DNA from: Verrucomicrobiota bacterium
Lineage (GTDB): Bacteria; Verrucomicrobiota; Verrucomicrobiia; Chthoniobacterales; Terrimicrobiaceae
Assembly: GCA_017305195.1 (NCBI GenBank)
Contig: JAFKMU010000047.1
Coordinates: 124,001 to 188,000, forward strand
Reading direction: 5' to 3'
DNA length: 64,000 bases
The translations under genes and the position numbers were made by a program. The notes beneath the pieces were generated by a model, which made no database searches, was not told the DNA's origin, and saw only the letters and a list, made by a program, of their open reading frames with translations. Positions within the stretch are counted from its first letter, which is position 1; every line of letters starts with the position of its first letter. Positions 1-64,000 of the stretch are shown in pieces.

Positions 1-46
1 AGCACCTGTCGGTTTACCCAAAACTTGCACAACCCGCGTAAGAGAC

Positions 47-75
47 TTGGCGAAAATCGTTAAGCTCGCTAGGTT
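47..75 (+). promoter_or_regulatory. candidate kdsA promoter
   Basis: TTGGCG (47-52), a 17-nt spacer and TAGGTT (70-75) resemble a sigma-70 promoter. The -10-like box ends 6 nt before the ATG at 82, so transcription would begin at or next to the start codon. No Shine-Dalgarno sequence lies in between. Both boxes are only partial matches; the call rests on spacing and on the same geometry at other genes here. Confidence 0.35.
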
Positions 76-81
76 TTCCGG

Positions 82-903
82 ATGTCCCGACCTGCCGTGA
101 AGATCGGTCGCCAGTCGATTGGCGGCAAATCGCTCCTTTTTATTCTGGGCCCGTGCGTGATTGAGACGCCGGCATTCACCCGGCGCATGGCCCGCAAGCT
201 GCACAAAATCTGCCAGGACGAGGGCGTACAGTTCATTTTCAAGGCCTCCTACGACAAGGCCAACCGCACGTCGATCAGCTCCTTTCGCGGCACCACCGTG
301 CAGGATGGCTGTGAGCTCCTGGCGGAAATCGGCGCCGATCTCGGCGTGCCGGTCACGACGGACGTCCATTCGCCGGAAGACATCGAGATTGCGGCCCAGT
401 ACATCGACATCCTCCAGATCCCCGCGTTTCTCTGTCGCCAAACAGACCTTATCGTCGCCGCAGCCCACTCAGGACGTATCGTGAACGTCAAAAAAGGGCA
501 GTTTCTTGCCCCTTGGGATGTAAAAAACATCGGGGAAAAATTGAAAAACGCGAAATCTGCGGGATTTTTCTTCACGGAACGCGGAGCGACCTTCGGTTAC
601 AATAACCTGGTGGCGGACATGCGCTCGATTTACTGGATGCAACAGCTCAACTACCAGGTGGTCTTCGACGCCACCCACTCCGTCCAACGTCCCGGCGGCG
701 CTGGCGACCGCACGGGCGGCGATGGCGAGCTGGCTCCCGTTCTCGCCCGCGCCGCTGTCGCGGCAGGCTGCGACGGCATCTTCATTGAGACCCACGAGAA
801 TCCCGCCAAGGCCCTCTCCGATGGCCCGAACCAAATCCCTCTCCGCCAGCTCCCCAAGCTGATCCGGCAACTCAAAGGCATCCGCAATGAGATTCTTCGC
901 TAG
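82..903 (+). CDS. kdsA: 3-deoxy-8-phosphooctulonate synthase (Kdo-8-P synthase)
   Basis: Condenses phosphoenolpyruvate with arabinose-5-phosphate to give Kdo-8-phosphate, the committed step to the Kdo sugars of the LPS inner core; cytoplasmic. The 273-residue product has the usual family length and is recognisable throughout: an N-terminal LFILGPCVIE segment, the FKASYDKANRTS active-site stretch near residues 54-65, DATHSVQRPGG near 197-207 and FIETHENP near the C-terminus. It heads a cluster with lptC, lptA and lptB, matching the common kdsA/lpt linkage, but kdsC and kdsD are absent here. The stop overlaps the lptC start, so the genes are co-transcribed and probably translationally coupled. 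Confidence 0.97.
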   Translation: MSRPAVKIGRQSIGGKSLLFILGPCVIETPAFTRRMARKLHKICQDEGVQFIFKASYDKANRTSISSFRGTTVQDGCELLAEIGADLGVPVTTDVHSPEDIEIAAQYIDILQIPAFLCRQTDLIVAAAHSGRIVNVKKGQFLAPWDVKNIGEKLKNAKSAGFFFTERGATFGYNNLVADMRSIYWMQQLNYQVVFDATHSVQRPGGAGDRTGGDGELAPVLARAAVAAGCDGIFIETHENPAKALSDGPNQIPLRQLPKLIRQLKGIRNEILR

Positions 904-1405
904 CCTCCTCCTCACGTCGTTTGTCGCGTTGTCCCCGCTCACTGCCCAACAGCAGCCCGCCGCGACGCCCCAACCCGAAGCCAAGAAGGACGACAAGGCC
1001 AAGAAAAAAGACGGCGACGATGCGGGAGCCCAGAAGGAGTTCGACATCCCGCTGCCGGAGAATGTCCCGGTCAAGGGCATCCGTGTCCCTCACTACGATG
1101 AGAATGGCCAGTTGGTCATGCTGCTGAACGCCGAGGTGGCGCGCAAGATCGACGCAAATCACATCGAAATGGAGAATCTCAAGATCGATGCCTACTCCGA
1201 CGACGGAAAGAAGTTCTACATCGAGCTTCCAAAGTCGGTTTTTAATCTCGAAAACCGCGTGCTGACCGGTAATGATCGCGTGCTCATTCGGCGTGAAGAT
1301 TTTGAGATTCGGGGCGATCAGGGGGAATTCGAGACCAAAACCCGGTTTGCCAAGGTGATCGGCAATGTTCAGATGACCATCTACAGCGCCGACAATTTTC
1401 AATAA
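887..1405 (+). CDS. lptC: LptC-like LPS export periplasmic protein
   Basis: Probable LptC, the bitopic protein that passes LPS from the LptBFG transporter to LptA. The 172-residue product begins with a hydrophobic segment (about residues 3-20) ending SPLTAQ, which may be a cleaved signal or the membrane anchor. A Lys/Asp-rich linker follows, then a beta-rich LptC/OstA-like domain (about 55-165). Sequence similarity to E. coli LptC is low, so the call leans on fold-like pattern and position between kdsA and lptA. The ATG lies 17 nt inside the 3' end of kdsA in another frame. The next gene starts 3 nt after the stop. Confidence 0.75.
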   Translation: MRFFASLLLTSFVALSPLTAQQQPAATPQPEAKKDDKAKKKDGDDAGAQKEFDIPLPENVPVKGIRVPHYDENGQLVMLLNAEVARKIDANHIEMENLKIDAYSDDGKKFYIELPKSVFNLENRVLTGNDRVLIRREDFEIRGDQGEFETKTRFAKVIGNVQMTIYSADNFQ

Positions 1406-1408
1406 TTC

Positions 1409-1998
1409 ATGATAATCAAGCGTTTCCTTTGTACCCTCTGCCTCGTTCTGCTGTCCGCTCCCGCCTGGGCGCAGACCAACTCGGGAGCCTCGATGGACCC
1501 TGATGGGGCGAAAACCGAGAAAAAAGATCCCTTCGGCGTGAACCCGCTGATGAAGGACCGCCCGAAAAACGCGAAGACTGAGATCACCGCGAAGAAGCAG
1601 GCGACTTTCGACAACAACGCCAGCATGGCGGAGTTTGAGGGCAACGTGGTCGTCCAGGACCCGCAGTTCACCCTCTTCTGCGACAAGCTCCGGGTCACCC
1701 TCAGCAAGGATCGCAAGGGCCTCCAGCTCGCCGAGGCCACGGGCAATGTCATCATCGTCCAGAACAGCACCGATGAGAGCGGCAAGACCTCAAAGGCCAC
1801 CGGTCGCGCCGGCAAGGCCGTCTACGAGCCGAAATCGGGCGACGTGACACTTTCCATCTGGCCATCCATCCAGCACGACGTCAACATGCAGAAGGCCACC
1901 GAGGAAGGCACCATCATGATCCTGAACCGATCGGGCACCTCCAAGACCATCGGTGGCAGCACCACCGTCATCGTCGAAACCTCAGAACAGAAGTACTG

Positions 1999-1999
<1 letters not shown>
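1409..1999 (+). CDS. lptA: LptA/OstA-like LPS transport protein
   Basis: Probable periplasmic LptA that bridges inner and outer membrane during LPS export. The 196-residue product has a clear signal peptide (MIIKRFLCTLCLVLLSAPAWA, cleavage expected after AWA). An OstA-type repeat domain follows from about residue 60, with ASMAEFEGNVVVQDPQ and LQLAEATGNVIIVQ strands typical of the beta-jellyroll. The stop codon overlaps the lptB start (TGATGA), so the two are tightly coupled. Individual strands diverge from proteobacterial LptA. The gene order lptC-lptA-lptB supports the assignment. Confidence 0.82.
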
Positions 2000-2778
<779 letters not shown>

Positions 2779-2786
2779 TTTTCCCC

Positions 2787-3767
2787 ATGCCGCGCAAATC
2801 CGCCGCAGCCTCTACGTCCCATCAGGTTCCGCACATCACGGTTGGCCATTTTTACGCCAATCACGCGGAAACGCTCGGATTACGGCTCGAAGGCGCCTCG
2901 CGCGGCCTGAATCGCAAGATCCGTGAGCCCACCATCAACCGGCCCGGGCTGGCCATCAGCGGCTTCTACAACTATTTCGCGGGCAAACGCATCCAGGTCC
3001 TCGGCGCGGCCGAGCTCAGCTACCTGCGCAGCTTGAATGCGACGACGATGCAGGATCGCCTCAAGCAGCTCTTTTCCCGCAATATTCCTTGCCTGGTCAT
3101 CGCGCGCAACGCACCCATCCCCAACGCCCTGCTGGACACGGCAGCCGAGTTTGAGACACCGGTGTTTCGCACGCACATGATCACCATGAAGTTCATCAAC
3201 GCCGCCACGATCGCGCTGGAGTTCGACTTCGCTCCCTCGGCCAGCGAGTACGGTAGCATGGTGGATATCCAGGGCATAGGCACTTTGATCCGCGGCGACA
3301 GCGGCATTGGCAAAAGCGAATGCGTGCTGTCCCTGATCGAGCGCGGCTACAGCCTCGTGAGCGACGACATCACCAAGGTCCGCTCCGTGGAGGGCCGCGA
3401 GCTCATCGGCATGGCGGCGGATCTAACCCGCTTCCACATGGAGGTCCGCGGCATCGGGGTGATCAACCTCAGCTCGATCTTCGGTGTCGGAAGCGTCCGG
3501 AGTGAAAAGCGACTCGATTTCGTAGTGACTCTGAAAGACTGGGCGGAACTGGAAAATGTTGATCGCATCGGCCTTGATCGTGAGTATTATGAAATCCTTG
3601 GCATCAAGGTTCCGCACGTTATCATCCCGGTCCGCACCGGGCGCGACGTCGGAAGGCTGGTTGAGGTTGCCGCGCTCGATCAAAAACTAAAAAGCATGGG
3701 TCAAAACAGTGCAGTTGAATTTAACCAGCGTCTACTGCAAATGATGAGCGAAAGACGTATCAGATAA
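2787..3767 (+). CDS. hprK: HPr kinase/phosphorylase
   Basis: Bifunctional enzyme that phosphorylates HPr on its regulatory serine and removes that phosphate, setting carbon-source control. The 326-residue product has the N-terminal DRTGG-like domain, then the kinase core with P-loop GDSGIGKSE (about 170-178) and the HprK signature EVRGIGVINLSSIFGVGSV (from about 219). Length matches the family (about 310-330). The stop overlaps the ptsH ATG (ATAATGG), so kinase and substrate are co-expressed. Linkage of HprK to lpt genes recalls the proteobacterial lptB-rpoN-hpf-ptsN-npr cluster, but here with no rpoN or ptsN. Confidence 0.96.
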   Translation: MPRKSAAASTSHQVPHITVGHFYANHAETLGLRLEGASRGLNRKIREPTINRPGLAISGFYNYFAGKRIQVLGAAELSYLRSLNATTMQDRLKQLFSRNIPCLVIARNAPIPNALLDTAAEFETPVFRTHMITMKFINAATIALEFDFAPSASEYGSMVDIQGIGTLIRGDSGIGKSECVLSLIERGYSLVSDDITKVRSVEGRELIGMAADLTRFHMEVRGIGVINLSSIFGVGSVRSEKRLDFVVTLKDWAELENVDRIGLDREYYEILGIKVPHVIIPVRTGRDVGRLVEVAALDQKLKSMGQNSAVEFNQRLLQMMSERRIR

Positions 3768-4075
3768 TGGGCCTACTTTCTCGCAAGAAATCAAACGACG
3801 ACGTTCTCCGCTGCACCAGGGAGATCGTAATACAGAATCGGAACGGCTTGCACGCCCGGCCGGCGGCCATGTTCGTGAAGATATCCAGTCGTTACCGGGC
3901 GGAGGTCTGGGTCGAGAAGGATGGCGAGCGTGTCAACGGCAAGAGCATCATGGGACTCATGATGCTGGCAGCCGGAAAGGGATCGAAGCTCCACATCATT
4001 GCCGAGGGAGCCGACGCCGACAAGGTTGTCGCCGAACTCGACAATCTGGTCCAGACCCGCTTCGGAGAGGAATAA
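3767..4075 (+). CDS. ptsH: HPr phosphocarrier protein
   Basis: Small cytoplasmic phosphocarrier of the PTS. The active histidine is His29 in NGLHARPA and the HprK target is Ser60 in NGKSIMGLM. The 31-residue spacing equals that of His15 and Ser46 in Bacillus HPr, so both catalytic and regulatory phosphorylation are predicted. The 102-residue product carries an N-terminal extension of about 14 residues (MGLLSRKKSNDDVL) absent from classical 85-90 residue HPr. It lies between hprK and ptsI, the kinase and the phosphoryl donor that act on it. Confidence 0.95.
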   Translation: MGLLSRKKSNDDVLRCTREIVIQNRNGLHARPAAMFVKISSRYRAEVWVEKDGERVNGKSIMGLMMLAAGKGSKLHIIAEGADADKVVAELDNLVQTRFGEE

Positions 4076-4410
4076 CCTGCTCCCGGCGACGCGGAGGCCT
4101 CTCCGCGACCGGAGCATCTTCTCCCAAGCGACACTGCGCCAGCGGCACTTCTCCCTCCGCTTTCCTTCCATCCCCGATCACAGGATCCGAGACGCCTTCC
4201 GGGCCACCGGCAGGCGGGAGATACGTATTCCCCTGATACCTTGCTCGAAATCTCCCTTCCCGCCTCCGGAAGCCTCTCCCCTCGCCGGGTCGTTTCATCC
4301 TCGGGAAACCCGGGAAAAACCTCTTTTTCCACCCCCATCCGTCCATTCTTCAAACACCGATGGTTGAAGACGTTTTGACGTGAAAGCGGTTTGCTGCTAC
4401 CGCTGATTGA
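4076..4410. other. intergenic region between ptsH and ptsI with two hairpins
   Basis: No convincing gene is present in these 335 bases. A perfect 7-bp stem CGCGGAG/CTCCGCG (4090-4096, 4101-4107) lies just after ptsH but has no T tract. A second hairpin GGAAAAA/TTTTTCC (4313-4319, 4324-4330) sits about 80 nt before ptsI. The first may be a processing or weak termination site separating hprK-ptsH from ptsI; this is inference. Confidence 0.35.
4375..4403 (+). promoter_or_regulatory. candidate ptsI promoter
   Basis: TTGACG (4375-4380) is a good -35 box. The sequence 17 nt downstream is TACCGC (4398-4403), a poor -10 match. It ends 7 nt before the GTG start at 4411, the geometry repeated at other genes in the window. 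Confidence 0.25.
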
Positions 4411-6183
4411 GTGAGCGAGACAGCGACCACTCCCAAGCCTGAACTGCGCTTTCAGGGAGTGGGAGTCGCCCCGGGTATCGCCCATGCCCAGGCGGTTATT
4501 CATTGGGTCGATGAAGAGGAGATCCCCCTCCGTAAGATTACGAATGAGGAACTCCCCGAGGAGATCGCACGCTTCGAGGCCGCACTCATCGCCACCCGCG
4601 CCGAACTGCTGGAGATCCAGCAGCGCATCGCCGACGCCATCGGGGCCAAGGATGCCAGCATCTTCGACGCCCACCTGCTGGTAGTCGAGGATCGCACCCT
4701 TATCGACGAGGTGCTGCGCAACCTCGAGAAGGAGCGCAACAATATCGAGTACGTCTTCCACCAGGTCGCGGAGAAGTACTGCCAGACTCTCAGCCAGATC
4801 GATGATCCCTACCTGCGCGAGCGCGTCGTCGATATCGAGGATGTCGCCCGGCGCGTCGTTCGCCACCTGCTGGGCAAAGGACCGCAGGGGTATACCTCCA
4901 ACGACAAACCCCACATCATCCTCTCGCATAATCTGACGCCCTCCGATACGGCGTCGATCAATCGCTCGCTCGTGCTTGGCTTTGCCACCGAGTTGGGCAG
5001 CAAGACATCGCACTCGGCCATCATGGCGCGGTCGCTGGACATACCCGCCATCGTCGGCCTGCATGGTATCTGCTCCAAGCTCTCCAATGGCGATGACATC
5101 CTCATCGATGGGTACACCGGCCTGCTGGTCGTCAACCCGACAGCGGAGACGCTGCAAGAGTACGGCAAGATCGAAAGCCGGAAGGAAGAGGTTGAGGAAC
5201 GCCTGGAACTCATTCGCGATACCGTCTCGGCCACGCAGGAAGGTCGGCACATCATCCTTTCCGCCAATATCGAGCTGCCCGAGGAGGTCGATGATGTCAT
5301 CTCCAGCGGTGCGGAGGGCGTGGGCCTGTACCGCACGGAGTTCCTTTACCTCAATCGCGAGGAACCGCCGGACGAGGAGGAGCAGTTCGAGAACTACCGC
5401 CTCGTCGCGGAACGCGCGAAGCCGCACTCCGTCATCATCCGCACCTTGGACATCGGCGGCGACAAGCTCTCCGAAAGCCTGGAACTGGAGGAGGAGGAAA
5501 ATCCCTTCCTGGGCTGCCGCGCCATCCGCTTCTGCCTTCAGAACCCGGACATTTTCAAGACCCAGCTCAGGGCGATCCTGCGAGCCGCCGCACTGGGCAA
5601 CGTCCGCATCATGTACCCGATGATCTCGGGCGTGACGGAACTCCGCCAGGCCAATGCCCTGCTGGAAGAGTGCAAGGCCGAGTTGCGCGAGCGCGGCGTG
5701 GAGTTCAACCCCGACATCGAGGTCGGCATCATGATCGAGATCCCGAGCGCCGCCCTGTGCGCCGATCTCCTTGCCCGGGAAGCCAGGTTTTTCAGCATCG
5801 GCACGAATGACCTTATCCAGTACGCGATCGCCGTCGACCGAGGCAATGACAAGATCGCTCATCTCTACGAACCCACCCACCCGGCCGTTCTGCGCCTGAT
5901 CAAGTCCGTGATCGACGCCGCCCACCGGAATAATATCTGGGTCGGCGTATGCGGGGAGATGGCTGGAGACATCCAGTACACGCCCCTCCTGATCGGCCTC
6001 GGTGTGGACGAACTGAGCGCCAGTTCCTCCGTTGTTCCCCGAGTCAAAAAGGCGGTCCAGTCGCTTTCGCTGGCCACCTGCCAGACACTCGCCCACGAGG
6101 TGTTTGAAGCCGACACGGCCGACGTCATCCTTAAAAAGTGCGTCGATATCGCCCGCGCGCACTACGCCGAACTGCTCGACTAG
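4411..6183 (+). CDS. ptsI: phosphoenolpyruvate-protein phosphotransferase (enzyme I)
   Basis: Transfers the phosphoryl group of PEP to HPr, the first PTS reaction; cytoplasmic dimer. The 590-residue product has the EI N-terminal and swivelling domains with the phosphorylated histidine in GSKTSHSAIMARS (His201). The PEP-binding TIM barrel follows, including GVGLYRTEFLY, GCRAIRF and the C-terminal GVCGEMAGD. The GTG start follows directly after an in-frame TGA. No EII component is in the window, so this PTS may be regulatory, or EIIs may be elsewhere. The TAG stop is the insertion site of the IS630-type element (see findings). Confidence 0.96.
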   Translation: MSETATTPKPELRFQGVGVAPGIAHAQAVIHWVDEEEIPLRKITNEELPEEIARFEAALIATRAELLEIQQRIADAIGAKDASIFDAHLLVVEDRTLIDEVLRNLEKERNNIEYVFHQVAEKYCQTLSQIDDPYLRERVVDIEDVARRVVRHLLGKGPQGYTSNDKPHIILSHNLTPSDTASINRSLVLGFATELGSKTSHSAIMARSLDIPAIVGLHGICSKLSNGDDILIDGYTGLLVVNPTAETLQEYGKIESRKEEVEERLELIRDTVSATQEGRHIILSANIELPEEVDDVISSGAEGVGLYRTEFLYLNREEPPDEEEQFENYRLVAERAKPHSVIIRTLDIGGDKLSESLELEEEENPFLGCRAIRFCLQNPDIFKTQLRAILRAAALGNVRIMYPMISGVTELRQANALLEECKAELRERGVEFNPDIEVGIMIEIPSAALCADLLAREARFFSIGTNDLIQYAIAVDRGNDKIAHLYEPTHPAVLRLIKSVIDAAHRNNIWVGVCGEMAGDIQYTPLLIGLGVDELSASSSVVPRVKKAVQSLSLATCQTLAHEVFEADTADVILKKCVDIARAHYAELLD

Positions 6184-7052
6184 AGCATTTTCTATTTAAT
6201 TTGTCGTAAAAGAGGAATGAAGAAGTAAGCTCAGGGGATGAAGACTCTGAGTGAGGATTTGCGGGAGCGCATCGTAGTCAGGAGATCGAAGAGAGACAGT
6301 GCGGCAGAGGTGGCGCGGATGTTTGGAGTCTCCAAGCGCAGTGTGGAACGCTACTGGAAGCAGCAGCAAACCACGGGCACGCTCAAAGCCAAGCAGCGGG
6401 GAGGCTACCGGCGCTCGTGTCTGGCGGGCCACGAAGATGATCTTCGAGGATGGGCATCGCATCGATCGCCTGGATCTTAGCTATAAAAAAAACGCTGCGC
6501 GCCGCCGAACAAGATCGGCCTGATATCCGGCAAGCGCGCCAGGCATGGCAGCATCAGCGCCAGCAATGGGACTATCGGCATCTGGTCTTCCTCGACGAGA
6601 CCGGCCTCAACACCAAAATGGCTCGTCACTACGGTCGCAGCGTGCGCGGGCAACGCTGCCTGGACAGCGTTCCTCACGGCCACTGGCAGACAGCCACCCT
6701 GATTGCCGCTTTGCGCCATGATGGACTGGGTGCTCCCTGGCTTTTGGATGGCCCCATGACCGGCGAGGCGTTCCGAACCTACATCGAGCACGTGCTCGGT
6801 CCGCAACTGCAGCCTGGAAACATCGTCATCTGCGATAACCTCGCCTCTCACAAAGTGGCTGGGGTGCAAGCCGCTATAGAGGCTCGCGGCGCGAGCCTCT
6901 TTTATCTTCCGGCATACAGCCCCGATCTCAACCCCATCGAACTGGCCTTCGCCAAACTCAAGGCCGCCTTACGATCCGCCGCTCAACGCACCTTCCATGG
7001 TCTCACTGTGGCCACGGCCCTGGCCCTCGACTCCTTCTCATAGAAAATGCTC
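6183..7052 (+). mobile_element. IS630-family insertion sequence (degraded), with TA target duplication
   Basis: The element is 870 bp. Inverted terminal repeats GAGCATTTTCTAT (6183-6195) and ATAGAAAATGCTC (7040-7052) are perfect 13-mers flanked by TA on both sides (6181-6182, 7053-7054), the hallmark TA duplication of the IS630/Tc1-mariner group. Inside are a helix-turn-helix segment and a DDE domain in different frames. The length is short for IS630 elements, which are usually about 1.0-1.2 kb, pointing to an internal deletion. No second copy is in the window. Confidence 0.9.
6238..7043 (+). pseudogene. IS630-type transposase, broken into frames
   Basis: The first frame (6238-6480) encodes a helix-turn-helix region (LRERIVV..., AAEVARMFGVSKRSVERYWK) and ends after about 80 residues. 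The catalytic part is in the frame 6450-7043: VFLDETGLNT, VICDNLASHK and YSPDLNPIEL carry the DDE-type acidic residues. A family protein would have about 40 residues between RRSCLAGHEDDL and the LSYKK segment that are missing here. A run of eight A residues (6485-6492) then separates LSYKK in one frame from KKTLRAAEQDRPD in the next. The C-terminus stops inside the right repeat. A -1 slip at the A run might rejoin part of it, but the deletion argues for inactivity. Confidence 0.85.
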
Positions 7053-7055
7053 TAG

Positions 7056-7278
7056 AGCGGGTTAGGCCGACATCTCGCTGCTATTCGGCGGCGGTCTTGC
7101 TCGCAGGCTGCTTGGGTAGCATGGCTCATACAGTCGCCTCGCAACCACTGCCTCCCCATCGGGCGCTCACAGATCAGCGGCCACATCTCTATTTGCCCGC
7201 AGTAGGGTATATTCCCCCTCCCCTTCCTTCGTTCCTCTACAGGCCCACATCTTCTCAGGCCGCGTATTCTCTTGCCCG
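7056..7278. other. intergenic region after the insertion sequence
   Basis: This is the original sequence downstream of ptsI, displaced by the insertion. I see no credible gene, RNA or repeat. The short open frame starting at 7097 has no recognisable domain and runs into the porin terminator, so it is not called. Confidence 0.5.
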
Positions 7279-7322
7279 GAAAAAAAGAAACCGCCGCCGG
7301 GAGGAGAGGCCCGGCGGCGGTT
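7279..7322 (-). terminator. rho-independent terminator of the porin gene
   Basis: A perfect 13-bp stem AACCGCCGCCGGG/CCCGGCGGCGGTT (7289-7301, 7310-7322) with an 8-nt loop is followed, on the minus strand, by a T-rich tract (7279-7288). It lies 25 nt after the porin stop. Confidence 0.92.
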
Positions 7323-7346
7323 CACACTAGCTACCTAGAGGTTTTG

Positions 7347-8804
7347 TTAGAAGGTCAGGCCGTAGGTGAAGCCAAGGACGGTCGCGTTCTGGACCGCGCC
7401 GGTACCATTCGGCTGGATGATGTACTGTGCCATCGGCTGGAAGTAGGCCCACTTGTTGATCTGAATGCGGTAGTCCCACTCCAGGACGATCGAGTAGTTC
7501 GGCTGATTCACGACACCGCGATCCTGAAGGGACTGGATGTTGTAGAAGCTGTACGAACCGTAACCGATCGCGAAGGCGAGCTGATCCTCGTCGCGGGACG
7601 GGATGAGACCCGTGTAGACCGCTCCCGACTGGAAGTAGAAGGGATAGAGGTTGTTATACTTCGGAGCGAAGCTGATGAGGTTGAAGAGCGAGAGACCCTG
7701 CTTCGAGAGCTCAGGCTTGGCCGCGACCGGAGCCTTGAAGCTCTTGGCGTCCTTGCCATCCACCACCGACTTGCCATCGGACGGTCCTTTGCCAAGCGGA
7801 GCGGGCTCCTCGGCGGAAGGTTCGCGATAGACCATCTGGTCAGCCTGGAAATAGAAGCCATAACGTCCATTGTAGCTCTGTCCGAAGTACGAGTTGTTCT
7901 GCTGCTCGTAGTAATAGCCGCCAAAGGCATACTTGCCCGGGAGCTTGGACTCACCGATCTTCGGCGTGAAGCCGGTCTCACCCATGAAGAAGAGACCGTT
8001 CTGAGCTGTGTCCGGTGCATAACCCTGATAGGCGAGGCCATGGTTGCCGCTGGCGGTGGCCTGCGGATAGGACATGAACAAACCAGCCTTGGCATAGTGC
8101 CACTCGACGGGCTTGATCTTCAAAGTACCGCCCCAGGTCGAGAAGCTGGACGAGAACGGGATGTTGCCACCCACGCCCTTCCCGCTGTTGATCGCGTTGT
8201 TCGAAAAGAGCTTGGAGAGCGGCTGATCGATGAACTCACGGTTCGGCTGGAGCCAGCCGCCGCGCAGAACGATCATGTCCTTGACCGGCAGGAGGTTGGC
8301 CGTGCCGATTTCCATGCCGAAAGACATCATGCGCCACTGGGTGCCGGACTGCCAGTTCGACGGATTGAACATGCTGGAAGCATCAACAAACTGATTCGGA
8401 TTCGAGGCCTGACGAGGATCGCGCCAGCGGACCACGCCGAAGGCTTTGACGCCCTCGAGAGCTTCTGTTTTGAGAAGCTTGCCGAAATTGAGATCGCCGG
8501 TGAAGGTCAGCTGCTGATCGTAGAAACCGCGGGAACCGCCAGCGCTGTCGACCACGCCGAAGTACGCGCCTTCGTATTTGCCGCCGAGAGTGAGGCCGTT
8601 ATCCTCGAGCGTGTCACGCAGGCCGAACCAGTTGCCGGTCATGTATTTGCCTTCCCACCAGGTCTTGAGCCACGAGTCGGAGGAGGAAGACTCCTCAACG
8701 ACGGTCGTCGTAGCCGTACCAGCGTGAGCGGCGGTTGCGATGAGAGTTGAACAGACTGCGGCGCTGAAGAATGAGCGCCACGGCAGGCTTGTCGGTAATT
8801 TCAT
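7347..8804 (-). CDS. OprB-family carbohydrate porin
   Basis: Predicted outer-membrane beta-barrel for uptake of sugars. The 485-residue product starts with a signal peptide (charged MKLPTSLPWR, hydrophobic core, cleavage after AHA near residue 28). It then shows the OprB-type opening YMTGNWFGLRDTLEDNGLTLGGKYEG and ends in a C-terminal Phe (YGLTF), the outer-membrane insertion signal. Repeated aromatic-rich amphipathic strands span the protein. An unusual Pro/Lys/Ala-rich insert (about residues 330-365, with LGKGPSDGKSVVDGKDAKS) probably forms a surface or periplasmic loop. It is transcribed alone, bounded by its own terminator and that of pnp. Substrate specificity cannot be read from the sequence. 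Confidence 0.9.
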   Translation of the reverse strand: MKLPTSLPWRSFFSAAVCSTLIATAAHAGTATTTVVEESSSSDSWLKTWWEGKYMTGNWFGLRDTLEDNGLTLGGKYEGAYFGVVDSAGGSRGFYDQQLTFTGDLNFGKLLKTEALEGVKAFGVVRWRDPRQASNPNQFVDASSMFNPSNWQSGTQWRMMSFGMEIGTANLLPVKDMIVLRGGWLQPNREFIDQPLSKLFSNNAINSGKGVGGNIPFSSSFSTWGGTLKIKPVEWHYAKAGLFMSYPQATASGNHGLAYQGYAPDTAQNGLFFMGETGFTPKIGESKLPGKYAFGGYYYEQQNNSYFGQSYNGRYGFYFQADQMVYREPSAEEPAPLGKGPSDGKSVVDGKDAKSFKAPVAAKPELSKQGLSLFNLISFAPKYNNLYPFYFQSGAVYTGLIPSRDEDQLAFAIGYGSYSFYNIQSLQDRGVVNQPNYSIVLEWDYRIQINKWAYFQPMAQYIIQPNGTGAVQNATVLGFTYGLTF

Positions 8805-8811
8805 AGGAGAG

Positions 8812-8817
8812 ATTTAA
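8812..8817 (-). promoter_or_regulatory. candidate -10 box of the porin gene
   Basis: On the minus strand TTAAAT lies 7 nt before the ATG at 8804, with no Shine-Dalgarno sequence between. No good -35 box is found at 16-18 nt. It is listed because the same spacing recurs at other genes here. Confidence 0.3.
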
Positions 8818-8865
8818 GGCGGTGCCGAGCCTGCAAGTCGTGGGGCCTTGGGCAAAGGCGTCTAG

Positions 8866-8883
8866 TGTTACAATTCCGTAACA
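8866..8883. promoter_or_regulatory. inverted repeat upstream of the porin gene
   Basis: TGTTAC-N6-GTAACA is a perfect 6-bp inverted repeat centred about 70 nt upstream of the porin start, a plausible binding site for a dimeric activator or repressor. The regulator is unknown. Confidence 0.35.
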
Positions 8884-8902
8884 ATAGGATTCGCGTATGA
8901 AC

Positions 8903-8938
8903 GAAAAAAGCCCGACCTCTGTCAAGGTCGGGCTTTTC
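8903..8938 (-). terminator. rho-independent terminator of pnp
   Basis: A perfect 13-bp stem AAAAGCCCGACCT/AGGTCGGGCTTTT (8906-8918, 8925-8937) with a 6-nt loop gives a T run on the minus strand, 22 nt after the pnp stop. Confidence 0.92.
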
Positions 8939-8959
8939 CGTATGTTGATTATGAAGGAC

Positions 8960-11086
8960 TTAGGCTGGCTGACCAGCAGCTTCGTCGCGATCTTTCATTG
9001 CCGCCTTGCGGCTGAGTTTCACACGGCCCTTGTCGTCGACGCCGATGCATTTGACCCAGACGGAATCACCCACCTGGACCACGTCCTGCACCTTGTTGAC
9101 GCGGAAGTCGGCCAGCTCGGAGATGTGCACGAGACCGTCCTTGCCCGGGAGCACTTCCACGAAGGCGCCGAACTCCTTGATGGAGACGACAGTGCCCTGG
9201 TAGAGCTCGCCGATCGAGATCTCCTTGGTCATGCCATTGATGATCTCCTTGGCACGCTTCAGGCTCTCGCCGTTGTTCGAGTAGATGTGCACGGAGCCGT
9301 CGTCCTCGATATTAATCTCGGCGCCGGTCTCGGCCACGATGCCCTTGATGGTCTTGCCGCCAGGTCCGATGAGGAGACCGATCTTGTCCGGGTTGATGCG
9401 GATGGTCTCGATACGCGGCGCGTAGGCGCTGAGCTCGGTACGTGGAGCGGAGAGCGCGGCATTCATCACCTCGAGCACGCGATAGCGGGCGTCGCGGGTA
9501 CGATAAACGGCCTCTTCCATGAGCTGGAGGCTGATGCCCGGGAGCTTCAGGTCGAGCTGGAAGCCCGTCACACCGCTGTCGGTGCCGCAGAGCTTGAAAT
9601 CCATGTCGCCAAAGTGATCCTCGCTACCGATGATGTCGGTGAGCATGGTGTAGCGGCTGAGCTGGCTGCCGTTGTACTCGGTCACGAGACCGCAGGAGAT
9701 ACCGGCAACCGGCTTCTTGATCGGTACGCCCGCATCCATGAGAGCGAGCACGCCGGCGCACACGCTGGCCATCGAGGTGGAGCCATTGGACTCCATAATC
9801 TCGCTGCTCACGCGGATGGCGTAAGGGAACTCATTCACCGCCGGAATGACCGGGGCGATGCTGCGCTCGGCAAGAGCGCCGTGGCCGATTTCGCGGCGGC
9901 CCGGGCTGCCTGTGCGGCCGGTCTCGCCCACGCTGAACGGCGGGAAGTTGTAGTGCAGGATGAAACGCTTGGTCGTCTCACCGCCGGTGTAACCGTCGAG
10001 CTCCTGGGCTTCGTCAGCCGGGGCGAGCGTCGCCAGACACACGGCCTGGGTCTCACCACGCTGGAAGAGCGCGCTGCCGTGGCTGCGCGGGAGGAGGCCG
10101 GTCTCAGCGGCGAGCGGACGGATCTGGTCGTATCCGCGACCGTCGCAACGCACCTGCTTGTCGAGGATGCTGATGCGGAAGGCCTTCTTCTGGAGATAGT
10201 CAAAAGCCTGGCTGATCTCGAACTTCGAGGCTTCCGGGAATTTGGCCAGAATGGCGGCGGCGACTTCATCGCGAAGAGCGCCGACAGCCTTGCCGCGAGC
10301 GACCTTGCTCGGGGTGTAAAGAGCGGCCTCGATGCGATCACCAGCGACCTGGTAGGCGATCTCGAGGAGTTCCTCCGAGACGACGAAGAGAGGAGCAACA
10401 CGCTTCTCCTTGCCCGCAGCGGCGGCCAGTTCCTTCTGAGCCTGGATGATCGGAGCGGCCGACTCGTGGGCGAACTTGAGGGCGGCGACGAACTCGGCTT
10501 CCGGGAGTTCCTTGGCCTCGCCTTCGATCATGATCACGTCGTTTTCAGTGCCGACGTAAACGAGATCGAGGTCGCTATCCGCACGCTGGGCGTGGGTCGG
10601 GTTGGCGACGAACTCGCCGTTGATGCGACCGACGCGAACGGCGGCCACGGGACCGGCGAACGGGATGTCGGAAACACAAAGAGCGGCGCTGGCGCCGTTG
10701 ATGAAGAGGATGTCGGGATCGATCTCGCCGTCAGCGCTCATCAACACACCGATGATCTGGGTGTCGTAGAGGTAGCCCTTCGGGAAGAGCGGACGGAGCG
10801 GACGGTCCGTCATGCGGGCGGTGAGGATTTCCTTCTCGGAAGGACGGCCTTCGCGCTTGAAGTATCCACCGGGGAACTTGCCCACGGCAGCCGCCTTTTC
10901 GCGGTAGTCGACGGTGAGCGGGAAGAAGTCCTGGCCTTCCTTGACAGTGGTGGCGGAAACAGCGGTCACGAGGACGATCGTGTCGCCGGAGCGAACCGTC
11001 ACTGCACCGTCAGCAAGACGGGCGAGTTTACCGGTTTCGATCAGGAGGGGGGAGTGGCCAACGTTGGCCGTTACGGAATGAGGCAT
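8960..11086 (-). CDS. pnp: polyribonucleotide nucleotidyltransferase (PNPase)
   Basis: Phosphorolytic 3'-5' exoribonuclease of mRNA turnover and the degradosome. The 708-residue product has the complete family architecture: RNase PH domain 1 (about 10-145), an alpha-helical linker, RNase PH domain 2 (about 320-545), a KH domain ([14 protein letters not shown], about 565-575) and a C-terminal S1 domain ([20 protein letters not shown]). The catalytic-core stretch [15 protein letters not shown] is present. The order rpsO-pnp is the classic one. The sequence right before the ATG is AT-rich with no Shine-Dalgarno motif, and a stable hairpin lies in the leader. Confidence 0.98.
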
Positions 11087-11111
11087 ATTATATACGTACG
11101 TGTAGGGATGA

Positions 11112-11139
11112 GGCGTCGACCCCCCTGTGGGCCGACGCC
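11112..11139 (-). promoter_or_regulatory. hairpin in the pnp leader
   Basis: GGCGTCG (11112-11118) and CGACGCC (11133-11139) form a 7-bp stem 26 nt upstream of the pnp ATG, after the rpsO terminator. In E. coli a leader stem-loop cut by RNase III mediates PNPase autoregulation; a similar role here is inference. Confidence 0.45.
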
Positions 11140-11149
11140 GGGATTACGC

Positions 11150-11177
11150 AAAAAACCCCGCCGAAATGACGGGGCTT
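11150..11177 (-). terminator. terminator between rpsO and pnp
   Basis: CCCCG (11156-11160) pairs with CGGGG (11170-11174), with flanking A-T pairs, and on the minus strand is followed by a run of T (11150-11155). It lies 17 nt after the rpsO stop and probably attenuates read-through into pnp. Confidence 0.8.
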
Positions 11178-11193
11178 TGCGGTCTTTGACTTG

Positions 11194-11454
11194 CTATTTA
11201 CGCAAGCCGAGCTTCTCGACGACCGAGCTATAGCGGTCAGAAGCTGTATTCTTGAGATAGTCGAGGAGACTGCGACGCTGGGCGACCAGCTTCAGGAGTC
11301 CACGACGGGAGGCGTGATCCTTGGAGTGCCCCTTGAGGTGCTCCGTGAGATCGTTGATTCGCTTGGTCAACAGGGCGATTTGCACATCCGCACTGCCGGT
11401 ATCTTTTTCGTGAAGTCGCAGCGTTCCGACTTCGATTGCTTCTGCTTTTGCCAT
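11194..11454 (-). CDS. rpsO: 30S ribosomal protein S15
   Basis: Primary 16S rRNA-binding protein of the small-subunit platform. The core [24 protein letters not shown], split by the usual turn from [23 protein letters not shown], is diagnostic, and the protein ends in GLRK. I chose the ATG at 11454 (86 residues) because family members have 86-90 residues and about 21-24 residues before the GS of the DTGS motif. A longer in-frame GTG start at 11487 would give 97 residues. The sequence AACGAAGAA just before this ATG is a weak ribosome-binding candidate. It is upstream of pnp and separated from it by a terminator. Confidence 0.95.
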
Positions 11455-11522
11455 TTCTTCGTTAATTCGAATCGGCGATATTGCCACGCATTCAGGTGCT
11501 TGGCAACCGTAAAAAGCAGGAT

Positions 11523-11551
11523 TTGCGCTTATGCCGAGTTGAGTTCATGTT
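11523..11551 (+). promoter_or_regulatory. candidate uvrB promoter
   Basis: TTGCGC (11523-11528), a 17-nt spacer and CATGTT (11546-11551) end 8 nt before the uvrB ATG. The match is partial and the geometry suggests a leaderless transcript. Confidence 0.35.
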
Positions 11552-11559
11552 GGTCGGCT

Positions 11560-13740
<2,181 letters not shown>

Positions 13741-14850
13741 ATGTCCTCCAAGGCCTCACCCATCCATTTCATTACCGGCTCGGACGAGTCGGCGGTCAAG
13801 AAAGCCGCCTCGGCCTTGGTCCAGAAGCTCGCGCCCGGCGCCGACGCCTTTGGCCTCGAAACCATCGACGGTGCCGTCGACACGGTCGATGCCGCGGCAT
13901 CGGCCATCCAGAGCACCATGCAGGCCCTGCTGACCATGCCCTTCCTGGCGGGAGCCAAGCTCGTGTGGCTGAAAAGCGCCACCTTCCTTTCCGACAGCGT
14001 GATGGGGCGCTCGGAAACCGTGGCTGACAACCTGGAGAGCCTTTCCAAGCTGCTTACCGAGGGATTGCCCGATGGCATCACCTTTGTCCTCAGCGCCCCC
14101 CAGCCCGACAAAAGGCGGGGAGTTTACAAGACCCTCACCAAGCTCGCCCAAACCACCGTTCACGATCTGCCCGACCTCGGCTTCAATGCCGGGGAGGAAG
14201 AGATGATCGAGTGGACGACATCGCGCGTCCACGCCCGCGATCTCCAGATGAGCCCTGCCGCCATCGAGGCGCTCACCGCCCGTGTCGGCCTGGATACCCG
14301 GCAGCTCGATACGGAGCTGGAGAAGCTGGAAACAGCCTTTGGCAAAAGCCGGGCCATCGAGGCCGAGGACATCCGCGATCTGGTACCCCAGACTCGCGAG
14401 GGCGGCATCTTTGATCTGAGCGAAGCGGTTTCCCGCCGCGATCTGCCTCTGGCCCTCGATACCCTCGCCCAGCTCTTCCGCCAGGGAGAGAAAGGCGTCG
14501 GCATCCTCCTGGCCTCCGTCGTCCCGACCGTCAGGAACCTCCTGCTGGCCAAGGATCTCATCATCCGCCACAAGGTCGCACCTCCGTCCCAGCCCCATTT
14601 CTTTGCCTCCTCGCTCAAGCGCCTCCCGGAGAGCGCGCTGTCGCATCTCCCCAAGAAGAAGGACGGCACGCTCAATGCCTACCCGCTCGGCATCGCCGCG
14701 ATGAACGCATCGCACTACACCCTGCCGGAACTCGAAGCGGGATTCGCCGCCTGCGCCGAGGCCAATCAGCGTCTGCTCAGCGGCAATCTCAACGATGAGA
14801 CGATCATCACCCGGTTGCTGATCGGGCTAATGGCCCGAAAATCCCATTAG
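13741..14850 (+). CDS. holA: DNA polymerase III delta subunit
   Basis: Clamp-loader subunit that opens the beta sliding clamp. The 369-residue product shows the delta layout: an N-terminal AAA-like fold without a P-loop (HFITGSDESAVKKAAS..., MPFLAGAKLVWLKSA), a middle lid domain, and a C-terminal collar domain including ETEKLETAFGK-like and FDLSEAVSRRDLPLALDTLAQLFRQGEKGVGILLASVVPTVRNLL. Identity to E. coli HolA is low, as usual for this subunit. The ATG directly follows the uvrB stop (TAAATG), so translation is probably coupled. The gene is convergent with the GH63-like gene, 29 nt away, with only the palindrome TTTCCCGGGAAA (14854-14865) between. Confidence 0.88.
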   Translation: MSSKASPIHFITGSDESAVKKAASALVQKLAPGADAFGLETIDGAVDTVDAAASAIQSTMQALLTMPFLAGAKLVWLKSATFLSDSVMGRSETVADNLESLSKLLTEGLPDGITFVLSAPQPDKRRGVYKTLTKLAQTTVHDLPDLGFNAGEEEMIEWTTSRVHARDLQMSPAAIEALTARVGLDTRQLDTELEKLETAFGKSRAIEAEDIRDLVPQTREGGIFDLSEAVSRRDLPLALDTLAQLFRQGEKGVGILLASVVPTVRNLLLAKDLIIRHKVAPPSQPHFFASSLKRLPESALSHLPKKKDGTLNAYPLGIAAMNASHYTLPELEAGFAACAEANQRLLSGNLNDETIITRLLIGLMARKSH

Positions 14851-14879
14851 CCGTTTCCCGGGAAAGTGGAACGATGCCG

Positions 14880-17516
14880 CTACCTCAGCGGGATGTCTTC
14901 CGGCGAGCCCGAGGCGAGCTTGAGAAGCGGCATGATGAGAGCCGTCCATCCCGTCTGGTGCATCGCCCCCAGCCCGCGCCCGGTGTCTCCATGGAAATAC
15001 TCGGGATACAGCAGGTAGTCGCGAAACTGCGGATCGCACTGGAGCAGGTCATCATTGGCAAAAATGGGCCGACACCCATCCTCGTTGCGTTCGAAGAGAT
15101 AGACCAGCCGTGTCGCGAGTTCTACAGCCCAGTCACGCAAGTTGGCATTTCCGCCTGCGCACGGACACTCCACCGTGATGGAATCGCCGTAGTATTGGTG
15201 GAACTGCAGCAATGCCTCCACAAGCAGGTAATTGACCGGCATCCAGATCGGGCCGCGCCAGTTGGAGTTCCCCCCGAAAGCCCCGATCTTTGACTCGCCC
15301 GGATCGTAGCCGACGGTGAGATTGCGCCCGTCGTAAGGCAATACATAAGGGTGCTCGAGATGGTGCCGCGACAGCGCCCGGATGCCGTAGGGTGAAAGAA
15401 ACTCCTCAGGATCAAACATGCGGTGCAGCAGGCTCTTCATACGGTGCACGCGGAGCAGGGAAAACAGCCTGCGCTCCTTGCGCCCGGTCCTCTGCCAGCG
15501 CGAGACGAGCGAGGCCAGGCCGGGCTCATGCTTGAGAATCCAGTCCAGCCGCTGGGCAAAGCGTGGGAGGCGCTCGATATGCTCCGCCTCCAGAGTCTCG
15601 ACCGCGAGAAGCGGGAGCAATCCGGCAATGGAACGCACCTTGAGCGGGAACGGCCTGCCGTCGGCTTTGGTCACGACATCATAAAAGAACTGATCCTCCT
15701 CGTCCCACAGGCCGAGTCCCTGCCCGCTGACGTTGTTCATCGCCGAGGCGATACGGAGGAAATGATCGAGGAACTTCGCCGCGATATCCTCGTAGGCGGG
15801 ATTGGTCAGCGCCAGCTCGGCGGCGATGCGCATGAGGTTGAGCGAGCACATCGCCATCCAGGCCGTCGCGTCGCACTGGTGCAGCTTCAATCCCGGCGGA
15901 AGCGGCTGGCTGCGGTCAAAAACTCCGAGGTTGTCCATGCCGAGAAAGCCGCCCTCGAAGATGTTCTGCCCGTCGGCATCCTTGCGGTTGATCCACCAGC
16001 CAAAGTTCAGGATGAGCTTGTGAAAGACCCGTTCCAGAAACTCAATATCTCCCCGGTCGCCGCGGCGCTCGCGGTCGATGAGAAACACCCTCCAGGCCGC
16101 CCATCCATGAACCGGAGGGTTGGCATCATCAAACGCCCACTCATACGCTGGCAGCTGGCCGTTGGGGTGCAGATACCACTCGTTGGTGATATGTAAAAGC
16201 TGCTCCTTGGCAAAGGCCGGGTCGACCGAGGCGTAAGCCACTGCGTGAAAAGCAAGATCCCATGCGGCGAACCATGGGTACTCCCAGGTGTCGGGCATAA
16301 GAATGATCTCGCCCGCGTTCACATGCTGCCAGCGGGCATTGCGCCCGTTGGCGCGGGAGGGAGGCGGCTGAGGGCCGGTCGGGTCTCCCTCGATCCACCG
16401 CCGGACGTTGTAGCGGTAAAACTGCTTGCTCCACGTCAACCCAGCCGCAGCCTGGCGGTAAATCCCCGCCCGCTCCTCGGAAAGATCATCGGTCTTCTGA
16501 CGGTAAAACTCATCCGCCTCGGCCCGGCGTTTCGCCAGCACGTCGGCAAAGTCCGGAACAGGCGCCTCCAAAGGGCGCAGCGTGGTGTGAAACTCGCGCG
16601 TCTCGCCGGGCCCGAGCGTGCACCGCCAGACGGCCGCCGCCTTCGTTCCCTCCTGCTCAGGGTTCACGCATGCCGTGTCGCCGAGAATGATGCAGTCGTG
16701 AAAAGCGTCCTTCGGCCACGTGCATTCCCCCGCCCGGAAGAGGCGGTTGAAATTCGTTTCATTATCGGTGAAGAGCCATTCCTGGGCGCCCTCGGCTTCG
16801 AAGCGATAAGCGCCGAGCTCCGGATTCGACGCGCGCACCCCTCCCTCGACGAAACGCAGCGCCGGCTTGCGCTCGGGTTCGCCCCAGGACCAGACGTTGC
16901 GGCACCAGAGCTGAACGAGCAGGGTGAGTGGAGCGGCCTCCGGTCCGTGATTGGTCACGGTGATTCGCTGGCAGGTCACTCCCGGCCCAGCCTTGGCGTA
17001 CTCGATGAAGACGTCGAAATAGCGATTCTCGCGAAAAATCCCCGACTGCGTGAGGTCAAACTCCTCCTCCAGGCGGGAGCGGCTCTGGTTGGCCCGGATC
17101 AGCTCCTCGTAGGGAAAGGCCTTTTGCGGATACTTGTAGAGCATCCGCTGGTAGGAATGCGTCGGTGTGCCATCGAGGAAGAAATACGATTCCTTCACGT
17201 CCTCTCCGTGATTGCCCTGCGCATTGGTGACTCCGAAAAGGCGCTCTTTCAGGATGGCGTCGCAGCCATTCCACAAGGCAACGCCCAGGCACAGGCGCTG
17301 GCGTTCGTCGGACCAGCCGCCGAGGCCGTCTTCACCCCAGCGATAGGCGCGGCTGCGGGCGTGTTCATGGGGGAAGTCGTTCCAGGCATCCCCGCTCGCA
17401 CTGTAATCTTCCCGCACGGTGCCCCACTGGCGTTCGCTCAGGTAGGGCCCCCACAGGAGCCAGTTTACCGATCCGGAGGAGTGCTCGGCCAGCCGCTGAT
17501 GTTCAACACCTGCCAT
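14880..17516 (-). CDS. GH63/MGH1-like glucosidase
   Basis: Large cytoplasmic-type enzyme related to bacterial GH63 proteins with an (alpha/alpha)6 catalytic barrel. The 878-residue product has no signal peptide. An N-terminal beta domain (about 1-330, with YLSERQWGTVREDYSASGDAW) precedes the barrel. In the barrel the segments DTWEYPWFAAWDLAFHAVAYA, NPPVHGWAAW, ENIFEGGFLGMDNLGVFDRS-like and GGNSNWRGPIWMPVNYLL are typical of the family; acidic residues within them probably include the catalytic pair. Substrate is not determinable; relatives act on glucosyl-containing oligosaccharides or compatible solutes. It is monocistronic and convergent with holA. Its neighbour upstream on the same strand is an unrelated operon. 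Confidence 0.85.
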   Translation of the reverse strand: MAGVEHQRLAEHSSGSVNWLLWGPYLSERQWGTVREDYSASGDAWNDFPHEHARSRAYRWGEDGLGGWSDERQRLCLGVALWNGCDAILKERLFGVTNAQGNHGEDVKESYFFLDGTPTHSYQRMLYKYPQKAFPYEELIRANQSRSRLEEEFDLTQSGIFRENRYFDVFIEYAKAGPGVTCQRITVTNHGPEAAPLTLLVQLWCRNVWSWGEPERKPALRFVEGGVRASNPELGAYRFEAEGAQEWLFTDNETNFNRLFRAGECTWPKDAFHDCIILGDTACVNPEQEGTKAAAVWRCTLGPGETREFHTTLRPLEAPVPDFADVLAKRRAEADEFYRQKTDDLSEERAGIYRQAAAGLTWSKQFYRYNVRRWIEGDPTGPQPPPSRANGRNARWQHVNAGEIILMPDTWEYPWFAAWDLAFHAVAYASVDPAFAKEQLLHITNEWYLHPNGQLPAYEWAFDDANPPVHGWAAWRVFLIDRERRGDRGDIEFLERVFHKLILNFGWWINRKDADGQNIFEGGFLGMDNLGVFDRSQPLPPGLKLHQCDATAWMAMCSLNLMRIAAELALTNPAYEDIAAKFLDHFLRIASAMNNVSGQGLGLWDEEDQFFYDVVTKADGRPFPLKVRSIAGLLPLLAVETLEAEHIERLPRFAQRLDWILKHEPGLASLVSRWQRTGRKERRLFSLLRVHRMKSLLHRMFDPEEFLSPYGIRALSRHHLEHPYVLPYDGRNLTVGYDPGESKIGAFGGNSNWRGPIWMPVNYLLVEALLQFHQYYGDSITVECPCAGGNANLRDWAVELATRLVYLFERNEDGCRPIFANDDLLQCDPQFRDYLLYPEYFHGDTGRGLGAMHQTGWTALIMPLLKLASGSPEDIPLR

Positions 17517-17566
17517 TACCCGCTGGCTTGTAGCACATTGCCCGGCTGCCGTCTCCTTCTCTCGGC

Positions 17567-17598
17567 AAAAAAGAACGCCCTCGCGCAGGAGCCGCGAG
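17567..17598 (-). terminator. probable terminator of the pseudokinase operon
   Basis: CTCGCG/CGCGAG (17580-17585, 17593-17598) form a 6-bp stem, followed on the minus strand by T6 (17567-17572) after 7 nt. It lies just after the stop at 17622. Confidence 0.6.
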
Positions 17599-17621
17599 AC
17601 GCCTGCCGGACGGCCGACGCT

Positions 17622-18548
17622 CTAGCGGGAGAGCAGATTTTCCGGACGCTTATCCTCCGGGGTGGGCGCGCTCTGGGGCGTGGGCAATGGCACGGGGCGA
17701 TCACCCAGCTTGGGCAGCTGCTTCTCGGGCGGAGTGGCGCGCGGATCGTACTCCGTGCCTCCGCTGACGGAGACCACACCCTGGGAACGGACGAGAATGG
17801 GGCGCTGGGCTCCGGCTTGATATCCCTGCTGGTTGACCAGCTTGCCGTTGACATCAAACTGAGAGTAAAGGAACGCCTTGGGAGCGGTGTTTTGCAGGAT
17901 GTGGATGTTGTTCGCCCCATCCATCTCGATGTCCGAGTTGTTGAACGCGATGAATCTCCCCAGTTGAGTCGTGCAGTAAACGATGCCCGCCTCGGCATCC
18001 TCCACGCGCAGATACAGCATGCTCGTCGTCGGCAGACGGTGCGCGAGCACGGAGACGCGACGCGTCTTGCCTGGTCCCGCGCCCTCCGGCACGCCGACGG
18101 TGTCCTCCCAAAGCAAGCGACCTTCCGTGATCTCGATGTTCAGGTTTGGCGAGGAGAAGTATTGCTTGAGCTCCTCCGAGTACACGGTTCCCCTCACCCG
18201 GTAGGTGCCAAACTCTCCCAAGGGAAAAAGCGGTGTGAGGTTAATGGCGCGCACGACCTTCTCGCCCGCCGGGACGGTGAGCGGCTGGTTCTGGTAGTTG
18301 GGATCGTTCGGAGGTATGGGACGCCCCTTGCCAGTCTCGATCTGGAAGCTGAACCACTGGTTCCTCGGGGTGTCGGCGAGATCCAGCGTGCGCCCACTCT
18401 GGTTCGTGATCGTAACCGTGCAGATGATCGGCTCGTAAACGACGTAGAGACTGCGCTTGAACTTGATGTCCACCTGGATCTGGGCAGACAACGGACTAAG
18501 CGCGGCCCAGAGGGCGAGAGCAATGAGCCAATACCGGAATTTCGTCAT
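17622..18548 (-). CDS. exported protein of unknown function, last gene of the pseudokinase operon
   Basis: I do not recognise a named family. The 308-residue product has a signal peptide (MTKFRYWLIALALWAALSPLSA, cleavage after LSA). A beta-rich region resembling an Ig/CARDB-like fold follows (QVDIKFKRSLYVVYEPIICTVTITNQSG, about 24-75), then a second beta-rich part. The C-terminus is Pro-rich and probably disordered (about 265-308). Its start overlaps the stop of the receiver-pseudokinase gene by 4 nt (ATGA), so it is translationally coupled to it. A role as an envelope partner or output of that protein is inference. A terminator candidate follows the gene. Confidence 0.75.
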   Translation of the reverse strand: MTKFRYWLIALALWAALSPLSAQIQVDIKFKRSLYVVYEPIICTVTITNQSGRTLDLADTPRNQWFSFQIETGKGRPIPPNDPNYQNQPLTVPAGEKVVRAINLTPLFPLGEFGTYRVRGTVYSEELKQYFSSPNLNIEITEGRLLWEDTVGVPEGAGPGKTRRVSVLAHRLPTTSMLYLRVEDAEAGIVYCTTQLGRFIAFNNSDIEMDGANNIHILQNTAPKAFLYSQFDVNGKLVNQQGYQAGAQRPILVRSQGVVSVSGGTEYDPRATPPEKQLPKLGDRPVPLPTPQSAPTPEDKRPENLLSR

Positions 18549-21058
18549 TTGGCGGGAGGTGTGTCCGATACGGTACGGAATCCCAGCGCCTCGTCATTCT
18601 GAATTTCACTCAATTTCAGCACACGACGAGTCAGCTTGTAATCCGGGGTGCGCCAGTTGCCGCCGCGAATCACCGGAACCTTCTGGCTCGGCAGCATGGG
18701 ATCAGCATCGAAGGTCGCCGTCCACTCCGAGACGTTTCCACCCATGCCGTAAACGTTGAAGGGGCTCTTGTCCGTCTTGACTGCAGTGACAGGGCTCCAT
18801 CCGTCCCATCCGTCCACCTCGCCGCCCTTGGCAGGATCGCGATTGGTGTCGACGCCGCTGTTGACCTTCTTGTTGTCGGGCTCGCCACCCCAGGGATAGA
18901 GAAAGCCCTGAGTGCCGCGGGCGGCCTTTTCCCACTCCTGCTCGGTCGGCAGGCGGTGGCCTTTCCACTTGGCGTAGGCGTAGGCGTCGTACCAATCCAC
19001 ACCGAAGACCGGGCTGTTCACATCGAGCTTGGCGTCATGATATTTCCCCCAGCGCTTGGCCCGGGTGTAAAACCCGGGCATCCAGCCGGTGGGCAGATCC
19101 TCGTCGGCCCATTTTTCCGGAATGTGCGATTTGCCCTTGGGCTGATCGGGGTGGTCGAACTTCGTCGCATCCTGCGGGTGCGCCTTCAGATACTCGAGGA
19201 ACTTCGCATACTGGCCGATGGTAACCTCGTACTCGTCGATGTAAAAGGTCGGCAGGTTCATCTTTTGTCCATCCTGGTAGACGAACTCCCCGGCCGGGAT
19301 CTCGATCATCTTGCTGTAATCGGTGCCCTTGGTATTCGCCCGGAAGATGAAGAACGAGACGATGCCGAGCACAGTCGCGAGCAGCGCCAGAGAGATGGCT
19401 GAGCTGACGAGCATGTTTCGGCGCTGGCGCTTCTTGGCCTCTTCGACCATGCGAATGGCCGCACGCTCCTGGGCGTCCAGCTTGTAGGCGTCCTGCGGCG
19501 CGACTTTGGGCTCAAGGGCCGTCACCGCATCGATGAGAGCCTGCCATGTCGGGAACTCCCGGGAACCGTCGGCAAGGCTGGCCGCGAGAGCACGAATGCC
19601 CAGCGCCTGAGACTGCTCGGGCAGGGCCGCGGCAAAAACCCGCCCCAGTTCGGACATCTCGCGCTTCATGTCGAAGACTGCATCCGGATGATAGGTGGCG
19701 ATGTTGGCGATGCGGGGCTTGTTTTTCTCCCCGATCAGGACGCTGTTTTCGCCGATCAGGTTGTGGGAAATCTTTTCCTTCTCGAAATAAGCCAGCACCT
19801 CGGCGGCGACCTTCATCGCCTGAATGGCTGTCATTTCATCCAGAAACTGCCCGGCCTGAATAATCTGACTCAGCGAGCGGCACGGCACGTATTCGCAGGA
19901 GTAGAAGTATGAGCCCTGGGACTGCCCCGCCTCATACACCGCGAAGATGTAAGGATGCGAGACATTGGCCTTCACACTGGCGTCGGAGATGAAGCTCTTG
20001 ACCTCCTCCTGATCGCTAGCGCGCTGGGAATCGAGAATGTAGAGACGGACCGGGCGGCCGATATTGGTCTGCTGGGCGCGATAGATGCCGCTGCGCGAAC
20101 CCTGGCCGATCTTGGCCTCGACCTGGTAGTTGCCAACGGTCGCACCCACGTATTGATCGGGGGCGAGTTCAACCTCGGAGTTATCAGCTGGCTGGGCGAT
20201 GGGCGCAGATGCTGCTGCCGGGCGCGGCCCTGCGGCGGCGGGAGAGGGCGAGGCGGCGGGGCGCAGTGCTCCGGCCTTGGCCACGGCTGCGGCGGGCTTC
20301 GCCTGCGGCGCTGCGGCGACTTTGGGAGCAGCGGAGAGCTTGGCGACCACGGGCTGGCCAGCCACGGGCGCTGCGGCCTGCGGTACAGCCGCGACCGCCT
20401 TGGGTGCGCTGGCCGTAGCTGCGACTGGTGCAGCCGCGGCGGCAACAGGCTTCGGCGTGGCAGTCGGCGTGGCAGTCGGCGTGGCAGTCGGCGTGGCGGA
20501 GACTTTGGCGACGACTGGAGCGGCTTGAGCCGCCACAGGAGCCTTGGCTCCCAGTGACGCTGCCGCAGCGGCTACAGCGCCGACTGGAGGGGCCGCCTGC
20601 GCGACAACCGGAGCGGGCTGAGCAACGACAGACGCTGGTTGAGCAACAGCCGGGGTCGGCTGCACAGGAGCTGCCACGGGCTGAGCAACGACGGGGGCCG
20701 CTTTTGGCTCCTCGTAAAAGGCGCGAATCGCTTCGTCGAGATCGTGTCCGGAAACCGGCTTGGGCAAAAACTTTGCACCGATCATGCGCGAGCCATAGTC
20801 GCTCAGATCATAGCCCGAGATGAAAACCGCCTTCATTTTCGGGAATCGCGCCTGAAGGCTCTCGCGCAAGGTGAAGCCATCCGTAGGCTGCATCACCACA
20901 TCGGTCACGAGGACGTCGACCCGCCCCTGCTGCTCGGCCCAGGCCGAGGCTTCATCCGCACTGGCGGCTACACCAGGCTGGGGCCAACCGTTCTCTGTCA
21001 ACCAACCAGCCAGCCCGGAAGCCAAACCGGGCTCGTCGTCTACGATCAAAATTTTCAT
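18545..21058 (-). CDS. receiver - pseudokinase - transmembrane - FGE-fold (SUMF1-like) fusion protein
   Basis: This 837-residue protein combines modules rarely seen together. Residues 1-115 are a CheY-like receiver with the full residue set: Asp7/Asp8, phosphoacceptor Asp53, Ser81 and Lys100. An Ala/Pro-rich linker (116-300) includes a PTAT repeat (187-203). Residues 308-520 match a Ser/Thr kinase fold (VGNYQVEAKIGQGSRSGIYRAQ) but the catalytic residues are gone: the VAIK lysine is Tyr340, HRD is SHN (431-433) and DFG is NIA (452-454). One transmembrane helix follows (549-572). Residues 584-830 are an FGE-sulfatase/SUMF1-type domain (FYIDEYEVTIGQYAKF, HRLPTEQEWEKAARGT, GMGGNVSEWT) without the catalytic cysteines of formylglycine-generating enzymes. 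Predicted topology puts receiver and pseudokinase in the cytoplasm and the FGE fold in the periplasm. Middle gene of a three-gene operon with 4-nt overlaps on both sides. Confidence 0.9.
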   Translation of the reverse strand: MKILIVDDEPGLASGLAGWLTENGWPQPGVAASADEASAWAEQQGRVDVLVTDVVMQPTDGFTLRESLQARFPKMKAVFISGYDLSDYGSRMIGAKFLPKPVSGHDLDEAIRAFYEEPKAAPVVAQPVAAPVQPTPAVAQPASVVAQPAPVVAQAAPPVGAVAAAAASLGAKAPVAAQAAPVVAKVSATPTATPTATPTATPKPVAAAAAPVAATASAPKAVAAVPQAAAPVAGQPVVAKLSAAPKVAAAPQAKPAAAVAKAGALRPAASPSPAAAGPRPAAASAPIAQPADNSEVELAPDQYVGATVGNYQVEAKIGQGSRSGIYRAQQTNIGRPVRLYILDSQRASDQEEVKSFISDASVKANVSHPYIFAVYEAGQSQGSYFYSCEYVPCRSLSQIIQAGQFLDEMTAIQAMKVAAEVLAYFEKEKISHNLIGENSVLIGEKNKPRIANIATYHPDAVFDMKREMSELGRVFAAALPEQSQALGIRALAASLADGSREFPTWQALIDAVTALEPKVAPQDAYKLDAQERAAIRMVEEAKKRQRRNMLVSSAISLALLATVLGIVSFFIFRANTKGTDYSKMIEIPAGEFVYQDGQKMNLPTFYIDEYEVTIGQYAKFLEYLKAHPQDATKFDHPDQPKGKSHIPEKWADEDLPTGWMPGFYTRAKRWGKYHDAKLDVNSPVFGVDWYDAYAYAKWKGHRLPTEQEWEKAARGTQGFLYPWGGEPDNKKVNSGVDTNRDPAKGGEVDGWDGWSPVTAVKTDKSPFNVYGMGGNVSEWTATFDADPMLPSQKVPVIRGGNWRTPDYKLTRRVLKLSEIQNDEALGFRTVSDTPPAK
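20461..20496 (-). repeat. 12-bp tandem repeat in the linker of the receiver-pseudokinase gene
   Basis: Three exact copies of CAGTCGGCGTGG, with a degenerate copy before and a partial one after, encode the PTAT repeat of the Ala/Pro-rich linker. In-frame 12-bp units would change linker length by four residues at a time. Confidence 0.85.
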
Positions 21059-22089
21059 TCGTTATCTTTCTTGAGATAGAGGGGAAGGGGGAAGTCTTTG
21101 GCGAGCTTGCCTGGGTCGGCGCGGAAATCCTGCAGTTCGTTGTTGTAGTAAATGCCCACGACATAGCCGAAGTATTTCCGGCCTGCCCCGTCGGCAGTGC
21201 CGTCCGGCATCGAATATTGAATCTCAAGAAGCTCGAAATCATTGCCTGCCCAGTCGATCGGCGGGCTGAGCCACTGGGGCACCACTTTGGATTCGGTAAG
21301 CTGGACATCCCCGTCCTCCGTCTGCTCGTAGAAGAAAACGAGGATCTTCACATCCTTGACGTTGATCGTCGATCCGGGCCGGGCTTTCACCGCCACCTTC
21401 AGTCCCTTGACTCCCATTTTGACGTCCCGGAGCCGCACATCAACGATGCCGAGAGACGAGCCGGGCTGGAGGCCGTTTTCCCGCAGTTCCTGATCGCCGC
21501 CAGACTCCAGCGGACCGGCCGAGCGCGAACGAGTCGGCGGAGCGGCCGCGATCACCTGCGACAGGCGATTCATGTCCTTTTCGATGCCGACGCGTACTTG
21601 CGGCGGCAGTCCGGGATACCGGGAGGCAACCTCAAGGGCGGCCATCGCGTCTCCGGGCTGATCCAATCCCTCAAAGGCTTTGGCCTTGAGCACGAGAAGC
21701 TTGGGGTCGCCCGGCAGGATGGCTTCGGCCTCTTCAAGGCTTTTCATTGCCAGATCGTACTCACCCACGCGCAGCTTGCTCGCTCCTTCATTGAGAAGCT
21801 CGATGGCTTGCTGGTGATCAGCCGCCGAAAGCGCGGGAACCGGAGCCGACTGCGAGGGAGGGAAATTAGCCGATGCAGGCGTCGGGGCCGCCTCGCTCAA
21901 GTCCGTATCGCGGCCCTTCTGGGCCGCCATGGCCGAGTCGGTGATCTGCTGGCCGACCATCGGGCCGAAGTGGAGAATCACCGCGAGCAACTGGACGATG
22001 GCAAGGAGTCCCAGGACAGAAATCGCGACGGTAAACGTCTTGCCCAAGGGCTGCTTGGGTAAGGGAGGATGAGGGGTGGCAGTCGACAC
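21055..22089 (-). CDS. membrane-anchored TPR protein, first gene of the pseudokinase operon
   Basis: The 344-residue product has a short cytoplasmic N-terminus rich in Pro, one transmembrane helix (about 18-42), a Pro/Ser/Ala linker and two or three TPR-like units (about 90-170, ...GASKLRVGEYDLAMKSLEEAEAILPGDPKLLVLKAKAFEGLDQ). A C-terminal beta-rich domain follows (about 205-335, LGIVDVRLRDVKMGVKGLKVAVKARPG) that I do not recognise. Topology suggests the TPR and C-terminal domain are periplasmic. The GTG start lies 8 nt after a -10-like TATTCT and has no Shine-Dalgarno sequence. The stop overlaps the next gene by 4 nt. It may act as a scaffold for the downstream FGE-fold protein (inference). 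Confidence 0.82.
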   Translation of the reverse strand: MSTATPHPPLPKQPLGKTFTVAISVLGLLAIVQLLAVILHFGPMVGQQITDSAMAAQKGRDTDLSEAAPTPASANFPPSQSAPVPALSAADHQQAIELLNEGASKLRVGEYDLAMKSLEEAEAILPGDPKLLVLKAKAFEGLDQPGDAMAALEVASRYPGLPPQVRVGIEKDMNRLSQVIAAAPPTRSRSAGPLESGGDQELRENGLQPGSSLGIVDVRLRDVKMGVKGLKVAVKARPGSTINVKDVKILVFFYEQTEDGDVQLTESKVVPQWLSPPIDWAGNDFELLEIQYSMPDGTADGAGRKYFGYVVGIYYNNELQDFRADPGKLAKDFPLPLYLKKDNE

Positions 22090-22097
22090 AGCAGGCT

Positions 22098-22124
22098 AGA
22101 ATAACATTTTTATCGCTTTTGCAA
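22098..22124 (-). promoter_or_regulatory. candidate promoter of the TPR-pseudokinase operon
   Basis: On the minus strand TTGCAA (22124-22119), a 15-nt spacer and TATTCT (22103-22098) end 8 nt before the GTG at 22089. The spacer is short, so confidence is limited. Confidence 0.35.
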
Positions 22125-22156
22125 AGCCTTGAGCATGTTTGGGGGTCGGGAACACC

Positions 22157-23254
22157 TCAGCTCCCGGGCTCCGGCGCGATGGTCACCTTGAGCGGAATGA
22201 TCTTTTCGCCACGCCAAACCTTGATGTCCACGGTATTTCCGATCGGCGTGTCGACGACCCGGGTGCGTAGATCCGAAGCATCCCGTACGGCTTTTCCCCC
22301 GTACTCGACAATCACGTCGCCCGATTCGATGCCCGCCTTCTCCGCCGGGGAGTCGGCCTGGGTCACCTGGACGAGAGCCCCGGCGATATCACCGGGCAGA
22401 TTGAGCTGGCGAACGATCATGGGCGAAAGCGGCAGGGTGGAAACACCAAACCAGGGGCGGATGAAGCGCCCATGGTCGCGGATGCTCTCAAAGACCCGCC
22501 GCACGGTATTGGCCGGAATGGAAAAGGCAATGCCCTGCGCCTGGGTCTGGGCCGGGACCATGTTGTTGATGCCGATCAGTTCGCCCCGCAGGCTGACGAG
22601 AGGGCCGCCGGAGTTGCCGCGGTTGATCGCCGCGTCGGTCTGGAAAAACTCATTGGCCGCTTCACTGGCCGCCCGGCGTCCACGGGCGCTGATGATGCCC
22701 TGGGTGACGGTCTCCTGGAGACCGAGGGGATTTCCAACGGCAAAAACCATCTGGCCGACTTTCACCTCGTCGGAGTTGCCCCAGGCGATGGGCGAGATGT
22801 TTTCCGGGGCGATTTGAAGGATGGCGATATCGGACGGAATGTCGGCCCCGAGGAACCTGGCAGGCAGCACCCGGCCGTCATTGAGCGTGACCTCGGCCGA
22901 TCCGGCCCCCTGGATCACGTGAAAATTCGTCACGATGTGTCCTTCCGGAGACACGATCACCCCCGAGCCGAGCTGCGGCGGAGTCGCCCCGGGCTGCAAG
23001 CCAAAGAGCTGCCGCAGGTACTGGATGCGGGGATTGGTCGTATCGGCGGGGATGGCCGTGATGCTGACGACGGATGGAAGGACGTGGGACACGAGGTCGG
23101 TAAACTCCCGATCCACGGTCTCCAGGGCCGTATAATGCGACACTGCGACAGGGACCCGCGCAGCCGTCGCTGCCTTCGTACGGGTAAAATAAAGCAACGA
23201 CACCGCTCCGAAGAGTAGGACAACAAAGATGAGGAATCGCAGGACGCTCTTCAT
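22157..23254 (-). CDS. HtrA/DegP-like periplasmic serine protease
   Basis: Trypsin-type protease of envelope quality control. From the ATG at 23254 the product has 365 residues: a transmembrane anchor (about 5-23), a trypsin domain with triad His112 (TNFHVIQG), Asp142 (SDIAILQ) and Ser215 (GNSGGPL), and a single C-terminal PDZ domain (about 270-360, QADSPAEKAGIESGDVIVEYGG). One PDZ and an uncleaved anchor resemble DegS more than DegP. The longer in-frame start 27 codons upstream was rejected because the hydrophobic segment would then be buried. It is separate from the adjoining ABC transporter operon, whose last gene stops 84 nt upstream of this start. Confidence 0.92.
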   Translation of the reverse strand: MKSVLRFLIFVVLLFGAVSLLYFTRTKAATAARVPVAVSHYTALETVDREFTDLVSHVLPSVVSITAIPADTTNPRIQYLRQLFGLQPGATPPQLGSGVIVSPEGHIVTNFHVIQGAGSAEVTLNDGRVLPARFLGADIPSDIAILQIAPENISPIAWGNSDEVKVGQMVFAVGNPLGLQETVTQGIISARGRRAASEAANEFFQTDAAINRGNSGGPLVSLRGELIGINNMVPAQTQAQGIAFSIPANTVRRVFESIRDHGRFIRPWFGVSTLPLSPMIVRQLNLPGDIAGALVQVTQADSPAEKAGIESGDVIVEYGGKAVRDASDLRTRVVDTPIGNTVDIKVWRGEKIIPLKVTIAPEPGS

Positions 23255-23338
23255 GGGGCGTGCCGTACTAAAGCGAGGGAAGTCCCGGGGGGGCAAGTGA
23301 AATGGAGATCGTTCCTCGCTCCCGGAGCGCGGCAAATC

Positions 23339-25033
23339 CTAGAGACGGAACATCCCGCCCAGTTTTTTCCCGAGCAGCAGATTGGCCGCAAAGACCGTGG
23401 TCGCGAGGAAAAGCATGGCCCATACGCCGAGCGCACAAGCGAGATAGGGTCCCTCGCCCAGCAGTTGATACAGCTCGAAGATGGCCTTGGTGATCGGATA
23501 GTCCTTCATTCGCTGCGCAAGGATCAGGGAGTCGCTGACCTCGAGCATGGCGAAGGAAAACGCCAGCAGGCCGCCCGCCAGGATGTTGGCGAGGATGAGA
23601 GGCAGCGTCACACGCCGCAGCGCCCGCAACGGAGATGCCCCGAGATTCTGCGCGGCCTCCTCCAGGGTCACGCTGGTCTGCTGCAAGCCGGCGGCGACAG
23701 ACCGCACGACATAGGGCAACCGCCGGACGGCGTAGGCGATGACGATGATCACCAGGGGATCGGTGACCGGGTTGAGGAATTCAAAGAGCTTCCCCGGCTG
23801 GGTCATGGCCAGATATCCGAAGGCCAGCACCAATCCCGGCACTGCCAGCGGGAGCATGGCCATGGCATCGAGGAGGTGGCGGCCCGGGAGCTTCGTCCGG
23901 GTGACGATATAAGCGATGGCAATGCCGAGCACGACATCGAGGAGGGTGGCCAGCGCCGCGTACTTGAGGCTGTTCTGGATCGAAAGAAGCGTAAGACTGT
24001 GACCCAGCGCCCCCTCGAAGTGTCCCAGCGTCCAGCTCGTCGGGAGGATCGTGCCGTACCACTGCGAGGAGAAGGCCGCCAGGATCACCCCCAGGTGAGG
24101 CAACAAGGCGAGCACGGTAACGCCCCCAAAGAACGCCGTGCATCCCCAGGCGGCCAACGGGGTCATGGGCCGGGGTCCGCCCTGGCTGGTGGCTTTGGGC
24201 ATCATTCCATGGGCGCTGTTGCCCAGCACGTACCGGCTCACGGCATAAAGAAGCACGGTGGAGACCAGCATCACGACCACCAGCGCATAGGGAAAGGGAT
24301 TCCCCGAAATGTCGCGGATGCCGTAGAAAATCTGCACCGGCGTCACGCGGGTGTACTCAAACATCAGGGGCACGCCCAGTTCGGTGAAAGCCCAGATAAA
24401 AACGATCGCGCCCCCGGCGAAAACGCCCGGCATGATAAGCGGCAGGGTGATGCGCCGGAATTTTCTCAGTCCGGTGCAGCCGAGGTTCTCCGCCGCCTCC
24501 TCCATCGCCGGATCGACATTCGACAGCGCAGCCGTGATGTTGAGAAACAGCACCGGGTAAAGGTGCAGGGCGTTCATGATGACCACGCCCCAGAATCTCC
24601 CCTGCCCCAGCCAGTCGACGGGAGAAGCCTCGCTGACGAGACCCAGGCTCTCCAGCAGGGCATTGAGCGCTCCCTGCTGGCCGAGGATCTGACGCACCCC
24701 GATCGCTCCTACGAAAGGCGGCAGGATCATGGGCACGAGCACCAGCCCGGAAAGAAGCATCCGCCCCGGAAAAAGGCAGCGATCCGCCATGAGGGCGAGC
24801 GGAAGGGCGATAAGCAGCGTCAGCACCGTGCTCACGACCGCCAGCAGGAAGGCATTGACCAATCCCTCGACATAGACCGGGTTGCGAAAAACCTCGAGGA
24901 CATAGCCCAGGGTAAAACCCTGGCCGGGCGTGAAAAACGCCCCGCGCACCGTCTCCCCGATAGGCCAGAGGAAAAAGAAGAAGAAAAACAGGATGCTGAA
25001 CCCGAAAACGGCAAATGCGGTGGAGCGGCTCAT
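23339..25033 (-). CDS. iron(III)-type ABC transporter permease (fused double permease)
   Basis: Inner-membrane channel of an iron- or phosphonate-type importer. The 564-residue product contains two tandem permease halves of about six helices each, with EAA loops EEAAENLGCTGLRKFRRITLPLIMPG (first half) and EEAAQNLGASPLRALRRVTLPLILAN (second half); both contact the ATPase. Such FbpB-type duplicated permeases are typical of ferric importers and of 2-aminoethylphosphonate systems, so substrate is uncertain. The start overlaps the binding-protein stop by 4 nt. Last gene of the ATPase, binding protein, permease operon. Confidence 0.9.
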   Translation of the reverse strand: MSRSTAFAVFGFSILFFFFFFLWPIGETVRGAFFTPGQGFTLGYVLEVFRNPVYVEGLVNAFLLAVVSTVLTLLIALPLALMADRCLFPGRMLLSGLVLVPMILPPFVGAIGVRQILGQQGALNALLESLGLVSEASPVDWLGQGRFWGVVIMNALHLYPVLFLNITAALSNVDPAMEEAAENLGCTGLRKFRRITLPLIMPGVFAGGAIVFIWAFTELGVPLMFEYTRVTPVQIFYGIRDISGNPFPYALVVVMLVSTVLLYAVSRYVLGNSAHGMMPKATSQGGPRPMTPLAAWGCTAFFGGVTVLALLPHLGVILAAFSSQWYGTILPTSWTLGHFEGALGHSLTLLSIQNSLKYAALATLLDVVLGIAIAYIVTRTKLPGRHLLDAMAMLPLAVPGLVLAFGYLAMTQPGKLFEFLNPVTDPLVIIVIAYAVRRLPYVVRSVAAGLQQTSVTLEEAAQNLGASPLRALRRVTLPLILANILAGGLLAFSFAMLEVSDSLILAQRMKDYPITKAIFELYQLLGEGPYLACALGVWAMLFLATTVFAANLLLGKKLGGMFRL

Positions 25034-26601
25034 TTTCCCTCCCGGGCAAGTTGTTCCGCCTCCCGATACTGGCGGCGGAAGGCATCGGTAAGTTCACGGG
25101 TAAGCGCGACCTCGGCGATGCGATCGGGCGAGGCAAGGGCCGGCCTGAGTTTCTCCCGGGCCAGAGCGTAGCTCACCGCGCTGACATCGTAAAACCTGGC
25201 TGTCGCACAAGGGGGAAACCCGGCGGCGATCAGCGCCTTCCACGCGGCGGCCAGTTCGTCATGGCTGTCCTGGCACATGACCCGGATAACCAGACCGATC
25301 ACGCGGAAGAGCGGCGCAGTCCAGGCGGCATGATAGGTAAAGAGCTTCGCGTCCTCGTAGGGAAACACCGTGGGATCGGAGCGAAATGCCGTGAACGCGG
25401 GAGCGTAAAGCTCCTTGCGAATCGGCAGTCGGCGGAGCGCGTATTTCGTCGGGCCGCCCGGCGTACCGACCCGGAAATTCCAGAGCTTCTGCCCCTCGAT
25501 GGAGAGAACGAAGTCGATAAACTTTTCCGCGACCTCGCGATTGGGGGCGCCGCGGATAAGCGCGATGGGGTCCACCCCGACCGAGGAGCCGCCCGACGGC
25601 GTGACGTAGACCAGGCGCGACGCGCCATCCGGCCCCGCGACGAACTCGCTTTGGAACCGCCCATAAAAGTCAATACACATCCCGATCGCGGCATCACCGG
25701 CCGCGACATCCATGGGCGCGCGGCCCGCCGCATCGGTGAAATACCGCGCATTGGCCGCGGCGGCCTGGATGAGATTGAGCCCGGCCGCCCACCCCTCGCC
25801 CAGGGGCTCTTCTCCGGCCTGCTGCATCTTCTGCTGGAGGATCATCTCAAAGGCCTTGGCGGCGGAACCGCTCTTGGAGGGATCGGTCAATGCCACCTCA
25901 TTGAAATAGACGGGATTGGCCAGATCCTCCCAGCCGGAGGGCGGAGTGGCGATGCCCAGCCGACGCAGGGAATCCGTGTTGTAGCAGATGCCGAAGGAGG
26001 AGAGGGCTGCGCCGATCCAGCGGCCCTTCGGATCATAGAACGGCTCGCCTGATACCGATTGGGGAATCGACTGCTCCGTGAACCACTCCGGATGGCGGCG
26101 CATCACGTCGCCCGCGACCAGACGGCCCGCATCGGCCTGCTGGATGAAATCGAAGGACCCTCCGCCAAACATCACATCGATCCCGATGCCGACGCCGGAA
26201 TCGAGAAAGGCGCGGCGGGCCGCCTGCGCCGGAGTGTCCCCGGCCGGGCTGTCGGCGGGCGTCACCTTCGGATTGTCAAAAGCCCCGATCACCTCGGGGG
26301 TCCAGGCGTTGCCACGGGAACGCCAGTAATTCTCAAAGGCATTATAAAACTCACTCTTGAGGTAGCGCGCGATCTCGCTGCCGCCGCCCGGGGTGCGCCA
26401 GTCGAGGCGCACGGTGCGCCCGGTGTCCTTCCGGTACTTTTCAGCGAAGGCGCGGGTGAATTCATAGCGGATCGACTCATTGTGAGGGCTGATCAAGACC
26501 AGCGTGTCCTCTGCGTCAGCCAGCAGGTTTTGCTTCGGTCGCAGCAGAAATGGCAGCGCCAGCACAGCGACGACCAGCCCGATGGCGAGGAGATTTCTCA
26601 T
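25030..26601 (-). CDS. ABC transporter substrate-binding protein (iron-type, family 1)
   Basis: Predicted periplasmic ligand-binding protein. The 523-residue product starts with an N-terminal hydrophobic segment (MRNLLAIGLVVAVLALPFLL) without a lipobox cysteine, so it is either cleaved or stays anchored. The rest is an extracellular solute-binding fold: TLVLISPHNESIRYEFTRAFAEKY, GGGSFDFIQQADAGRLV, AALSSFGICYNTDSL, GDAAIGMCIDFYGRF and a C-terminal lobe. At 523 residues it is longer than the usual 330-380 of ferric-binding proteins, with an extended C-terminus (about 420-520). It overlaps both operon neighbours by 4 nt. Confidence 0.85.
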   Translation of the reverse strand: MRNLLAIGLVVAVLALPFLLRPKQNLLADAEDTLVLISPHNESIRYEFTRAFAEKYRKDTGRTVRLDWRTPGGGSEIARYLKSEFYNAFENYWRSRGNAWTPEVIGAFDNPKVTPADSPAGDTPAQAARRAFLDSGVGIGIDVMFGGGSFDFIQQADAGRLVAGDVMRRHPEWFTEQSIPQSVSGEPFYDPKGRWIGAALSSFGICYNTDSLRRLGIATPPSGWEDLANPVYFNEVALTDPSKSGSAAKAFEMILQQKMQQAGEEPLGEGWAAGLNLIQAAAANARYFTDAAGRAPMDVAAGDAAIGMCIDFYGRFQSEFVAGPDGASRLVYVTPSGGSSVGVDPIALIRGAPNREVAEKFIDFVLSIEGQKLWNFRVGTPGGPTKYALRRLPIRKELYAPAFTAFRSDPTVFPYEDAKLFTYHAAWTAPLFRVIGLVIRVMCQDSHDELAAAWKALIAAGFPPCATARFYDVSAVSYALAREKLRPALASPDRIAEVALTRELTDAFRRQYREAEQLAREGK

Positions 26602-27662
26602 GCCCGGTCCTCAAGGGCGATAACATCCAGCGGCTCCAGGAAATACTGGCGGCCCGCGACCCGGCTGGACAGATGCGGGTTCATCTCCAGGACCTTGAGC
26701 GTCTCTCCTCCGGCGTCGAACTCATGCTGGGCCAACTCCCCGAGATAGATGGTGGAGTGCAGCGTCGCCGGGATTGCTTCCGCTTCGCTCCTGTCGGAGA
26801 TCCTCCAACTCTCGGGACGGATGGAGAGCAGCACGCTGTCACCAGCCTTTGTTTCCAGCGTCTCCACCGCATGGGCGGAGAAGCTCCCGGGCCGAGCCTC
26901 GACCCAGAGCCGGTCGTCATCCCGCGAGATCACGCGGCCTGGAAGGATATTCGTCTCGCCGATGAACTCTGCAACGAGCCTTGAGTGCGGCCTTCGGTAG
27001 ACCTCCTCCGGCCGCCCGACCTGTATGATCCTCCCCTCGGCCATCACCGCGAGGCGATCCGCGACCGAGAGGGCCTCCTTCTGGTCATGCGTCACATAGA
27101 CCGCCGTAAGGCCAAACTCCTTGCAAACGCGGCGAATCTCGGAGCGCATCTCCAGCCGGAGCCTGGCGTCGAGGTTGGACAACGGCTCGTCAAGAAGCAG
27201 AGCTCGCGGGCGCACCACCAGGGCGCGAGCCAGGGCGATCCGCTGCTGCTGGCCGCCGGAAAGCTGGCCGATTTTCCGCCCGGCATACGCCTCCATGCGC
27301 ACCGAAGCAAGAGCCTCGCGCACCCGTTTCTCGCGCTCCGTCGCCGGAACGCCCAGTTCCTCCAGCCCGAAGGCCACATTGCGGGCCACCGAGAGGTGGG
27401 GCCAGAGCGCGTAGCTTTGAAACATCATGCCGGTCCGGCGCTTGTGCGGCGGCAGCAAGGTCACATCCTCTCGATCGAAAAATACTTTCCCCGCGTCGGG
27501 GGTGACGAATCCCGCGATCGTACGGAGCAGAGTCGTCTTGCCGCAGCCGCTCGGCCCCAGAAGAAAAAAGAGCTCGCCGGGTTCGATCCGCAGCGAAACA
27601 GCGTCGAGCGCCGCCTGGCTGCCGAACCTCTTGGTCAGTGCGTCTATGGAGATCGCGATCAT
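26598..27662 (-). CDS. iron-type ABC transporter ATP-binding protein
   Basis: ATPase that powers the linked permease. The 354-residue product has Walker A GPSGCGKTT (36-44), a Q-loop (MMFQSYALWPH), signature LSGGQQQR (134-141), Walker B LLLDEPLSNLDA (about 155-166), switch YVTHDQKEA and a C-terminal TOBE domain (about 240-350). This layout is the FbpC/PotA type. It is the first gene of the operon and is divergent from the hybrid histidine kinase gene. Confidence 0.93.
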   Translation of the reverse strand: MIAISIDALTKRFGSQAALDAVSLRIEPGELFFLLGPSGCGKTTLLRTIAGFVTPDAGKVFFDREDVTLLPPHKRRTGMMFQSYALWPHLSVARNVAFGLEELGVPATEREKRVREALASVRMEAYAGRKIGQLSGGQQQRIALARALVVRPRALLLDEPLSNLDARLRLEMRSEIRRVCKEFGLTAVYVTHDQKEALSVADRLAVMAEGRIIQVGRPEEVYRRPHSRLVAEFIGETNILPGRVISRDDDRLWVEARPGSFSAHAVETLETKAGDSVLLSIRPESWRISDRSEAEAIPATLHSTIYLGELAQHEFDAGGETLKVLEMNPHLSSRVAGRQYFLEPLDVIALEDRA

Positions 27663-27721
27663 TCCATCCGGTGAGGTAGTCGAATCTGGCGCGAGTTAGA
27701 AGAGGGAAGTCATGCGAAACG

Positions 27722-30700
27722 TTGCACGTTTACGTTGGAAAATACCCCGGGTATGCCTATTCTCCGCGCGTGGGTTCGTCTTCCGTCCACGCCAGAAAGC
27801 CGCCGTTTTCCCGGATATCCATTCCCGTCCGGGATGGGATATTGGCGGGGCTGGCTGTTTTTGTCATCGCGCTGTCGAGCCTGCTCCTGATGGATATCGA
27901 GGCGTTGCGCCAGCAGCGCATCACGATCAAGGACAGCCTGGAGCGCACCGCGCGCACGGCGGCAGGCCTGGTGGACGGTGATGCCCATGCGGAGCTCGTG
28001 CGAAGCGGAAAGCCCGACCCGGCCGCCTATGAAAAGCTGATCGCGCCGCTGATCCAGTTTCACCGGCAGGCTCCCGAAATCGCCTACCTCTACACCCTCG
28101 TCGAAAAGGGCGGGCAGCTTTACTTTGTCCTGGATACGGCCACGGCGGCGAACAGGCTGCAGTTTTCCCGGCCCATGAAGCCATCCGGCTTCATGGAGCC
28201 CTACAGCAGCTTTGCCCCCGACGAGGACGCGGCAGAGGTCAATGCGGTGCGCAATGGGCTGAACTTTGTCAGCAAGAAGCCCTTCACCGACGAATACGGC
28301 ACATTCCTTTCAGCGCTGGCGCCCATCCGGGATTCCCACGGGAATGTCGTCGCCTCGCTCGGGATCGACATGAGCGTGGCGGACTACGAAAGCCGTCTCT
28401 CGGATCTCAAGAAAACCGGCTTGCTCTCCGCGATCATCTCGGCCTTCACCGCCGTGCTGCTCGGGCTGCTCGTCTGGTGGCACGCACGGCAGGCCCTGCG
28501 CCACGAGCAAGGAAAGTGGCAGGCGACCCAGGAAAAAGCGGAGCTGGAGGAGCGCGACAGACGCATCATCCAATCCCTCGGCCAGATCATCTACCGGCAC
28601 AACTTTCCCACCGCCGACGAGGCCGAAAAAATCATCTGGGAGGGAAAAACCGAGTCCCTGCTGGGATATGCCCCGGCCCAGATGCCGCAGAACATGCCGG
28701 AATGGTTTGGCTTCATTCACCCGGACGACCGCTCCCGGGAAACCACGGCCTTCCTGGCCGCGATCAAGAGCCAGGCAGGGTTCTATGACGGTGAGTACCG
28801 CTTTCGCCATGCGAGCGGCCGCCATATCTGGGTGCATGACCGCTGCATGATCCTGCGCGATGCGGACGGCAAGCCGCTCCTGGTCGATGGCACGCTCCTC
28901 GATGTCACGGAGCGCAAGATCAGTGACGAGCGATTCCGGACCGTCTTCGAGGCGTCGACTGATCCGCATATGCTCGTCGGGAAAAACCGGGTGATCGATT
29001 GCAACCAGGCCACGGTCAAGACGCTGGGCTTCGAAACCAAGGCCGACGTGATCCGGCAGCCGCTCGCCGCCTACTGGCCGGACCTCGACGAGACCGCCTC
29101 CTGGGATACGGCGGTCTTCCGCGGCCTGCACCGCTTTGAAGCGTACAAGAAGCATGTCTCCGGCGAGTTGCTCCCGGTGGACGTGACCAACACCCGGGTG
29201 AACATCGCGAATGAAGAAGTGATGCTCGTCATCTGGCACGATCTGCGAAAGATCAAGCACGCGCAGCGGGAACTGGCCTTCAGCGAAAAGAAATACCGGG
29301 AACTCGTCGAGGGCCTGGAGCAGGTGGTCTTCCAGACCAGCCAGGACGGGCACTGGATGTTCCTGAATCCCGCGTGGGAGGAAACCACCGGCTATCGCAT
29401 CAACAACTGCCTGGGACGACCGGTCGATCCCTTCATCTGGCCGGATGATCGCGAGCGCGTGACCAAGGCATGGAACTCGGGAAAGCCCGACGACCAGCCA
29501 TTCCGCATCATCGGAGCCAATGGCAGCGAAATCTGGGTCGATGCGGACTGGCGTCCTCGCTACGACTCCTCCGGACGCCAGATCGGCGTGAACGGTACGC
29601 TGACCAACATCACGGCACGGAGGAAAACCGAACAGGCCATGATCGCGGCCAAGGAAGCGGCGGAAAACGCCGATCGCGCCAAGAGCGAGTTCCTCGCCGT
29701 GATGAGCCATGAAATCCGCACGCCCATGAATGGCGTCATCGGCTTTGCCCAGCTCCTCGGAGAAACCAGCCTCACCGAACAGCAGCGGGACTATGTCGAA
29801 ACCGTGAAGAACTGCGGCGACACCCTGCTCCGGCTTCTCAATGACATCCTGGACTTTTCCAAGATGGAAAGCAGCCGGGTGGAGCTGGAGCACCGCCCCT
29901 TCTCGATTCGCCAATGCGCGGGAGAGGTCATCAGCCTGTACTTGCCGACGGCGACCGCCAAGGAGGTCGCGCTCTCAGCCCAGATCGACCCGGCAGTTCC
30001 CGATCAACTGCTGGGCGACAGCACGAGATTCCGGCAGGTGCTGCTCAATCTCGTCGGCAACGCTGTAAAATTCACCGAGCGCGGCTGGGTCGAGCTCAGG
30101 GTGGCTCTCGCAGCAGAGCCCGGCGGCTCCGGTGAGCCGGACCATTTGAAGGTCGAGGTACTGGACTCCGGGATAGGCATCGACAAGGACGCCCTGGCAC
30201 GATTGTTCAAACCCTTCAGCCAGGCGGACTCGTCGACCACCCGGCGCTATGGCGGCACGGGACTGGGGCTGGCTATCTCGGCTCGTGTCGTGGAACTCAT
30301 GGGCGGAAAGCTCTCCGTCCTCAGCGAACCGGGCCACGGCTCATGTTTCGCCTTCACCCTTCCTCTCAACCCTTCGAACGGCTGCCCCGAGGAAACGCAG
30401 CCCCCATCTCCAACACCGCCGGAGGAATCGAAGAAGCAGGAGGCCGAGCCCCCTCCAGCGCTGAAGATCCTCGTCGCCGAGGACAACTCCATCAACCGCA
30501 AGGTAATCTCGCGCATGCTGCTCTCTCTAGGCTACTCGGCAACGATGGTCGGAGATGGCTTTGAATGCCTGGAGGCATGTGAGCGCGAAGAGTTTGATCT
30601 CATCTTCATGGACGTGCAAATGCCCGGCCTGGATGGATTCGAGACGACAGCCCGGCTGCGGGCGGCGGGCAAGAGGACCTGGATCTCGGCGCTGACCGCT

Positions 30701-30847
30701 GCCGCCATGCCGGACGACAAGCTCAAGTGCCAGATCGCCGGGATGAACGACTACCTGACCAAGCCCTACCGCAAGGCTGACCTCGAAGCGAGCATCGCCC
30801 GGTATCTCGCCGCTCGCCGCTCGCGCCCCCAAAATGCCGGGGAATAA
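27722..30847 (+). CDS. hybrid sensor histidine kinase with periplasmic sensor, three PAS domains and a receiver
   Basis: The 1041-residue protein has a transmembrane helix (about 40-60), a periplasmic cache-like sensor (about 65-235), and a second helix (about 240-262). Three PAS domains follow (about 275-400, 405-520, 525-640), then HisKA with the H-box MSHEIRTPMNGVIGF (His663), a HATPase domain with DSGIGIDKDAL and GGTGLGLAIS, and a receiver with phosphoacceptor Asp964 (FMDVQMPGLDG). There is no HPt domain, so phosphotransfer would need a separate partner. The start is uncertain: TTG at 27722 and GTG at 27770 are in frame. An ATG at 27712 preceded by AGAGGGAA is out of frame. It is divergent from the iron-type ABC operon and may regulate it (inference). 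Confidence 0.88.
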   Translation: MHVYVGKYPGYAYSPRVGSSSVHARKPPFSRISIPVRDGILAGLAVFVIALSSLLLMDIEALRQQRITIKDSLERTARTAAGLVDGDAHAELVRSGKPDPAAYEKLIAPLIQFHRQAPEIAYLYTLVEKGGQLYFVLDTATAANRLQFSRPMKPSGFMEPYSSFAPDEDAAEVNAVRNGLNFVSKKPFTDEYGTFLSALAPIRDSHGNVVASLGIDMSVADYESRLSDLKKTGLLSAIISAFTAVLLGLLVWWHARQALRHEQGKWQATQEKAELEERDRRIIQSLGQIIYRHNFPTADEAEKIIWEGKTESLLGYAPAQMPQNMPEWFGFIHPDDRSRETTAFLAAIKSQAGFYDGEYRFRHASGRHIWVHDRCMILRDADGKPLLVDGTLLDVTERKISDERFRTVFEASTDPHMLVGKNRVIDCNQATVKTLGFETKADVIRQPLAAYWPDLDETASWDTAVFRGLHRFEAYKKHVSGELLPVDVTNTRVNIANEEVMLVIWHDLRKIKHAQRELAFSEKKYRELVEGLEQVVFQTSQDGHWMFLNPAWEETTGYRINNCLGRPVDPFIWPDDRERVTKAWNSGKPDDQPFRIIGANGSEIWVDADWRPRYDSSGRQIGVNGTLTNITARRKTEQAMIAAKEAAENADRAKSEFLAVMSHEIRTPMNGVIGFAQLLGETSLTEQQRDYVETVKNCGDTLLRLLNDILDFSKMESSRVELEHRPFSIRQCAGEVISLYLPTATAKEVALSAQIDPAVPDQLLGDSTRFRQVLLNLVGNAVKFTERGWVELRVALAAEPGGSGEPDHLKVEVLDSGIGIDKDALARLFKPFSQADSSTTRRYGGTGLGLAISARVVELMGGKLSVLSEPGHGSCFAFTLPLNPSNGCPEETQPPSPTPPEESKKQEAEPPPALKILVAEDNSINRKVISRMLLSLGYSATMVGDGFECLEACEREEFDLIFMDVQMPGLDGFETTARLRAAGKRTWISALTAAAMPDDKLKCQIAGMNDYLTKPYRKADLEASIARYLAARRSRPQNAGE

Positions 30848-31038
30848 GCACTCTCGATCCCGCTTATTCGCCTCCCCTGCGTAGCTGCCCGGGATTTCTC
30901 CGCGCCGATGCTCATCGGGGAATTTTCCCGCAAGCAAAGCACTCCGCCAAGAAACAACACAACAATCTCATCATCAAAATAATACAAAAATGGAAACACT
31001 TTCGCATCATACTTATGCGAGCGAGATGCCGCACTTTC

Positions 31039-31068
31039 TTGACTGAGCGACCTGCCTAAGTCTATACG
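31039..31068 (+). promoter_or_regulatory. candidate promoter of the GspE-like gene
   Basis: TTGACT (31039-31044), an 18-nt spacer and TATACG (31063-31068) are a fair sigma-70 match. The -10 ends 7 nt before the GTG start at 31076, so the mRNA would be leaderless. The preceding 190 nt (30848-31038) are AT-rich and hold no gene. Confidence 0.5.
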
Positions 31069-31075
31069 GCGCACC

Positions 31076-33016
31076 GTGGCAAATACACGCCGGCTTACCG
31101 GCGCAATCATTCTGGCGATCCTCGTTCTGGGGCAAACAGCTATCCTCGCTGACGAGGTCGTTTTTCAAGATGGAACCAAGATGCACGATGTACGCACCGT
31201 GCTTACGGAAACCCATGTGATCGTTCACATGAGTCATGGCGTGGCCGAGTTCCCACGAAAGGCCATCAAGACCATCAACGGAAAAGCCCTTGCTCCGGCC
31301 AAGCCGGTCCCGACCATGGAGGGAACCGCGCCCGCCGCCACCCCGGCTCTCGCACAAGCAGCGGGCCCGTCTCCCTCCGCCACTCCCGACGAGGTGATCC
31401 CCGGCATGGTGCCCGAGGTGCAGCAGATCCAGGATCGCCTGAGGATTGCCCCGACCCCGCAACCCGCTCAGGACACCACCTCCACCGCATCGGGCCCGGC
31501 AGAAGCAGCCCATTTCCCATGGAAGGCAGATGCCGCCATTGCCGCCGTATTCCTGCTGACCGCCATCTGGATCTACAGCCTCCAGTGGGTCCGGCGTTCA
31601 CTAGACCGCCGGGGAGTATCCCCGGGGCCCTGGACCAATATCGCCATCATCCTCCCCATCGTCGGCTCGGTACTCTACGGCATCTACCTCGCCGCGCTGC
31701 CCTTTTTGCCCGAGGCCGGAGCGCGCTGGGCTCCTTGGGAGGCGATGGGCCGCCTCCTGCGCGAACGGCAAAAGGCCGCCGAGAATCCGCCGAAGCGCAA
31801 GGCCGCGCGCAGCATCGAGTTTTTCGACGACGAGCACCAAGCGATCAAACTCAAGAAAAAGGACGATCTCTCCACCGGCCTCGACCTCGCGAGCGACATC
31901 CTGGAAATCGCGCTGGAGCAGCGGGCCAGCGACATCCATGTCGAACCCGGCTCGGATGAGTACCGCGTCCGCCTGCGCCTCGACGGCATCATGCACGAGA
32001 GGTTCACCTTCGCGCTCGAAGACGGCCGCCGCATCGTGACTGCGATCAAATCGCTCGCCCAGATCGACATTTCCGAAAAGCGCAAGGCCCAGGATGGGAG
32101 GTTCCGCGCCCGGCTCGGCGATGCCGGAGTGGACTTCCGCGTCGCCACGGCCAACTCGATCCACGGAGAAAAAATCGTAATCCGCGTACTCGATCACAGC
32201 CGGGGCATTTTTGACCTGACCTCCCTCGGCATGTCGTCCGAGATGCTGGAGACCTTTCAGCAGGTGATCCACTCACGCAATGGAATGATCCTGGCCACCG
32301 GACCGACGGGATCGGGCAAAACCTCCACGCTGTACGCCGCCCTCCGGCAGCTCGACGCCAGCAGGATCAACATCATGACCATCGAAGACCCCGCCGAGTA
32401 TGAACTGGCCGGGGCGACCCAGATCGCGGTGAACATCAAGGCCGGTGTCACCTACGAGAGCGGCCTTCGCTCGATCCTGCGACAGGACCCGGACGTGATC
32501 CTCGTCGGGGAGATGCGTGATGCGGAAGCCGCCCAGGTGGCGGTGAGCGCAGCCCTCACCGGGCACCTGGTCCTCAGCACCCTGCATACCAAGGACGCCC
32601 CCGGGACGCTCTCACGCCTGAAGGACATGGGCATCGAGCGCTACAAGCTGGGTACCGCCCTCCTGATGATCATCGGCCAGCGCCTGGTGCGTGTGCTCTG
32701 CCCGGCCTGCCGCCTGGAGACGCCCTGTGAGGGCGAAGAACTGGCCTCGATCGGGTTCAGCTTCGACCCCGGAACACCGATCTTCCGGGCGCAGGGCTGC
32801 CCGGAATGCAACAATACAGGGTTCAAAGGGCGCACGGGCCTCTTTGAGTTGCTCGTACTGGACGATGATCTGCGCAAAGCCGTCGGCGACGATGTCGATG
32901 AATCCACCTTCCTTGCGATGGCGGCGGAACGCGGATTCGCCAGCTACCGCCAGGATGGCGCGCTCAAGGTCCTGATGGGCATCACCACCGTCGAGGAAGT
33001 ACTTCAGGCTATCTAG
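31076..33016 (+). CDS. membrane-anchored GspE/PilB-type ATPase with N-terminal export signal
   Basis: The C-terminal half (about 265-646) is a type II secretion / type IV pilus assembly ATPase: Walker A GPTGSGKT (409-416), Asp-box region, Walker B VILVGEMRD (Glu488), His-box STLHTKDA and a zinc-binding pair CPAC (542-545) and CPEC (575-578). The N-terminal half is atypical. A signal peptide or anchor (MANTRRLTGAIILAILVLGQTAILA) is followed by a small beta domain (about 26-69), a Pro/Ala-rich linker, and two transmembrane helices (about 151-172, 187-209). The N-terminal MshEN/GspE_N domain is absent. Secretion ATPases are normally soluble and bind GspL or PilC-like partners; this one carries its own anchor. 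A CvpA-like gene follows after 6 nt. No pilin or GspF gene is in the window. Confidence 0.88.
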   Translation: MANTRRLTGAIILAILVLGQTAILADEVVFQDGTKMHDVRTVLTETHVIVHMSHGVAEFPRKAIKTINGKALAPAKPVPTMEGTAPAATPALAQAAGPSPSATPDEVIPGMVPEVQQIQDRLRIAPTPQPAQDTTSTASGPAEAAHFPWKADAAIAAVFLLTAIWIYSLQWVRRSLDRRGVSPGPWTNIAIILPIVGSVLYGIYLAALPFLPEAGARWAPWEAMGRLLRERQKAAENPPKRKAARSIEFFDDEHQAIKLKKKDDLSTGLDLASDILEIALEQRASDIHVEPGSDEYRVRLRLDGIMHERFTFALEDGRRIVTAIKSLAQIDISEKRKAQDGRFRARLGDAGVDFRVATANSIHGEKIVIRVLDHSRGIFDLTSLGMSSEMLETFQQVIHSRNGMILATGPTGSGKTSTLYAALRQLDASRINIMTIEDPAEYELAGATQIAVNIKAGVTYESGLRSILRQDPDVILVGEMRDAEAAQVAVSAALTGHLVLSTLHTKDAPGTLSRLKDMGIERYKLGTALLMIIGQRLVRVLCPACRLETPCEGEELASIGFSFDPGTPIFRAQGCPECNNTGFKGRTGLFELLVLDDDLRKAVGDDVDESTFLAMAAERGFASYRQDGALKVLMGITTVEEVLQAI

Positions 33017-33022
33017 AATCCC

Positions 33023-33565
33023 ATGGCTACAGAATTCATCATTTTCCTCGTCAGCCTGCTCCCCATCCTGGCGGGAGCTTATCTTGGCTGGCGCTTCGGA
33101 GCCTTTGTCGTGATCCAGTATGCGGCAGGTATCGCGCTGGCGACACTCTTTGCCGAGCGCCTCTGGCCGGAAGCCGCCCAGCGGCTCATCCCGATCATCC
33201 CGGCTGCTCCGGGGGTGGTGACCGCCGTCGTGTTTGCCATCCTTTTCGCCGTCGGCGCGCTGATCGCCTGCCTGGCGGTCAATATCCGCAGGCGCAACCG
33301 GAAGGATACGGAGTCAAACGTCATCGACAGCATCCTCGGCCTCGCCATGGGGCTGGGCGGAGGATTGCTCCTGGCTGGCATCGCCTTGACGCTGGTCGGA
33401 TTGCTCTGGACCACCGTGGCAAGCCGCCCTTATGAGGCCAACCGCCTGCCCTTGAGGATCGATCAGGCGCCTGCGGCCTTCCTGCATGCGGTGCAAAGCC
33501 CGTTCGGGGTCCGCACTCCGGTTCCGGAATGGGACCCCAAGATCGGTACGGTCAGCTGGAAATGA
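33023..33565 (+). CDS. CvpA-like integral membrane protein
   Basis: The 180-residue product has four predicted transmembrane helices (about 3-20, 28-45, 63-85, 105-130) and the VIDSILGLAMGLGGGLLLAG stretch that resembles the helix after the conserved loop of CvpA/colicin V production proteins. Function in the family is poorly defined. It begins 6 nt after the GspE-like stop and is therefore probably co-transcribed. Its stop abuts the stop of the convergent SGNH hydrolase gene (TGATCA). Homology to CvpA is by topology and weak motif, so moderate confidence. Confidence 0.6.
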   Translation: MATEFIIFLVSLLPILAGAYLGWRFGAFVVIQYAAGIALATLFAERLWPEAAQRLIPIIPAAPGVVTAVVFAILFAVGALIACLAVNIRRRNRKDTESNVIDSILGLAMGLGGGLLLAGIALTLVGLLWTTVASRPYEANRLPLRIDQAPAAFLHAVQSPFGVRTPVPEWDPKIGTVSWK

Positions 33566-34189
33566 TCAGTTCTTGATCGCGCGGATCCAGGCCGAGGCGA
33601 TCAAACCGTGGCCAGCCAGGCTGGGATGCACACCATCGGGCAGCCAGTAATCGGCCGGGGCCATGGTGGCGGCGGTGGCGAAGATGCCGTCGAGCGCGAC
33701 GTAGGGCACCTTGTACTTCCAGGCGAGCTCGCGCACTGCGGTGATGCGGGGATCGAGATCCTCGCGCCACTTTTTCCGATCCTCCGGCACCGGAAGGAGG
33801 AAGGGCTCCAGCAGGATGACTCGCGATGTGAGTTCGGTGGTGATGCGAGTGAGAATCCGGTCGTAGGAGGCCTGAAACTCATCGATCCGCGAAACCACGT
33901 TGCTATCGTAACGCCGCCAGGTGTCGTTGATGCCGATCATGATGGAAACGACGTCGGGTTTGAGAGCGAGAACGTCCTTTTCCAGACGCTCCTCCAGATC
34001 AAAGACCCGGTTGCCGCCGATGCCCTTGTTGGTGAACTTGAGGTTCCACCCGGGATAGGCCGACTGAAGCCGACCGGCGATGAGAAAGGCGTAGCCGCCG
34101 CCTAGAGAGTTGATGTCGTCCCGATTGCGGCCACAATCGGTGATGCTGTCCCCATAGAACAGCACATGAGAATTCTTCGAGAGAATCAT
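33566..34189 (-). CDS. SGNH/GDSL-family hydrolase
   Basis: Esterase or acyl-hydrolase of the SGNH superfamily. The 207-residue product has all four blocks: GDSITD with nucleophile Ser15, the Gly in NKGIGGNR, the Asn in GINDTW and DGVHPS supplying the Asp and His. No signal peptide is present. It resembles proteins acting on acetylated sugars or lysophospholipids, but the substrate is unknown. Its start is separated from the DUF4410-like gene by about 40 nt on the same strand. Confidence 0.9.
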   Translation of the reverse strand: MILSKNSHVLFYGDSITDCGRNRDDINSLGGGYAFLIAGRLQSAYPGWNLKFTNKGIGGNRVFDLEERLEKDVLALKPDVVSIMIGINDTWRRYDSNVVSRIDEFQASYDRILTRITTELTSRVILLEPFLLPVPEDRKKWREDLDPRITAVRELAWKYKVPYVALDGIFATAATMAPADYWLPDGVHPSLAGHGLIASAWIRAIKN

Positions 34190-34230
34190 GGCAGCTCAAG
34201 TACGAGCACAGCACCCTCCCGAGTGCAAGA

Positions 34231-34911
34231 TTATGGCGCGGGCGCATGCACCCAGGCGCGGGGGTCGTACCTCGCCGGAGCTGTCTCCGAGAGCCTGCGC
34301 GGGGCGACAGCATATTCATAGGGAACTGCGCCCTGCTGGTACAAAAACTCGGAAATCGCCGCCGTGACCTCGCGCGCGGTGCGCTGGGCGTCGAAGGTCA
34401 GCCCCGAGCGAGGGAAGCCCAGGAGGAGCGGCACGGCATTGGACCCGCCGGAGGTGCGGATCACGAGGAAAGGCCGGGGGGTCGGACCTGACATGTCCGA
34501 CACCACGATGGTGGTATCGAGCTTCGTCCCGCCCAGGCCGAACCCGGCAAAGGACCGGAGGAACCGGCTCCCCTGGCTCACCCGGTCAAACTGGCCGGTA
34601 ATCAACCAGTAGTTTCCCCGGCGAGGCGGCGCGGTGGCGGCCATGGCAGAGGCGGGAGCGATGCCATCCGACAGGCGGGAGGTCAGGAACCGGGTGAACT
34701 TTTCCTGAAAATCGTACTGGAAGTCCGAGAGCTTCGTACCGCTCCGGTCCACGGCGACATTGGGCTCGTAGTAAGCCAGCGGTTTCACAAAGATCGCGGC
34801 GGGCGCCTTGCGCGGCGGCGCGTCGGAAAGCCGCTGGGAGGAGCGCACTCCGACCGAGGCGCACGAGCAGAGCGCGAGAGAAACCGCCGCCAGAACCACG
34901 CGAGACATCAT
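34231..34911 (-). CDS. DUF4410-like exported protein (probable lipoprotein)
   Basis: The 226-residue product starts with a hydrophobic segment ending in LALCSCAS, a plausible though imperfect lipobox. It then has FVKPLAYYEPNVAVDRSG, YWLITGQFDRVSQGSRFLRSFAGFGLGGTKLDTTIVVSD and FAQRTAREV-like stretches seen in DUF4410 proteins. Function unknown. I chose the ATG at 34911; a GTG three codons upstream (34920) is also possible, as is ATG at 34908. It is divergent from riboflavin synthase and precedes the SGNH gene on the same strand. Confidence 0.7.
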   Translation of the reverse strand: MMSRVVLAAVSLALCSCASVGVRSSQRLSDAPPRKAPAAIFVKPLAYYEPNVAVDRSGTKLSDFQYDFQEKFTRFLTSRLSDGIAPASAMAATAPPRRGNYWLITGQFDRVSQGSRFLRSFAGFGLGGTKLDTTIVVSDMSGPTPRPFLVIRTSGGSNAVPLLLGFPRSGLTFDAQRTAREVTAAISEFLYQQGAVPYEYAVAPRRLSETAPARYDPRAWVHAPAP

Positions 34912-35011
34912 CACGGGCACTTGATGAGACCCGATGAATGCAAAGTCGATGAAAATGCGGTGCGATTTTGCGTTTACGAAGGCCCGGACTTTGAGATTCT
35001 CCCCTGCTGCA

Positions 35012-35608
35012 ATGTTTACCGGTCTGGTCGAAGAAGTAGGCGAGTGTCAGTGGCTGCGGCGCACCACGGATGCCGTGCAGTTAACGATAGCCGCGCACAT
35101 GATCCCCAAGAGTGTTCGCACTGGCGACAGCGTGGCGATCAATGGCTGCTGCCTCACGGTCACCGCCCACCGCAAGGATCAACTCAGCTTCGACCTGCTG
35201 GAGGAAACGCTGCAGCGCACCAACCTCGGAAAGCTCCGCCCCGGCTCTCCGGTCAATCTCGAGCGCGCCATGGCGGCGGATGGCCGCCTCGGAGGCCACT
35301 TTGTGCAGGGTCATGTGGACGGCATCGGAACCGTCAAAGACCTCCTTGAGCGGCGCGGCGACCTGCGCATCGAGATCACGATTCCCGAGGGTTTCGCCCA
35401 GTACATCGCCTACAAGGGCTCCATCGGGGTCAACGGCGTAAGCCTCACTGTCGCGGAGGTCAACGACGAAACCTTCGCGGTATGGATCATCCCGCACACC
35501 CGCGCTCATACAAACCTGAGCGACCTCGCCGTCGGCGAGGCGGTGAACCTGGAATTTGACATCCTGGCGAAGTACGCCGAGCGAATCCTGAACGGACGAC
35601 GCGAGTAG
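35012..35608 (+). CDS. ribE: riboflavin synthase, alpha subunit
   Basis: Dismutates two 6,7-dimethyl-8-ribityllumazine molecules to riboflavin and the pyrimidine product. The family N-terminus MFTGLVEEVG fixes the start at 35012, giving 198 residues; a longer frame upstream is not real. Two lumazine-binding repeats are present (about 1-95 and 96-195), with the second carrying GHFVQGHVDG and SIGVNGVSLTV. No FMN riboswitch is visible upstream. Stand-alone, with no other rib gene beside it. The next gene starts 31 nt later. Confidence 0.96.
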   Translation: MFTGLVEEVGECQWLRRTTDAVQLTIAAHMIPKSVRTGDSVAINGCCLTVTAHRKDQLSFDLLEETLQRTNLGKLRPGSPVNLERAMAADGRLGGHFVQGHVDGIGTVKDLLERRGDLRIEITIPEGFAQYIAYKGSIGVNGVSLTVAEVNDETFAVWIIPHTRAHTNLSDLAVGEAVNLEFDILAKYAERILNGRRE

Positions 35609-35639
35609 CGCTCCGCCCGGAAACGAGTATCATAGCCCC

Positions 35640-36566
35640 ATGCGAGCAAGGTTGAAAATCCGCCCGGCGGAGGGCGAGCCCTTCACGATCGACGTCGGCA
35701 ACACGGCAACCATCGGCCGCAGCCGGGACAACACGGTGAGCCTGCACTTCAGCCAGCACGTGTCCCGCCAGCATGCGATCATCCGCTGCCACAATGCCTT
35801 CCAGTACCAGATCATGGACCTGGGCAGCCGCAACGGCACATTCGTCAATGGCCGCCGCGTCATCACCCCCACCCTGCTCAACCATGGAGCGGTGATCCGC
35901 ATCACGAACAACGAGATCATTTTCGAGCAAAACGAGGATGCCCCCGCCGATGTGGCCAACGAGGTCACGATGGCTGCGGGCACCGACGCAAGCGAGGACC
36001 AGAGCGCGGTCGTCGCGGTGATGGTGTGCGACATCCGGGGGTTTTCCACGATGTCCGAGGTGCTGCCAGAGGAACACCTCGCCCGCATGCTGGGAGAGTG
36101 GTTCCGCGATGCGGGAGACATCATCCATGCCAGCGGCGGAACGATCGACAAATTCATCGGCGACGCCGTGCTCGCCTACTGGGTCCGGGAAGAGAATGGA
36201 AAGAACGAGGCCGAGTGCTCGATGAAGAGCGGGCTCGCGCTGCTCGAGGCGGCGCAGAAACGCTTCTGGCCCGGCGTCGAGCGCAAGCCCTTCCGTATCG
36301 CCGTCGCCCTGCATCACGGGCCGGTCACCTGTGGAAACATCGGCCTGGTGGCCCAGCGCGATGCGACCATCATCGGCGACACAGTCAATACGGTCTTCCG
36401 CATCGAGAGCGTGATGAAGCAATTTGGCGGCTATCGGCTCGTCGCCTCTCACGACCTGATCTCCACCCTGTCCGCCCCGCCTGCCGACGCCAAAGATCTC
36501 GGCGAGCATCAGCTCAAGGGCAAGAATCAGCACGTGGGCCTTTTCGGCATGGCCGCGGAGGGCTGA
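35640..36566 (+). CDS. FHA domain - class III adenylate cyclase
   Basis: Predicted soluble cyclase with a phosphothreonine-binding input. Residues 1-95 are an FHA domain (ATIGRSRDNTVSL, VSRQHAIIR, DLGSRNGTFVNG). Residues 122-300 are a class III catalytic domain with metal-binding Asp131 (VCDIRGFS) and Asp175 (KFIGDAVLAYW), adenine-selecting Lys171 and Asp247, and transition-state Asn250/Arg254 (GDTVNTVFRIES). All residues needed for cAMP synthesis are present. FHA input implies control by a Ser/Thr kinase. The stop is directly followed by the GTG of the sulfatase gene. Confidence 0.92.
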   Translation: MRARLKIRPAEGEPFTIDVGNTATIGRSRDNTVSLHFSQHVSRQHAIIRCHNAFQYQIMDLGSRNGTFVNGRRVITPTLLNHGAVIRITNNEIIFEQNEDAPADVANEVTMAAGTDASEDQSAVVAVMVCDIRGFSTMSEVLPEEHLARMLGEWFRDAGDIIHASGGTIDKFIGDAVLAYWVREENGKNEAECSMKSGLALLEAAQKRFWPGVERKPFRIAVALHHGPVTCGNIGLVAQRDATIIGDTVNTVFRIESVMKQFGGYRLVASHDLISTLSAPPADAKDLGEHQLKGKNQHVGLFGMAAEG

Positions 36567-37856
36567 GTGAAGAACATCCTGTTTCTGATGGCGGATGAGT
36601 TCCGCCACGACATCGCAGGCTTTGCAGGAAATCCTGTCGCCCGCACGCCGCATCTGGACCGGCTGGCGGCAAATGCCATGCGATTTGACCGGGCCTACAC
36701 GCCCTCGCCGGTCTGCGTCCCGGCCCGCCAGTGCATGGCGACCGGCCGGTATCCCCAGCGCGCGGGCTGCACGCAATTTCTCTCCGATATCCCGCCGGAA
36801 TCGCCCACTTTTGCCCGGTGGTTCGCCGATCAGGGATATTACACCGTGGCCTGCGGCAAGCTGCACCACCGGGGGCAGGACCAGATGCAGGGCTGGATGC
36901 ACCGCATCGGGTCCGAAACCGCCGTGCGCTGGCCGGAGGCCTACGCCGAACGCAACCAGATCGGGCGCCGCAAGTGGCAGGGAGCCGAGGATCTGCGCCG
37001 GGCGGGACCGGGAGTGTCGCCCCTCGGCATCCACGATGATTACACAGTGCAGGGAGCATGTGATTTCATCCGCATCCACTTTGGCGGGATGTACGACCTG
37101 CCCCCGGAGACGCCGCTCTTGATGATGGTGAGCCTCCAGCAGCCTCACTTCCCCCTCCTGGCGGATCGCGAGCTCTACGACTACTATCACGACCGCGTAC
37201 CGGTCTTCGTCGACCAGCCCCGCCCGGATCTCCATGCCCTGAATGTCGGACGCATCGGAGAAGATGACGGTGTCGGGAAAGAAGATATCCGGCGCGCCAC
37301 GGCAGCGTATTACGCAATGGTCGAGAAAACCGATCAGCGGCTGGGCCGGGTCATTCGCGCCCTTGAGGAGGCCGGACAGGATCTCGACGACTGGATCGTG
37401 GTTTTCGCCTCGGACCATGGCGACATGCTGGGCCAGCATGGACTCTGGGAAAAACGGAAGTTTTACGACGGCAGTGCCCGCATCCCCCTCTTTCTGCGAG
37501 CAAGGTCGCTGGAAGCCGGCGTGAACTCCACCCCTGCGAACCTGGTAGACATCTTCCCCACCCTCTGTGGTCTGGCCGGCTTGCCCCTCCCGGCGGGTGT
37601 GGACGGCCACGACCTGCTCGGCAATCCGCCGAAAGTCACTTTCAGCCAGTACCAGGCGGACAAATTCATGGTTTGCGACGGGAGATGGAAATACATGGCC
37701 TTTCCCGAAGGCGAGGAAGCGTTGTTTGACCTCTCCGGCGATCCCGAAGAGGCGGTCAACCTGCGCCACTCCGCCACGCATGCGGCGCGACAGGAGGAGA
37801 TGCGGCAGCTGCTGGGGGATTTCCGTGCCAGCCAGCAGATCGACCGGCTGGCCTGA
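36567..37856 (+). CDS. type I (formylglycine-dependent) sulfatase
   Basis: Hydrolyses sulfate or related esters with a formylglycine made from the motif cysteine. The 429-residue product has metal ligands Asp10 in LFLMADEFRHD and the modification motif CVPAR (Cys50-Arg54) followed by the conserved TGRYP. The second metal site is FASDHGDMLGQHGLWEK. No signal peptide is evident, so it is probably cytoplasmic and works on internalised or intracellular substrate. GTG start immediately after the cyclase stop. An active FGE or anSME must be elsewhere, as the FGE-like protein in this window lacks cysteines. The stop abuts that of the sigma factor gene (TGATCA). Confidence 0.93.
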   Translation: MKNILFLMADEFRHDIAGFAGNPVARTPHLDRLAANAMRFDRAYTPSPVCVPARQCMATGRYPQRAGCTQFLSDIPPESPTFARWFADQGYYTVACGKLHHRGQDQMQGWMHRIGSETAVRWPEAYAERNQIGRRKWQGAEDLRRAGPGVSPLGIHDDYTVQGACDFIRIHFGGMYDLPPETPLLMMVSLQQPHFPLLADRELYDYYHDRVPVFVDQPRPDLHALNVGRIGEDDGVGKEDIRRATAAYYAMVEKTDQRLGRVIRALEEAGQDLDDWIVVFASDHGDMLGQHGLWEKRKFYDGSARIPLFLRARSLEAGVNSTPANLVDIFPTLCGLAGLPLPAGVDGHDLLGNPPKVTFSQYQADKFMVCDGRWKYMAFPEGEEALFDLSGDPEEAVNLRHSATHAARQEEMRQLLGDFRASQQIDRLA

Positions 37857-38456
37857 TCAATCGAGATAGCGCTGAAGTTTTGCCTTCAGGTCGGCACGGG
37901 CGCGAAAAAGGATGCTTTTCACGGCGGGAACGCTGGTTTTAAGCACCTTGGCGATCTCCTCGTAAGCCAGGTTTTCATAGCGCCGCAGAACGATGGCGAG
38001 GCGGTGCTTCTCCGGGAGTTCCGCGATGGCGGTATCGACGGCTTCGCGCAATTCGGCGTCGAGAAGCTCGTCCGAGGGCGTGCTCGCATCGGGGTCGGCG
38101 TGCTGGGTTACGGGGCCTTCGTCTGTCTCGTCGTGCAGGGGTACGATCTTTGCCCGGCCCCGGCGGCGGGATTCGTTGAACACGAGATTCCGGGTAATGG
38201 TCATGAGCCAGGTCGTGAACTTCGCGGTGGGCTCATAGCGGGCAGCCGACTTCCAGACGCGAATAAACACCTGTTGGGCGATATCCTCCGAGTCGGAGGG
38301 GTTTCCCAACATCCGGGCTACCGTGCCGATGACACTGTGCTGATGTTTCACCACCAGACTCTCGAAGGCATCGATATCACCGTCGCGCACCCGGAGCATG
38401 AGATGGAGATCCTCCGCCGACGACAATTCATCGGGGGAGGGATCATCCAAATTCAT
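37857..38456 (-). CDS. ECF-type RNA polymerase sigma factor
   Basis: Alternative sigma factor with region 2 (DAFESLVVKHQHSVIGTVARMLGNPSDSEDIAQQVFIRVWKSA, including the -10-binding helix) and region 4 (ELPEKHRLAIVLRRYENLAYEEIAKVLKTSVPAVKSILFRARADL). A linker with acidic residues (DETDEGPVTQHADPD) separates them. No anti-sigma gene adjoins it. I chose the ATG at 38456 (199 residues) over an in-frame GTG at 38477 because TAAACT abuts that GTG on its upstream side and would be a plausible -10 for the ATG. Divergent from the GT4 gene at 38568. Confidence 0.9.
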   Translation of the reverse strand: MNLDDPSPDELSSAEDLHLMLRVRDGDIDAFESLVVKHQHSVIGTVARMLGNPSDSEDIAQQVFIRVWKSAARYEPTAKFTTWLMTITRNLVFNESRRRGRAKIVPLHDETDEGPVTQHADPDASTPSDELLDAELREAVDTAIAELPEKHRLAIVLRRYENLAYEEIAKVLKTSVPAVKSILFRARADLKAKLQRYLD

Positions 38457-38528
38457 CGCCGGGAGACACGAAATCACAGTTTACCAGATATTTAACCCGG
38501 CAAAGGGCAAAAAGACGCAGAAAATCTC

Positions 38529-38558
38529 TTGGCTAAAGCGGGCGGAGTTCCGTTGAAT
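38529..38558 (+). promoter_or_regulatory. candidate promoter of the first GT4 gene
   Basis: TTGGCT (38529-38534), an 18-nt spacer and TTGAAT (38553-38558) end 9 nt before the ATG at 38568. This supports that ATG over the TTG at 38529. Confidence 0.3.
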
Positions 38559-38567
38559 GGGCTGTTC

Positions 38568-39734
38568 ATGTCCCAGCCGGTCGTCGCCAGTTACTGCACC
38601 ACATTCCTCAAGAAGGAAATGCGGCACATTTATCGCCAGGTCACCGGCTTGAAAGAGTTCAAGACGTTCGTCCTGACGCGGTGCCGGGAAAATGAGGATG
38701 TCTACCCGTTTGACGATGTCGAGATCCTCCTGAAACCCCGGACAAACTTTCTCCGCCGCTTTTACCGGAAACATATCCGTCGCATGCCCGCGATTCATTA
38801 TCGCGGAGAGTACGACCAGTTGATCGAGGTGCTGCGCCGCCGGGAGGTTGACCTGATGCATGTTTATTTCGGCCATACCGGAGTCCATCTCCTGCCCTTT
38901 CTGCAGGCGTGGCCCATCCCGGCGCTGGTGTCGTTTCACGGCATGGACATCATGACCCGGGACGATCAGCCGAGCTATGCCGGGAAGCTGAAGGAAGTGC
39001 TCAAAACGGTTCCCATGGTGCTGGCCCGCAGTGAATCTCTCGCAGATCGCCTGGTGGATCTGGGCTGCGACCGGGGCAAGATCCGCCTCAACCGCACAAG
39101 CATCCCGTTGGATGGATTTCCGTATCAGGATCGCCAGCCTCCTGCCGACGGAGCATGGAAATTCATCCAAGCCTCCCGCTTCATCGCCAAGAAAGGCCTG
39201 GAGGTCACGCTGCAAAGTTTTGCCCGGATCAAAAAGACTTACCCGGCCGCCGAGTTGATCCTGGCCGGGGCCGGGCCGTTGGAAGAAAGCCTCAAGCGTC
39301 AGGCGGCGGAACTCGGGATTCTCTCCTCGGTGACCTTTACCGGCTTCCTCGACCAGGAGGCGCTGGCCGGGGCTTATCGCGAGGCGCATGTCTTCGTGCA
39401 TCCCAGCCAGACCACGGCGACCGGCGACCAGGAAGGCGTGCCCAATGCCATGCTGGAGGCGATGGCGATGGGGCTGCCCGTCGTCGCCACCCTGCACGGG
39501 GGAATCCCCGAGGCCGTGACATCAGAGAGCACTGGACTGCTCGTGCCGGAGCGGGATGTGGACGCCTTTACGGCGGCATTGGAGCGACTCTGCGGTGATA
39601 GCGCCCTTTACCTGACGCTTTCACGCAATGCGTCAGAAAGCGTGCGCCAGAATTTTGAGCAGAGCCGGTCCATCGCCCTCCTGGAGGCAGCCTACCGGGA
39701 ACTGCTCGGCAGCGCGCCGAAGGCCGCCGCTTAA
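38568..39734 (+). CDS. GT4-family glycosyltransferase
   Basis: Retaining GT-B glycosyltransferase, probably for envelope polysaccharide or glycolipid synthesis. The 388-residue product has an N-terminal acceptor domain and a C-terminal nucleotide-sugar domain with AAELILAGAGPLEESLKRQAAELGI, VHPSQTTATGDQEGVPNAMLEAMAMGLPVVAT and the acidic EGxxNAxxE catalytic motif. Donor and acceptor are not predictable. I start at ATG 38568, where the protein N-terminus resembles relatives, rather than at a TTG 13 codons upstream. It is convergent with trmB and the two stop codons overlap in TTAA. Confidence 0.9.
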   Translation: MSQPVVASYCTTFLKKEMRHIYRQVTGLKEFKTFVLTRCRENEDVYPFDDVEILLKPRTNFLRRFYRKHIRRMPAIHYRGEYDQLIEVLRRREVDLMHVYFGHTGVHLLPFLQAWPIPALVSFHGMDIMTRDDQPSYAGKLKEVLKTVPMVLARSESLADRLVDLGCDRGKIRLNRTSIPLDGFPYQDRQPPADGAWKFIQASRFIAKKGLEVTLQSFARIKKTYPAAELILAGAGPLEESLKRQAAELGILSSVTFTGFLDQEALAGAYREAHVFVHPSQTTATGDQEGVPNAMLEAMAMGLPVVATLHGGIPEAVTSESTGLLVPERDVDAFTAALERLCGDSALYLTLSRNASESVRQNFEQSRSIALLEAAYRELLGSAPKAAA

Positions 39735-40291
39735 CCGTTGATCGGCTTGCGCAAAATCAACGCGTAAACAGGTCGGCCATCGACGAGAAATTTCTTCTGA
39801 AACTCCGTCAGCGGATACTCGCGGTCATCCGGGCATTCCACAAGCCCGGGCACGTTCGCAGCGTGAATGCGCACATCCCGGGCGTAGGGTTCATCATCCG
39901 TCACGAGGCGCAAGATTCCGCAGGGTTTCAGGAGCCGCAGGCAGGTTTCAATGAACGAGGGCTGAATCAATCGCCGAATGTGATGCCGGCGTTTTGGCCA
40001 GGGGTCGGGAAAGAGCACGTGGATATGGTCGGCGACACTCGACGGCAGGGTGCGCAAGGTCTCGTGGCCCTCGCCGCAAATCACGGCGGCATTGCGCATC
40101 TCCAAGCGCTGGATCTTGCGATTGGTGCGCTCGACCCGCTCGGCCTGCCGTTCGATCCCCAGGAAATTGCGGTCCGGGTAGAGAGCGGCCATCTCGGCAA
40201 GAAACAGCCCCTTGTGACAGCCGACGTCGATCTCCAGCGGTCGTCCGCTCTCGATCCACCCGGTGGGGAGTGGCGAGGCTTCCGAGATCAT
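39731..40291 (-). CDS. trmB: tRNA (guanine-N7)-methyltransferase
   Basis: Makes m7G46 in the tRNA variable loop using S-adenosylmethionine. The 186-residue product has the SAM motif LEIDVGCHKGLFLAEMA, the acidic GIERQAERVER and the hallmark VLFPDPWPKRRHHIRRL. The short N-terminus is consistent with a compact TrmB. The start overlaps the stop of the upstream GT4 gene by 4 nt (ATGA), and that gene follows clpX by 17 nt. TrmB is therefore probably expressed from a clpX-GT-trmB transcript. Confidence 0.95.
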   Translation of the reverse strand: MISEASPLPTGWIESGRPLEIDVGCHKGLFLAEMAALYPDRNFLGIERQAERVERTNRKIQRLEMRNAAVICGEGHETLRTLPSSVADHIHVLFPDPWPKRRHHIRRLIQPSFIETCLRLLKPCGILRLVTDDEPYARDVRIHAANVPGLVECPDDREYPLTEFQKKFLVDGRPVYALILRKPING

Positions 40292-41529
40292 GACCAGAGG
40301 CTCGAAAGGATGCTGCGGGAACGGGGCTGGAAGGCGTCGTGCTGCTCCAGGACATCTCTAAGGGTCTGAACCGTCCGGGCAATGTCGAAGCGATCCTCCG
40401 CCAGTACGCGGCCCGCTTTTCCAAATTGTTCCGCCCGGGCATGGTCCGAGAGGATTTCACGCATGGAACGCGCCAGCGCGCCCGGATCATGCTCTGGAAC
40501 AAGATATCCGGTCTGACCGTCGATCACCATCTCCGGCACTCCGGCGATCGGAGTCGAAATGACCGGCAGCGCCATGGCCATCGCCTCCATGATCACGGTC
40601 GGCAAATTGTCCGATCCGCCATCCCCGGATTTCACACACGGAAGGACAAAGAGTGTAGCACGGGAGAGCATCTCGATGATGTCGGATTCGCTGCGCGGTC
40701 CAACAATTTGCACCTTGTCAGCGAGGCCAAGGGCTGCGACTTGATTCTTGAGTTCCTCCTCCATCGGTCCCCTGCCCACGATCTGACAGACAAAGGGAAT
40801 ATCCTCCAACAAAGCGCAGGCGGAGATGAGGTCGGCGAATCCTTTTTTCTCGATGTAGCGGCCGACGCCCACGACGACCGGCGGATCGGCTTTTTCAGTC
40901 CCCGGAGTAAAGCGACCGATATCGATGCCATTGTAGGTGCGGAAGACCTTGCCGGCATATTTCGGAAAAAGTTCCTGGAGAAATTTACGACTGTACTCGG
41001 TCTCGGTGGTGATCACCTTGGCCGCGGCAACCATCGTCTCCAGGCGATGCTTGGGCTCGTCGCAAAAGACATCATTGGCATGCGCGGTGAAGCTGTACGA
41101 CACGCCATGAAGGTCGTTCAGCCAGTAGGCCGTACGGGTTGCCAACCCCGCAAAGTGGGCGTGTACGTGCCGGATACCGCGACGTTGAAAATCCTCAGCC
41201 AACCAAAGTGCCTCATGAATACGGCGCTTCTCGATTTCATCGCCCCAGCGCTTCACCAGCTTGGGGACGGTGTATTGCAGCGTCTTGCGTCGATGGCGGA
41301 CAGATCCCGTCCATTCATGGAAACACGCGGGAAGATACGTAATCGCCTCCCTCAATCCGGCCGGAAAATCCTGCGGAGGCTCGCCGCTCGGTTCGCGAAC
41401 GGAATAGACCGGGCATTGAATCCCCTGTCGGCGCATTTCAGCGACCTCCCGAAAACAGAAGGTCTGACTGAACGACGGAAATTTCTCGAAAAGGTAGGCA
41501 AACCCGCCTGCCTTTGTGGATTCATCCAT
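40288..41529 (-). CDS. GT4-family glycosyltransferase
   Basis: Second GT-B glycosyltransferase of the region, 413 residues. N-terminal EKFPSFSQTFCFREVAEMRRQG and HVHAHFAGLATRTAY with FTAHANDVF are typical of envelope-sugar enzymes that sense acceptor. The C-terminal part has VVVGVGRYIEKKGFADLISA, VGRGPMEEELK, KSGDGGSDNLPTVIMEAMAMALPVIST and VPEHDPGALA. Only about 20-25 percent similar to the first GT4 by eye, so not a recent duplicate. It lies between clpX and trmB on the same strand with minimal gaps, an unusual operon context. Confidence 0.9.
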   Translation of the reverse strand: MDESTKAGGFAYLFEKFPSFSQTFCFREVAEMRRQGIQCPVYSVREPSGEPPQDFPAGLREAITYLPACFHEWTGSVRHRRKTLQYTVPKLVKRWGDEIEKRRIHEALWLAEDFQRRGIRHVHAHFAGLATRTAYWLNDLHGVSYSFTAHANDVFCDEPKHRLETMVAAAKVITTETEYSRKFLQELFPKYAGKVFRTYNGIDIGRFTPGTEKADPPVVVGVGRYIEKKGFADLISACALLEDIPFVCQIVGRGPMEEELKNQVAALGLADKVQIVGPRSESDIIEMLSRATLFVLPCVKSGDGGSDNLPTVIMEAMAMALPVISTPIAGVPEMVIDGQTGYLVPEHDPGALARSMREILSDHARAEQFGKAGRVLAEDRFDIARTVQTLRDVLEQHDAFQPRSRSILSSLWS

Positions 41530-41546
41530 GGGCTGACTGGACCGCC

Positions 41547-42821
41547 TCAGGCGGCGTCCTTGTCCTGCCGCCTCCGGATCAACGGGGGGCGTTTTCCTTC
41601 CACCACAGTGCGATTGATCGTCACCTCGGCAATGTCGTCGCGGCTGGGAACATCGTACATGATATCGAGCATGATGCGCTCAAGCAGGGCGCGCAGAGCC
41701 CGGGCACCAGTGCCTTTGCGCACGGCCTCGGCGGCCAGAGCACGCAAAGCATCCTTGGTGAAGGTGAGGCCGACCCCGTCCATGGCGAGCAGCTTGGTGT
41801 ACTGCTTGGTCATGGCGTTCTTGGGTTCGGTCAGGATGGTCATCAACTCATCCTCGGTCAGCGCGTCAAGCGTGCTGACGATGGGGAGACGACCGATAAA
41901 CTCGGGGATGAGGCCAAAGCCGAGGAGATCCTCCGGCTCGACGGAGTGAATGGCCTCGGTCGCGATCTCATCGGGATCGCGGAAGTCGCGGGCATGGAAG
42001 CCCATCGAGCGGCCGCCGATGCGACGATGAACGATCTTGTCCAGCCCAACGAAAGCGCCTCCACAGATGAAGAGAATCTTCTCGGTGTTGATCTGGATAT
42101 ACTCCTGATGCGGGTGCTTGCGGCCACCCTGGGGAGGCACGTTGCAGACGGTGCCTTCGAGAATCTTGAGGAGAGCCTGCTGGACGCCCTCGCCCGAGAC
42201 GTCACGGGTGATCGAGACGTTGTCGGTCTTGCGGCCGATCTTGTCGATCTCGTCGATGTAGACGATGCCCATCTCGGTGCGCTTTACGTCGTAGTCGGCG
42301 TTTTGCAGGAGACGGAGCACGATATTCTCCACGTCCTCGCCGACATACCCTGCCTCGGTAATGGTCGTGGCGTCGGCAATGCAGAATGGAACATCGAGGA
42401 TGCGGGCCAGCGTGCGGGCGAGCAGAGTCTTGCCCGAGCCGGTGGGACCGATGAGCAGGATGTTGCTCTTCTCGATCTCCACCTCGGAGAGAGGGTCAAG
42501 CATGAGCGCCCCGTCGGAGGTCGATTCCCCGCTGATGAGGCGCTTGTAATGATTGTGAACGGCGACGGACAGAACCTTTTTCGCCCCATTCTGGCCAATG
42601 ACGTGCTTGTCGAGCTCCCGCATGATGTCTGCGGGCTTCGGGACCTGAATCGTGGTCTTCTGCTTGCGCGCTTCGTCGTTAAGCTCCTTGTCCAGGATGC
42701 CTTTGCAAACAGTAATGCAACTGTCGCAAATATAGACGCCGGGGCCGGCAATAAGTTTCCTTACCTCCGCGTGGCTTTTGCCACAGAAGGAGCACATCGT
42801 CAGATTGCTAGCCCTGGCCAT
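41547..42821 (-). CDS. clpX: ATP-dependent Clp protease ATP-binding subunit ClpX
   Basis: AAA+ unfoldase that delivers proteins to ClpP. The 424-residue product has the N-terminal zinc-binding domain ([26 protein letters not shown]), Walker [12 protein letters not shown], Walker [10 protein letters not shown], the pore loop [12 protein letters not shown], and the IGF-type ClpP-contact loop replaced here by [12 protein letters not shown]-type sequence with GFHARD near it. Order tig-clpP-clpX is the classic one. The start lies 11 nt after the clpP stop, so the genes are co-transcribed. Confidence 0.97.
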
Positions 42822-42832
42822 CTATAAGAATA

Positions 42833-43462
42833 CTACTCGGAAGTCTTTTCGACGGGAAGCTCTTTGATTTCCTTGCGGGGCTTGACGACTTCGTCGACCA
42901 AACCATACGCGCACGCCTCCTCGGCGGTCATGTAATTGTCACGGTCGGCGTCGCGCTCCACCTGCTCCACCGACTTGCCGGTGTGATGCGAGAGGATGCC
43001 ATTGAGCCGCTTCTTGAGCTTGAACATGAACTCGACCTGGCGCTCGACATCGCTGGCCTGGCCCTGGGCGCCGCCCGAGACCTGGTGGATCATGATGTCG
43101 GAGTTGGGCAGCGCATAACGCTTGCCCTTCGTGCCGGCGCAGAGCAGGACAGCTCCCATGCTGGCGGCGATGCCCATGCAGTAGGTGTTCACGTCGCACG
43201 TCACGAATTGCATCGTGTCGTAGATCGCGAGACCCGCCGTGACGGAACCGCCAGGGGAGTTGATGTAAATGCTGATGTCCTTTTTGGCGTCCTCCATCTG
43301 AAGGAAGAGCATCTGCGCGATCACGATATTGGCCACATGATCGTCGATCGGCGTACCGATGAAGATGATGCGATCCTTGAGGAGTCGGGAGTAGATGTCG
43401 TAAGCGCGCTCGCCACGACCGGTCTGTTCGATGACCGTGGGAATCAGATAGGAGTTCGTCAT
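42833..43462 (-). CDS. clpP: ATP-dependent Clp protease proteolytic subunit
   Basis: Tetradecameric serine peptidase that partners ClpX. The 209-residue product has the triad Ser101 ([10 protein letters not shown]), His126 ([10 protein letters not shown]) and Asp171 (VERDADRD). The oligomerisation handle region [13 protein letters not shown] and the N-terminal [24 protein letters not shown] are intact. It starts 5 nt after the tig stop and precedes clpX. One copy in the window; ClpP paralogues elsewhere cannot be excluded. Confidence 0.98.
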
Positions 43463-43467
43463 AAGTG

Positions 43468-44805
43468 TCAGGCGTTAGCCGGAGCCTCTGCTGGTGCAGC
43501 GGGTTGCGTCACCGTAACATTCGCGGCCAGCAAATCAAGAGCCTTGCCTGCGAGGATTTGCTCACGCAGCGGGCCGAAGCCGTCGCGGCGCTGAAGGTCC
43601 TTGATGAGCTTCTTCACCGGAATCTCGTAGCGGGCGGCCATCTCGTAGACACGCTGCGCGATGTCCTGCTCGCCGACCTCGATCTTCTCCTTCTCCGCGA
43701 TGCGGAGGAGCAGGAAATTCGTACGGACGCGGTCGCGGGCGCTCTGCTGGGCGGCGCCAAGGAGTTCGTCCTGATGGTTGCGCAGCTCTTCGTCGCTCAC
43801 GCCGCGGCCCTGATTCTCACGGACGATTTCCTTGAGGATGCCGGCCATCTCGCGCTCGACGATGTTGGCGGGAAGCTCGCACTCCACATTGGAGAGGAGG
43901 TACTTCACCGCAGCCTGACGCTTGTTGGATTCGAACTGATTCTGCGCGAGCTGCTCGAGCTGCTCACGGATCTTGGTACGTACCTGTTCGGCGGTGGAAC
44001 CCGGATCGAGCTTGGCGGCGAGTTCGTCGGTGAACTCTGGCAGGCTCTTGGAATTGATGCCGTGGAGCGTGACGGTGTAGTCGACCTTCTTGCCCGCGAG
44101 ATCGGCAATCGGGAAATCGGCGGGAAGCTCCAGTGAGAAAGTACGCTCCTCATTCACGTTCTGACCGACGAGGGCGGCGCAGAAGCCGGGAAGGAGGCTC
44201 TTTTCGTCGATGAAAATCCAGGCATTGCGGCGGCCCTGGAGCTGCTGCGGCGAGGTCGGGATGGCTTCAGCGAGCGGAGTGCCGTCGATCTTGCCCTCGT
44301 AGCTGACCACGGCGTAGTCGCCGAAGGCCAGGGCGCGATCCTCCACCGGGGTGTAGGTGGCATGCGGCTCACGGAGCTGGTCAACCCAGCGCTGGATGTG
44401 CTCGTCATTGACCTCCTCCAGAGCGATCTCCGCCGGGATGCTGGAGTAATCGGGAAGCTCGAAATCCGGGGCGGTCACGACCGTGGCGCGATAGCGGAGC
44501 ACGTTGTCGGCGCCGATCTCGACGTTCTCGACCTGCGAGACGGAGATGACCTGGATATTCTTTTCCTTGATCGCTTCGTTGAGGCTTTCGCGGAGGAGAC
44601 GATTGGTGAGCTCTTCCTTGATGTCCTTGGCAAAGCGGGTGTCGACGAGAGATTTCGGGGCCTTACCCGGGCGGTAGCCAGGGATGCGCACGTTGCGCTG
44701 AAATTGCTCGGCCACGGTCTGCCATTCACGGGTCACACGGTCGGCGGGCAGCTCGACCTGAAGGGAGACGAGGCAGTTGGGCTGGTTTTCTACTAGAACG
44801 TTCAT
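43468..44805 (-). CDS. tig: trigger factor
   Basis: Ribosome-associated chaperone that meets nascent chains. The 445-residue product has an N-terminal ribosome-binding domain with the [12 protein letters not shown] signature (GFRxGKxP type), a peptidyl-prolyl isomerase domain of the FKBP type (about 150-250), and a long helical C-terminal domain ending in a Pro/Ala-rich tail ([13 protein letters not shown]). First gene of tig-clpP-clpX. Separated from the GH4 gene by a strong hairpin. Confidence 0.97.
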
Positions 44806-44829
44806 CGGTAAACGGTCCAGTTAAGCACA

Positions 44830-44880
44830 ACGTCCCGGCGGGGACAATAGATGAGTTTGCCCCCGCCGGTGACGTTTTTT
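44830..44880. terminator. strong hairpin between GH4 gene and tig, probable terminator
   Basis: CCGGCGGGG/CCCCGCCGG (44835-44843, 44861-44869) with an outer ACGTC/GACGT pair (44830-44834, 44871-44875) makes a 14-bp stem with one bulge. A T6 tract (44875-44880) follows on the plus strand, so as written it terminates plus-strand transcripts. On the minus strand the stem directly follows the GH4 stop but has no T tail. It may work in both directions. Confidence 0.55.
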
Positions 44881-44882
44881 GG

Positions 44883-46340
44883 TTACTTGTACCTGGGCAG
44901 GAAGGCCTTTTCGGCCTCGAAGAGCTCCAGCGTCATCTTTTTTATCTCCGCCGGGCTGCACATGGCTGCGGTGAGCGGGTCAAGCATGAGGGCGTAGATG
45001 GCCGCCTCCTTGCTCCGCTCGATGGCGGCGGTAGCGCCGAGGTCAAACATGCTCATGTTTGACGCGCAGAGGGCCGCCATCTGGGGAGGCAGGGCCCCGA
45101 AACGAGTCGGGTTGATGCCATTGCGGTCGATCATGCACGCAACCTCGACGCAGCCATTGGCCGGCAGGTTGGTGATGAGCGCTCCACTGCCTGCAACGTT
45201 GTTGGAAACGTTGCCGTGAATGCGGAACGGCGAGTCCTTCTCGCGGGCCTCGATGATCCAGCTCGCGTACTCCCAGGTACGATCCCAGGTGATGGACTCC
45301 TTGCCCTTGAGCATGGCGCTGCGGGTGTCATCAGCGGTTTTGCGCCAGGTCGGCCAGTTGTCGGCGTAAAACGAGGTTTCGCCATCGTATCCGGACCGCC
45401 CATATTTCGCCAGAATCTCGGGCCGTTTGCGGTAGTACGGGAGGTACTCCGAAAGGTGTCCGCTGGATTCCGTAATGAAGGCTCCGAAGTGCAGCATCAT
45501 GTCCTTGCGGACGATGTCTCCGACGTCGTCGGGATTTGACGGCTTCCCGGCGATGTCCTGCTCGGCCAGTTTCTTGAGCAGCGGATAGAGGTCCTTGCCC
45601 TGGTGGCGGAGCTTCACAAACCACGCGAGGTGATTGATGCCCGCGCACTCCCACTCCATTTCGTCGTAGGGGACGCCTGCCCGCTTCGAGAGGAGATGGC
45701 TGGTTCCCTGAACGGAATGACAGAGGCCAACCACCGACATGGCGGAGGTCCGCTGGGCGGCGAGGCAGAGCATGTTCATGGGGTTCGTGTAGTTCAGCAC
45801 GATGGCTCCGGGGCAAAGCTCCTCGGCGTCGCGCAGGACATCGAGCCAGACCGGGATGGTGCGCAGGGCCTTGAACAAGCCCCCTGGCCCGATGGTGTCG
45901 CCGATGCACTGGCTCACGCCGTATTTCGCCGGGATGTCGTTATCGTGACGCACGCACTCGAGGCCGCTGACCTCGATACAGTTCACGATGTAGTCCGAGC
46001 CTTTCAGCATCGCCCGGCGGTCCGGCGAGGCGATGACTTTCCAGCCCTTGGCCCCGACGAGGTCGATGACCTTGCCGATGAGGCGCTTCATGGCGCTCAG
46101 GCGCTTGAGGTCGATGTCGACCAGCGCGATCACGCCGCCTTTGGTGCCGGGAGTACGCAGGACGTCATTGACCAGCTTGGGCGTGAACCCGCTGCCCGCG
46201 CCGAGCATCGTGATCTTGATGGGACGAAGGAATTCACCGGCCAAACTGTGAGTATGGGCGGCCTTGGAATGCTCGGCGTGGCCGAGTGACTTCTTGGGAG
46301 ATGGCTTTGCCATGAGGGTTTCGTACGATAATTCCGTCAT
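44883..46340 (-). CDS. GH4-family glycosidase (alpha-galactosidase/alpha-glucuronidase type)
   Basis: NAD- and Mn-dependent glycosidase, cytoplasmic. The 485-residue product has a Rossmann nucleotide site (KITMLGAGSGFTPKLV, about 43-58), the NYTNPMNM segment and the metal motif CHSV with Cys207-His208. CHSV marks the alpha-galactosidase/alpha-glucuronidase (MelA-like) branch rather than the CHG branch of alpha-glucosidases or the CN and CD motifs of phospho-glycosidases. An N-terminal extension of about 35 residues precedes the nucleotide-binding fold; later in-frame ATG codons exist (for example 10 codons on). Divergent from an AraC-type regulator and close to a spinster-like transporter. 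Confidence 0.93.
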   Translation of the reverse strand: MTELSYETLMAKPSPKKSLGHAEHSKAAHTHSLAGEFLRPIKITMLGAGSGFTPKLVNDVLRTPGTKGGVIALVDIDLKRLSAMKRLIGKVIDLVGAKGWKVIASPDRRAMLKGSDYIVNCIEVSGLECVRHDNDIPAKYGVSQCIGDTIGPGGLFKALRTIPVWLDVLRDAEELCPGAIVLNYTNPMNMLCLAAQRTSAMSVVGLCHSVQGTSHLLSKRAGVPYDEMEWECAGINHLAWFVKLRHQGKDLYPLLKKLAEQDIAGKPSNPDDVGDIVRKDMMLHFGAFITESSGHLSEYLPYYRKRPEILAKYGRSGYDGETSFYADNWPTWRKTADDTRSAMLKGKESITWDRTWEYASWIIEAREKDSPFRIHGNVSNNVAGSGALITNLPANGCVEVACMIDRNGINPTRFGALPPQMAALCASNMSMFDLGATAAIERSKEAAIYALMLDPLTAAMCSPAEIKKMTLELFEAEKAFLPRYK

Positions 46341-46365
46341 TCGATCCAGAATTCAGATGTGACAT

Positions 46366-46375
46366 TGACAGGTCA
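46366..46375. promoter_or_regulatory. palindromic candidate operator between GH4 and AraC genes
   Basis: TGAC-AG-GTCA is a 4-bp inverted repeat with a 2-bp spacer in the 54-nt intergenic space between two divergent genes, also preceded by a TGACA direct repeat. It could bind the adjacent AraC-type protein; this is inference from position. Confidence 0.25.
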
Positions 46376-46378
46376 TTT

Positions 46379-46387
46379 TGTGATATT
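46379..46387 (+). promoter_or_regulatory. candidate extended -10 of the AraC gene
   Basis: TGTGATATT reads as an extended -10 (TGn-GATATT). It ends 7 nt before the ATG at 46395, again the leaderless geometry. Confidence 0.35.
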
Positions 46388-46394
46388 TCTCGTC

Positions 46395-47204
46395 ATGGCT
46401 CTGCCGAAAAATCCGCTGGAAATCTCGGTTCCCTTCGGCGCATCCCATCAGGTGGTTCACAGCCGGTACCACTGGAACAATGACAATCGCAGCGAGGAGT
46501 CCTTTGTGATCATCCAACGCACCCAGCACGGACTAGGGCGTGTGATTTACCAGGATCGCGAGCACGAGGTGCCGGAGGGACACGCCTTCATCGTCCTCGT
46601 TCCAGAAAAGAGCGAGTACGGGCTCCCGGAAAATCCGAAGGCGCCATGGGAGCTGGCATGGCTCAACCTGTACGGCGAACTCGGCATCCGGCTGTGCCGG
46701 GAGCTGCGGGAGGCTTTCGGGCCGGTGATTCCCATGACGCGGACCGGCGAAGCGGCGACGCTCTTCTTTTCATTAATCCGGCAGGCGGAGCGCCGCGTCT
46801 CGGTCGATCCCTTCACGGCCAGCACCCAGTGTTTTGCCTTTCTCGCAGCCTGGACCCGCGAGGCGAGCACGCCTGCGGCCCGAACCCTCGATCCGGTGCA
46901 GGCGGCCAAGCTGATCTGCGAACGGCGATTTCGCGAGCCCATCGGCATCAAGGAACTCGCGGCGGAAACCGGGCTCTCGCGCGAGCATTTCACCCGGCTT
47001 TTTTCCGCCCGCATGAAAACGGCCCCGGCAGCTTATCTCCGAAGGCTGCGCGCCCGCGAAGCTCGCCAACTCCTCGATCGCCCCGGGATGACGCTGACCG
47101 AAGCCGCTTTGCGCAGCGGATTTGCCTCGGTGAAGGCGATGAACCGGGCGCTTCAGGCGCTGGCGAAGTCCTCACGCACCCGCAGAGTATCCCGGCCCAA
47201 GTAG
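46395..47204 (+). CDS. AraC-family transcriptional regulator
   Basis: The 269-residue product has an N-terminal cupin-like sensor domain (GHAFIVLVPEKSEYGLPENPKAPWELAWLNLYG) and a C-terminal pair of helix-turn-helix motifs (IGIKELAAETGLSREHFTRLFSARMKTAPAAYL, MTLTEAALRSGFASVKAMNRAL). The start is placed at ATG 46395; a GTG 12 codons upstream (46359) would read through the promoter region. Divergent from the GH4 glycosidase, it probably responds to a sugar and controls that gene. Its last 52 nt overlap the 3' end of the convergent MFS gene. Confidence 0.93.
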   Translation: MALPKNPLEISVPFGASHQVVHSRYHWNNDNRSEESFVIIQRTQHGLGRVIYQDREHEVPEGHAFIVLVPEKSEYGLPENPKAPWELAWLNLYGELGIRLCRELREAFGPVIPMTRTGEAATLFFSLIRQAERRVSVDPFTASTQCFAFLAAWTREASTPAARTLDPVQAAKLICERRFREPIGIKELAAETGLSREHFTRLFSARMKTAPAAYLRRLRAREARQLLDRPGMTLTEAALRSGFASVKAMNRALQALAKSSRTRRVSRPK

Positions 47205-48406
47205 CGGGCCGCGAAGAGCCAGATCACGCCGGCGGCGAACATTGCGAGGGAAACCACGAAGAACCCGGCGGTCAGGCTCGACCGGTCAGCCACCGCCCCG
47301 ATAAGCGGCGGGGAGATGGCATCGCCGAGGGCGTGAATGACGAAGATATTCACGGCAAAGGCGGTCGAGCGCACGGCGGGATCGGTGACATTGGCGATGG
47401 CCGTATTGGCTGGCCCAATGTTCATGAAGAGGAACGACACGGCGAAGAAACAGAGCACCCAGGCCCAGGGGAAAGGCACGAAGAGCATGGCGATCGTACA
47501 GGGGAAGGCCAGAAGCATGCCGCCGGAAGACACCCAAAAATAAGCCCCCGGCAATCGCTTCGCCAAGCGATCGCCCAGCCAGCCGCCGAAGAGCGTCGAG
47601 AGCAGCCCGGCCACGGCGGTGATGCCGCCAAAGATGAGATTCACCTGCCCCAGATCCGGCGCGCCGGAGCGACCAGAGAAATACGAGGGAGCCCAGAAGG
47701 ACATCCCGCCGATAGCAAAGGTCATGGCGGTCTGCGCGGCGACATTCAGCACATAGGAGGGGATTTTCAGGAGGCCGAGGTAGTCCTTGAGCGATGCGTG
47801 CTTCGGTTTCTCCGCCTTGTGGGCACGCGGGTCCTTGAAGAACAGGCACATCACGGCCAGTACCATTCCCGGGATGGCAGCCCAGATGAATGGCGCCCGC
47901 CAGCCATGGGCGGCTCCGATCAACCCTCCAAATACGTAGCCAAGCGCACTACCCACCGGGATGGCCGCAAAAAACCACGCCAGCACCTGACCGCGGCGTT
48001 CGATCGGGTACATGTCGGAAATGATCGTGGCCGAGGCCGGCCCGTAGGCCGCCTCGCCCGTGCCCACCAGGATGCGAGCGAGCAGCAGGACACCGAAGGT
48101 CGCGGCGAGCCCTGATCCCGCCGTCGCAAGGCTCCAGACGGCGACGCCAAAGGCAATGATGACCCAACGGGACATACGATCCGCCAGAAACCCGAAAATC
48201 GGGGCCAGGATCATGTAGCTGAACAGAAATGCCGTCGCGAGGCTGCCGGTCTTCGCGAGGGCATTCGGATCATTGGCAAAGAAGGCTTCGCGAATCTGGG
48301 GCTCCACCGCCGCGAGAATGTAGCGGTCGATGTAGCAGAGGAGATTGAGGCTCAGCAGGAGCGCCAGAGTGCGGCGAGCGCCGGATGAGCGGGTGGAGGC
48401 CGTCAT
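47153..48406 (-). CDS. MFS transporter, spinster-like
   Basis: Twelve-helix major facilitator of 417 residues. The N-terminal LSLNLLCYIDRYILAAVEPQIREAF and motif A GFLADRMSRW are those of the spinster-type group; GEAAYGPASATIISDMYPIERRGQ is the conserved loop 4-5 region. Substrates of this group are diverse (lipids, sugars, aromatic acids) and cannot be assigned. It overlaps the AraC gene at the 3' end and is divergent from the Opp-type binding-protein gene. It may feed the GH4 pathway (inference). Confidence 0.9.
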   Translation of the reverse strand: MTASTRSSGARRTLALLLSLNLLCYIDRYILAAVEPQIREAFFANDPNALAKTGSLATAFLFSYMILAPIFGFLADRMSRWVIIAFGVAVWSLATAGSGLAATFGVLLLARILVGTGEAAYGPASATIISDMYPIERRGQVLAWFFAAIPVGSALGYVFGGLIGAAHGWRAPFIWAAIPGMVLAVMCLFFKDPRAHKAEKPKHASLKDYLGLLKIPSYVLNVAAQTAMTFAIGGMSFWAPSYFSGRSGAPDLGQVNLIFGGITAVAGLLSTLFGGWLGDRLAKRLPGAYFWVSSGGMLLAFPCTIAMLFVPFPWAWVLCFFAVSFLFMNIGPANTAIANVTDPAVRSTAFAVNIFVIHALGDAISPPLIGAVADRSSLTAGFFVVSLAMFAAGVIWLFAARYLGRDTLRVREDFASA

Positions 48407-48501
48407 GCGCCGAGACTCTGCTATTCAGGCCCGCGACCGCATAGCAGAAAAATCGGTTATTTTCGCGGTCACTTCCCGCTTTCCAGAGCCGGAAGACGCG
48501 C

Positions 48502-48507
48502 TATGTT
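48502..48507 (+). promoter_or_regulatory. candidate -10 of the Opp-type operon
   Basis: TATGTT ends 8 nt before the GTG at 48516. No clear -35 is found at 16-18 nt. It is used as support for the GTG start. Confidence 0.25.
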
Positions 48508-48515
48508 GCGCGCTG

Positions 48516-50585
48516 GTGATTCGGTTTTTCCTTCATGGCCTCCCGGCGTTGTTGATCGTTGCCATCGCGGTGGCCTTCCTCAACGAGACGAGGCTCAGTT
48601 CCGACAAAAAGAATGAGATGACGATCGGCTCGATCGCCGAGCCGTCCATGCTCAACCCGATCCAGCAGGCGGATTCCGCCGCCAGCGACGTGGGCTCGAT
48701 GATTTTCAACGGCCTGCTCAAGTACAATGCCGACCTCGAGATCACCACGGATCTCGCCAAATCCTTCACCCTCAGCCAGCACACGACGATCTTCTTTGAC
48801 GATCCGAAGACGGTGCCAGGAGCGATGGGGAAGCTTTTCTTCATGCGTGGACGCTGGGCGGACTGGAAGCTCACCGACGTGCGGCAGGATGGCTCCTCGT
48901 TGGTGCTGACTTTCTCCGAACCGGGCATGGCGGCCTCGCAGGAGATCATGGGGCTTTTCGATGCCAAGACGGTCGTTCCGGCCCCCATCATTCGCGTCGA
49001 TCTTGAGGGCAAGGCGGCGGAGACACTCAAGGCCTGGCGTGCGACGGAGACCGGAGCAAAGGCGGTGCGCGACTGGGTGGAATCCGACGCGGCCTTTGAG
49101 ATTACGGTGGTGGGTGATCCTGCACCGGTGGTGAAGGATTTGCAGGATTTCCTTGCCGGTCGCTCGCAAAAAGGAACCGTCGCGGCGGGGGATGTGCTGC
49201 CGTTTCTGGCCGAGCCGATCGTGGATTTCACCCTGCGGGACGATGTGCGGTGGCACGACGGCGCGCCCTTCACCTCGGCGGATGTGGTTTTCACCTATCG
49301 CGCGATCATGGACGATGCGGTGGCGTCGCCGCGCAAACCGGATTTTCTCTACATCCAGGCGGTGGAGACTCCCGACCCGCACACCGTGCGCGTGGTCTAT
49401 CGCAAACCATACTCCCCCGCCCTGCAAAGCTGGATGATCGGGCTGCTGCCCTCGCATCTGCTGGAGAGCAAATCGCCCGAGTGGTGGGCGCAAAACTTCA
49501 ACCGCAACCCGATCGGCACCGGGCCGTTCAAGTTCTCCGAGTGGAAGACGAACGAGTACGTGAGGCTGGTGCGCAACCCGGATTACTTCGACGCGCCGGG
49601 GCCGTGGCTGGACTCCATGGTCTATCGGGTGCTGAGCGACCAGCTTTCGCTGCGACTGGCCTTTGAAACCAAGCAGATTGATTTCTGGGGCGTTGATCCG
49701 TGGGCGGTGAGCGAATTCCAGAAGGACAAGCGCTTCGATCTGTTTTCGTATCCGAGCAGTTCCTACTCGTATGTCGGCTGGAATCTGAAGCGCCCGATCT
49801 TTCAAGATGAGCGCGTGCGCCGTGCGCTGGCCCATGCGGTCAACGTGCCGGAGATGATCAAATACATCCTCTACGGCTATGGGGTGCAAAGCACCGGAAT
49901 CTTCCTGCCTCAGATGTGGTTCTTCAATCCGGACGTGAAGCCGATCCCCTACGACGTGGAGAAGGCCCGCCAGTTGCTCGCCGAGGCAGGATGGAAGCCT
50001 GGATCCGATGGAGTTCTCACAAAGGACGGCCAGAGGTTTACCTTCACCATCATCACCAACAACGGCACGGAGGTCCGCCGCGACATCGCAACGCTGATCC
50101 AGGACAATTTCCGCCAGATCGGGATCGAGGTGAAGATCGAGCTCTACGAGTGGGCAGTGTTTTTGAAGAACTTCATCAACAAGGGAGACTTCGACGCCAT
50201 GGTTCTCGGCTGGGCGCTCGGGCCGGATTATGACCAGTATCAGATCTGGCATTCGTCGCAGAACAACCCGGAGCAACTCAACGTCGTGGGCTATAAGAAC
50301 CCGGAGGTGGACAAGCTGCTTGTCGACATCCGGCAGGAGTACAACCGCGACAAGATCATCGAGATGGCGGGCAAGCTCCAGAGCATCATCTACAAGGATC
50401 AGCCGTATCTCTTCCTCTTCGTCCCGCAGGCAACCTCGGTGCTGTGGAAGGACAGCTACCGCATCCGCCGACCAGACGGCAAAGGCGGCTGGATCGATTC
50501 GCCTGTGGAAATGACCAAGGCCGGCTGGAGTTATTACTCCGAGTGGTTCTACCGTCCGGAATACGCGGACAAGCTTCCTCGCTGA
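48516..50585 (+). CDS. peptide/nickel-type ABC transporter substrate-binding protein (SBP_bac_5) with an insertion
   Basis: Periplasmic binding protein for an Opp-type importer. From the GTG at 48516 the 689-residue product begins with an anchor (MIRFFLHGLPALLIVAIAVAF). It has the family opening IAEPSMLNPIQQAD, then FTLRDDVRWHDGAPFTSADVVFTYR, YSPALQSWMIGLLPSHLLE, FNRNPIGTGPFKFSEW and a C-terminal lobe with DQYQIWHSSQNNPEQLN. About 150 residues (86-236) are inserted between LAKSF and FTLRDD, where relatives have about 15-20. The start upstream in the same frame (about 57 codons) overlaps the MFS promoter region and lacks support. First gene of a five-gene operon. Confidence 0.9.
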   Translation: MIRFFLHGLPALLIVAIAVAFLNETRLSSDKKNEMTIGSIAEPSMLNPIQQADSAASDVGSMIFNGLLKYNADLEITTDLAKSFTLSQHTTIFFDDPKTVPGAMGKLFFMRGRWADWKLTDVRQDGSSLVLTFSEPGMAASQEIMGLFDAKTVVPAPIIRVDLEGKAAETLKAWRATETGAKAVRDWVESDAAFEITVVGDPAPVVKDLQDFLAGRSQKGTVAAGDVLPFLAEPIVDFTLRDDVRWHDGAPFTSADVVFTYRAIMDDAVASPRKPDFLYIQAVETPDPHTVRVVYRKPYSPALQSWMIGLLPSHLLESKSPEWWAQNFNRNPIGTGPFKFSEWKTNEYVRLVRNPDYFDAPGPWLDSMVYRVLSDQLSLRLAFETKQIDFWGVDPWAVSEFQKDKRFDLFSYPSSSYSYVGWNLKRPIFQDERVRRALAHAVNVPEMIKYILYGYGVQSTGIFLPQMWFFNPDVKPIPYDVEKARQLLAEAGWKPGSDGVLTKDGQRFTFTIITNNGTEVRRDIATLIQDNFRQIGIEVKIELYEWAVFLKNFINKGDFDAMVLGWALGPDYDQYQIWHSSQNNPEQLNVVGYKNPEVDKLLVDIRQEYNRDKIIEMAGKLQSIIYKDQPYLFLFVPQATSVLWKDSYRIRRPDGKGGWIDSPVEMTKAGWSYYSEWFYRPEYADKLPR

Positions 50586-50586
50586 C

Positions 50587-51549
50587 ATGCTGAATTTCAT
50601 CATTCGCCGCCTCGCCATCTCGGTCGTACTGGCCTTCCTCATCAGCCTGATCTCGTTTTTCATCATCACGCTGACACCGGGAAGCCCGTATCCGTGGGGC
50701 GAGCTGAATCCCAAGATCACCCCGCAAGTGAAGGAGGCGTTCAAAAAGAAGTTTCACCTCGATCGCCCGCTGATCGAGCAGTACTGGCTCAACATGCGCG
50801 ACCTCTTCAATGGCAACCTGAAGAGCATCAAGGACGACCGGCCCGTGCTGCAAAAGATCGGCGAGCGCCTGCCTGCGACGATTTCGCTCAATGTGCTGGC
50901 GGCGGTGATTTCGCTCAGCTTTGGTCTGGCGCTCGGTGTCTATGCCGCGAAGCACGCGGGCAAGACGCCTGATCTGCTGACGTCGATTCTCGCGTTTATC
51001 TTTATCGCGATGCCGGGATTCTGGATTTCCTACCTGATAGTCATCGGGCTGGTGCGGTTTACCGATGTGCCGATCCTGGGCACGCAAAGCTATGGCGTGT
51101 TCTTTCCGAATGCGGCGTCGATGTGGCTGGATCGCTTCTGGCATATCGCGCTCCCTGCGGTCGTGCTCTCCATCGGCGGCATCGCGGTGCAGTCGCGCTT
51201 CATCCGGGCCAGCATGATCGAGACGCTGCGCGAGGATTACATTCGCACGGCGCGGGCCAAGGGGCTGGAGCCGGACACGGTGTTTTTCAAGCATGCGCTG
51301 CGCAACTCGATCCGACCGCTCATCACGGGCATCGGCGGACTGCTGCCGGGACTCATCGGCGGGTCGGTGATCATTGAAACCATCTTCGCCTATCCCGGGC
51401 TGGGCCGGCTCGGTTACGAAGCGGTGCTGGAGCGAGACTACCCGACGCTGGTGGCGATCAACTTTATCGTGGCTGCTCTGATTCTCATAGGAAACCTGAT
51501 CTCCGACGTGCTCTACGCCGTGGTCGATCCCCGTGTGCGACTCGAATAA
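50587..51549 (+). CDS. oligopeptide/dipeptide ABC transporter permease (OppB-like)
   Basis: Inner-membrane permease of 320 residues. The N-terminal RRLAISVVLAFLISLISFFII helix and the large periplasmic loop after it are OppB features, as is the C-terminal EAA-type segment RTARAKGLEPDTVFFKHALRNSIRPLI that contacts the ATPase. Six transmembrane helices are predicted. It starts 1 nt after the binding-protein stop and its stop overlaps the next start by 1 nt (TAATG). Confidence 0.95.
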   Translation: MLNFIIRRLAISVVLAFLISLISFFIITLTPGSPYPWGELNPKITPQVKEAFKKKFHLDRPLIEQYWLNMRDLFNGNLKSIKDDRPVLQKIGERLPATISLNVLAAVISLSFGLALGVYAAKHAGKTPDLLTSILAFIFIAMPGFWISYLIVIGLVRFTDVPILGTQSYGVFFPNAASMWLDRFWHIALPAVVLSIGGIAVQSRFIRASMIETLREDYIRTARAKGLEPDTVFFKHALRNSIRPLITGIGGLLPGLIGGSVIIETIFAYPGLGRLGYEAVLERDYPTLVAINFIVAALILIGNLISDVLYAVVDPRVRLE

Positions 51550-52469
51550 TGACGACGACCGCATCCACCGCCAGCTCCGCCGAGGTCGCCGACCTGCCCC
51601 TGCTCCTGGAAAGTCCGGGCCGCCGCATGTGGCGGCGCTTCTGCAAGAATCCCGTGGGAGTTACCGCCTCCATCGTGATCGGGCTGTTCTTCGCGGTCGC
51701 GCTGGTGACGGGCATCTGCTCGCTGCTCGGCGTCTATTTTCCCTACAATCCGAATACCACGGAGCTGACGCAGAAGCTCATGCCGCCCTCGGCGGCGCAT
51801 TGGCTGGGAACGGACAATCTCGGGCGCGATGTGCTCTCGCGCCTGCTGAATGGCTCGTATATCTCGCTCACCGTCGGATTCGTGGCGGTGGCAGTGTCGC
51901 TTTTCATTGGTGTGACGGTGGGAGCGATCTCGGGGTACTTCGGCGGCTGGATCGACAACATCATCATGCGTGTCGTGGACGCCATCCTGTGCTTCCCATC
52001 GTTTTTCCTGATCCTCACCGCGGTCGCCCTGCTCGGGCCGAACATCATGAACATCATCGTCGTGATCGGTCTGGTGAGCTGGACCGGCACGGCGCGGCTC
52101 GTGCGCGCGGAATTCCTGACCCTGCGCGAAACCGAGTACGTACGCGCGGCCAAGGCGCTGGGCATTCGCACACCGGGCATCATCTTCCGCCACATCCTGC
52201 CCAATGCCGCTGCGCCGATCATTGTGACGGCGGTCGTGGGTATTCCCGACGCCATCCTGACCGAGGCGGGACTGAGCTTCCTCGGCTTTGGCGTGCAGCC
52301 GCCGCAGGCCACGTGGGGCAACATCATTTCCGACGGGAAGACATACCTCCTCGATGCGTGGTGGCTCATTGTCTTCCCAGGCATGGCCATCTTCATTGCC
52401 GCCCTGGCCTTTTACCTCGCGGGTGATGCACTGCGTCAGGCCGCCGAAAGCCGATCCGAACGCAAGTAA
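51549..52469 (+). CDS. oligopeptide/dipeptide ABC transporter permease (OppC-like)
   Basis: Second permease, 306 residues, with the OppC-type N-terminus (RRMWRRFCKNPVGVTASIVIGLFF), the HWLGTDNLGRDVLSRLL motif, EAA loop RAAKALGIRTPGIIFRHILPNAAAPIIV and the TEAGLSFLGFGVQPPQATWGNI segment. All are diagnostic of OppC/DppC. It ends 3 nt before the ATPase gene. Confidence 0.96.
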   Translation: MTTTASTASSAEVADLPLLLESPGRRMWRRFCKNPVGVTASIVIGLFFAVALVTGICSLLGVYFPYNPNTTELTQKLMPPSAAHWLGTDNLGRDVLSRLLNGSYISLTVGFVAVAVSLFIGVTVGAISGYFGGWIDNIIMRVVDAILCFPSFFLILTAVALLGPNIMNIIVVIGLVSWTGTARLVRAEFLTLRETEYVRAAKALGIRTPGIIFRHILPNAAAPIIVTAVVGIPDAILTEAGLSFLGFGVQPPQATWGNIISDGKTYLLDAWWLIVFPGMAIFIAALAFYLAGDALRQAAESRSERK

Positions 52470-52472
52470 TCC

Positions 52473-53318
52473 ATGAGCCCTTCCCTGCTGGAAATCCGAG
52501 ACCTGTCCATCAACTTCCGCACCGAACATGGAGTGACGGAGGCCGTGAAGCATGTGTCCCTCTCGATGAAAGAGGGCTCCTCGCTGGCCATCGTGGGAGA
52601 AAGCGGCAGCGGCAAGAGCGTGACCGCGCTTTCGCTCACCCGCCTGCTCCCCTCGCCTCCAGCGCTGTATGCAGACGGCGATATCTTTTTCAAGGGCGAG
52701 AACGTCCTCACCATGCCGCCGGACCGGCTGCGCAAGATTCGCGGGGGTGGTATTGCCTATATCTTCCAGGAGCCCTCGACCTCGCTGAATCCGGTTTACT
52801 CGATTCGCAGCCAGATCGCCGAGGCGATTCGGCTGCATCGGCCCGAGGTGAAGGATGTCGACGCGGAGATCGTTCACTGGTTGAAGACCGTGGGTATCGT
52901 GGATCCCGAGAAGCGAATGCACGACTACCCGCACCAGCTCAGCGGCGGCATGCAGCAGCGCGCAATGATCGCGATGGCCCTGAGCTGCCGCCCGAGCCTG
53001 CTGGTGGCCGACGAACCGACCACGGCGCTCGACGTGACGATCCAGGCGCAGATCCTGGCCGAGCTCAAGCGCCTGCGAGCCGAGTTCAACATGTCGCTCA
53101 TCCTTATCACCCACAACATCGCCATCACGCAGGGACTCTGCGACCGGATGGCGGTGATGTTCCGAGGTGAGGTCGTCGAGTACGGCGACACGCAGAGCAT
53201 TCTGCGCGCTCCGCAGCACGAATACACCAAGGCGCTCATGGCCTGCATCCCGCGCCTGGGATCGAAGGAAAAGCGCCTCAAGACGATCGACTATTCCAAG
53301 CTCACCGCGAAATCGTGA
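52473..53318 (+). CDS. oligopeptide ABC transporter ATP-binding protein (OppD-like)
   Basis: ATPase of the Opp-type system. The 281-residue product has Walker A GESGSGKS (42-49), Q-loop IFQEPSTSLNPVYSI, signature LSGGMQQR (156-163), Walker B LLVADEPTTALDV and switch ITHNIAITQGL. The C-terminus YTKALMACIPRL is typical but the protein then ends soon, so it lacks most of the C-terminal extension that carries the metal-binding cysteines in OppD/OppF proteins. No OppF partner follows; the next gene is a secreted hydrolase, so a second ATPase is either encoded elsewhere or the importer uses an OppD homodimer. Confidence 0.93.
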   Translation: MSPSLLEIRDLSINFRTEHGVTEAVKHVSLSMKEGSSLAIVGESGSGKSVTALSLTRLLPSPPALYADGDIFFKGENVLTMPPDRLRKIRGGGIAYIFQEPSTSLNPVYSIRSQIAEAIRLHRPEVKDVDAEIVHWLKTVGIVDPEKRMHDYPHQLSGGMQQRAMIAMALSCRPSLLVADEPTTALDVTIQAQILAELKRLRAEFNMSLILITHNIAITQGLCDRMAVMFRGEVVEYGDTQSILRAPQHEYTKALMACIPRLGSKEKRLKTIDYSKLTAKS

Positions 53319-54535
53319 AGCCCGTCTTTTCTCTCCTCCTCTCTCTCGCCCTCCTCCCATCCGCCCGGGCAGACTCTGTGGTCCTCGCCTCGGGTTCCAT
53401 CCCGTCCGCCGCCGTGGACAACCTCGGGGATACAGTGGGCGGCCTCGGGTCGGGTATTGCCCACGACCCCGAAAGCGGCCTGTTCTTTTGCATCCCGGAT
53501 CGCGGCGCGGGCGACGGCACCATCGACTTCCGTCCCCGCTACGTCAAAGTGCGCCTCGATCTGCAAGGCGACGACCTGAATCCGCAGATCGTGGAGGCCG
53601 TGCTCTTCCGCGACGAGGAGGGACGGGAAATGAGCGGCCTGATTCCGGATGATCCCGAGTCGGAGATTCCCAGGCTCAAGGATGGCCGCACCTGCCTCGA
53701 TCCGGAGGCCATTGCGATCGCGCCGGATGGTACGCTCTACGTGACTGACGAATACGGGCCGCTGCTTTACCAGTTTGCCCGCGACGGGAAGATGATCCGC
53801 CGCATCGAACTGCCGGAGATGTTTCGTCCGCGTCGCGCCAACGGGAAGATGGATTTCACGAACACCGAAAAGCTCGTCCATGGCCGTGCGGTAAACCAGG
53901 GGCCCGAGGGAATGTGCCTGCTGCCGGATGGGAAATCCGCCGCGCTGATCTTCCAAAGCGGATTGATGCAGGATGGTGCACACAAGTCCCCCACCACCAA
54001 TCTGCTGATCCTCGATCTCGCCTCCGGCAAGCCGACCGCACTGTACGCGTATCCCTTTTCCACCGTGGTGCCTGAAACCAGCGAGCTGCAGGATATCGAC
54101 AGCGTCTCGGTGAATGATCTGGCGGCGTTAAGCGACACCCGGCTTCTCGTACTGGAGCGGGATAACCGGGGACGGAACGGGAGTCTTGATTACCCCGTGG
54201 CCCGCAACAAGGCGGTCTGGATTGCCGATCTCTCCATGGCGACAAACATCCTCGACCACGGGAGCGCCGCCACGGCCCGCCCGGTCGCGAAGACGCTGTT
54301 GTTCAATCTGCCCGCGATCGTCCCCGATCCCAAGCGCCTCGCCGCAAAGTGGGAGGGCATCGTGATCGTTCCGCCGCTCCATCCATCGGCGGTCACCCTC
54401 GTAATGACGGCGGACAATGATTTTCTTGCGCCCGTCCTGCACATCGGGGGCAAAGACATCCCCTTCCCCCGGGCCCAGGACAAGGTCGAGAGCCAGTTTT
54501 TCAAGATTCGAGCCTCACTGCCGGAGAAGCCTTGA
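53315..54535 (+). CDS. secreted phytase-like esterase domain protein
   Basis: The 406-residue product has a signal peptide (MKPVFSLLLSLALLPSARA, cleavage after ARA) and a single esterase-like/phytase-like beta-propeller domain (SGIAHDPESGLFFCIPDRG, LDPEAIAIAPDGTLYVTDEYGPLLYQF, NQGPEGMCLLPDGKSAALIFQS, LLVLERDNRGRNG). The metal-binding and catalytic residues cannot be assigned by eye. The GTG start overlaps the ATPase stop by 4 nt, tying the enzyme to the importer. It may hydrolyse a phosphorylated or esterified ligand before uptake (inference). Confidence 0.85.
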   Translation: MKPVFSLLLSLALLPSARADSVVLASGSIPSAAVDNLGDTVGGLGSGIAHDPESGLFFCIPDRGAGDGTIDFRPRYVKVRLDLQGDDLNPQIVEAVLFRDEEGREMSGLIPDDPESEIPRLKDGRTCLDPEAIAIAPDGTLYVTDEYGPLLYQFARDGKMIRRIELPEMFRPRRANGKMDFTNTEKLVHGRAVNQGPEGMCLLPDGKSAALIFQSGLMQDGAHKSPTTNLLILDLASGKPTALYAYPFSTVVPETSELQDIDSVSVNDLAALSDTRLLVLERDNRGRNGSLDYPVARNKAVWIADLSMATNILDHGSAATARPVAKTLLFNLPAIVPDPKRLAAKWEGIVIVPPLHPSAVTLVMTADNDFLAPVLHIGGKDIPFPRAQDKVESQFFKIRASLPEKP

Positions 54536-54569
54536 GTCCGGCGGCGGAGAATTGGAGAATATCCGAACG

Positions 54570-55454
54570 GTGAGCGACGTATTTCAACAGGCCCTGGCAG
54601 AGACCCTGCCGATGCTGCAACAGATCAAGAACGGCTTCGGCCCCAAGGTCAGCGCGTCGGAGCAGAGCCTCGCCGCATTGCGCTCCCTAGCGACGGAAGC
54701 CGCCAAGACGGCGAAAGCGGCGGCAGTTGCGCCAGCGCCTGTGGCCAAGCCCGCTCCGGCGGAAACCAAGCCTTCGCTGCCGCCCCAAATTGCGATCGTC
54801 GCCGAGACGCCAGCGGATGCACCGAGCATATCGCCCGTCTGGACATGGGAGACGCTGGAGGCCGCGGCGCTGAATTGCACGAAATGCGAGCATCTCGTGC
54901 GCTCCCGCACCCAAGTCGTATTCGGCGTGGGGAATCGTCATGCCGAGCTGATGTTTGTCGGCGAGGCTCCCGGGGCCGATGAGGATTTGCAGGGCGAGCC
55001 GTTTGTCGGGAAGGCTGGTCAGCTCCTGACCAAGATCATCCAGGCGATGGGATACGGCCGCGACGATGTCTATATCGCCAATATCCTGAAATGCCGCCCC
55101 GACATGCCGCCGGGATCGACCGGCAATCGCAAGCCCAAGGCCGAGGAGATGCAAACCTGCATTCCGTGGCTGGAGCAGCAGATTGCGCTGGTGAAGCCGA
55201 AGGCCATGGTCGCGCTCGGCGCGACGGCGGTTGAGGGATTGCTTGGTTCCAATGGGCCGGTCGGCAAGATGCGCGGCAAGTGGTTCGATTTCCGAGGCAT
55301 TCCGGTGATGGCGACCTACCATCCCGCCTATCTCCTGCGGAATCAGCTCATCAGCGAAAAACGCAAGGTCTGGGAAGACATGTTGCAGGTGCTGGAGCAC
55401 CTGGAGCGCCCGATCTCGGAAAAGCAGCGGCGATTTTTCACCCAGTCGGCTTAA
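54570..55454 (+). CDS. family 4 uracil-DNA glycosylase (Fe-S)
   Basis: Removes uracil from DNA. The 294-residue product has an N-terminal Ala/Pro-rich stretch (about 40-90), then the family 4 core: CTKCEHL (first two iron-sulfur cysteines), MFVGEAPGADEDLQGEPFVGKAG (active-site motif), NILKCRPDMPPGSTGNRKPK with another cysteine, TCIPWLEQQ and the C-terminal YHPAYLLRN. Such enzymes are iron-sulfur proteins of the UDG superfamily. I chose GTG 54570 because the longer upstream frame runs back into the phytase-like gene and lacks motifs. It is not obviously co-transcribed with the phytase gene (34-nt gap). Confidence 0.9.
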   Translation: MSDVFQQALAETLPMLQQIKNGFGPKVSASEQSLAALRSLATEAAKTAKAAAVAPAPVAKPAPAETKPSLPPQIAIVAETPADAPSISPVWTWETLEAAALNCTKCEHLVRSRTQVVFGVGNRHAELMFVGEAPGADEDLQGEPFVGKAGQLLTKIIQAMGYGRDDVYIANILKCRPDMPPGSTGNRKPKAEEMQTCIPWLEQQIALVKPKAMVALGATAVEGLLGSNGPVGKMRGKWFDFRGIPVMATYHPAYLLRNQLISEKRKVWEDMLQVLEHLERPISEKQRRFFTQSA

Positions 55455-55589
55455 GGGCAGACTCCATCAATCTGTAGCCCATACCCGGCGGCGATGGCCG
55501 CTTTGTAGCGTCGGTCGGTGGGGGCGAATGTATGCGTACAGCCTTGTTGCGACCACAGAGAGTATTTCCTCCTCCGTCATTTCCTCTCC

Positions 55590-55622
55590 AAAGAAAAAGG
55601 GCGGACATTTCTGCCCGCCCTT
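55590..55622 (-). terminator. rho-independent terminator of gltB
   Basis: AAGGGCGG/CCGCCCTT (55597-55604, 55615-55622) forms an 8-bp stem with a T-rich tract on the minus strand. It lies 29 nt after the gltB stop. The 134 nt from 55456 to 55589 hold no visible gene. Confidence 0.88.
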
Positions 55623-55651
55623 CTCTGTTGAAGTTGGCGTAAGCCGGGAAC

Positions 55652-58600
55652 TTACCGCGAGGCGGTAACGTTCTCGTTGATCACCTGTTCGTCCTTGGGC
55701 TTCTCCTCCGCCGGGGCGGGAGCAGCGGCCGGGACGGTCGGGCTGACCTTCCAGAACTTGCCTTCGTAAGCCTGCCAGTCGGCCAGGATGGCCTGGGCCT
55801 TGGCGCTTTCGGTGAGCTCGAGGTGCTTGTAGATGAATTCCTTCAGCGTCGTGATGTCGTCGGCATTCTCCAGGCGGGCCGGAGTGATGAGCTGCGGGTT
55901 GTAGCGATCGAGGAAGGTGTTGCCTTCATCGAGTACGTAGGCCACGCCGCCCGTCATGCCCGCGCCGAAGTTCTTTCCGGTCGGACCGAGGACCACGACA
56001 GTGCCGTTGGTCATGTATTCGCAGCAGTGATCACCCACGCCCTCAACGACGGCGGTGCCGCCGGAGTTGCGGACGCAGAGGCGCTCGCCGCCGCGGCCAT
56101 TCGCATACAAGGCGCCGCCCGTGGCACCGTACATGACGGTGTTGCCGAGGACGATGCACTCGGATGGAGTGTACTTCCGCGGAGTGACCGGCTTGATGAC
56201 GATCTCGCCGCCGCTCATGCCCTTGCCGACATAGTCGTTGGCCTCACCCGTGAGCACGAGGCGCACGCCCGGCGCGAGGAACGCGCCGAAGCTCTGGCCC
56301 GAGCTGCCGTGAAGGAGCAGGTTGATCGTGCCCGGAGGCAGACCTTCCTCACCCCACTGGTAGCCGATCTCACCCGACACCATGGTGCCGGCGGAGCGGT
56401 TGACGTTGGTAATCTTGTAGGAAAGCGTGATCGGCTGGGCGTCGTTGATCGCCTCCTTAGCGTCCTGCATGATGATGTCGTCGAGGGTGCGATCCTCGGG
56501 ACCATCGTTGCGGGAGCGGGTGGCATGACGCACCATGGTCGTATCGCCCTTGGCCACGTCCACGAGGAGCGGACTGAGGTCGAGGGTGTTCGCCTTCGGA
56601 TGATCGGGCACGACACGCTGGCGCAGCGACTCGGTGCGACCGATCATTTCGTTGATCGTGCGATAGCCGAGCTTGGCCATGATCTCGCGGACTTCCTGCG
56701 CCACGGCGTTAAAGAACCGGACGAGGTTGTCGGGCGTACCCTTGAACTTCGCGCGGAGCTTCTCCTGAGAGGTGGCCACGCCGACCGGGCAGGTGTTCAG
56801 GTGACACTGGCGCACGTAGACGCAGCCGAGCGCGATAAGCGCAGCGGTACCGAAGTTGTACTCCTCAGCGCCGAGCAGCGTCGCGTAAACGATGTCCTCA
56901 CCCGTGCGCATGCCGCCGTCGGTGCGGAGCGTGACGCGATTGCGCAGGCCGTTGAGCAGCAGAACCTGATGGGTTTCCGCCACGCCCATTTCCCAGGCGC
57001 CGCCAGCGTTCTTCACCGAACTGAGCGGAGAAGCACCGGTGCCGCCATCGTGGCCGCTGACCAGAATGATGTCGGCGTGAGCCTTGGCCACGCCAGCCGC
57101 GATGGTGCCGACGCCGGCCTCGGCGACGAGCTTCACGCAGACGCGGGCGCGCGGGTTCACCTGCTTCAGGTCATAGATGAGCTGAGCCAGATCCTCGATC
57201 GAGTAAATGTCGTGGTGCGGCGGAGGCGAGATCAGCGTGACGCCGGGCACCGAGTGACGGAGCTTGGCGATGTACGCATTGACCTTGTGGCCGGGCAGCT
57301 GGCCGCCCTCGCCGGGCTTGGCGCCTTGGGCCATCTTGATCTCGATTTCCTTCGCGCTCGCCAGATACGCCGCCGTGACGCCGAAGCGACCGCTGGCGAT
57401 CTGCTTGATGGCGCTGTTGGCCCAGTCGCCGTCCTCACGACGCTTGAAGCGCACCGGGTCCTCACCACCCTCACCGCTGTTCGACTTGCCGCCGATGCGG
57501 TTCATGGCGATGGCCAGGGCCTCGTGAGCCTCGGGGCTCAACGCGCCGAGCGACATGCCAGCCGAGGTAAAGCGGCGGCGAATTTCCTCAATCGGCTCGA
57601 CCTCGTCGATCGGCACCGGGCCGGTCGGGGCGGGAATCATGTCCAGCAGGTTGCGGAGCGAGTGCGGACGGTTCGTCAGCACGGCGTCGACATACTTCTG
57701 GTAATCCTCCCACTTGCCTGCCTTGTCTTCGCCCTTGATGCCGACGAAGGTGTGGAAGCTCTGGAGCACCGGCGGAGTGACGGCGTGAAGCTCACCGCCG
57801 CGGCGCACGCGGTAGTAACCGGGATCTTCCAGCTTGCCTTCCTCGACCGGGACAGCCTCGCCAAACGCCATGTGATGGCGGGTCAGGCTCTCTGCGGCGA
57901 TCTCATTGAAGCCAACGCCCTGGATCTGAGTCGTGGTGCCAGCGAAGCACTCGTCGATGACCTTGGTGGAAACACCGATGGCCTCGAAGACCTGCGCGCC
58001 GCGATAGCTGCTCACGAGCGAGATGCCCATCTTGGACATGATCTTCAGGATGCCGTTTTCGAGAGCCTTCTTGTAATTGATGGCCGCAGTGGCAAAGCCC
58101 CCCTCGACCTGGCCCTTCTCGATCATTTCCCGAGCGGTCTCGAAGGCGAGATACGGGTTGATGGCGCTCGCGCCGTAGCCGATGAGGCAGGCGATCTGGT
58201 GCACGTCGCGGGCCTCGGCGGTTTCCACGATGATGCTGGCGCGCATGCGCTTGCCAACGCGGCTCAGGTGATGATGCACGGCACCCACGGCGACGAGCAT
58301 CGGCACGGCCACATTCTGATGATCCACTCCGCGATCGGAGAGAATGATCAGGCGACCGCCGTTGTCGACCGCGCTCTCCGCCTCGAGGCAGATGCGGCGG
58401 ACGGCATTTTCCAGACCAGCAGCGCCTTCCGAGACGGGCCATGTGCAGGGAATGGTGTGCGATTCAAAATCGCCGCCGATGGCGCGGAGCTTGTTCAGCT
58501 CGGCGTCAAAGATGATCGGCGATTCCATCACGACCTGATGACAATGCTCGGGCGACTCGGAAAGCAGGTTGCGGCGCCATCCCATGATGGTGGCGAGCGA

Positions 58601-60235
58601 CATGACGAGCTTCTCGCGGATCGGATCGATCGGCGGATTCGTCACCTGGGCAAAGAGCTGCTTGAAGTAGGTGTAAAGCAGACGCGGACGCAGCGAGAGC
58701 ACCGCGAGCGGCGTGTCATCACCCATGGAGCCGACGGCTTCCGCGCCGTCCTTGTACATGGGCTTGAGGATCATATCGAGCTCCTCGCTCGAGTAGCCGA
58801 AAGCGATCTGCTGCTGCGTGAGCGACATGATGTCGAGCTCGCTCTCGGAGGGCTTGAGTTCCTCCTCCTTCGTATGCTCGAAGCGCACGAGGTTGTTGGC
58901 CAACCACTCGCCGTACGGCTTGCGGGAAGCCAGACCGAGCTTGATGTCGGCGTCGCGGAGCAGCGTCCCCTCAGCCGTGTCGATGGCGATCATCTCACCC
59001 GGGGCGAGACGGCCCATCTCGACGACATTGCGGAGGTCGAGTCCGTCAATACCCACCTCGGAACCGAGAACGAAGATGCCGTCGTCGGTCAGCTTGTAGC
59101 GGGCCGGGCGCAGACCGTTGCGGTCGAGCGAAGCGCCGACAGTGATGCCGTCGCTGAAACACAGGGCGGCGGGACCGTCCCACGGTTCGCAGATGCAGCG
59201 GTGATATTCGTAAAACTCCTTCACGACCTTCGGCAGGCTCTTGTCGGAGCTCCAGGCCGGAGGCACGAGCATGGTGACGGCGTGCAGCAGGCTGCGGCCG
59301 CTCATGGTGAGCACCTCCAGGGCATTGTCGAGGCTGGCGGAGTCGGAACCACCGGGCTGGATGATTGGCTTGAGCAGATCGATGTCCTTGCCCCAGAAAT
59401 CCGCCTGAAGCTCGGCCTCACGGGCGCTCATCCAGATACGGTTGCCGCGCACGGTGTTGATCTCACCGTTGTGCGCGAGCATGCGGAAGGGCTGCGCGAG
59501 CGGCCACTTCGGGAAGGTATTCGTGCTGTAGCGCTGGTGATAGACGCAGATCGAGGTCTCGTAGTCGGGGTTCGAGAGGTCCGGGTAGAACTTCTCGACC
59601 GAGGCGGAGACGAGCAATCCCTTGTAGACGATCACGCGGTGCGAGAACGACGGGATGTAGAAATTGTTGATCTTGGCGGCGGCGGCCATGTCCTCGATCT
59701 CATTGCGAGCGAGGAAGAGACGGCGCTCGTAGTCGTCGTCGGCCATGCCCCAGGGCTTGCCGATGAGGACGTGCTCGATGCGCGGCAGAGTCGTCTGTGC
59801 CTTTTCGCCGAGGACGCGGAGATTGATCGGCACTTCGCGCCAGCCAAAGAGGAACAGACCGCGCTTCTCCAGCACCTCCTCGGTGATGGCCTTGGCGCGA
59901 GCCTGGGCGTAGGCGTTGTCGTGCGGCAGGAAGAGAACGCCGACAGCCAGATCGCTTTCCTTGTACAGCGTGTGGCCGAGGCGGGTCACCTCCGGCACGA
60001 AGAGCTTGTAAGGGATCTGGGTCAGGATACCGGCTCCGTCACCGGTCTTGGCGTCAGCGTCGAGCGCGCCGCGGTGCATGAGATTGCAGATGGACCGGAG
60101 GCCCATGCGCAGGATGCGGTTGGAACGGCGTCCACTGACCTGAGCGACGAAACCTACCCCGCACGAATCATGTTCGTGCTCCGGACGGTACATACAAGTT
60201 GGGAGCGTTTCGGTATTCAGGCTATTTTGATTCAT
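55652..60235 (-). CDS. gltB: glutamate synthase, large subunit
   Basis: Glutamine:2-oxoglutarate aminotransferase of ammonium assimilation. The 1527-residue product has the class II amidotransferase domain with the nucleophile Cys25 in HDSCGVGF, so a 24-residue propeptide is expected to be removed. A central domain follows, then the FMN/2-oxoglutarate synthase domain (GGKSNSGEGGEDP, VSGHDGGTGASP, cysteines in CVYVRQCHLNTCPVG for the 3Fe-4S cluster), and the C-terminal beta-helix (GGEIVIKPVTPRKY). Length matches bacterial GltB. The small subunit gltD is not adjacent. GGGGA 8 nt before the ATG is one of the few good ribosome-binding candidates here. A Pro/Ala-rich tail of about 20 residues ends the protein. 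Confidence 0.98.
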   Translation of the reverse strand: MNQNSLNTETLPTCMYRPEHEHDSCGVGFVAQVSGRRSNRILRMGLRSICNLMHRGALDADAKTGDGAGILTQIPYKLFVPEVTRLGHTLYKESDLAVGVLFLPHDNAYAQARAKAITEEVLEKRGLFLFGWREVPINLRVLGEKAQTTLPRIEHVLIGKPWGMADDDYERRLFLARNEIEDMAAAAKINNFYIPSFSHRVIVYKGLLVSASVEKFYPDLSNPDYETSICVYHQRYSTNTFPKWPLAQPFRMLAHNGEINTVRGNRIWMSAREAELQADFWGKDIDLLKPIIQPGGSDSASLDNALEVLTMSGRSLLHAVTMLVPPAWSSDKSLPKVVKEFYEYHRCICEPWDGPAALCFSDGITVGASLDRNGLRPARYKLTDDGIFVLGSEVGIDGLDLRNVVEMGRLAPGEMIAIDTAEGTLLRDADIKLGLASRKPYGEWLANNLVRFEHTKEEELKPSESELDIMSLTQQQIAFGYSSEELDMILKPMYKDGAEAVGSMGDDTPLAVLSLRPRLLYTYFKQLFAQVTNPPIDPIREKLVMSLATIMGWRRNLLSESPEHCHQVVMESPIIFDAELNKLRAIGGDFESHTIPCTWPVSEGAAGLENAVRRICLEAESAVDNGGRLIILSDRGVDHQNVAVPMLVAVGAVHHHLSRVGKRMRASIIVETAEARDVHQIACLIGYGASAINPYLAFETAREMIEKGQVEGGFATAAINYKKALENGILKIMSKMGISLVSSYRGAQVFEAIGVSTKVIDECFAGTTTQIQGVGFNEIAAESLTRHHMAFGEAVPVEEGKLEDPGYYRVRRGGELHAVTPPVLQSFHTFVGIKGEDKAGKWEDYQKYVDAVLTNRPHSLRNLLDMIPAPTGPVPIDEVEPIEEIRRRFTSAGMSLGALSPEAHEALAIAMNRIGGKSNSGEGGEDPVRFKRREDGDWANSAIKQIASGRFGVTAAYLASAKEIEIKMAQGAKPGEGGQLPGHKVNAYIAKLRHSVPGVTLISPPPHHDIYSIEDLAQLIYDLKQVNPRARVCVKLVAEAGVGTIAAGVAKAHADIILVSGHDGGTGASPLSSVKNAGGAWEMGVAETHQVLLLNGLRNRVTLRTDGGMRTGEDIVYATLLGAEEYNFGTAALIALGCVYVRQCHLNTCPVGVATSQEKLRAKFKGTPDNLVRFFNAVAQEVREIMAKLGYRTINEMIGRTESLRQRVVPDHPKANTLDLSPLLVDVAKGDTTMVRHATRSRNDGPEDRTLDDIIMQDAKEAINDAQPITLSYKITNVNRSAGTMVSGEIGYQWGEEGLPPGTINLLLHGSSGQSFGAFLAPGVRLVLTGEANDYVGKGMSGGEIVIKPVTPRKYTPSECIVLGNTVMYGATGGALYANGRGGERLCVRNSGGTAVVEGVGDHCCEYMTNGTVVVLGPTGKNFGAGMTGGVAYVLDEGNTFLDRYNPQLITPARLENADDITTLKEFIYKHLELTESAKAQAILADWQAYEGKFWKVSPTVPAAAPAPAEEKPKDEQVINENVTASR

Positions 60236-60385
60236 GTGTGTTTCCCCGTAGGTTTCCAGAGATGCAGTAGCAGGTCAGCGTTTTCAGAGAAAAAACTGGG
60301 CAGCAAATTTCATTCCACGCGAGCAGATTGTCATCAAAAAACTCGCGGGAATTGCGAAAAAATCGCGTAACGAAGGTCTTGAGCC

Positions 60386-60919
60386 TTAAGCGCTTTGGCG
60401 TCCCTCGACCTTGCGAACGAAGGCGAGCACCTTCTGATCGTCCCCGTGAGAGGCCCAAACCGCCCTCAGGAAATCAGCTGGATGGAGGTTGTGCTCCCGA
60501 AGAAACCTCCGGTCGCCGCTACATCCATACATGATGTCGTGGCAGAGGTCGCCGTGAAGGAAGCACTTCGCCTTGCGAACGATACGAGGCAGCCAGGCGA
60601 TTCCCTCCAGGTCCGCCGTCTTGGGCGGCAGCTCGCTTTCGTCGATTTCCCCGGAGCTGGGCATGCCCTGTTGCACATAGAGGAAGTAGTCGCGGCGCGC
60701 AGCGACGATGAGGATGAAGGTATCCCAATCCGGCTCGCCGTATTTCGCAAAGTCCTCGGCGTAGTCGTAGACATTGATGGGTTTCAGGCCGATCGAGGCG
60801 AGGAAGAGCTTCTCGGCGTCGCTAAAGTACGAGGTAAGGTCGCGATTGCCGTCCTGGTAGGATTTGACGGCCTTGTCGTAGATCAGTCGGAGATTTTTGG
60901 TCCAGGCGTTGATGTCCAT
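60386..60919 (-). CDS. DUF5069-family protein
   Basis: The 177-residue product matches a small uncharacterised family seen in Verrucomicrobiota and relatives: WTKNLRLIYDKAVKSYQDGNRDLTSYFSDAEKLFLASIGL, WDTFILIVAARRDYFLYVQQG, LPRIVRKAKCFLHGDLCHDIMYGCSGDRRFLREHNLHPADFLRAVW. No signal peptide. Two cysteines and several histidines in the middle may bind a metal (inference). It lies 18 nt downstream of rnhC and is probably co-transcribed. Function unknown. Confidence 0.8.
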   Translation of the reverse strand: MDINAWTKNLRLIYDKAVKSYQDGNRDLTSYFSDAEKLFLASIGLKPINVYDYAEDFAKYGEPDWDTFILIVAARRDYFLYVQQGMPSSGEIDESELPPKTADLEGIAWLPRIVRKAKCFLHGDLCHDIMYGCSGDRRFLREHNLHPADFLRAVWASHGDDQKVLAFVRKVEGRQSA

Positions 60920-60937
60920 AGTCAGTCTTTTTGGGGG

Positions 60938-61858
60938 TTAATCGGTGAGAACCTCTTGTGCGGTCTTGAAATGCATCTTGGCGAACCTGGCGAGCGCCTC
61001 GCTTCCGCCCTGCTGGGCGATCTGGCGTCCGGCAGCCTTTACCGCCTTGGAAACACCTCGCAGCAGCGGCACTCCAGCCTCCTTGCCATGGGCGTCGAGC
61101 CAGTCGATGAATTTCTCACGGGCCAGGATCGAGGCGGCGGCGACGGCGTAGTCGGATTCCGCCTTGGTCTGCTGGTCGAGGGTGATGGCGCGGCCCTTCT
61201 CCATGAGAGCGCGCTGGAGGACGCGCACGTCGGCGAATTTATCGGAAAGTGCGCGCGGGCAGTCGGGCTTCAGCTCGCAGAGGTTCTCGATGACCCGGGC
61301 GTGGCCCCAGGCGAGGAGGCGGTTCAGGTTGCCGATTTTTTTATAGAGTTCGTTGTAGCGCTCGGGACTGATGGTGACGACGCTCTGCGGAGTGCGGGAT
61401 TCGCGAATGGCCTTGGCCAGGTCGCGGATCTTCTTGTCCGAACTGATGCGCTTGCTGTCGGTGATGCCGAGTTTCTTGAACTGCTGGGCGATGTCGCGGT
61501 CGACGTAGGCCCCGGCGATGACGAGCGGGCCAAAGAGGTCGCCCTTGCCGCTTTCGTCGATGCCGAAGTGCGGCTCAAACATCTCGGGCTTGAGCACCTC
61601 GTCGTAGCCGAGCTTGGCCTCGCCGAGAATCTCAGGTTCCAGCCGATACTGCACAAACTCCTCCGTGCCACGGCCTTGGACGACCACCTTCGGTCCTTTT
61701 TCATACACCGCGATGGTCAATTTGTCCTTCTGGGCAAAGAAAAGCGTGTAGGGACGCGTCTCGAACTTGAAACCGTCCGCCTGGAGCAGCAGCTTGAGTT
61801 TCGCAGCTTGCTCGGAGGTGAGCGGCGTATTGTAGAGAGTGATGGCTTTTTCGGACAC
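60938..61858 (-). CDS. rnhC: ribonuclease HIII
   Basis: Removes RNA from RNA-DNA hybrids. The 306-residue product has an N-terminal TBP-like substrate-binding domain (LYNTPLTSEQAAKLKLLLQADGF) and the RNase HII/HIII catalytic core with the HIII-specific FGIDESGKGDLFGPLVIAGAYV, LGITDSKRISSDKKI and LDQQTKAESDYAVAAASILAREKFIDWLDAHGKEAG. Length matches Bacillus RnhC (about 310). The GTG at 61858 is chosen; a GTG at 61870 is possible. A longer frame upstream is antisense to mutY. The start overlaps the divergent mutY start by 17 nt. Confidence 0.93.
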   Translation of the reverse strand: MSEKAITLYNTPLTSEQAAKLKLLLQADGFKFETRPYTLFFAQKDKLTIAVYEKGPKVVVQGRGTEEFVQYRLEPEILGEAKLGYDEVLKPEMFEPHFGIDESGKGDLFGPLVIAGAYVDRDIAQQFKKLGITDSKRISSDKKIRDLAKAIRESRTPQSVVTISPERYNELYKKIGNLNRLLAWGHARVIENLCELKPDCPRALSDKFADVRVLQRALMEKGRAITLDQQTKAESDYAVAAASILAREKFIDWLDAHGKEAGVPLLRGVSKAVKAAGRQIAQQGGSEALARFAKMHFKTAQEVLTD

Positions 61859-62855
61859 AGGAACACCCACTAATAACCGGAGCACGGCGGAGGCGGAGGA
61901 AAAAATTCGCCAGTCGCTGGCCAGGTGGTTCCGGCGCAATGGCCGAAAGCTTCCTTGGAGGGAAACGACGGACCCGTATGCGATCCTGGTTTCCGAATTC
62001 ATGCTCCAGCAGACGACGGTGGCGGCGGTGAAGCCGTACTTTCATCGGTGGATGGAGCGATTCCCAACCGTCCGGCATCTCGCGGAGGCCAGCGAGGAGG
62101 AAGTCCTGCACCTTTGGCAGGGGCTCGGGTACTACAGCCGCGCCCGCAACCTCCATGCGGCGGCGAAGGCGGTGGTCGAGCGCCATGAGGGCGTCGTGCC
62201 GCACAGTCGGGCGGAACTGCGAGCGTTGCCGGGGGTTGGAGATTACACGGCGGGGGCGGTCTCTGCGTTTGCCTTCGATGCGGTGGAGACGGTGATCGAC
62301 GCCAATATCGCCCGGGTGCTGGCCCGATTGAACAACTGGCAAAACCCCATCGACGACGCGGCGGGGAAAGCTTTCCTCGAAAAGGCCGCGCACGCGCTCC
62401 TGCCCGCAAAGGGCGGACGCCTTCACACCTCGGCCCTCATGGAGCTGGGAGCGCTGGTTTGCACGGCGCGGAACCCGGATTGCGACGGCTGCCCGGTGCG
62501 TCTGGAGTGCCGCGCGGAAAACCCGGAGGCTTTACCCGTGAAGCGAGCGCGCCCGCAAGTGGAACTCGTGACGGAAAGCCGGGCCTGTATTTTTGAGAAA
62601 GGGAAACTCTGGCTGGAACCCTCTCATGGCCCTCGCTGGAAAGGCATGTGGCTGCTGCCCCCTTCGGAAGGCGACGGGAAGCTCCTGCACACGGAGATTT
62701 ATCCGATCACTCGCTATCGCGTGACGATGAGCGTCCATGCCGGGAAAAGGACCGGAAACCAAATCAAGGGGTTTTCTCTCACGGAACTGCCCCCGATGCC
62801 ATCTCCGCATCGGCGAGCTGTTGCAGCCTTGATCAGAAACGGGCATATTGGCTGA
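61842..62855 (+). CDS. mutY: A/G-specific adenine glycosylase
   Basis: Removes adenine paired with 8-oxoguanine. The 337-residue product has catalytic Glu52 (VSEFMLQQTTV) and Asp153 (VIDANIARVL), 101 residues apart as in E. coli MutY (Glu37/Asp138). It also has the helix-hairpin-helix ALPGVGDYTAG and the iron-sulfur motif C-x6-C-x2-C-x5-C (CTARNPDCDGCPVRLEC). The C-terminal NUDIX-like domain is short. ATG 61842 is preceded 8 nt upstream by a -10-like TATTGT; a GTG 3 nt further up is also in frame. The stop lies 3 nt before the trpB start. Confidence 0.95.
   Translation: MAFSDTGTPTNNRSTAEAEEKIRQSLARWFRRNGRKLPWRETTDPYAILVSEFMLQQTTVAAVKPYFHRWMERFPTVRHLAEASEEEVLHLWQGLGYYSRARNLHAAAKAVVERHEGVVPHSRAELRALPGVGDYTAGAVSAFAFDAVETVIDANIARVLARLNNWQNPIDDAAGKAFLEKAAHALLPAKGGRLHTSALMELGALVCTARNPDCDGCPVRLECRAENPEALPVKRARPQVELVTESRACIFEKGKLWLEPSHGPRWKGMWLLPPSEGDGKLLHTEIYPITRYRVTMSVHAGKRTGNQIKGFSLTELPPMPSPHRRAVAALIRNGHIG
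62821..62849 (+). promoter_or_regulatory. candidate trpB promoter inside mutY
   Basis: TTGCAG (62821-62826), a 17-nt spacer and CATATT (62844-62849) lie at the end of mutY. The -10 ends 9 nt before the trpB ATG. Confidence 0.4.
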
Positions 62856-62858
62856 CTT

Positions 62859-64000
62859 ATGTCCTCTCCTTCACCTGTCTACGCGCCCGATGCCACCGGT
62901 CACTTCGGCCAGTACGGGGGCAAATTCGTTCCCGAGACGCTCTACAGCGCCCTGGAGGAACTCGAAGAGGAGTACCTGAAGGCCAAGGACGATCCCGCCT
63001 TTCAGCAGGAATATATGAACCTGCTGACCGACTACTGCGGTCGCGAAACCCCACTCTACTACGCCGAGCGCCTGACCAAGCACCTCGGCGGAGCGAAGAT
63101 TTATCTCAAGCGGGAGGACCTCCTGCACACCGGAGCGCACAAGATCAACAATGCCATCGGCCAGGCCATCCTCGCCCGCCGCATGGGCAAGAAACGCGTC
63201 ATTGCCGAGACTGGAGCAGGCCAGCACGGCGTGGCCACGGCCACGGTGGCGGCGCGGTTTGGCTTTGAGTGCGTGATTTACATGGGCGCGGTGGACATGA
63301 AGCGCCAGGCGCTGAATGTGGCGCGCATGGAATTCCTCGGCGCAAAGGTGGTCCCGGTCACCGCCGGACAGGCCACGCTGAAGGAAGCCGTCAACGAAGC
63401 GATGCGCGACTGGGTGACGAATGTCCGCTCGACCCATTATATTCTCGGCACGGCCTACGGCGCCCACCCCTACCCCGTGATGGTGCGTGATTTTCACCGC
63501 ATCATCGGCGACGAAGCTCGGCGGCAGATTCTGGAAAAAGAGAATCGCCTTCCCGACCTGCTCATCGCCTGCGTGGGCGGCGGCAGCAATGCCATCGGCT
63601 TGTTTTACCCCTTCCTTGAAGACTCCTCCGTGCGTCTCGTCGGCGTGGAAGCCGGGGGCGAAGGCATCATCAAGGGCCGCCATGCGGCGCGCTTCCAGGG
63701 CGGACGCCTCGGTGTTCTCCAAGGGGCTAAGACGTGGCTGCTGGCCGACGAGGACGGGCAGATCGAATTGACTCACTCCATCTCGGCGGGTCTCGACTAT
63801 GCCGCGGTGGGGCCGGAGCATTGCTACCTGCGCGAGATTGGCCGGGCGGAATACGACTACGCCACGGACGACGAGGCGCTGACGGCCTTCCGCACGCTGG
63901 CTTCAGTGGAGGGAATCATCCCGGCGCTGGAGTCCTCCCATGCGGTGGCTCACGCGATCAAGGTGGCGCCCAAGATGCGCCCCGATCAACTCGTGATCGT
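62859..64000 (+). CDS. trpB: tryptophan synthase, beta subunit (cut by window end)
   Basis: Condenses indole and serine to tryptophan using PLP. The visible 380 residues start at ATG 62859 and include the N-terminal [12 protein letters not shown], the Schiff-base lysine Lys95 in [10 protein letters not shown], the [10 protein letters not shown] loop and the GGGSNAIG phosphate-binding motif. The last residues before the edge are TrpB-like ([17 protein letters not shown]). About 15-20 residues are missing. Adjacent to mutY with 3 nt between; no trpA, trpF or trpC in view. Confidence 0.97.

Follow-up and report, generated by a model that had tools for sequence, protein, structure and literature searches.

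Among bacterial pseudokinases, EssB/YukC and the MviN pseudokinase have been described as membrane scaffolds (PMC12599244), and among proteins with the fold of the formylglycine-generating enzyme (FGE), PorK lacks the catalytic cysteine pair and docks other proteins by means of the former substrate groove (PMC12421860). The chlamydial Pkn1, a candidate for the closest relative, is, according to a review, a validated, cytoplasmic kinase. A review from 2025 that surveys the pseudokinase families of bacteria (PMC12599244) makes no mention of a receiver, the FGE fold or the Verrucomicrobia. Here we describe a three-gene cluster from a 64,000-nucleotide stretch of a Verrucomicrobiota genome (the window), the central gene of which joins a receiver, a kinase fold and an FGE fold in one protein. 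No published description of this cluster was found in the open-access literature, nor did searches of it on Akkermansia yield anything on these genes.

The three-gene unit and its distribution

The three minus-strand genes span positions 22089-17622 of the window (Table 1) and overlap by 4 nt (ATGA) at both junctions, with coordinates, frames and overlaps exactly as given by an earlier sequence-only reading of this DNA. The HtrA/DegS-like gene upstream of the unit recurs at that place in ten Chthoniobacterales loci and in L132. It is abutted, almost without a gap, by genes for an ABC importer (ATPase, binding protein and permease; 23339-27662), so that the transcription unit could extend further; L009, the nearest relative, is the only one of the loci seen that shares the permease and binding protein. 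Downstream of gene 3, a glycoside hydrolase follows in the window, with no amidase or transpeptidase neighbor. A 785-aa open frame on the plus strand (16245-18602), antisense to gene 3 and the glycoside hydrolase, is probably a by-product of the high GC.

Table 1. Positions in the window of the three genes, the domains of the gene 2 product and the upstream protease gene
Feature	Positions	Strand	Remarks
Gene 1	21055..22089	-	344 aa; N-terminal TM helix, TPR, C-terminal beta domain
Gene 2	18545..21058	-	837 aa; receiver, Ala/Pro linker, pseudokinase, TM helix, FGE fold
Gene 3	17622..18548	-	308 aa; signal peptide, Ig/CARDB-like domain, strand-rich C-terminal domain
Receiver domain, residues 3-112	20723..21052	-	Pfam; D7/D8/D53/S81/K100 signature complete
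Ala/Pro/Val-rich linker, residues 113-304	20147..20722	-	6-344 aa in relatives
Pseudokinase, residues 305-520	19499..20146	-	beta3 Lys to Tyr340, alphaC Glu to Asp359, HRD to H432-N433-L434, DFG to N452-I453-A454; no activation segment
TM helix, residues 549-572	19343..19414	-	hydrophobicity and model; part of a predicted 45-residue helix
Periplasmic FGE/SUMF1-like domain (location predicted), residues 580-832	18563..19321	-	cysteine-free; catalytic Cys positions are Thr804 and, presumably, Leu809
HtrA/DegS-like protease, membrane-anchored, one PDZ domain	22157..23335	-	upstream neighbor of gene 1

When 84,980 species genomes were scanned, 349 stretches proved to encode relatives; the analysis was based on the 80 best, almost all of which carry the label Verrucomicrobiota. 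The nearest relative, with 89% identity, is that of Spartobacteria bacterium LR76 (L009), where all three genes are present, and the window is accordingly regarded as closely related to this bacterium. Of the 69 loci among the best 80 that extend far enough for a test, 64 have gene 1 immediately ahead of gene 2, with a spacing of -20 to +63 nt in nearly every case; gene 3 comes immediately after gene 2 in about 50 of 77 (49 listed cases and L021, whose gene 3 sits within a longer open frame). The operon that the sequence-only reading had proposed, with a TPR membrane protein and an exported partner flanking gene 2, is thus a layout shared by other genomes, and the possibility that its gene order occurs nowhere else can be set aside, as it recurs in dozens of genomes. 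Together with the low dN/dS values between the window and L009 (0.053 for the pseudokinase, 0.051 for the FGE domain and 0.073 for the receiver, i.e., 0.05-0.07 in the three folded domains), this recurrence points to more than chance. A viral origin was rejected, viral contigs giving only two matches, both to the FGE domain only.

The unit is not invariant. A first genome survey scored three candidates per genome, which makes its absences unreliable, and partner presence was therefore taken from later searches. The C-terminal domain of gene 1 was present in 40 of 40 sampled genomes carrying gene 2 and also in at least eight in which the search gave no gene 2; gene 3 was found in some further classes too, and in several genomes it is unlinked to gene 2 or missing beside it. 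In two genomes of the same order (G013 and G334), gene 3 directly follows gene 1 with no gene 2 between them, so that gene 2 is dispensable there for whatever genes 1 and 3 do. In G167, the slot between the TPR and exported genes is occupied by a 231-aa protein (L131:3848-4543) in which DUF4388 replaces the kinase, TM and FGE parts and a decayed receiver remains, the latter matching the family profile with an E-value of 1e-18. These layouts, and the genomes with gene 1 or gene 3 and no gene 2, indicate that the partners can persist without the central protein.

The gene 1 product has a TM helix at about residues 21-39, one or two TPR repeats at about 98-157 and a conserved C-terminal beta domain at about 195-330. 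Its TPR matches are sub-threshold in the window protein (TPR_14 at 21.1 bits versus the Pfam cut-off of 23.5); the label is borne out by the family, with TPR_19 in 22 of 36 members and agreeing PDB profile matches. As its single TM helix lies near the N-terminus with positive charges before it, the protein is predicted to be periplasmic, where it would meet the FGE domain of gene 2 rather than the receiver. The gene 3 product combines its signal peptide with an Ig/CARDB-like domain (about 24-143) and a strand-rich domain (about 162-267) for which no specific structural match was obtained, the structural search being filled by matches to the Ig-like domain.

In several clades, the neighbors of gene 3 are cell-wall enzymes. 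The L130 amidase has seven homologues in the best 80 of the 349 loci, and every one of them adjoins gene 3 directly on its 3' side (L025, L035, L039, L040, L044, L083 and L085), Amidase_3 of Pfam being recovered in five of five tested, and in L130 and L131 an N-acetylmuramoyl-L-alanine amidase gene is likewise placed directly 3' of the exported gene. In L072 and L132, L,D-transpeptidase genes occupy the same slot, and one group of Verrucomicrobiales carries a divergently oriented bactofilin gene upstream of the unit (12 homologues among the loci; confirmed with Pfam in L036). Conserved neighbors as a general rule were rejected, the only recurring ones being HtrA in a part of Chthoniobacterales, the amidase in several clades and bactofilin in the 12 Verrucomicrobiales loci. 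By association only, the amidase, L,D-transpeptidase, HtrA and bactofilin genes suggest a connection to the cell wall.

Domain architecture and residue losses in the gene 2 product

Pfam searches of the 837-residue protein recover Response_reg at residues 3-112 (E 1e-13), Pkinase at 311-451 (E 3e-13), with the match covering only profile positions 1-140 of 263, and FGE-sulfatase at 583-830 (E 9e-40), in keeping with the three folds assigned beforehand from the letters of the sequence. The single TM helix of that earlier reading corresponds to the one strongly hydrophobic segment (residues 548-576), which is found at the same place in 80 of 81 members.

The kinase fold was modeled by AF2 (mean pLDDT 91), and its best match among kinases is Mycobacterium tuberculosis PknB (Z 21.9; 2.2 A rmsd over 208 residues). 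None of the features of an active Hanks-type Ser/Thr kinase is retained, whether the beta3 Lys, the HRD Asp, the DFG Asp or the activation segment, and with the kinase fold present and the catalytic motifs lost the domain falls among bacterial Ser/Thr pseudokinases. The activation segment is gone, since in the model only about 12 residues from Asn153 lie between the DFG strand (149-151) and helix F (165-178; model numbering). The sequence-only reading had likewise regarded VAIK, HRD and DFG as all replaced, and a careful alignment returned no functional residues (Tyr340, Leu434 and Asn452 standing at the three catalytic positions); its placement of the HRD triad at SHN 431-433 was, however, one residue off, as alignments to StkP and Snf1 pair HRD with H432-N433-L434, so that the His is retained and Leu434 takes the place of the catalytic Asp. 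Across the family, the DFG Asp is found in none of 81 aligned members (Asn in 79, Gly in two) and the HRD Asp in two of 81. The beta3 Lys is retained in 35 of 81 and the alphaC Glu in 26 of 81; hence, the missing VAIK motif characterizes the window's clade rather than the family. With its low dN/dS, this domain is under strong purifying selection and is thus maintained despite being inactive.

A similar loss is seen on the other side of the membrane. The SUMF1-like domain, predicted to be periplasmic from its place after the TM helix, as had been read earlier, matches human FGE with a Z of 24.5 and PorK with 22.8, EgtB and PvdO also being among its structural matches. Alignment to the Streptomyces coelicolor FGE places Thr804 at the first catalytic Cys position, and Leu809 is what we take to be the second, from the known spacing. 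Having the FGE fold and neither of the two copper-binding catalytic cysteines, nor indeed any cysteine (only two family members have one in this stretch), the domain is not a formylglycine-generating enzyme, and sulfatase activation by it is ruled out. A 429-aa sulfatase-domain protein (Pfam Sulfatase, E 1e-49) is encoded elsewhere in the window on the plus strand (36567-37856), unlinked to the FGE-fold gene.

The receiver of the window protein carries the complete response-regulator signature, i.e., the acidic pair D7 and D8, the phosphoacceptor D53, S81 and K100, just as had been read from the sequence. A receiver-like domain is N-terminal in all members long enough to tell, including some loci labelled Akkermansiaceae, except for one family (f8), whose proteins start at the kinase fold and are missing about 45 residues inside the FGE domain. 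The full signature is present in 13 of 70 family receivers, all of them in a single clade (28 rows, with a support of 91 on a quick tree, on which the state must have changed at least five times); the phosphoacceptor position is Asp in 19, Glu in 23, Gly in 13 and Asn in nine. The receiver has decayed repeatedly.

A scaffold or a signaling device

The reading that we favor, with about even confidence, is that the gene 2 product is a scaffold in the inner membrane that has no catalytic role, its FGE domain binding the two partners, both predicted to be periplasmic, in envelope maintenance. The cytoplasmic kinase fold would serve as a binding platform only, and the periplasmic FGE fold, as in PorK, would be a docking hub on which the gene 1 product, with its TPR and beta domains, and the exported, Ig-like gene 3 product assemble, the resulting complex probably serving the maintenance of the cell wall or envelope. 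In the window's clade, the intact, tethered cytoplasmic receiver may add an optional phosphorylation-dependent switch that other lineages have lost. Speaking against an envelope scaffold are the absence of amidase and transpeptidase neighbors at the window itself, the two genomes that keep genes 1 and 3 without gene 2, and those in which gene 3 is unlinked or missing.

The sequence-only reading had instead proposed that phosphorylation of the receiver is relayed through the kinase fold and the TM helix to alter the periplasmic FGE domain. Its premises, the intact receiver, the kinase-dead fold and the topology, have held, the window's receiver is under purifying selection (dN/dS 0.073), and some of the 13 members with the full signature have a receiver-kinase linker of only six residues. 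It cannot serve as a general mechanism, since most of the family has a decayed receiver or none at all and the linkers are of very different length; this range of 6-344 residues (192 in the window protein), along with a low-confidence hinge, predicted disordered, between the kinase fold and the TM helix in the AF2 model, speaks against a rigid mechanical relay, and no histidine kinase occurs among the annotated neighbors of the locus. Such inside-out signaling is accordingly considered unlikely, although a phospho-switch in the window's own clade is possible. We are similarly doubtful of a version in which phosphorylation acts as a switch for assembling the pseudokinase-TM-FGE hub with the TPR protein and the exported protein, which would yield a periplasmic cell-wall complex controlled from inside with no catalytic domain at all.

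The information might also flow in the opposite direction, a ligand or stress in the envelope being sensed by the FGE domain and its partners and reported by the pseudokinase through the binding of a cytoplasmic partner, comparable to what PASTA kinases do with catalysis. The topology equals that of the PknB-type kinases, which are the closest kinase fold match, and the linkage to HtrA protease genes would fit; however, the conserved unit encodes no cytoplasmic output partner, both conserved partners being predicted periplasmic, and this alternative too appears improbable. An unconventional activity, such as a kinase fold that binds nucleotides or catalyzes AMPylation, or Cys-pair-free chemistry in the FGE fold, could be read from the uniform Asn at the DFG position, the beta3 Lys and alphaC Glu surviving in a part of the family, and the enzymes of other chemistry (EgtB and PvdO) among the FGE matches. 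Yet the window protein has lost the beta3 Lys, the HRD Asp, the DFG Asp and the activation segment, and its FGE domain is cysteine-free, rendering such an activity very unlikely.

Comparison with known systems

If gene 2 is a scaffold, as we favor, a close parallel might be drawn with EssB/YukC, which likewise has a cytoplasmic kinase fold with degraded motifs and a shortened activation loop, one TM helix, an extracytoplasmic part and a scaffold role (PMC12599244). It differs in that no receiver or FGE fold is described for it and its partners are type VII secretion genes, none of which was seen among the Pfam-annotated neighbors of the locus. The MviN (MurJ) pseudokinase of the ActPs3 family is similarly kinase-dead with a deleted activation loop and a link to envelope biogenesis (PMC12599244); however, it is actinobacterial and lies within a multi-pass membrane protein, with no receiver or FGE fold described, whereas the gene 2 product has one TM helix and no flippase match and its loci are labelled Verrucomicrobiota, which places it outside ActPs3. 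On the periplasmic side, PorK/GldK, the ring lipoprotein of the T9SS, shares the FGE fold without the Cys pair, which in PorK serves as a docking hub. In contrast to gene 2, whose FGE domain follows a cytoplasmic part and a TM helix, it is an outer-membrane lipoprotein of Bacteroidota with no kinase fold; a T9SS-like ring, to which the FGE resemblance is the sole pointer, was not retained as an explanation.

Other parts of the phylum encode further kinase-FGE fusions of about 860-960 aa (L122-L129), in which, as in gene 2, a kinase fold and a hydrophobic segment are followed by an FGE-like domain at the C-terminus. Their HRD and DWG motifs are intact, the stretch between the kinase and FGE domains is much longer and there is no receiver match; they apparently form a separate family, and their existence means that joining the two folds is not in itself a novelty. 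In light of these comparisons, gene 2 would be placed among the transmembrane pseudokinase scaffolds, as a variant for which the open-access literature yielded no published description. Its relatives offer a natural series in which the receiver is intact, decayed, missing or recombined and the hub itself deleted, and their neighbors a concrete, testable link to peptidoglycan enzymes. In a phylum whose signaling has been little studied, a single conserved protein carries a repurposed enzyme fold on either side of the membrane.
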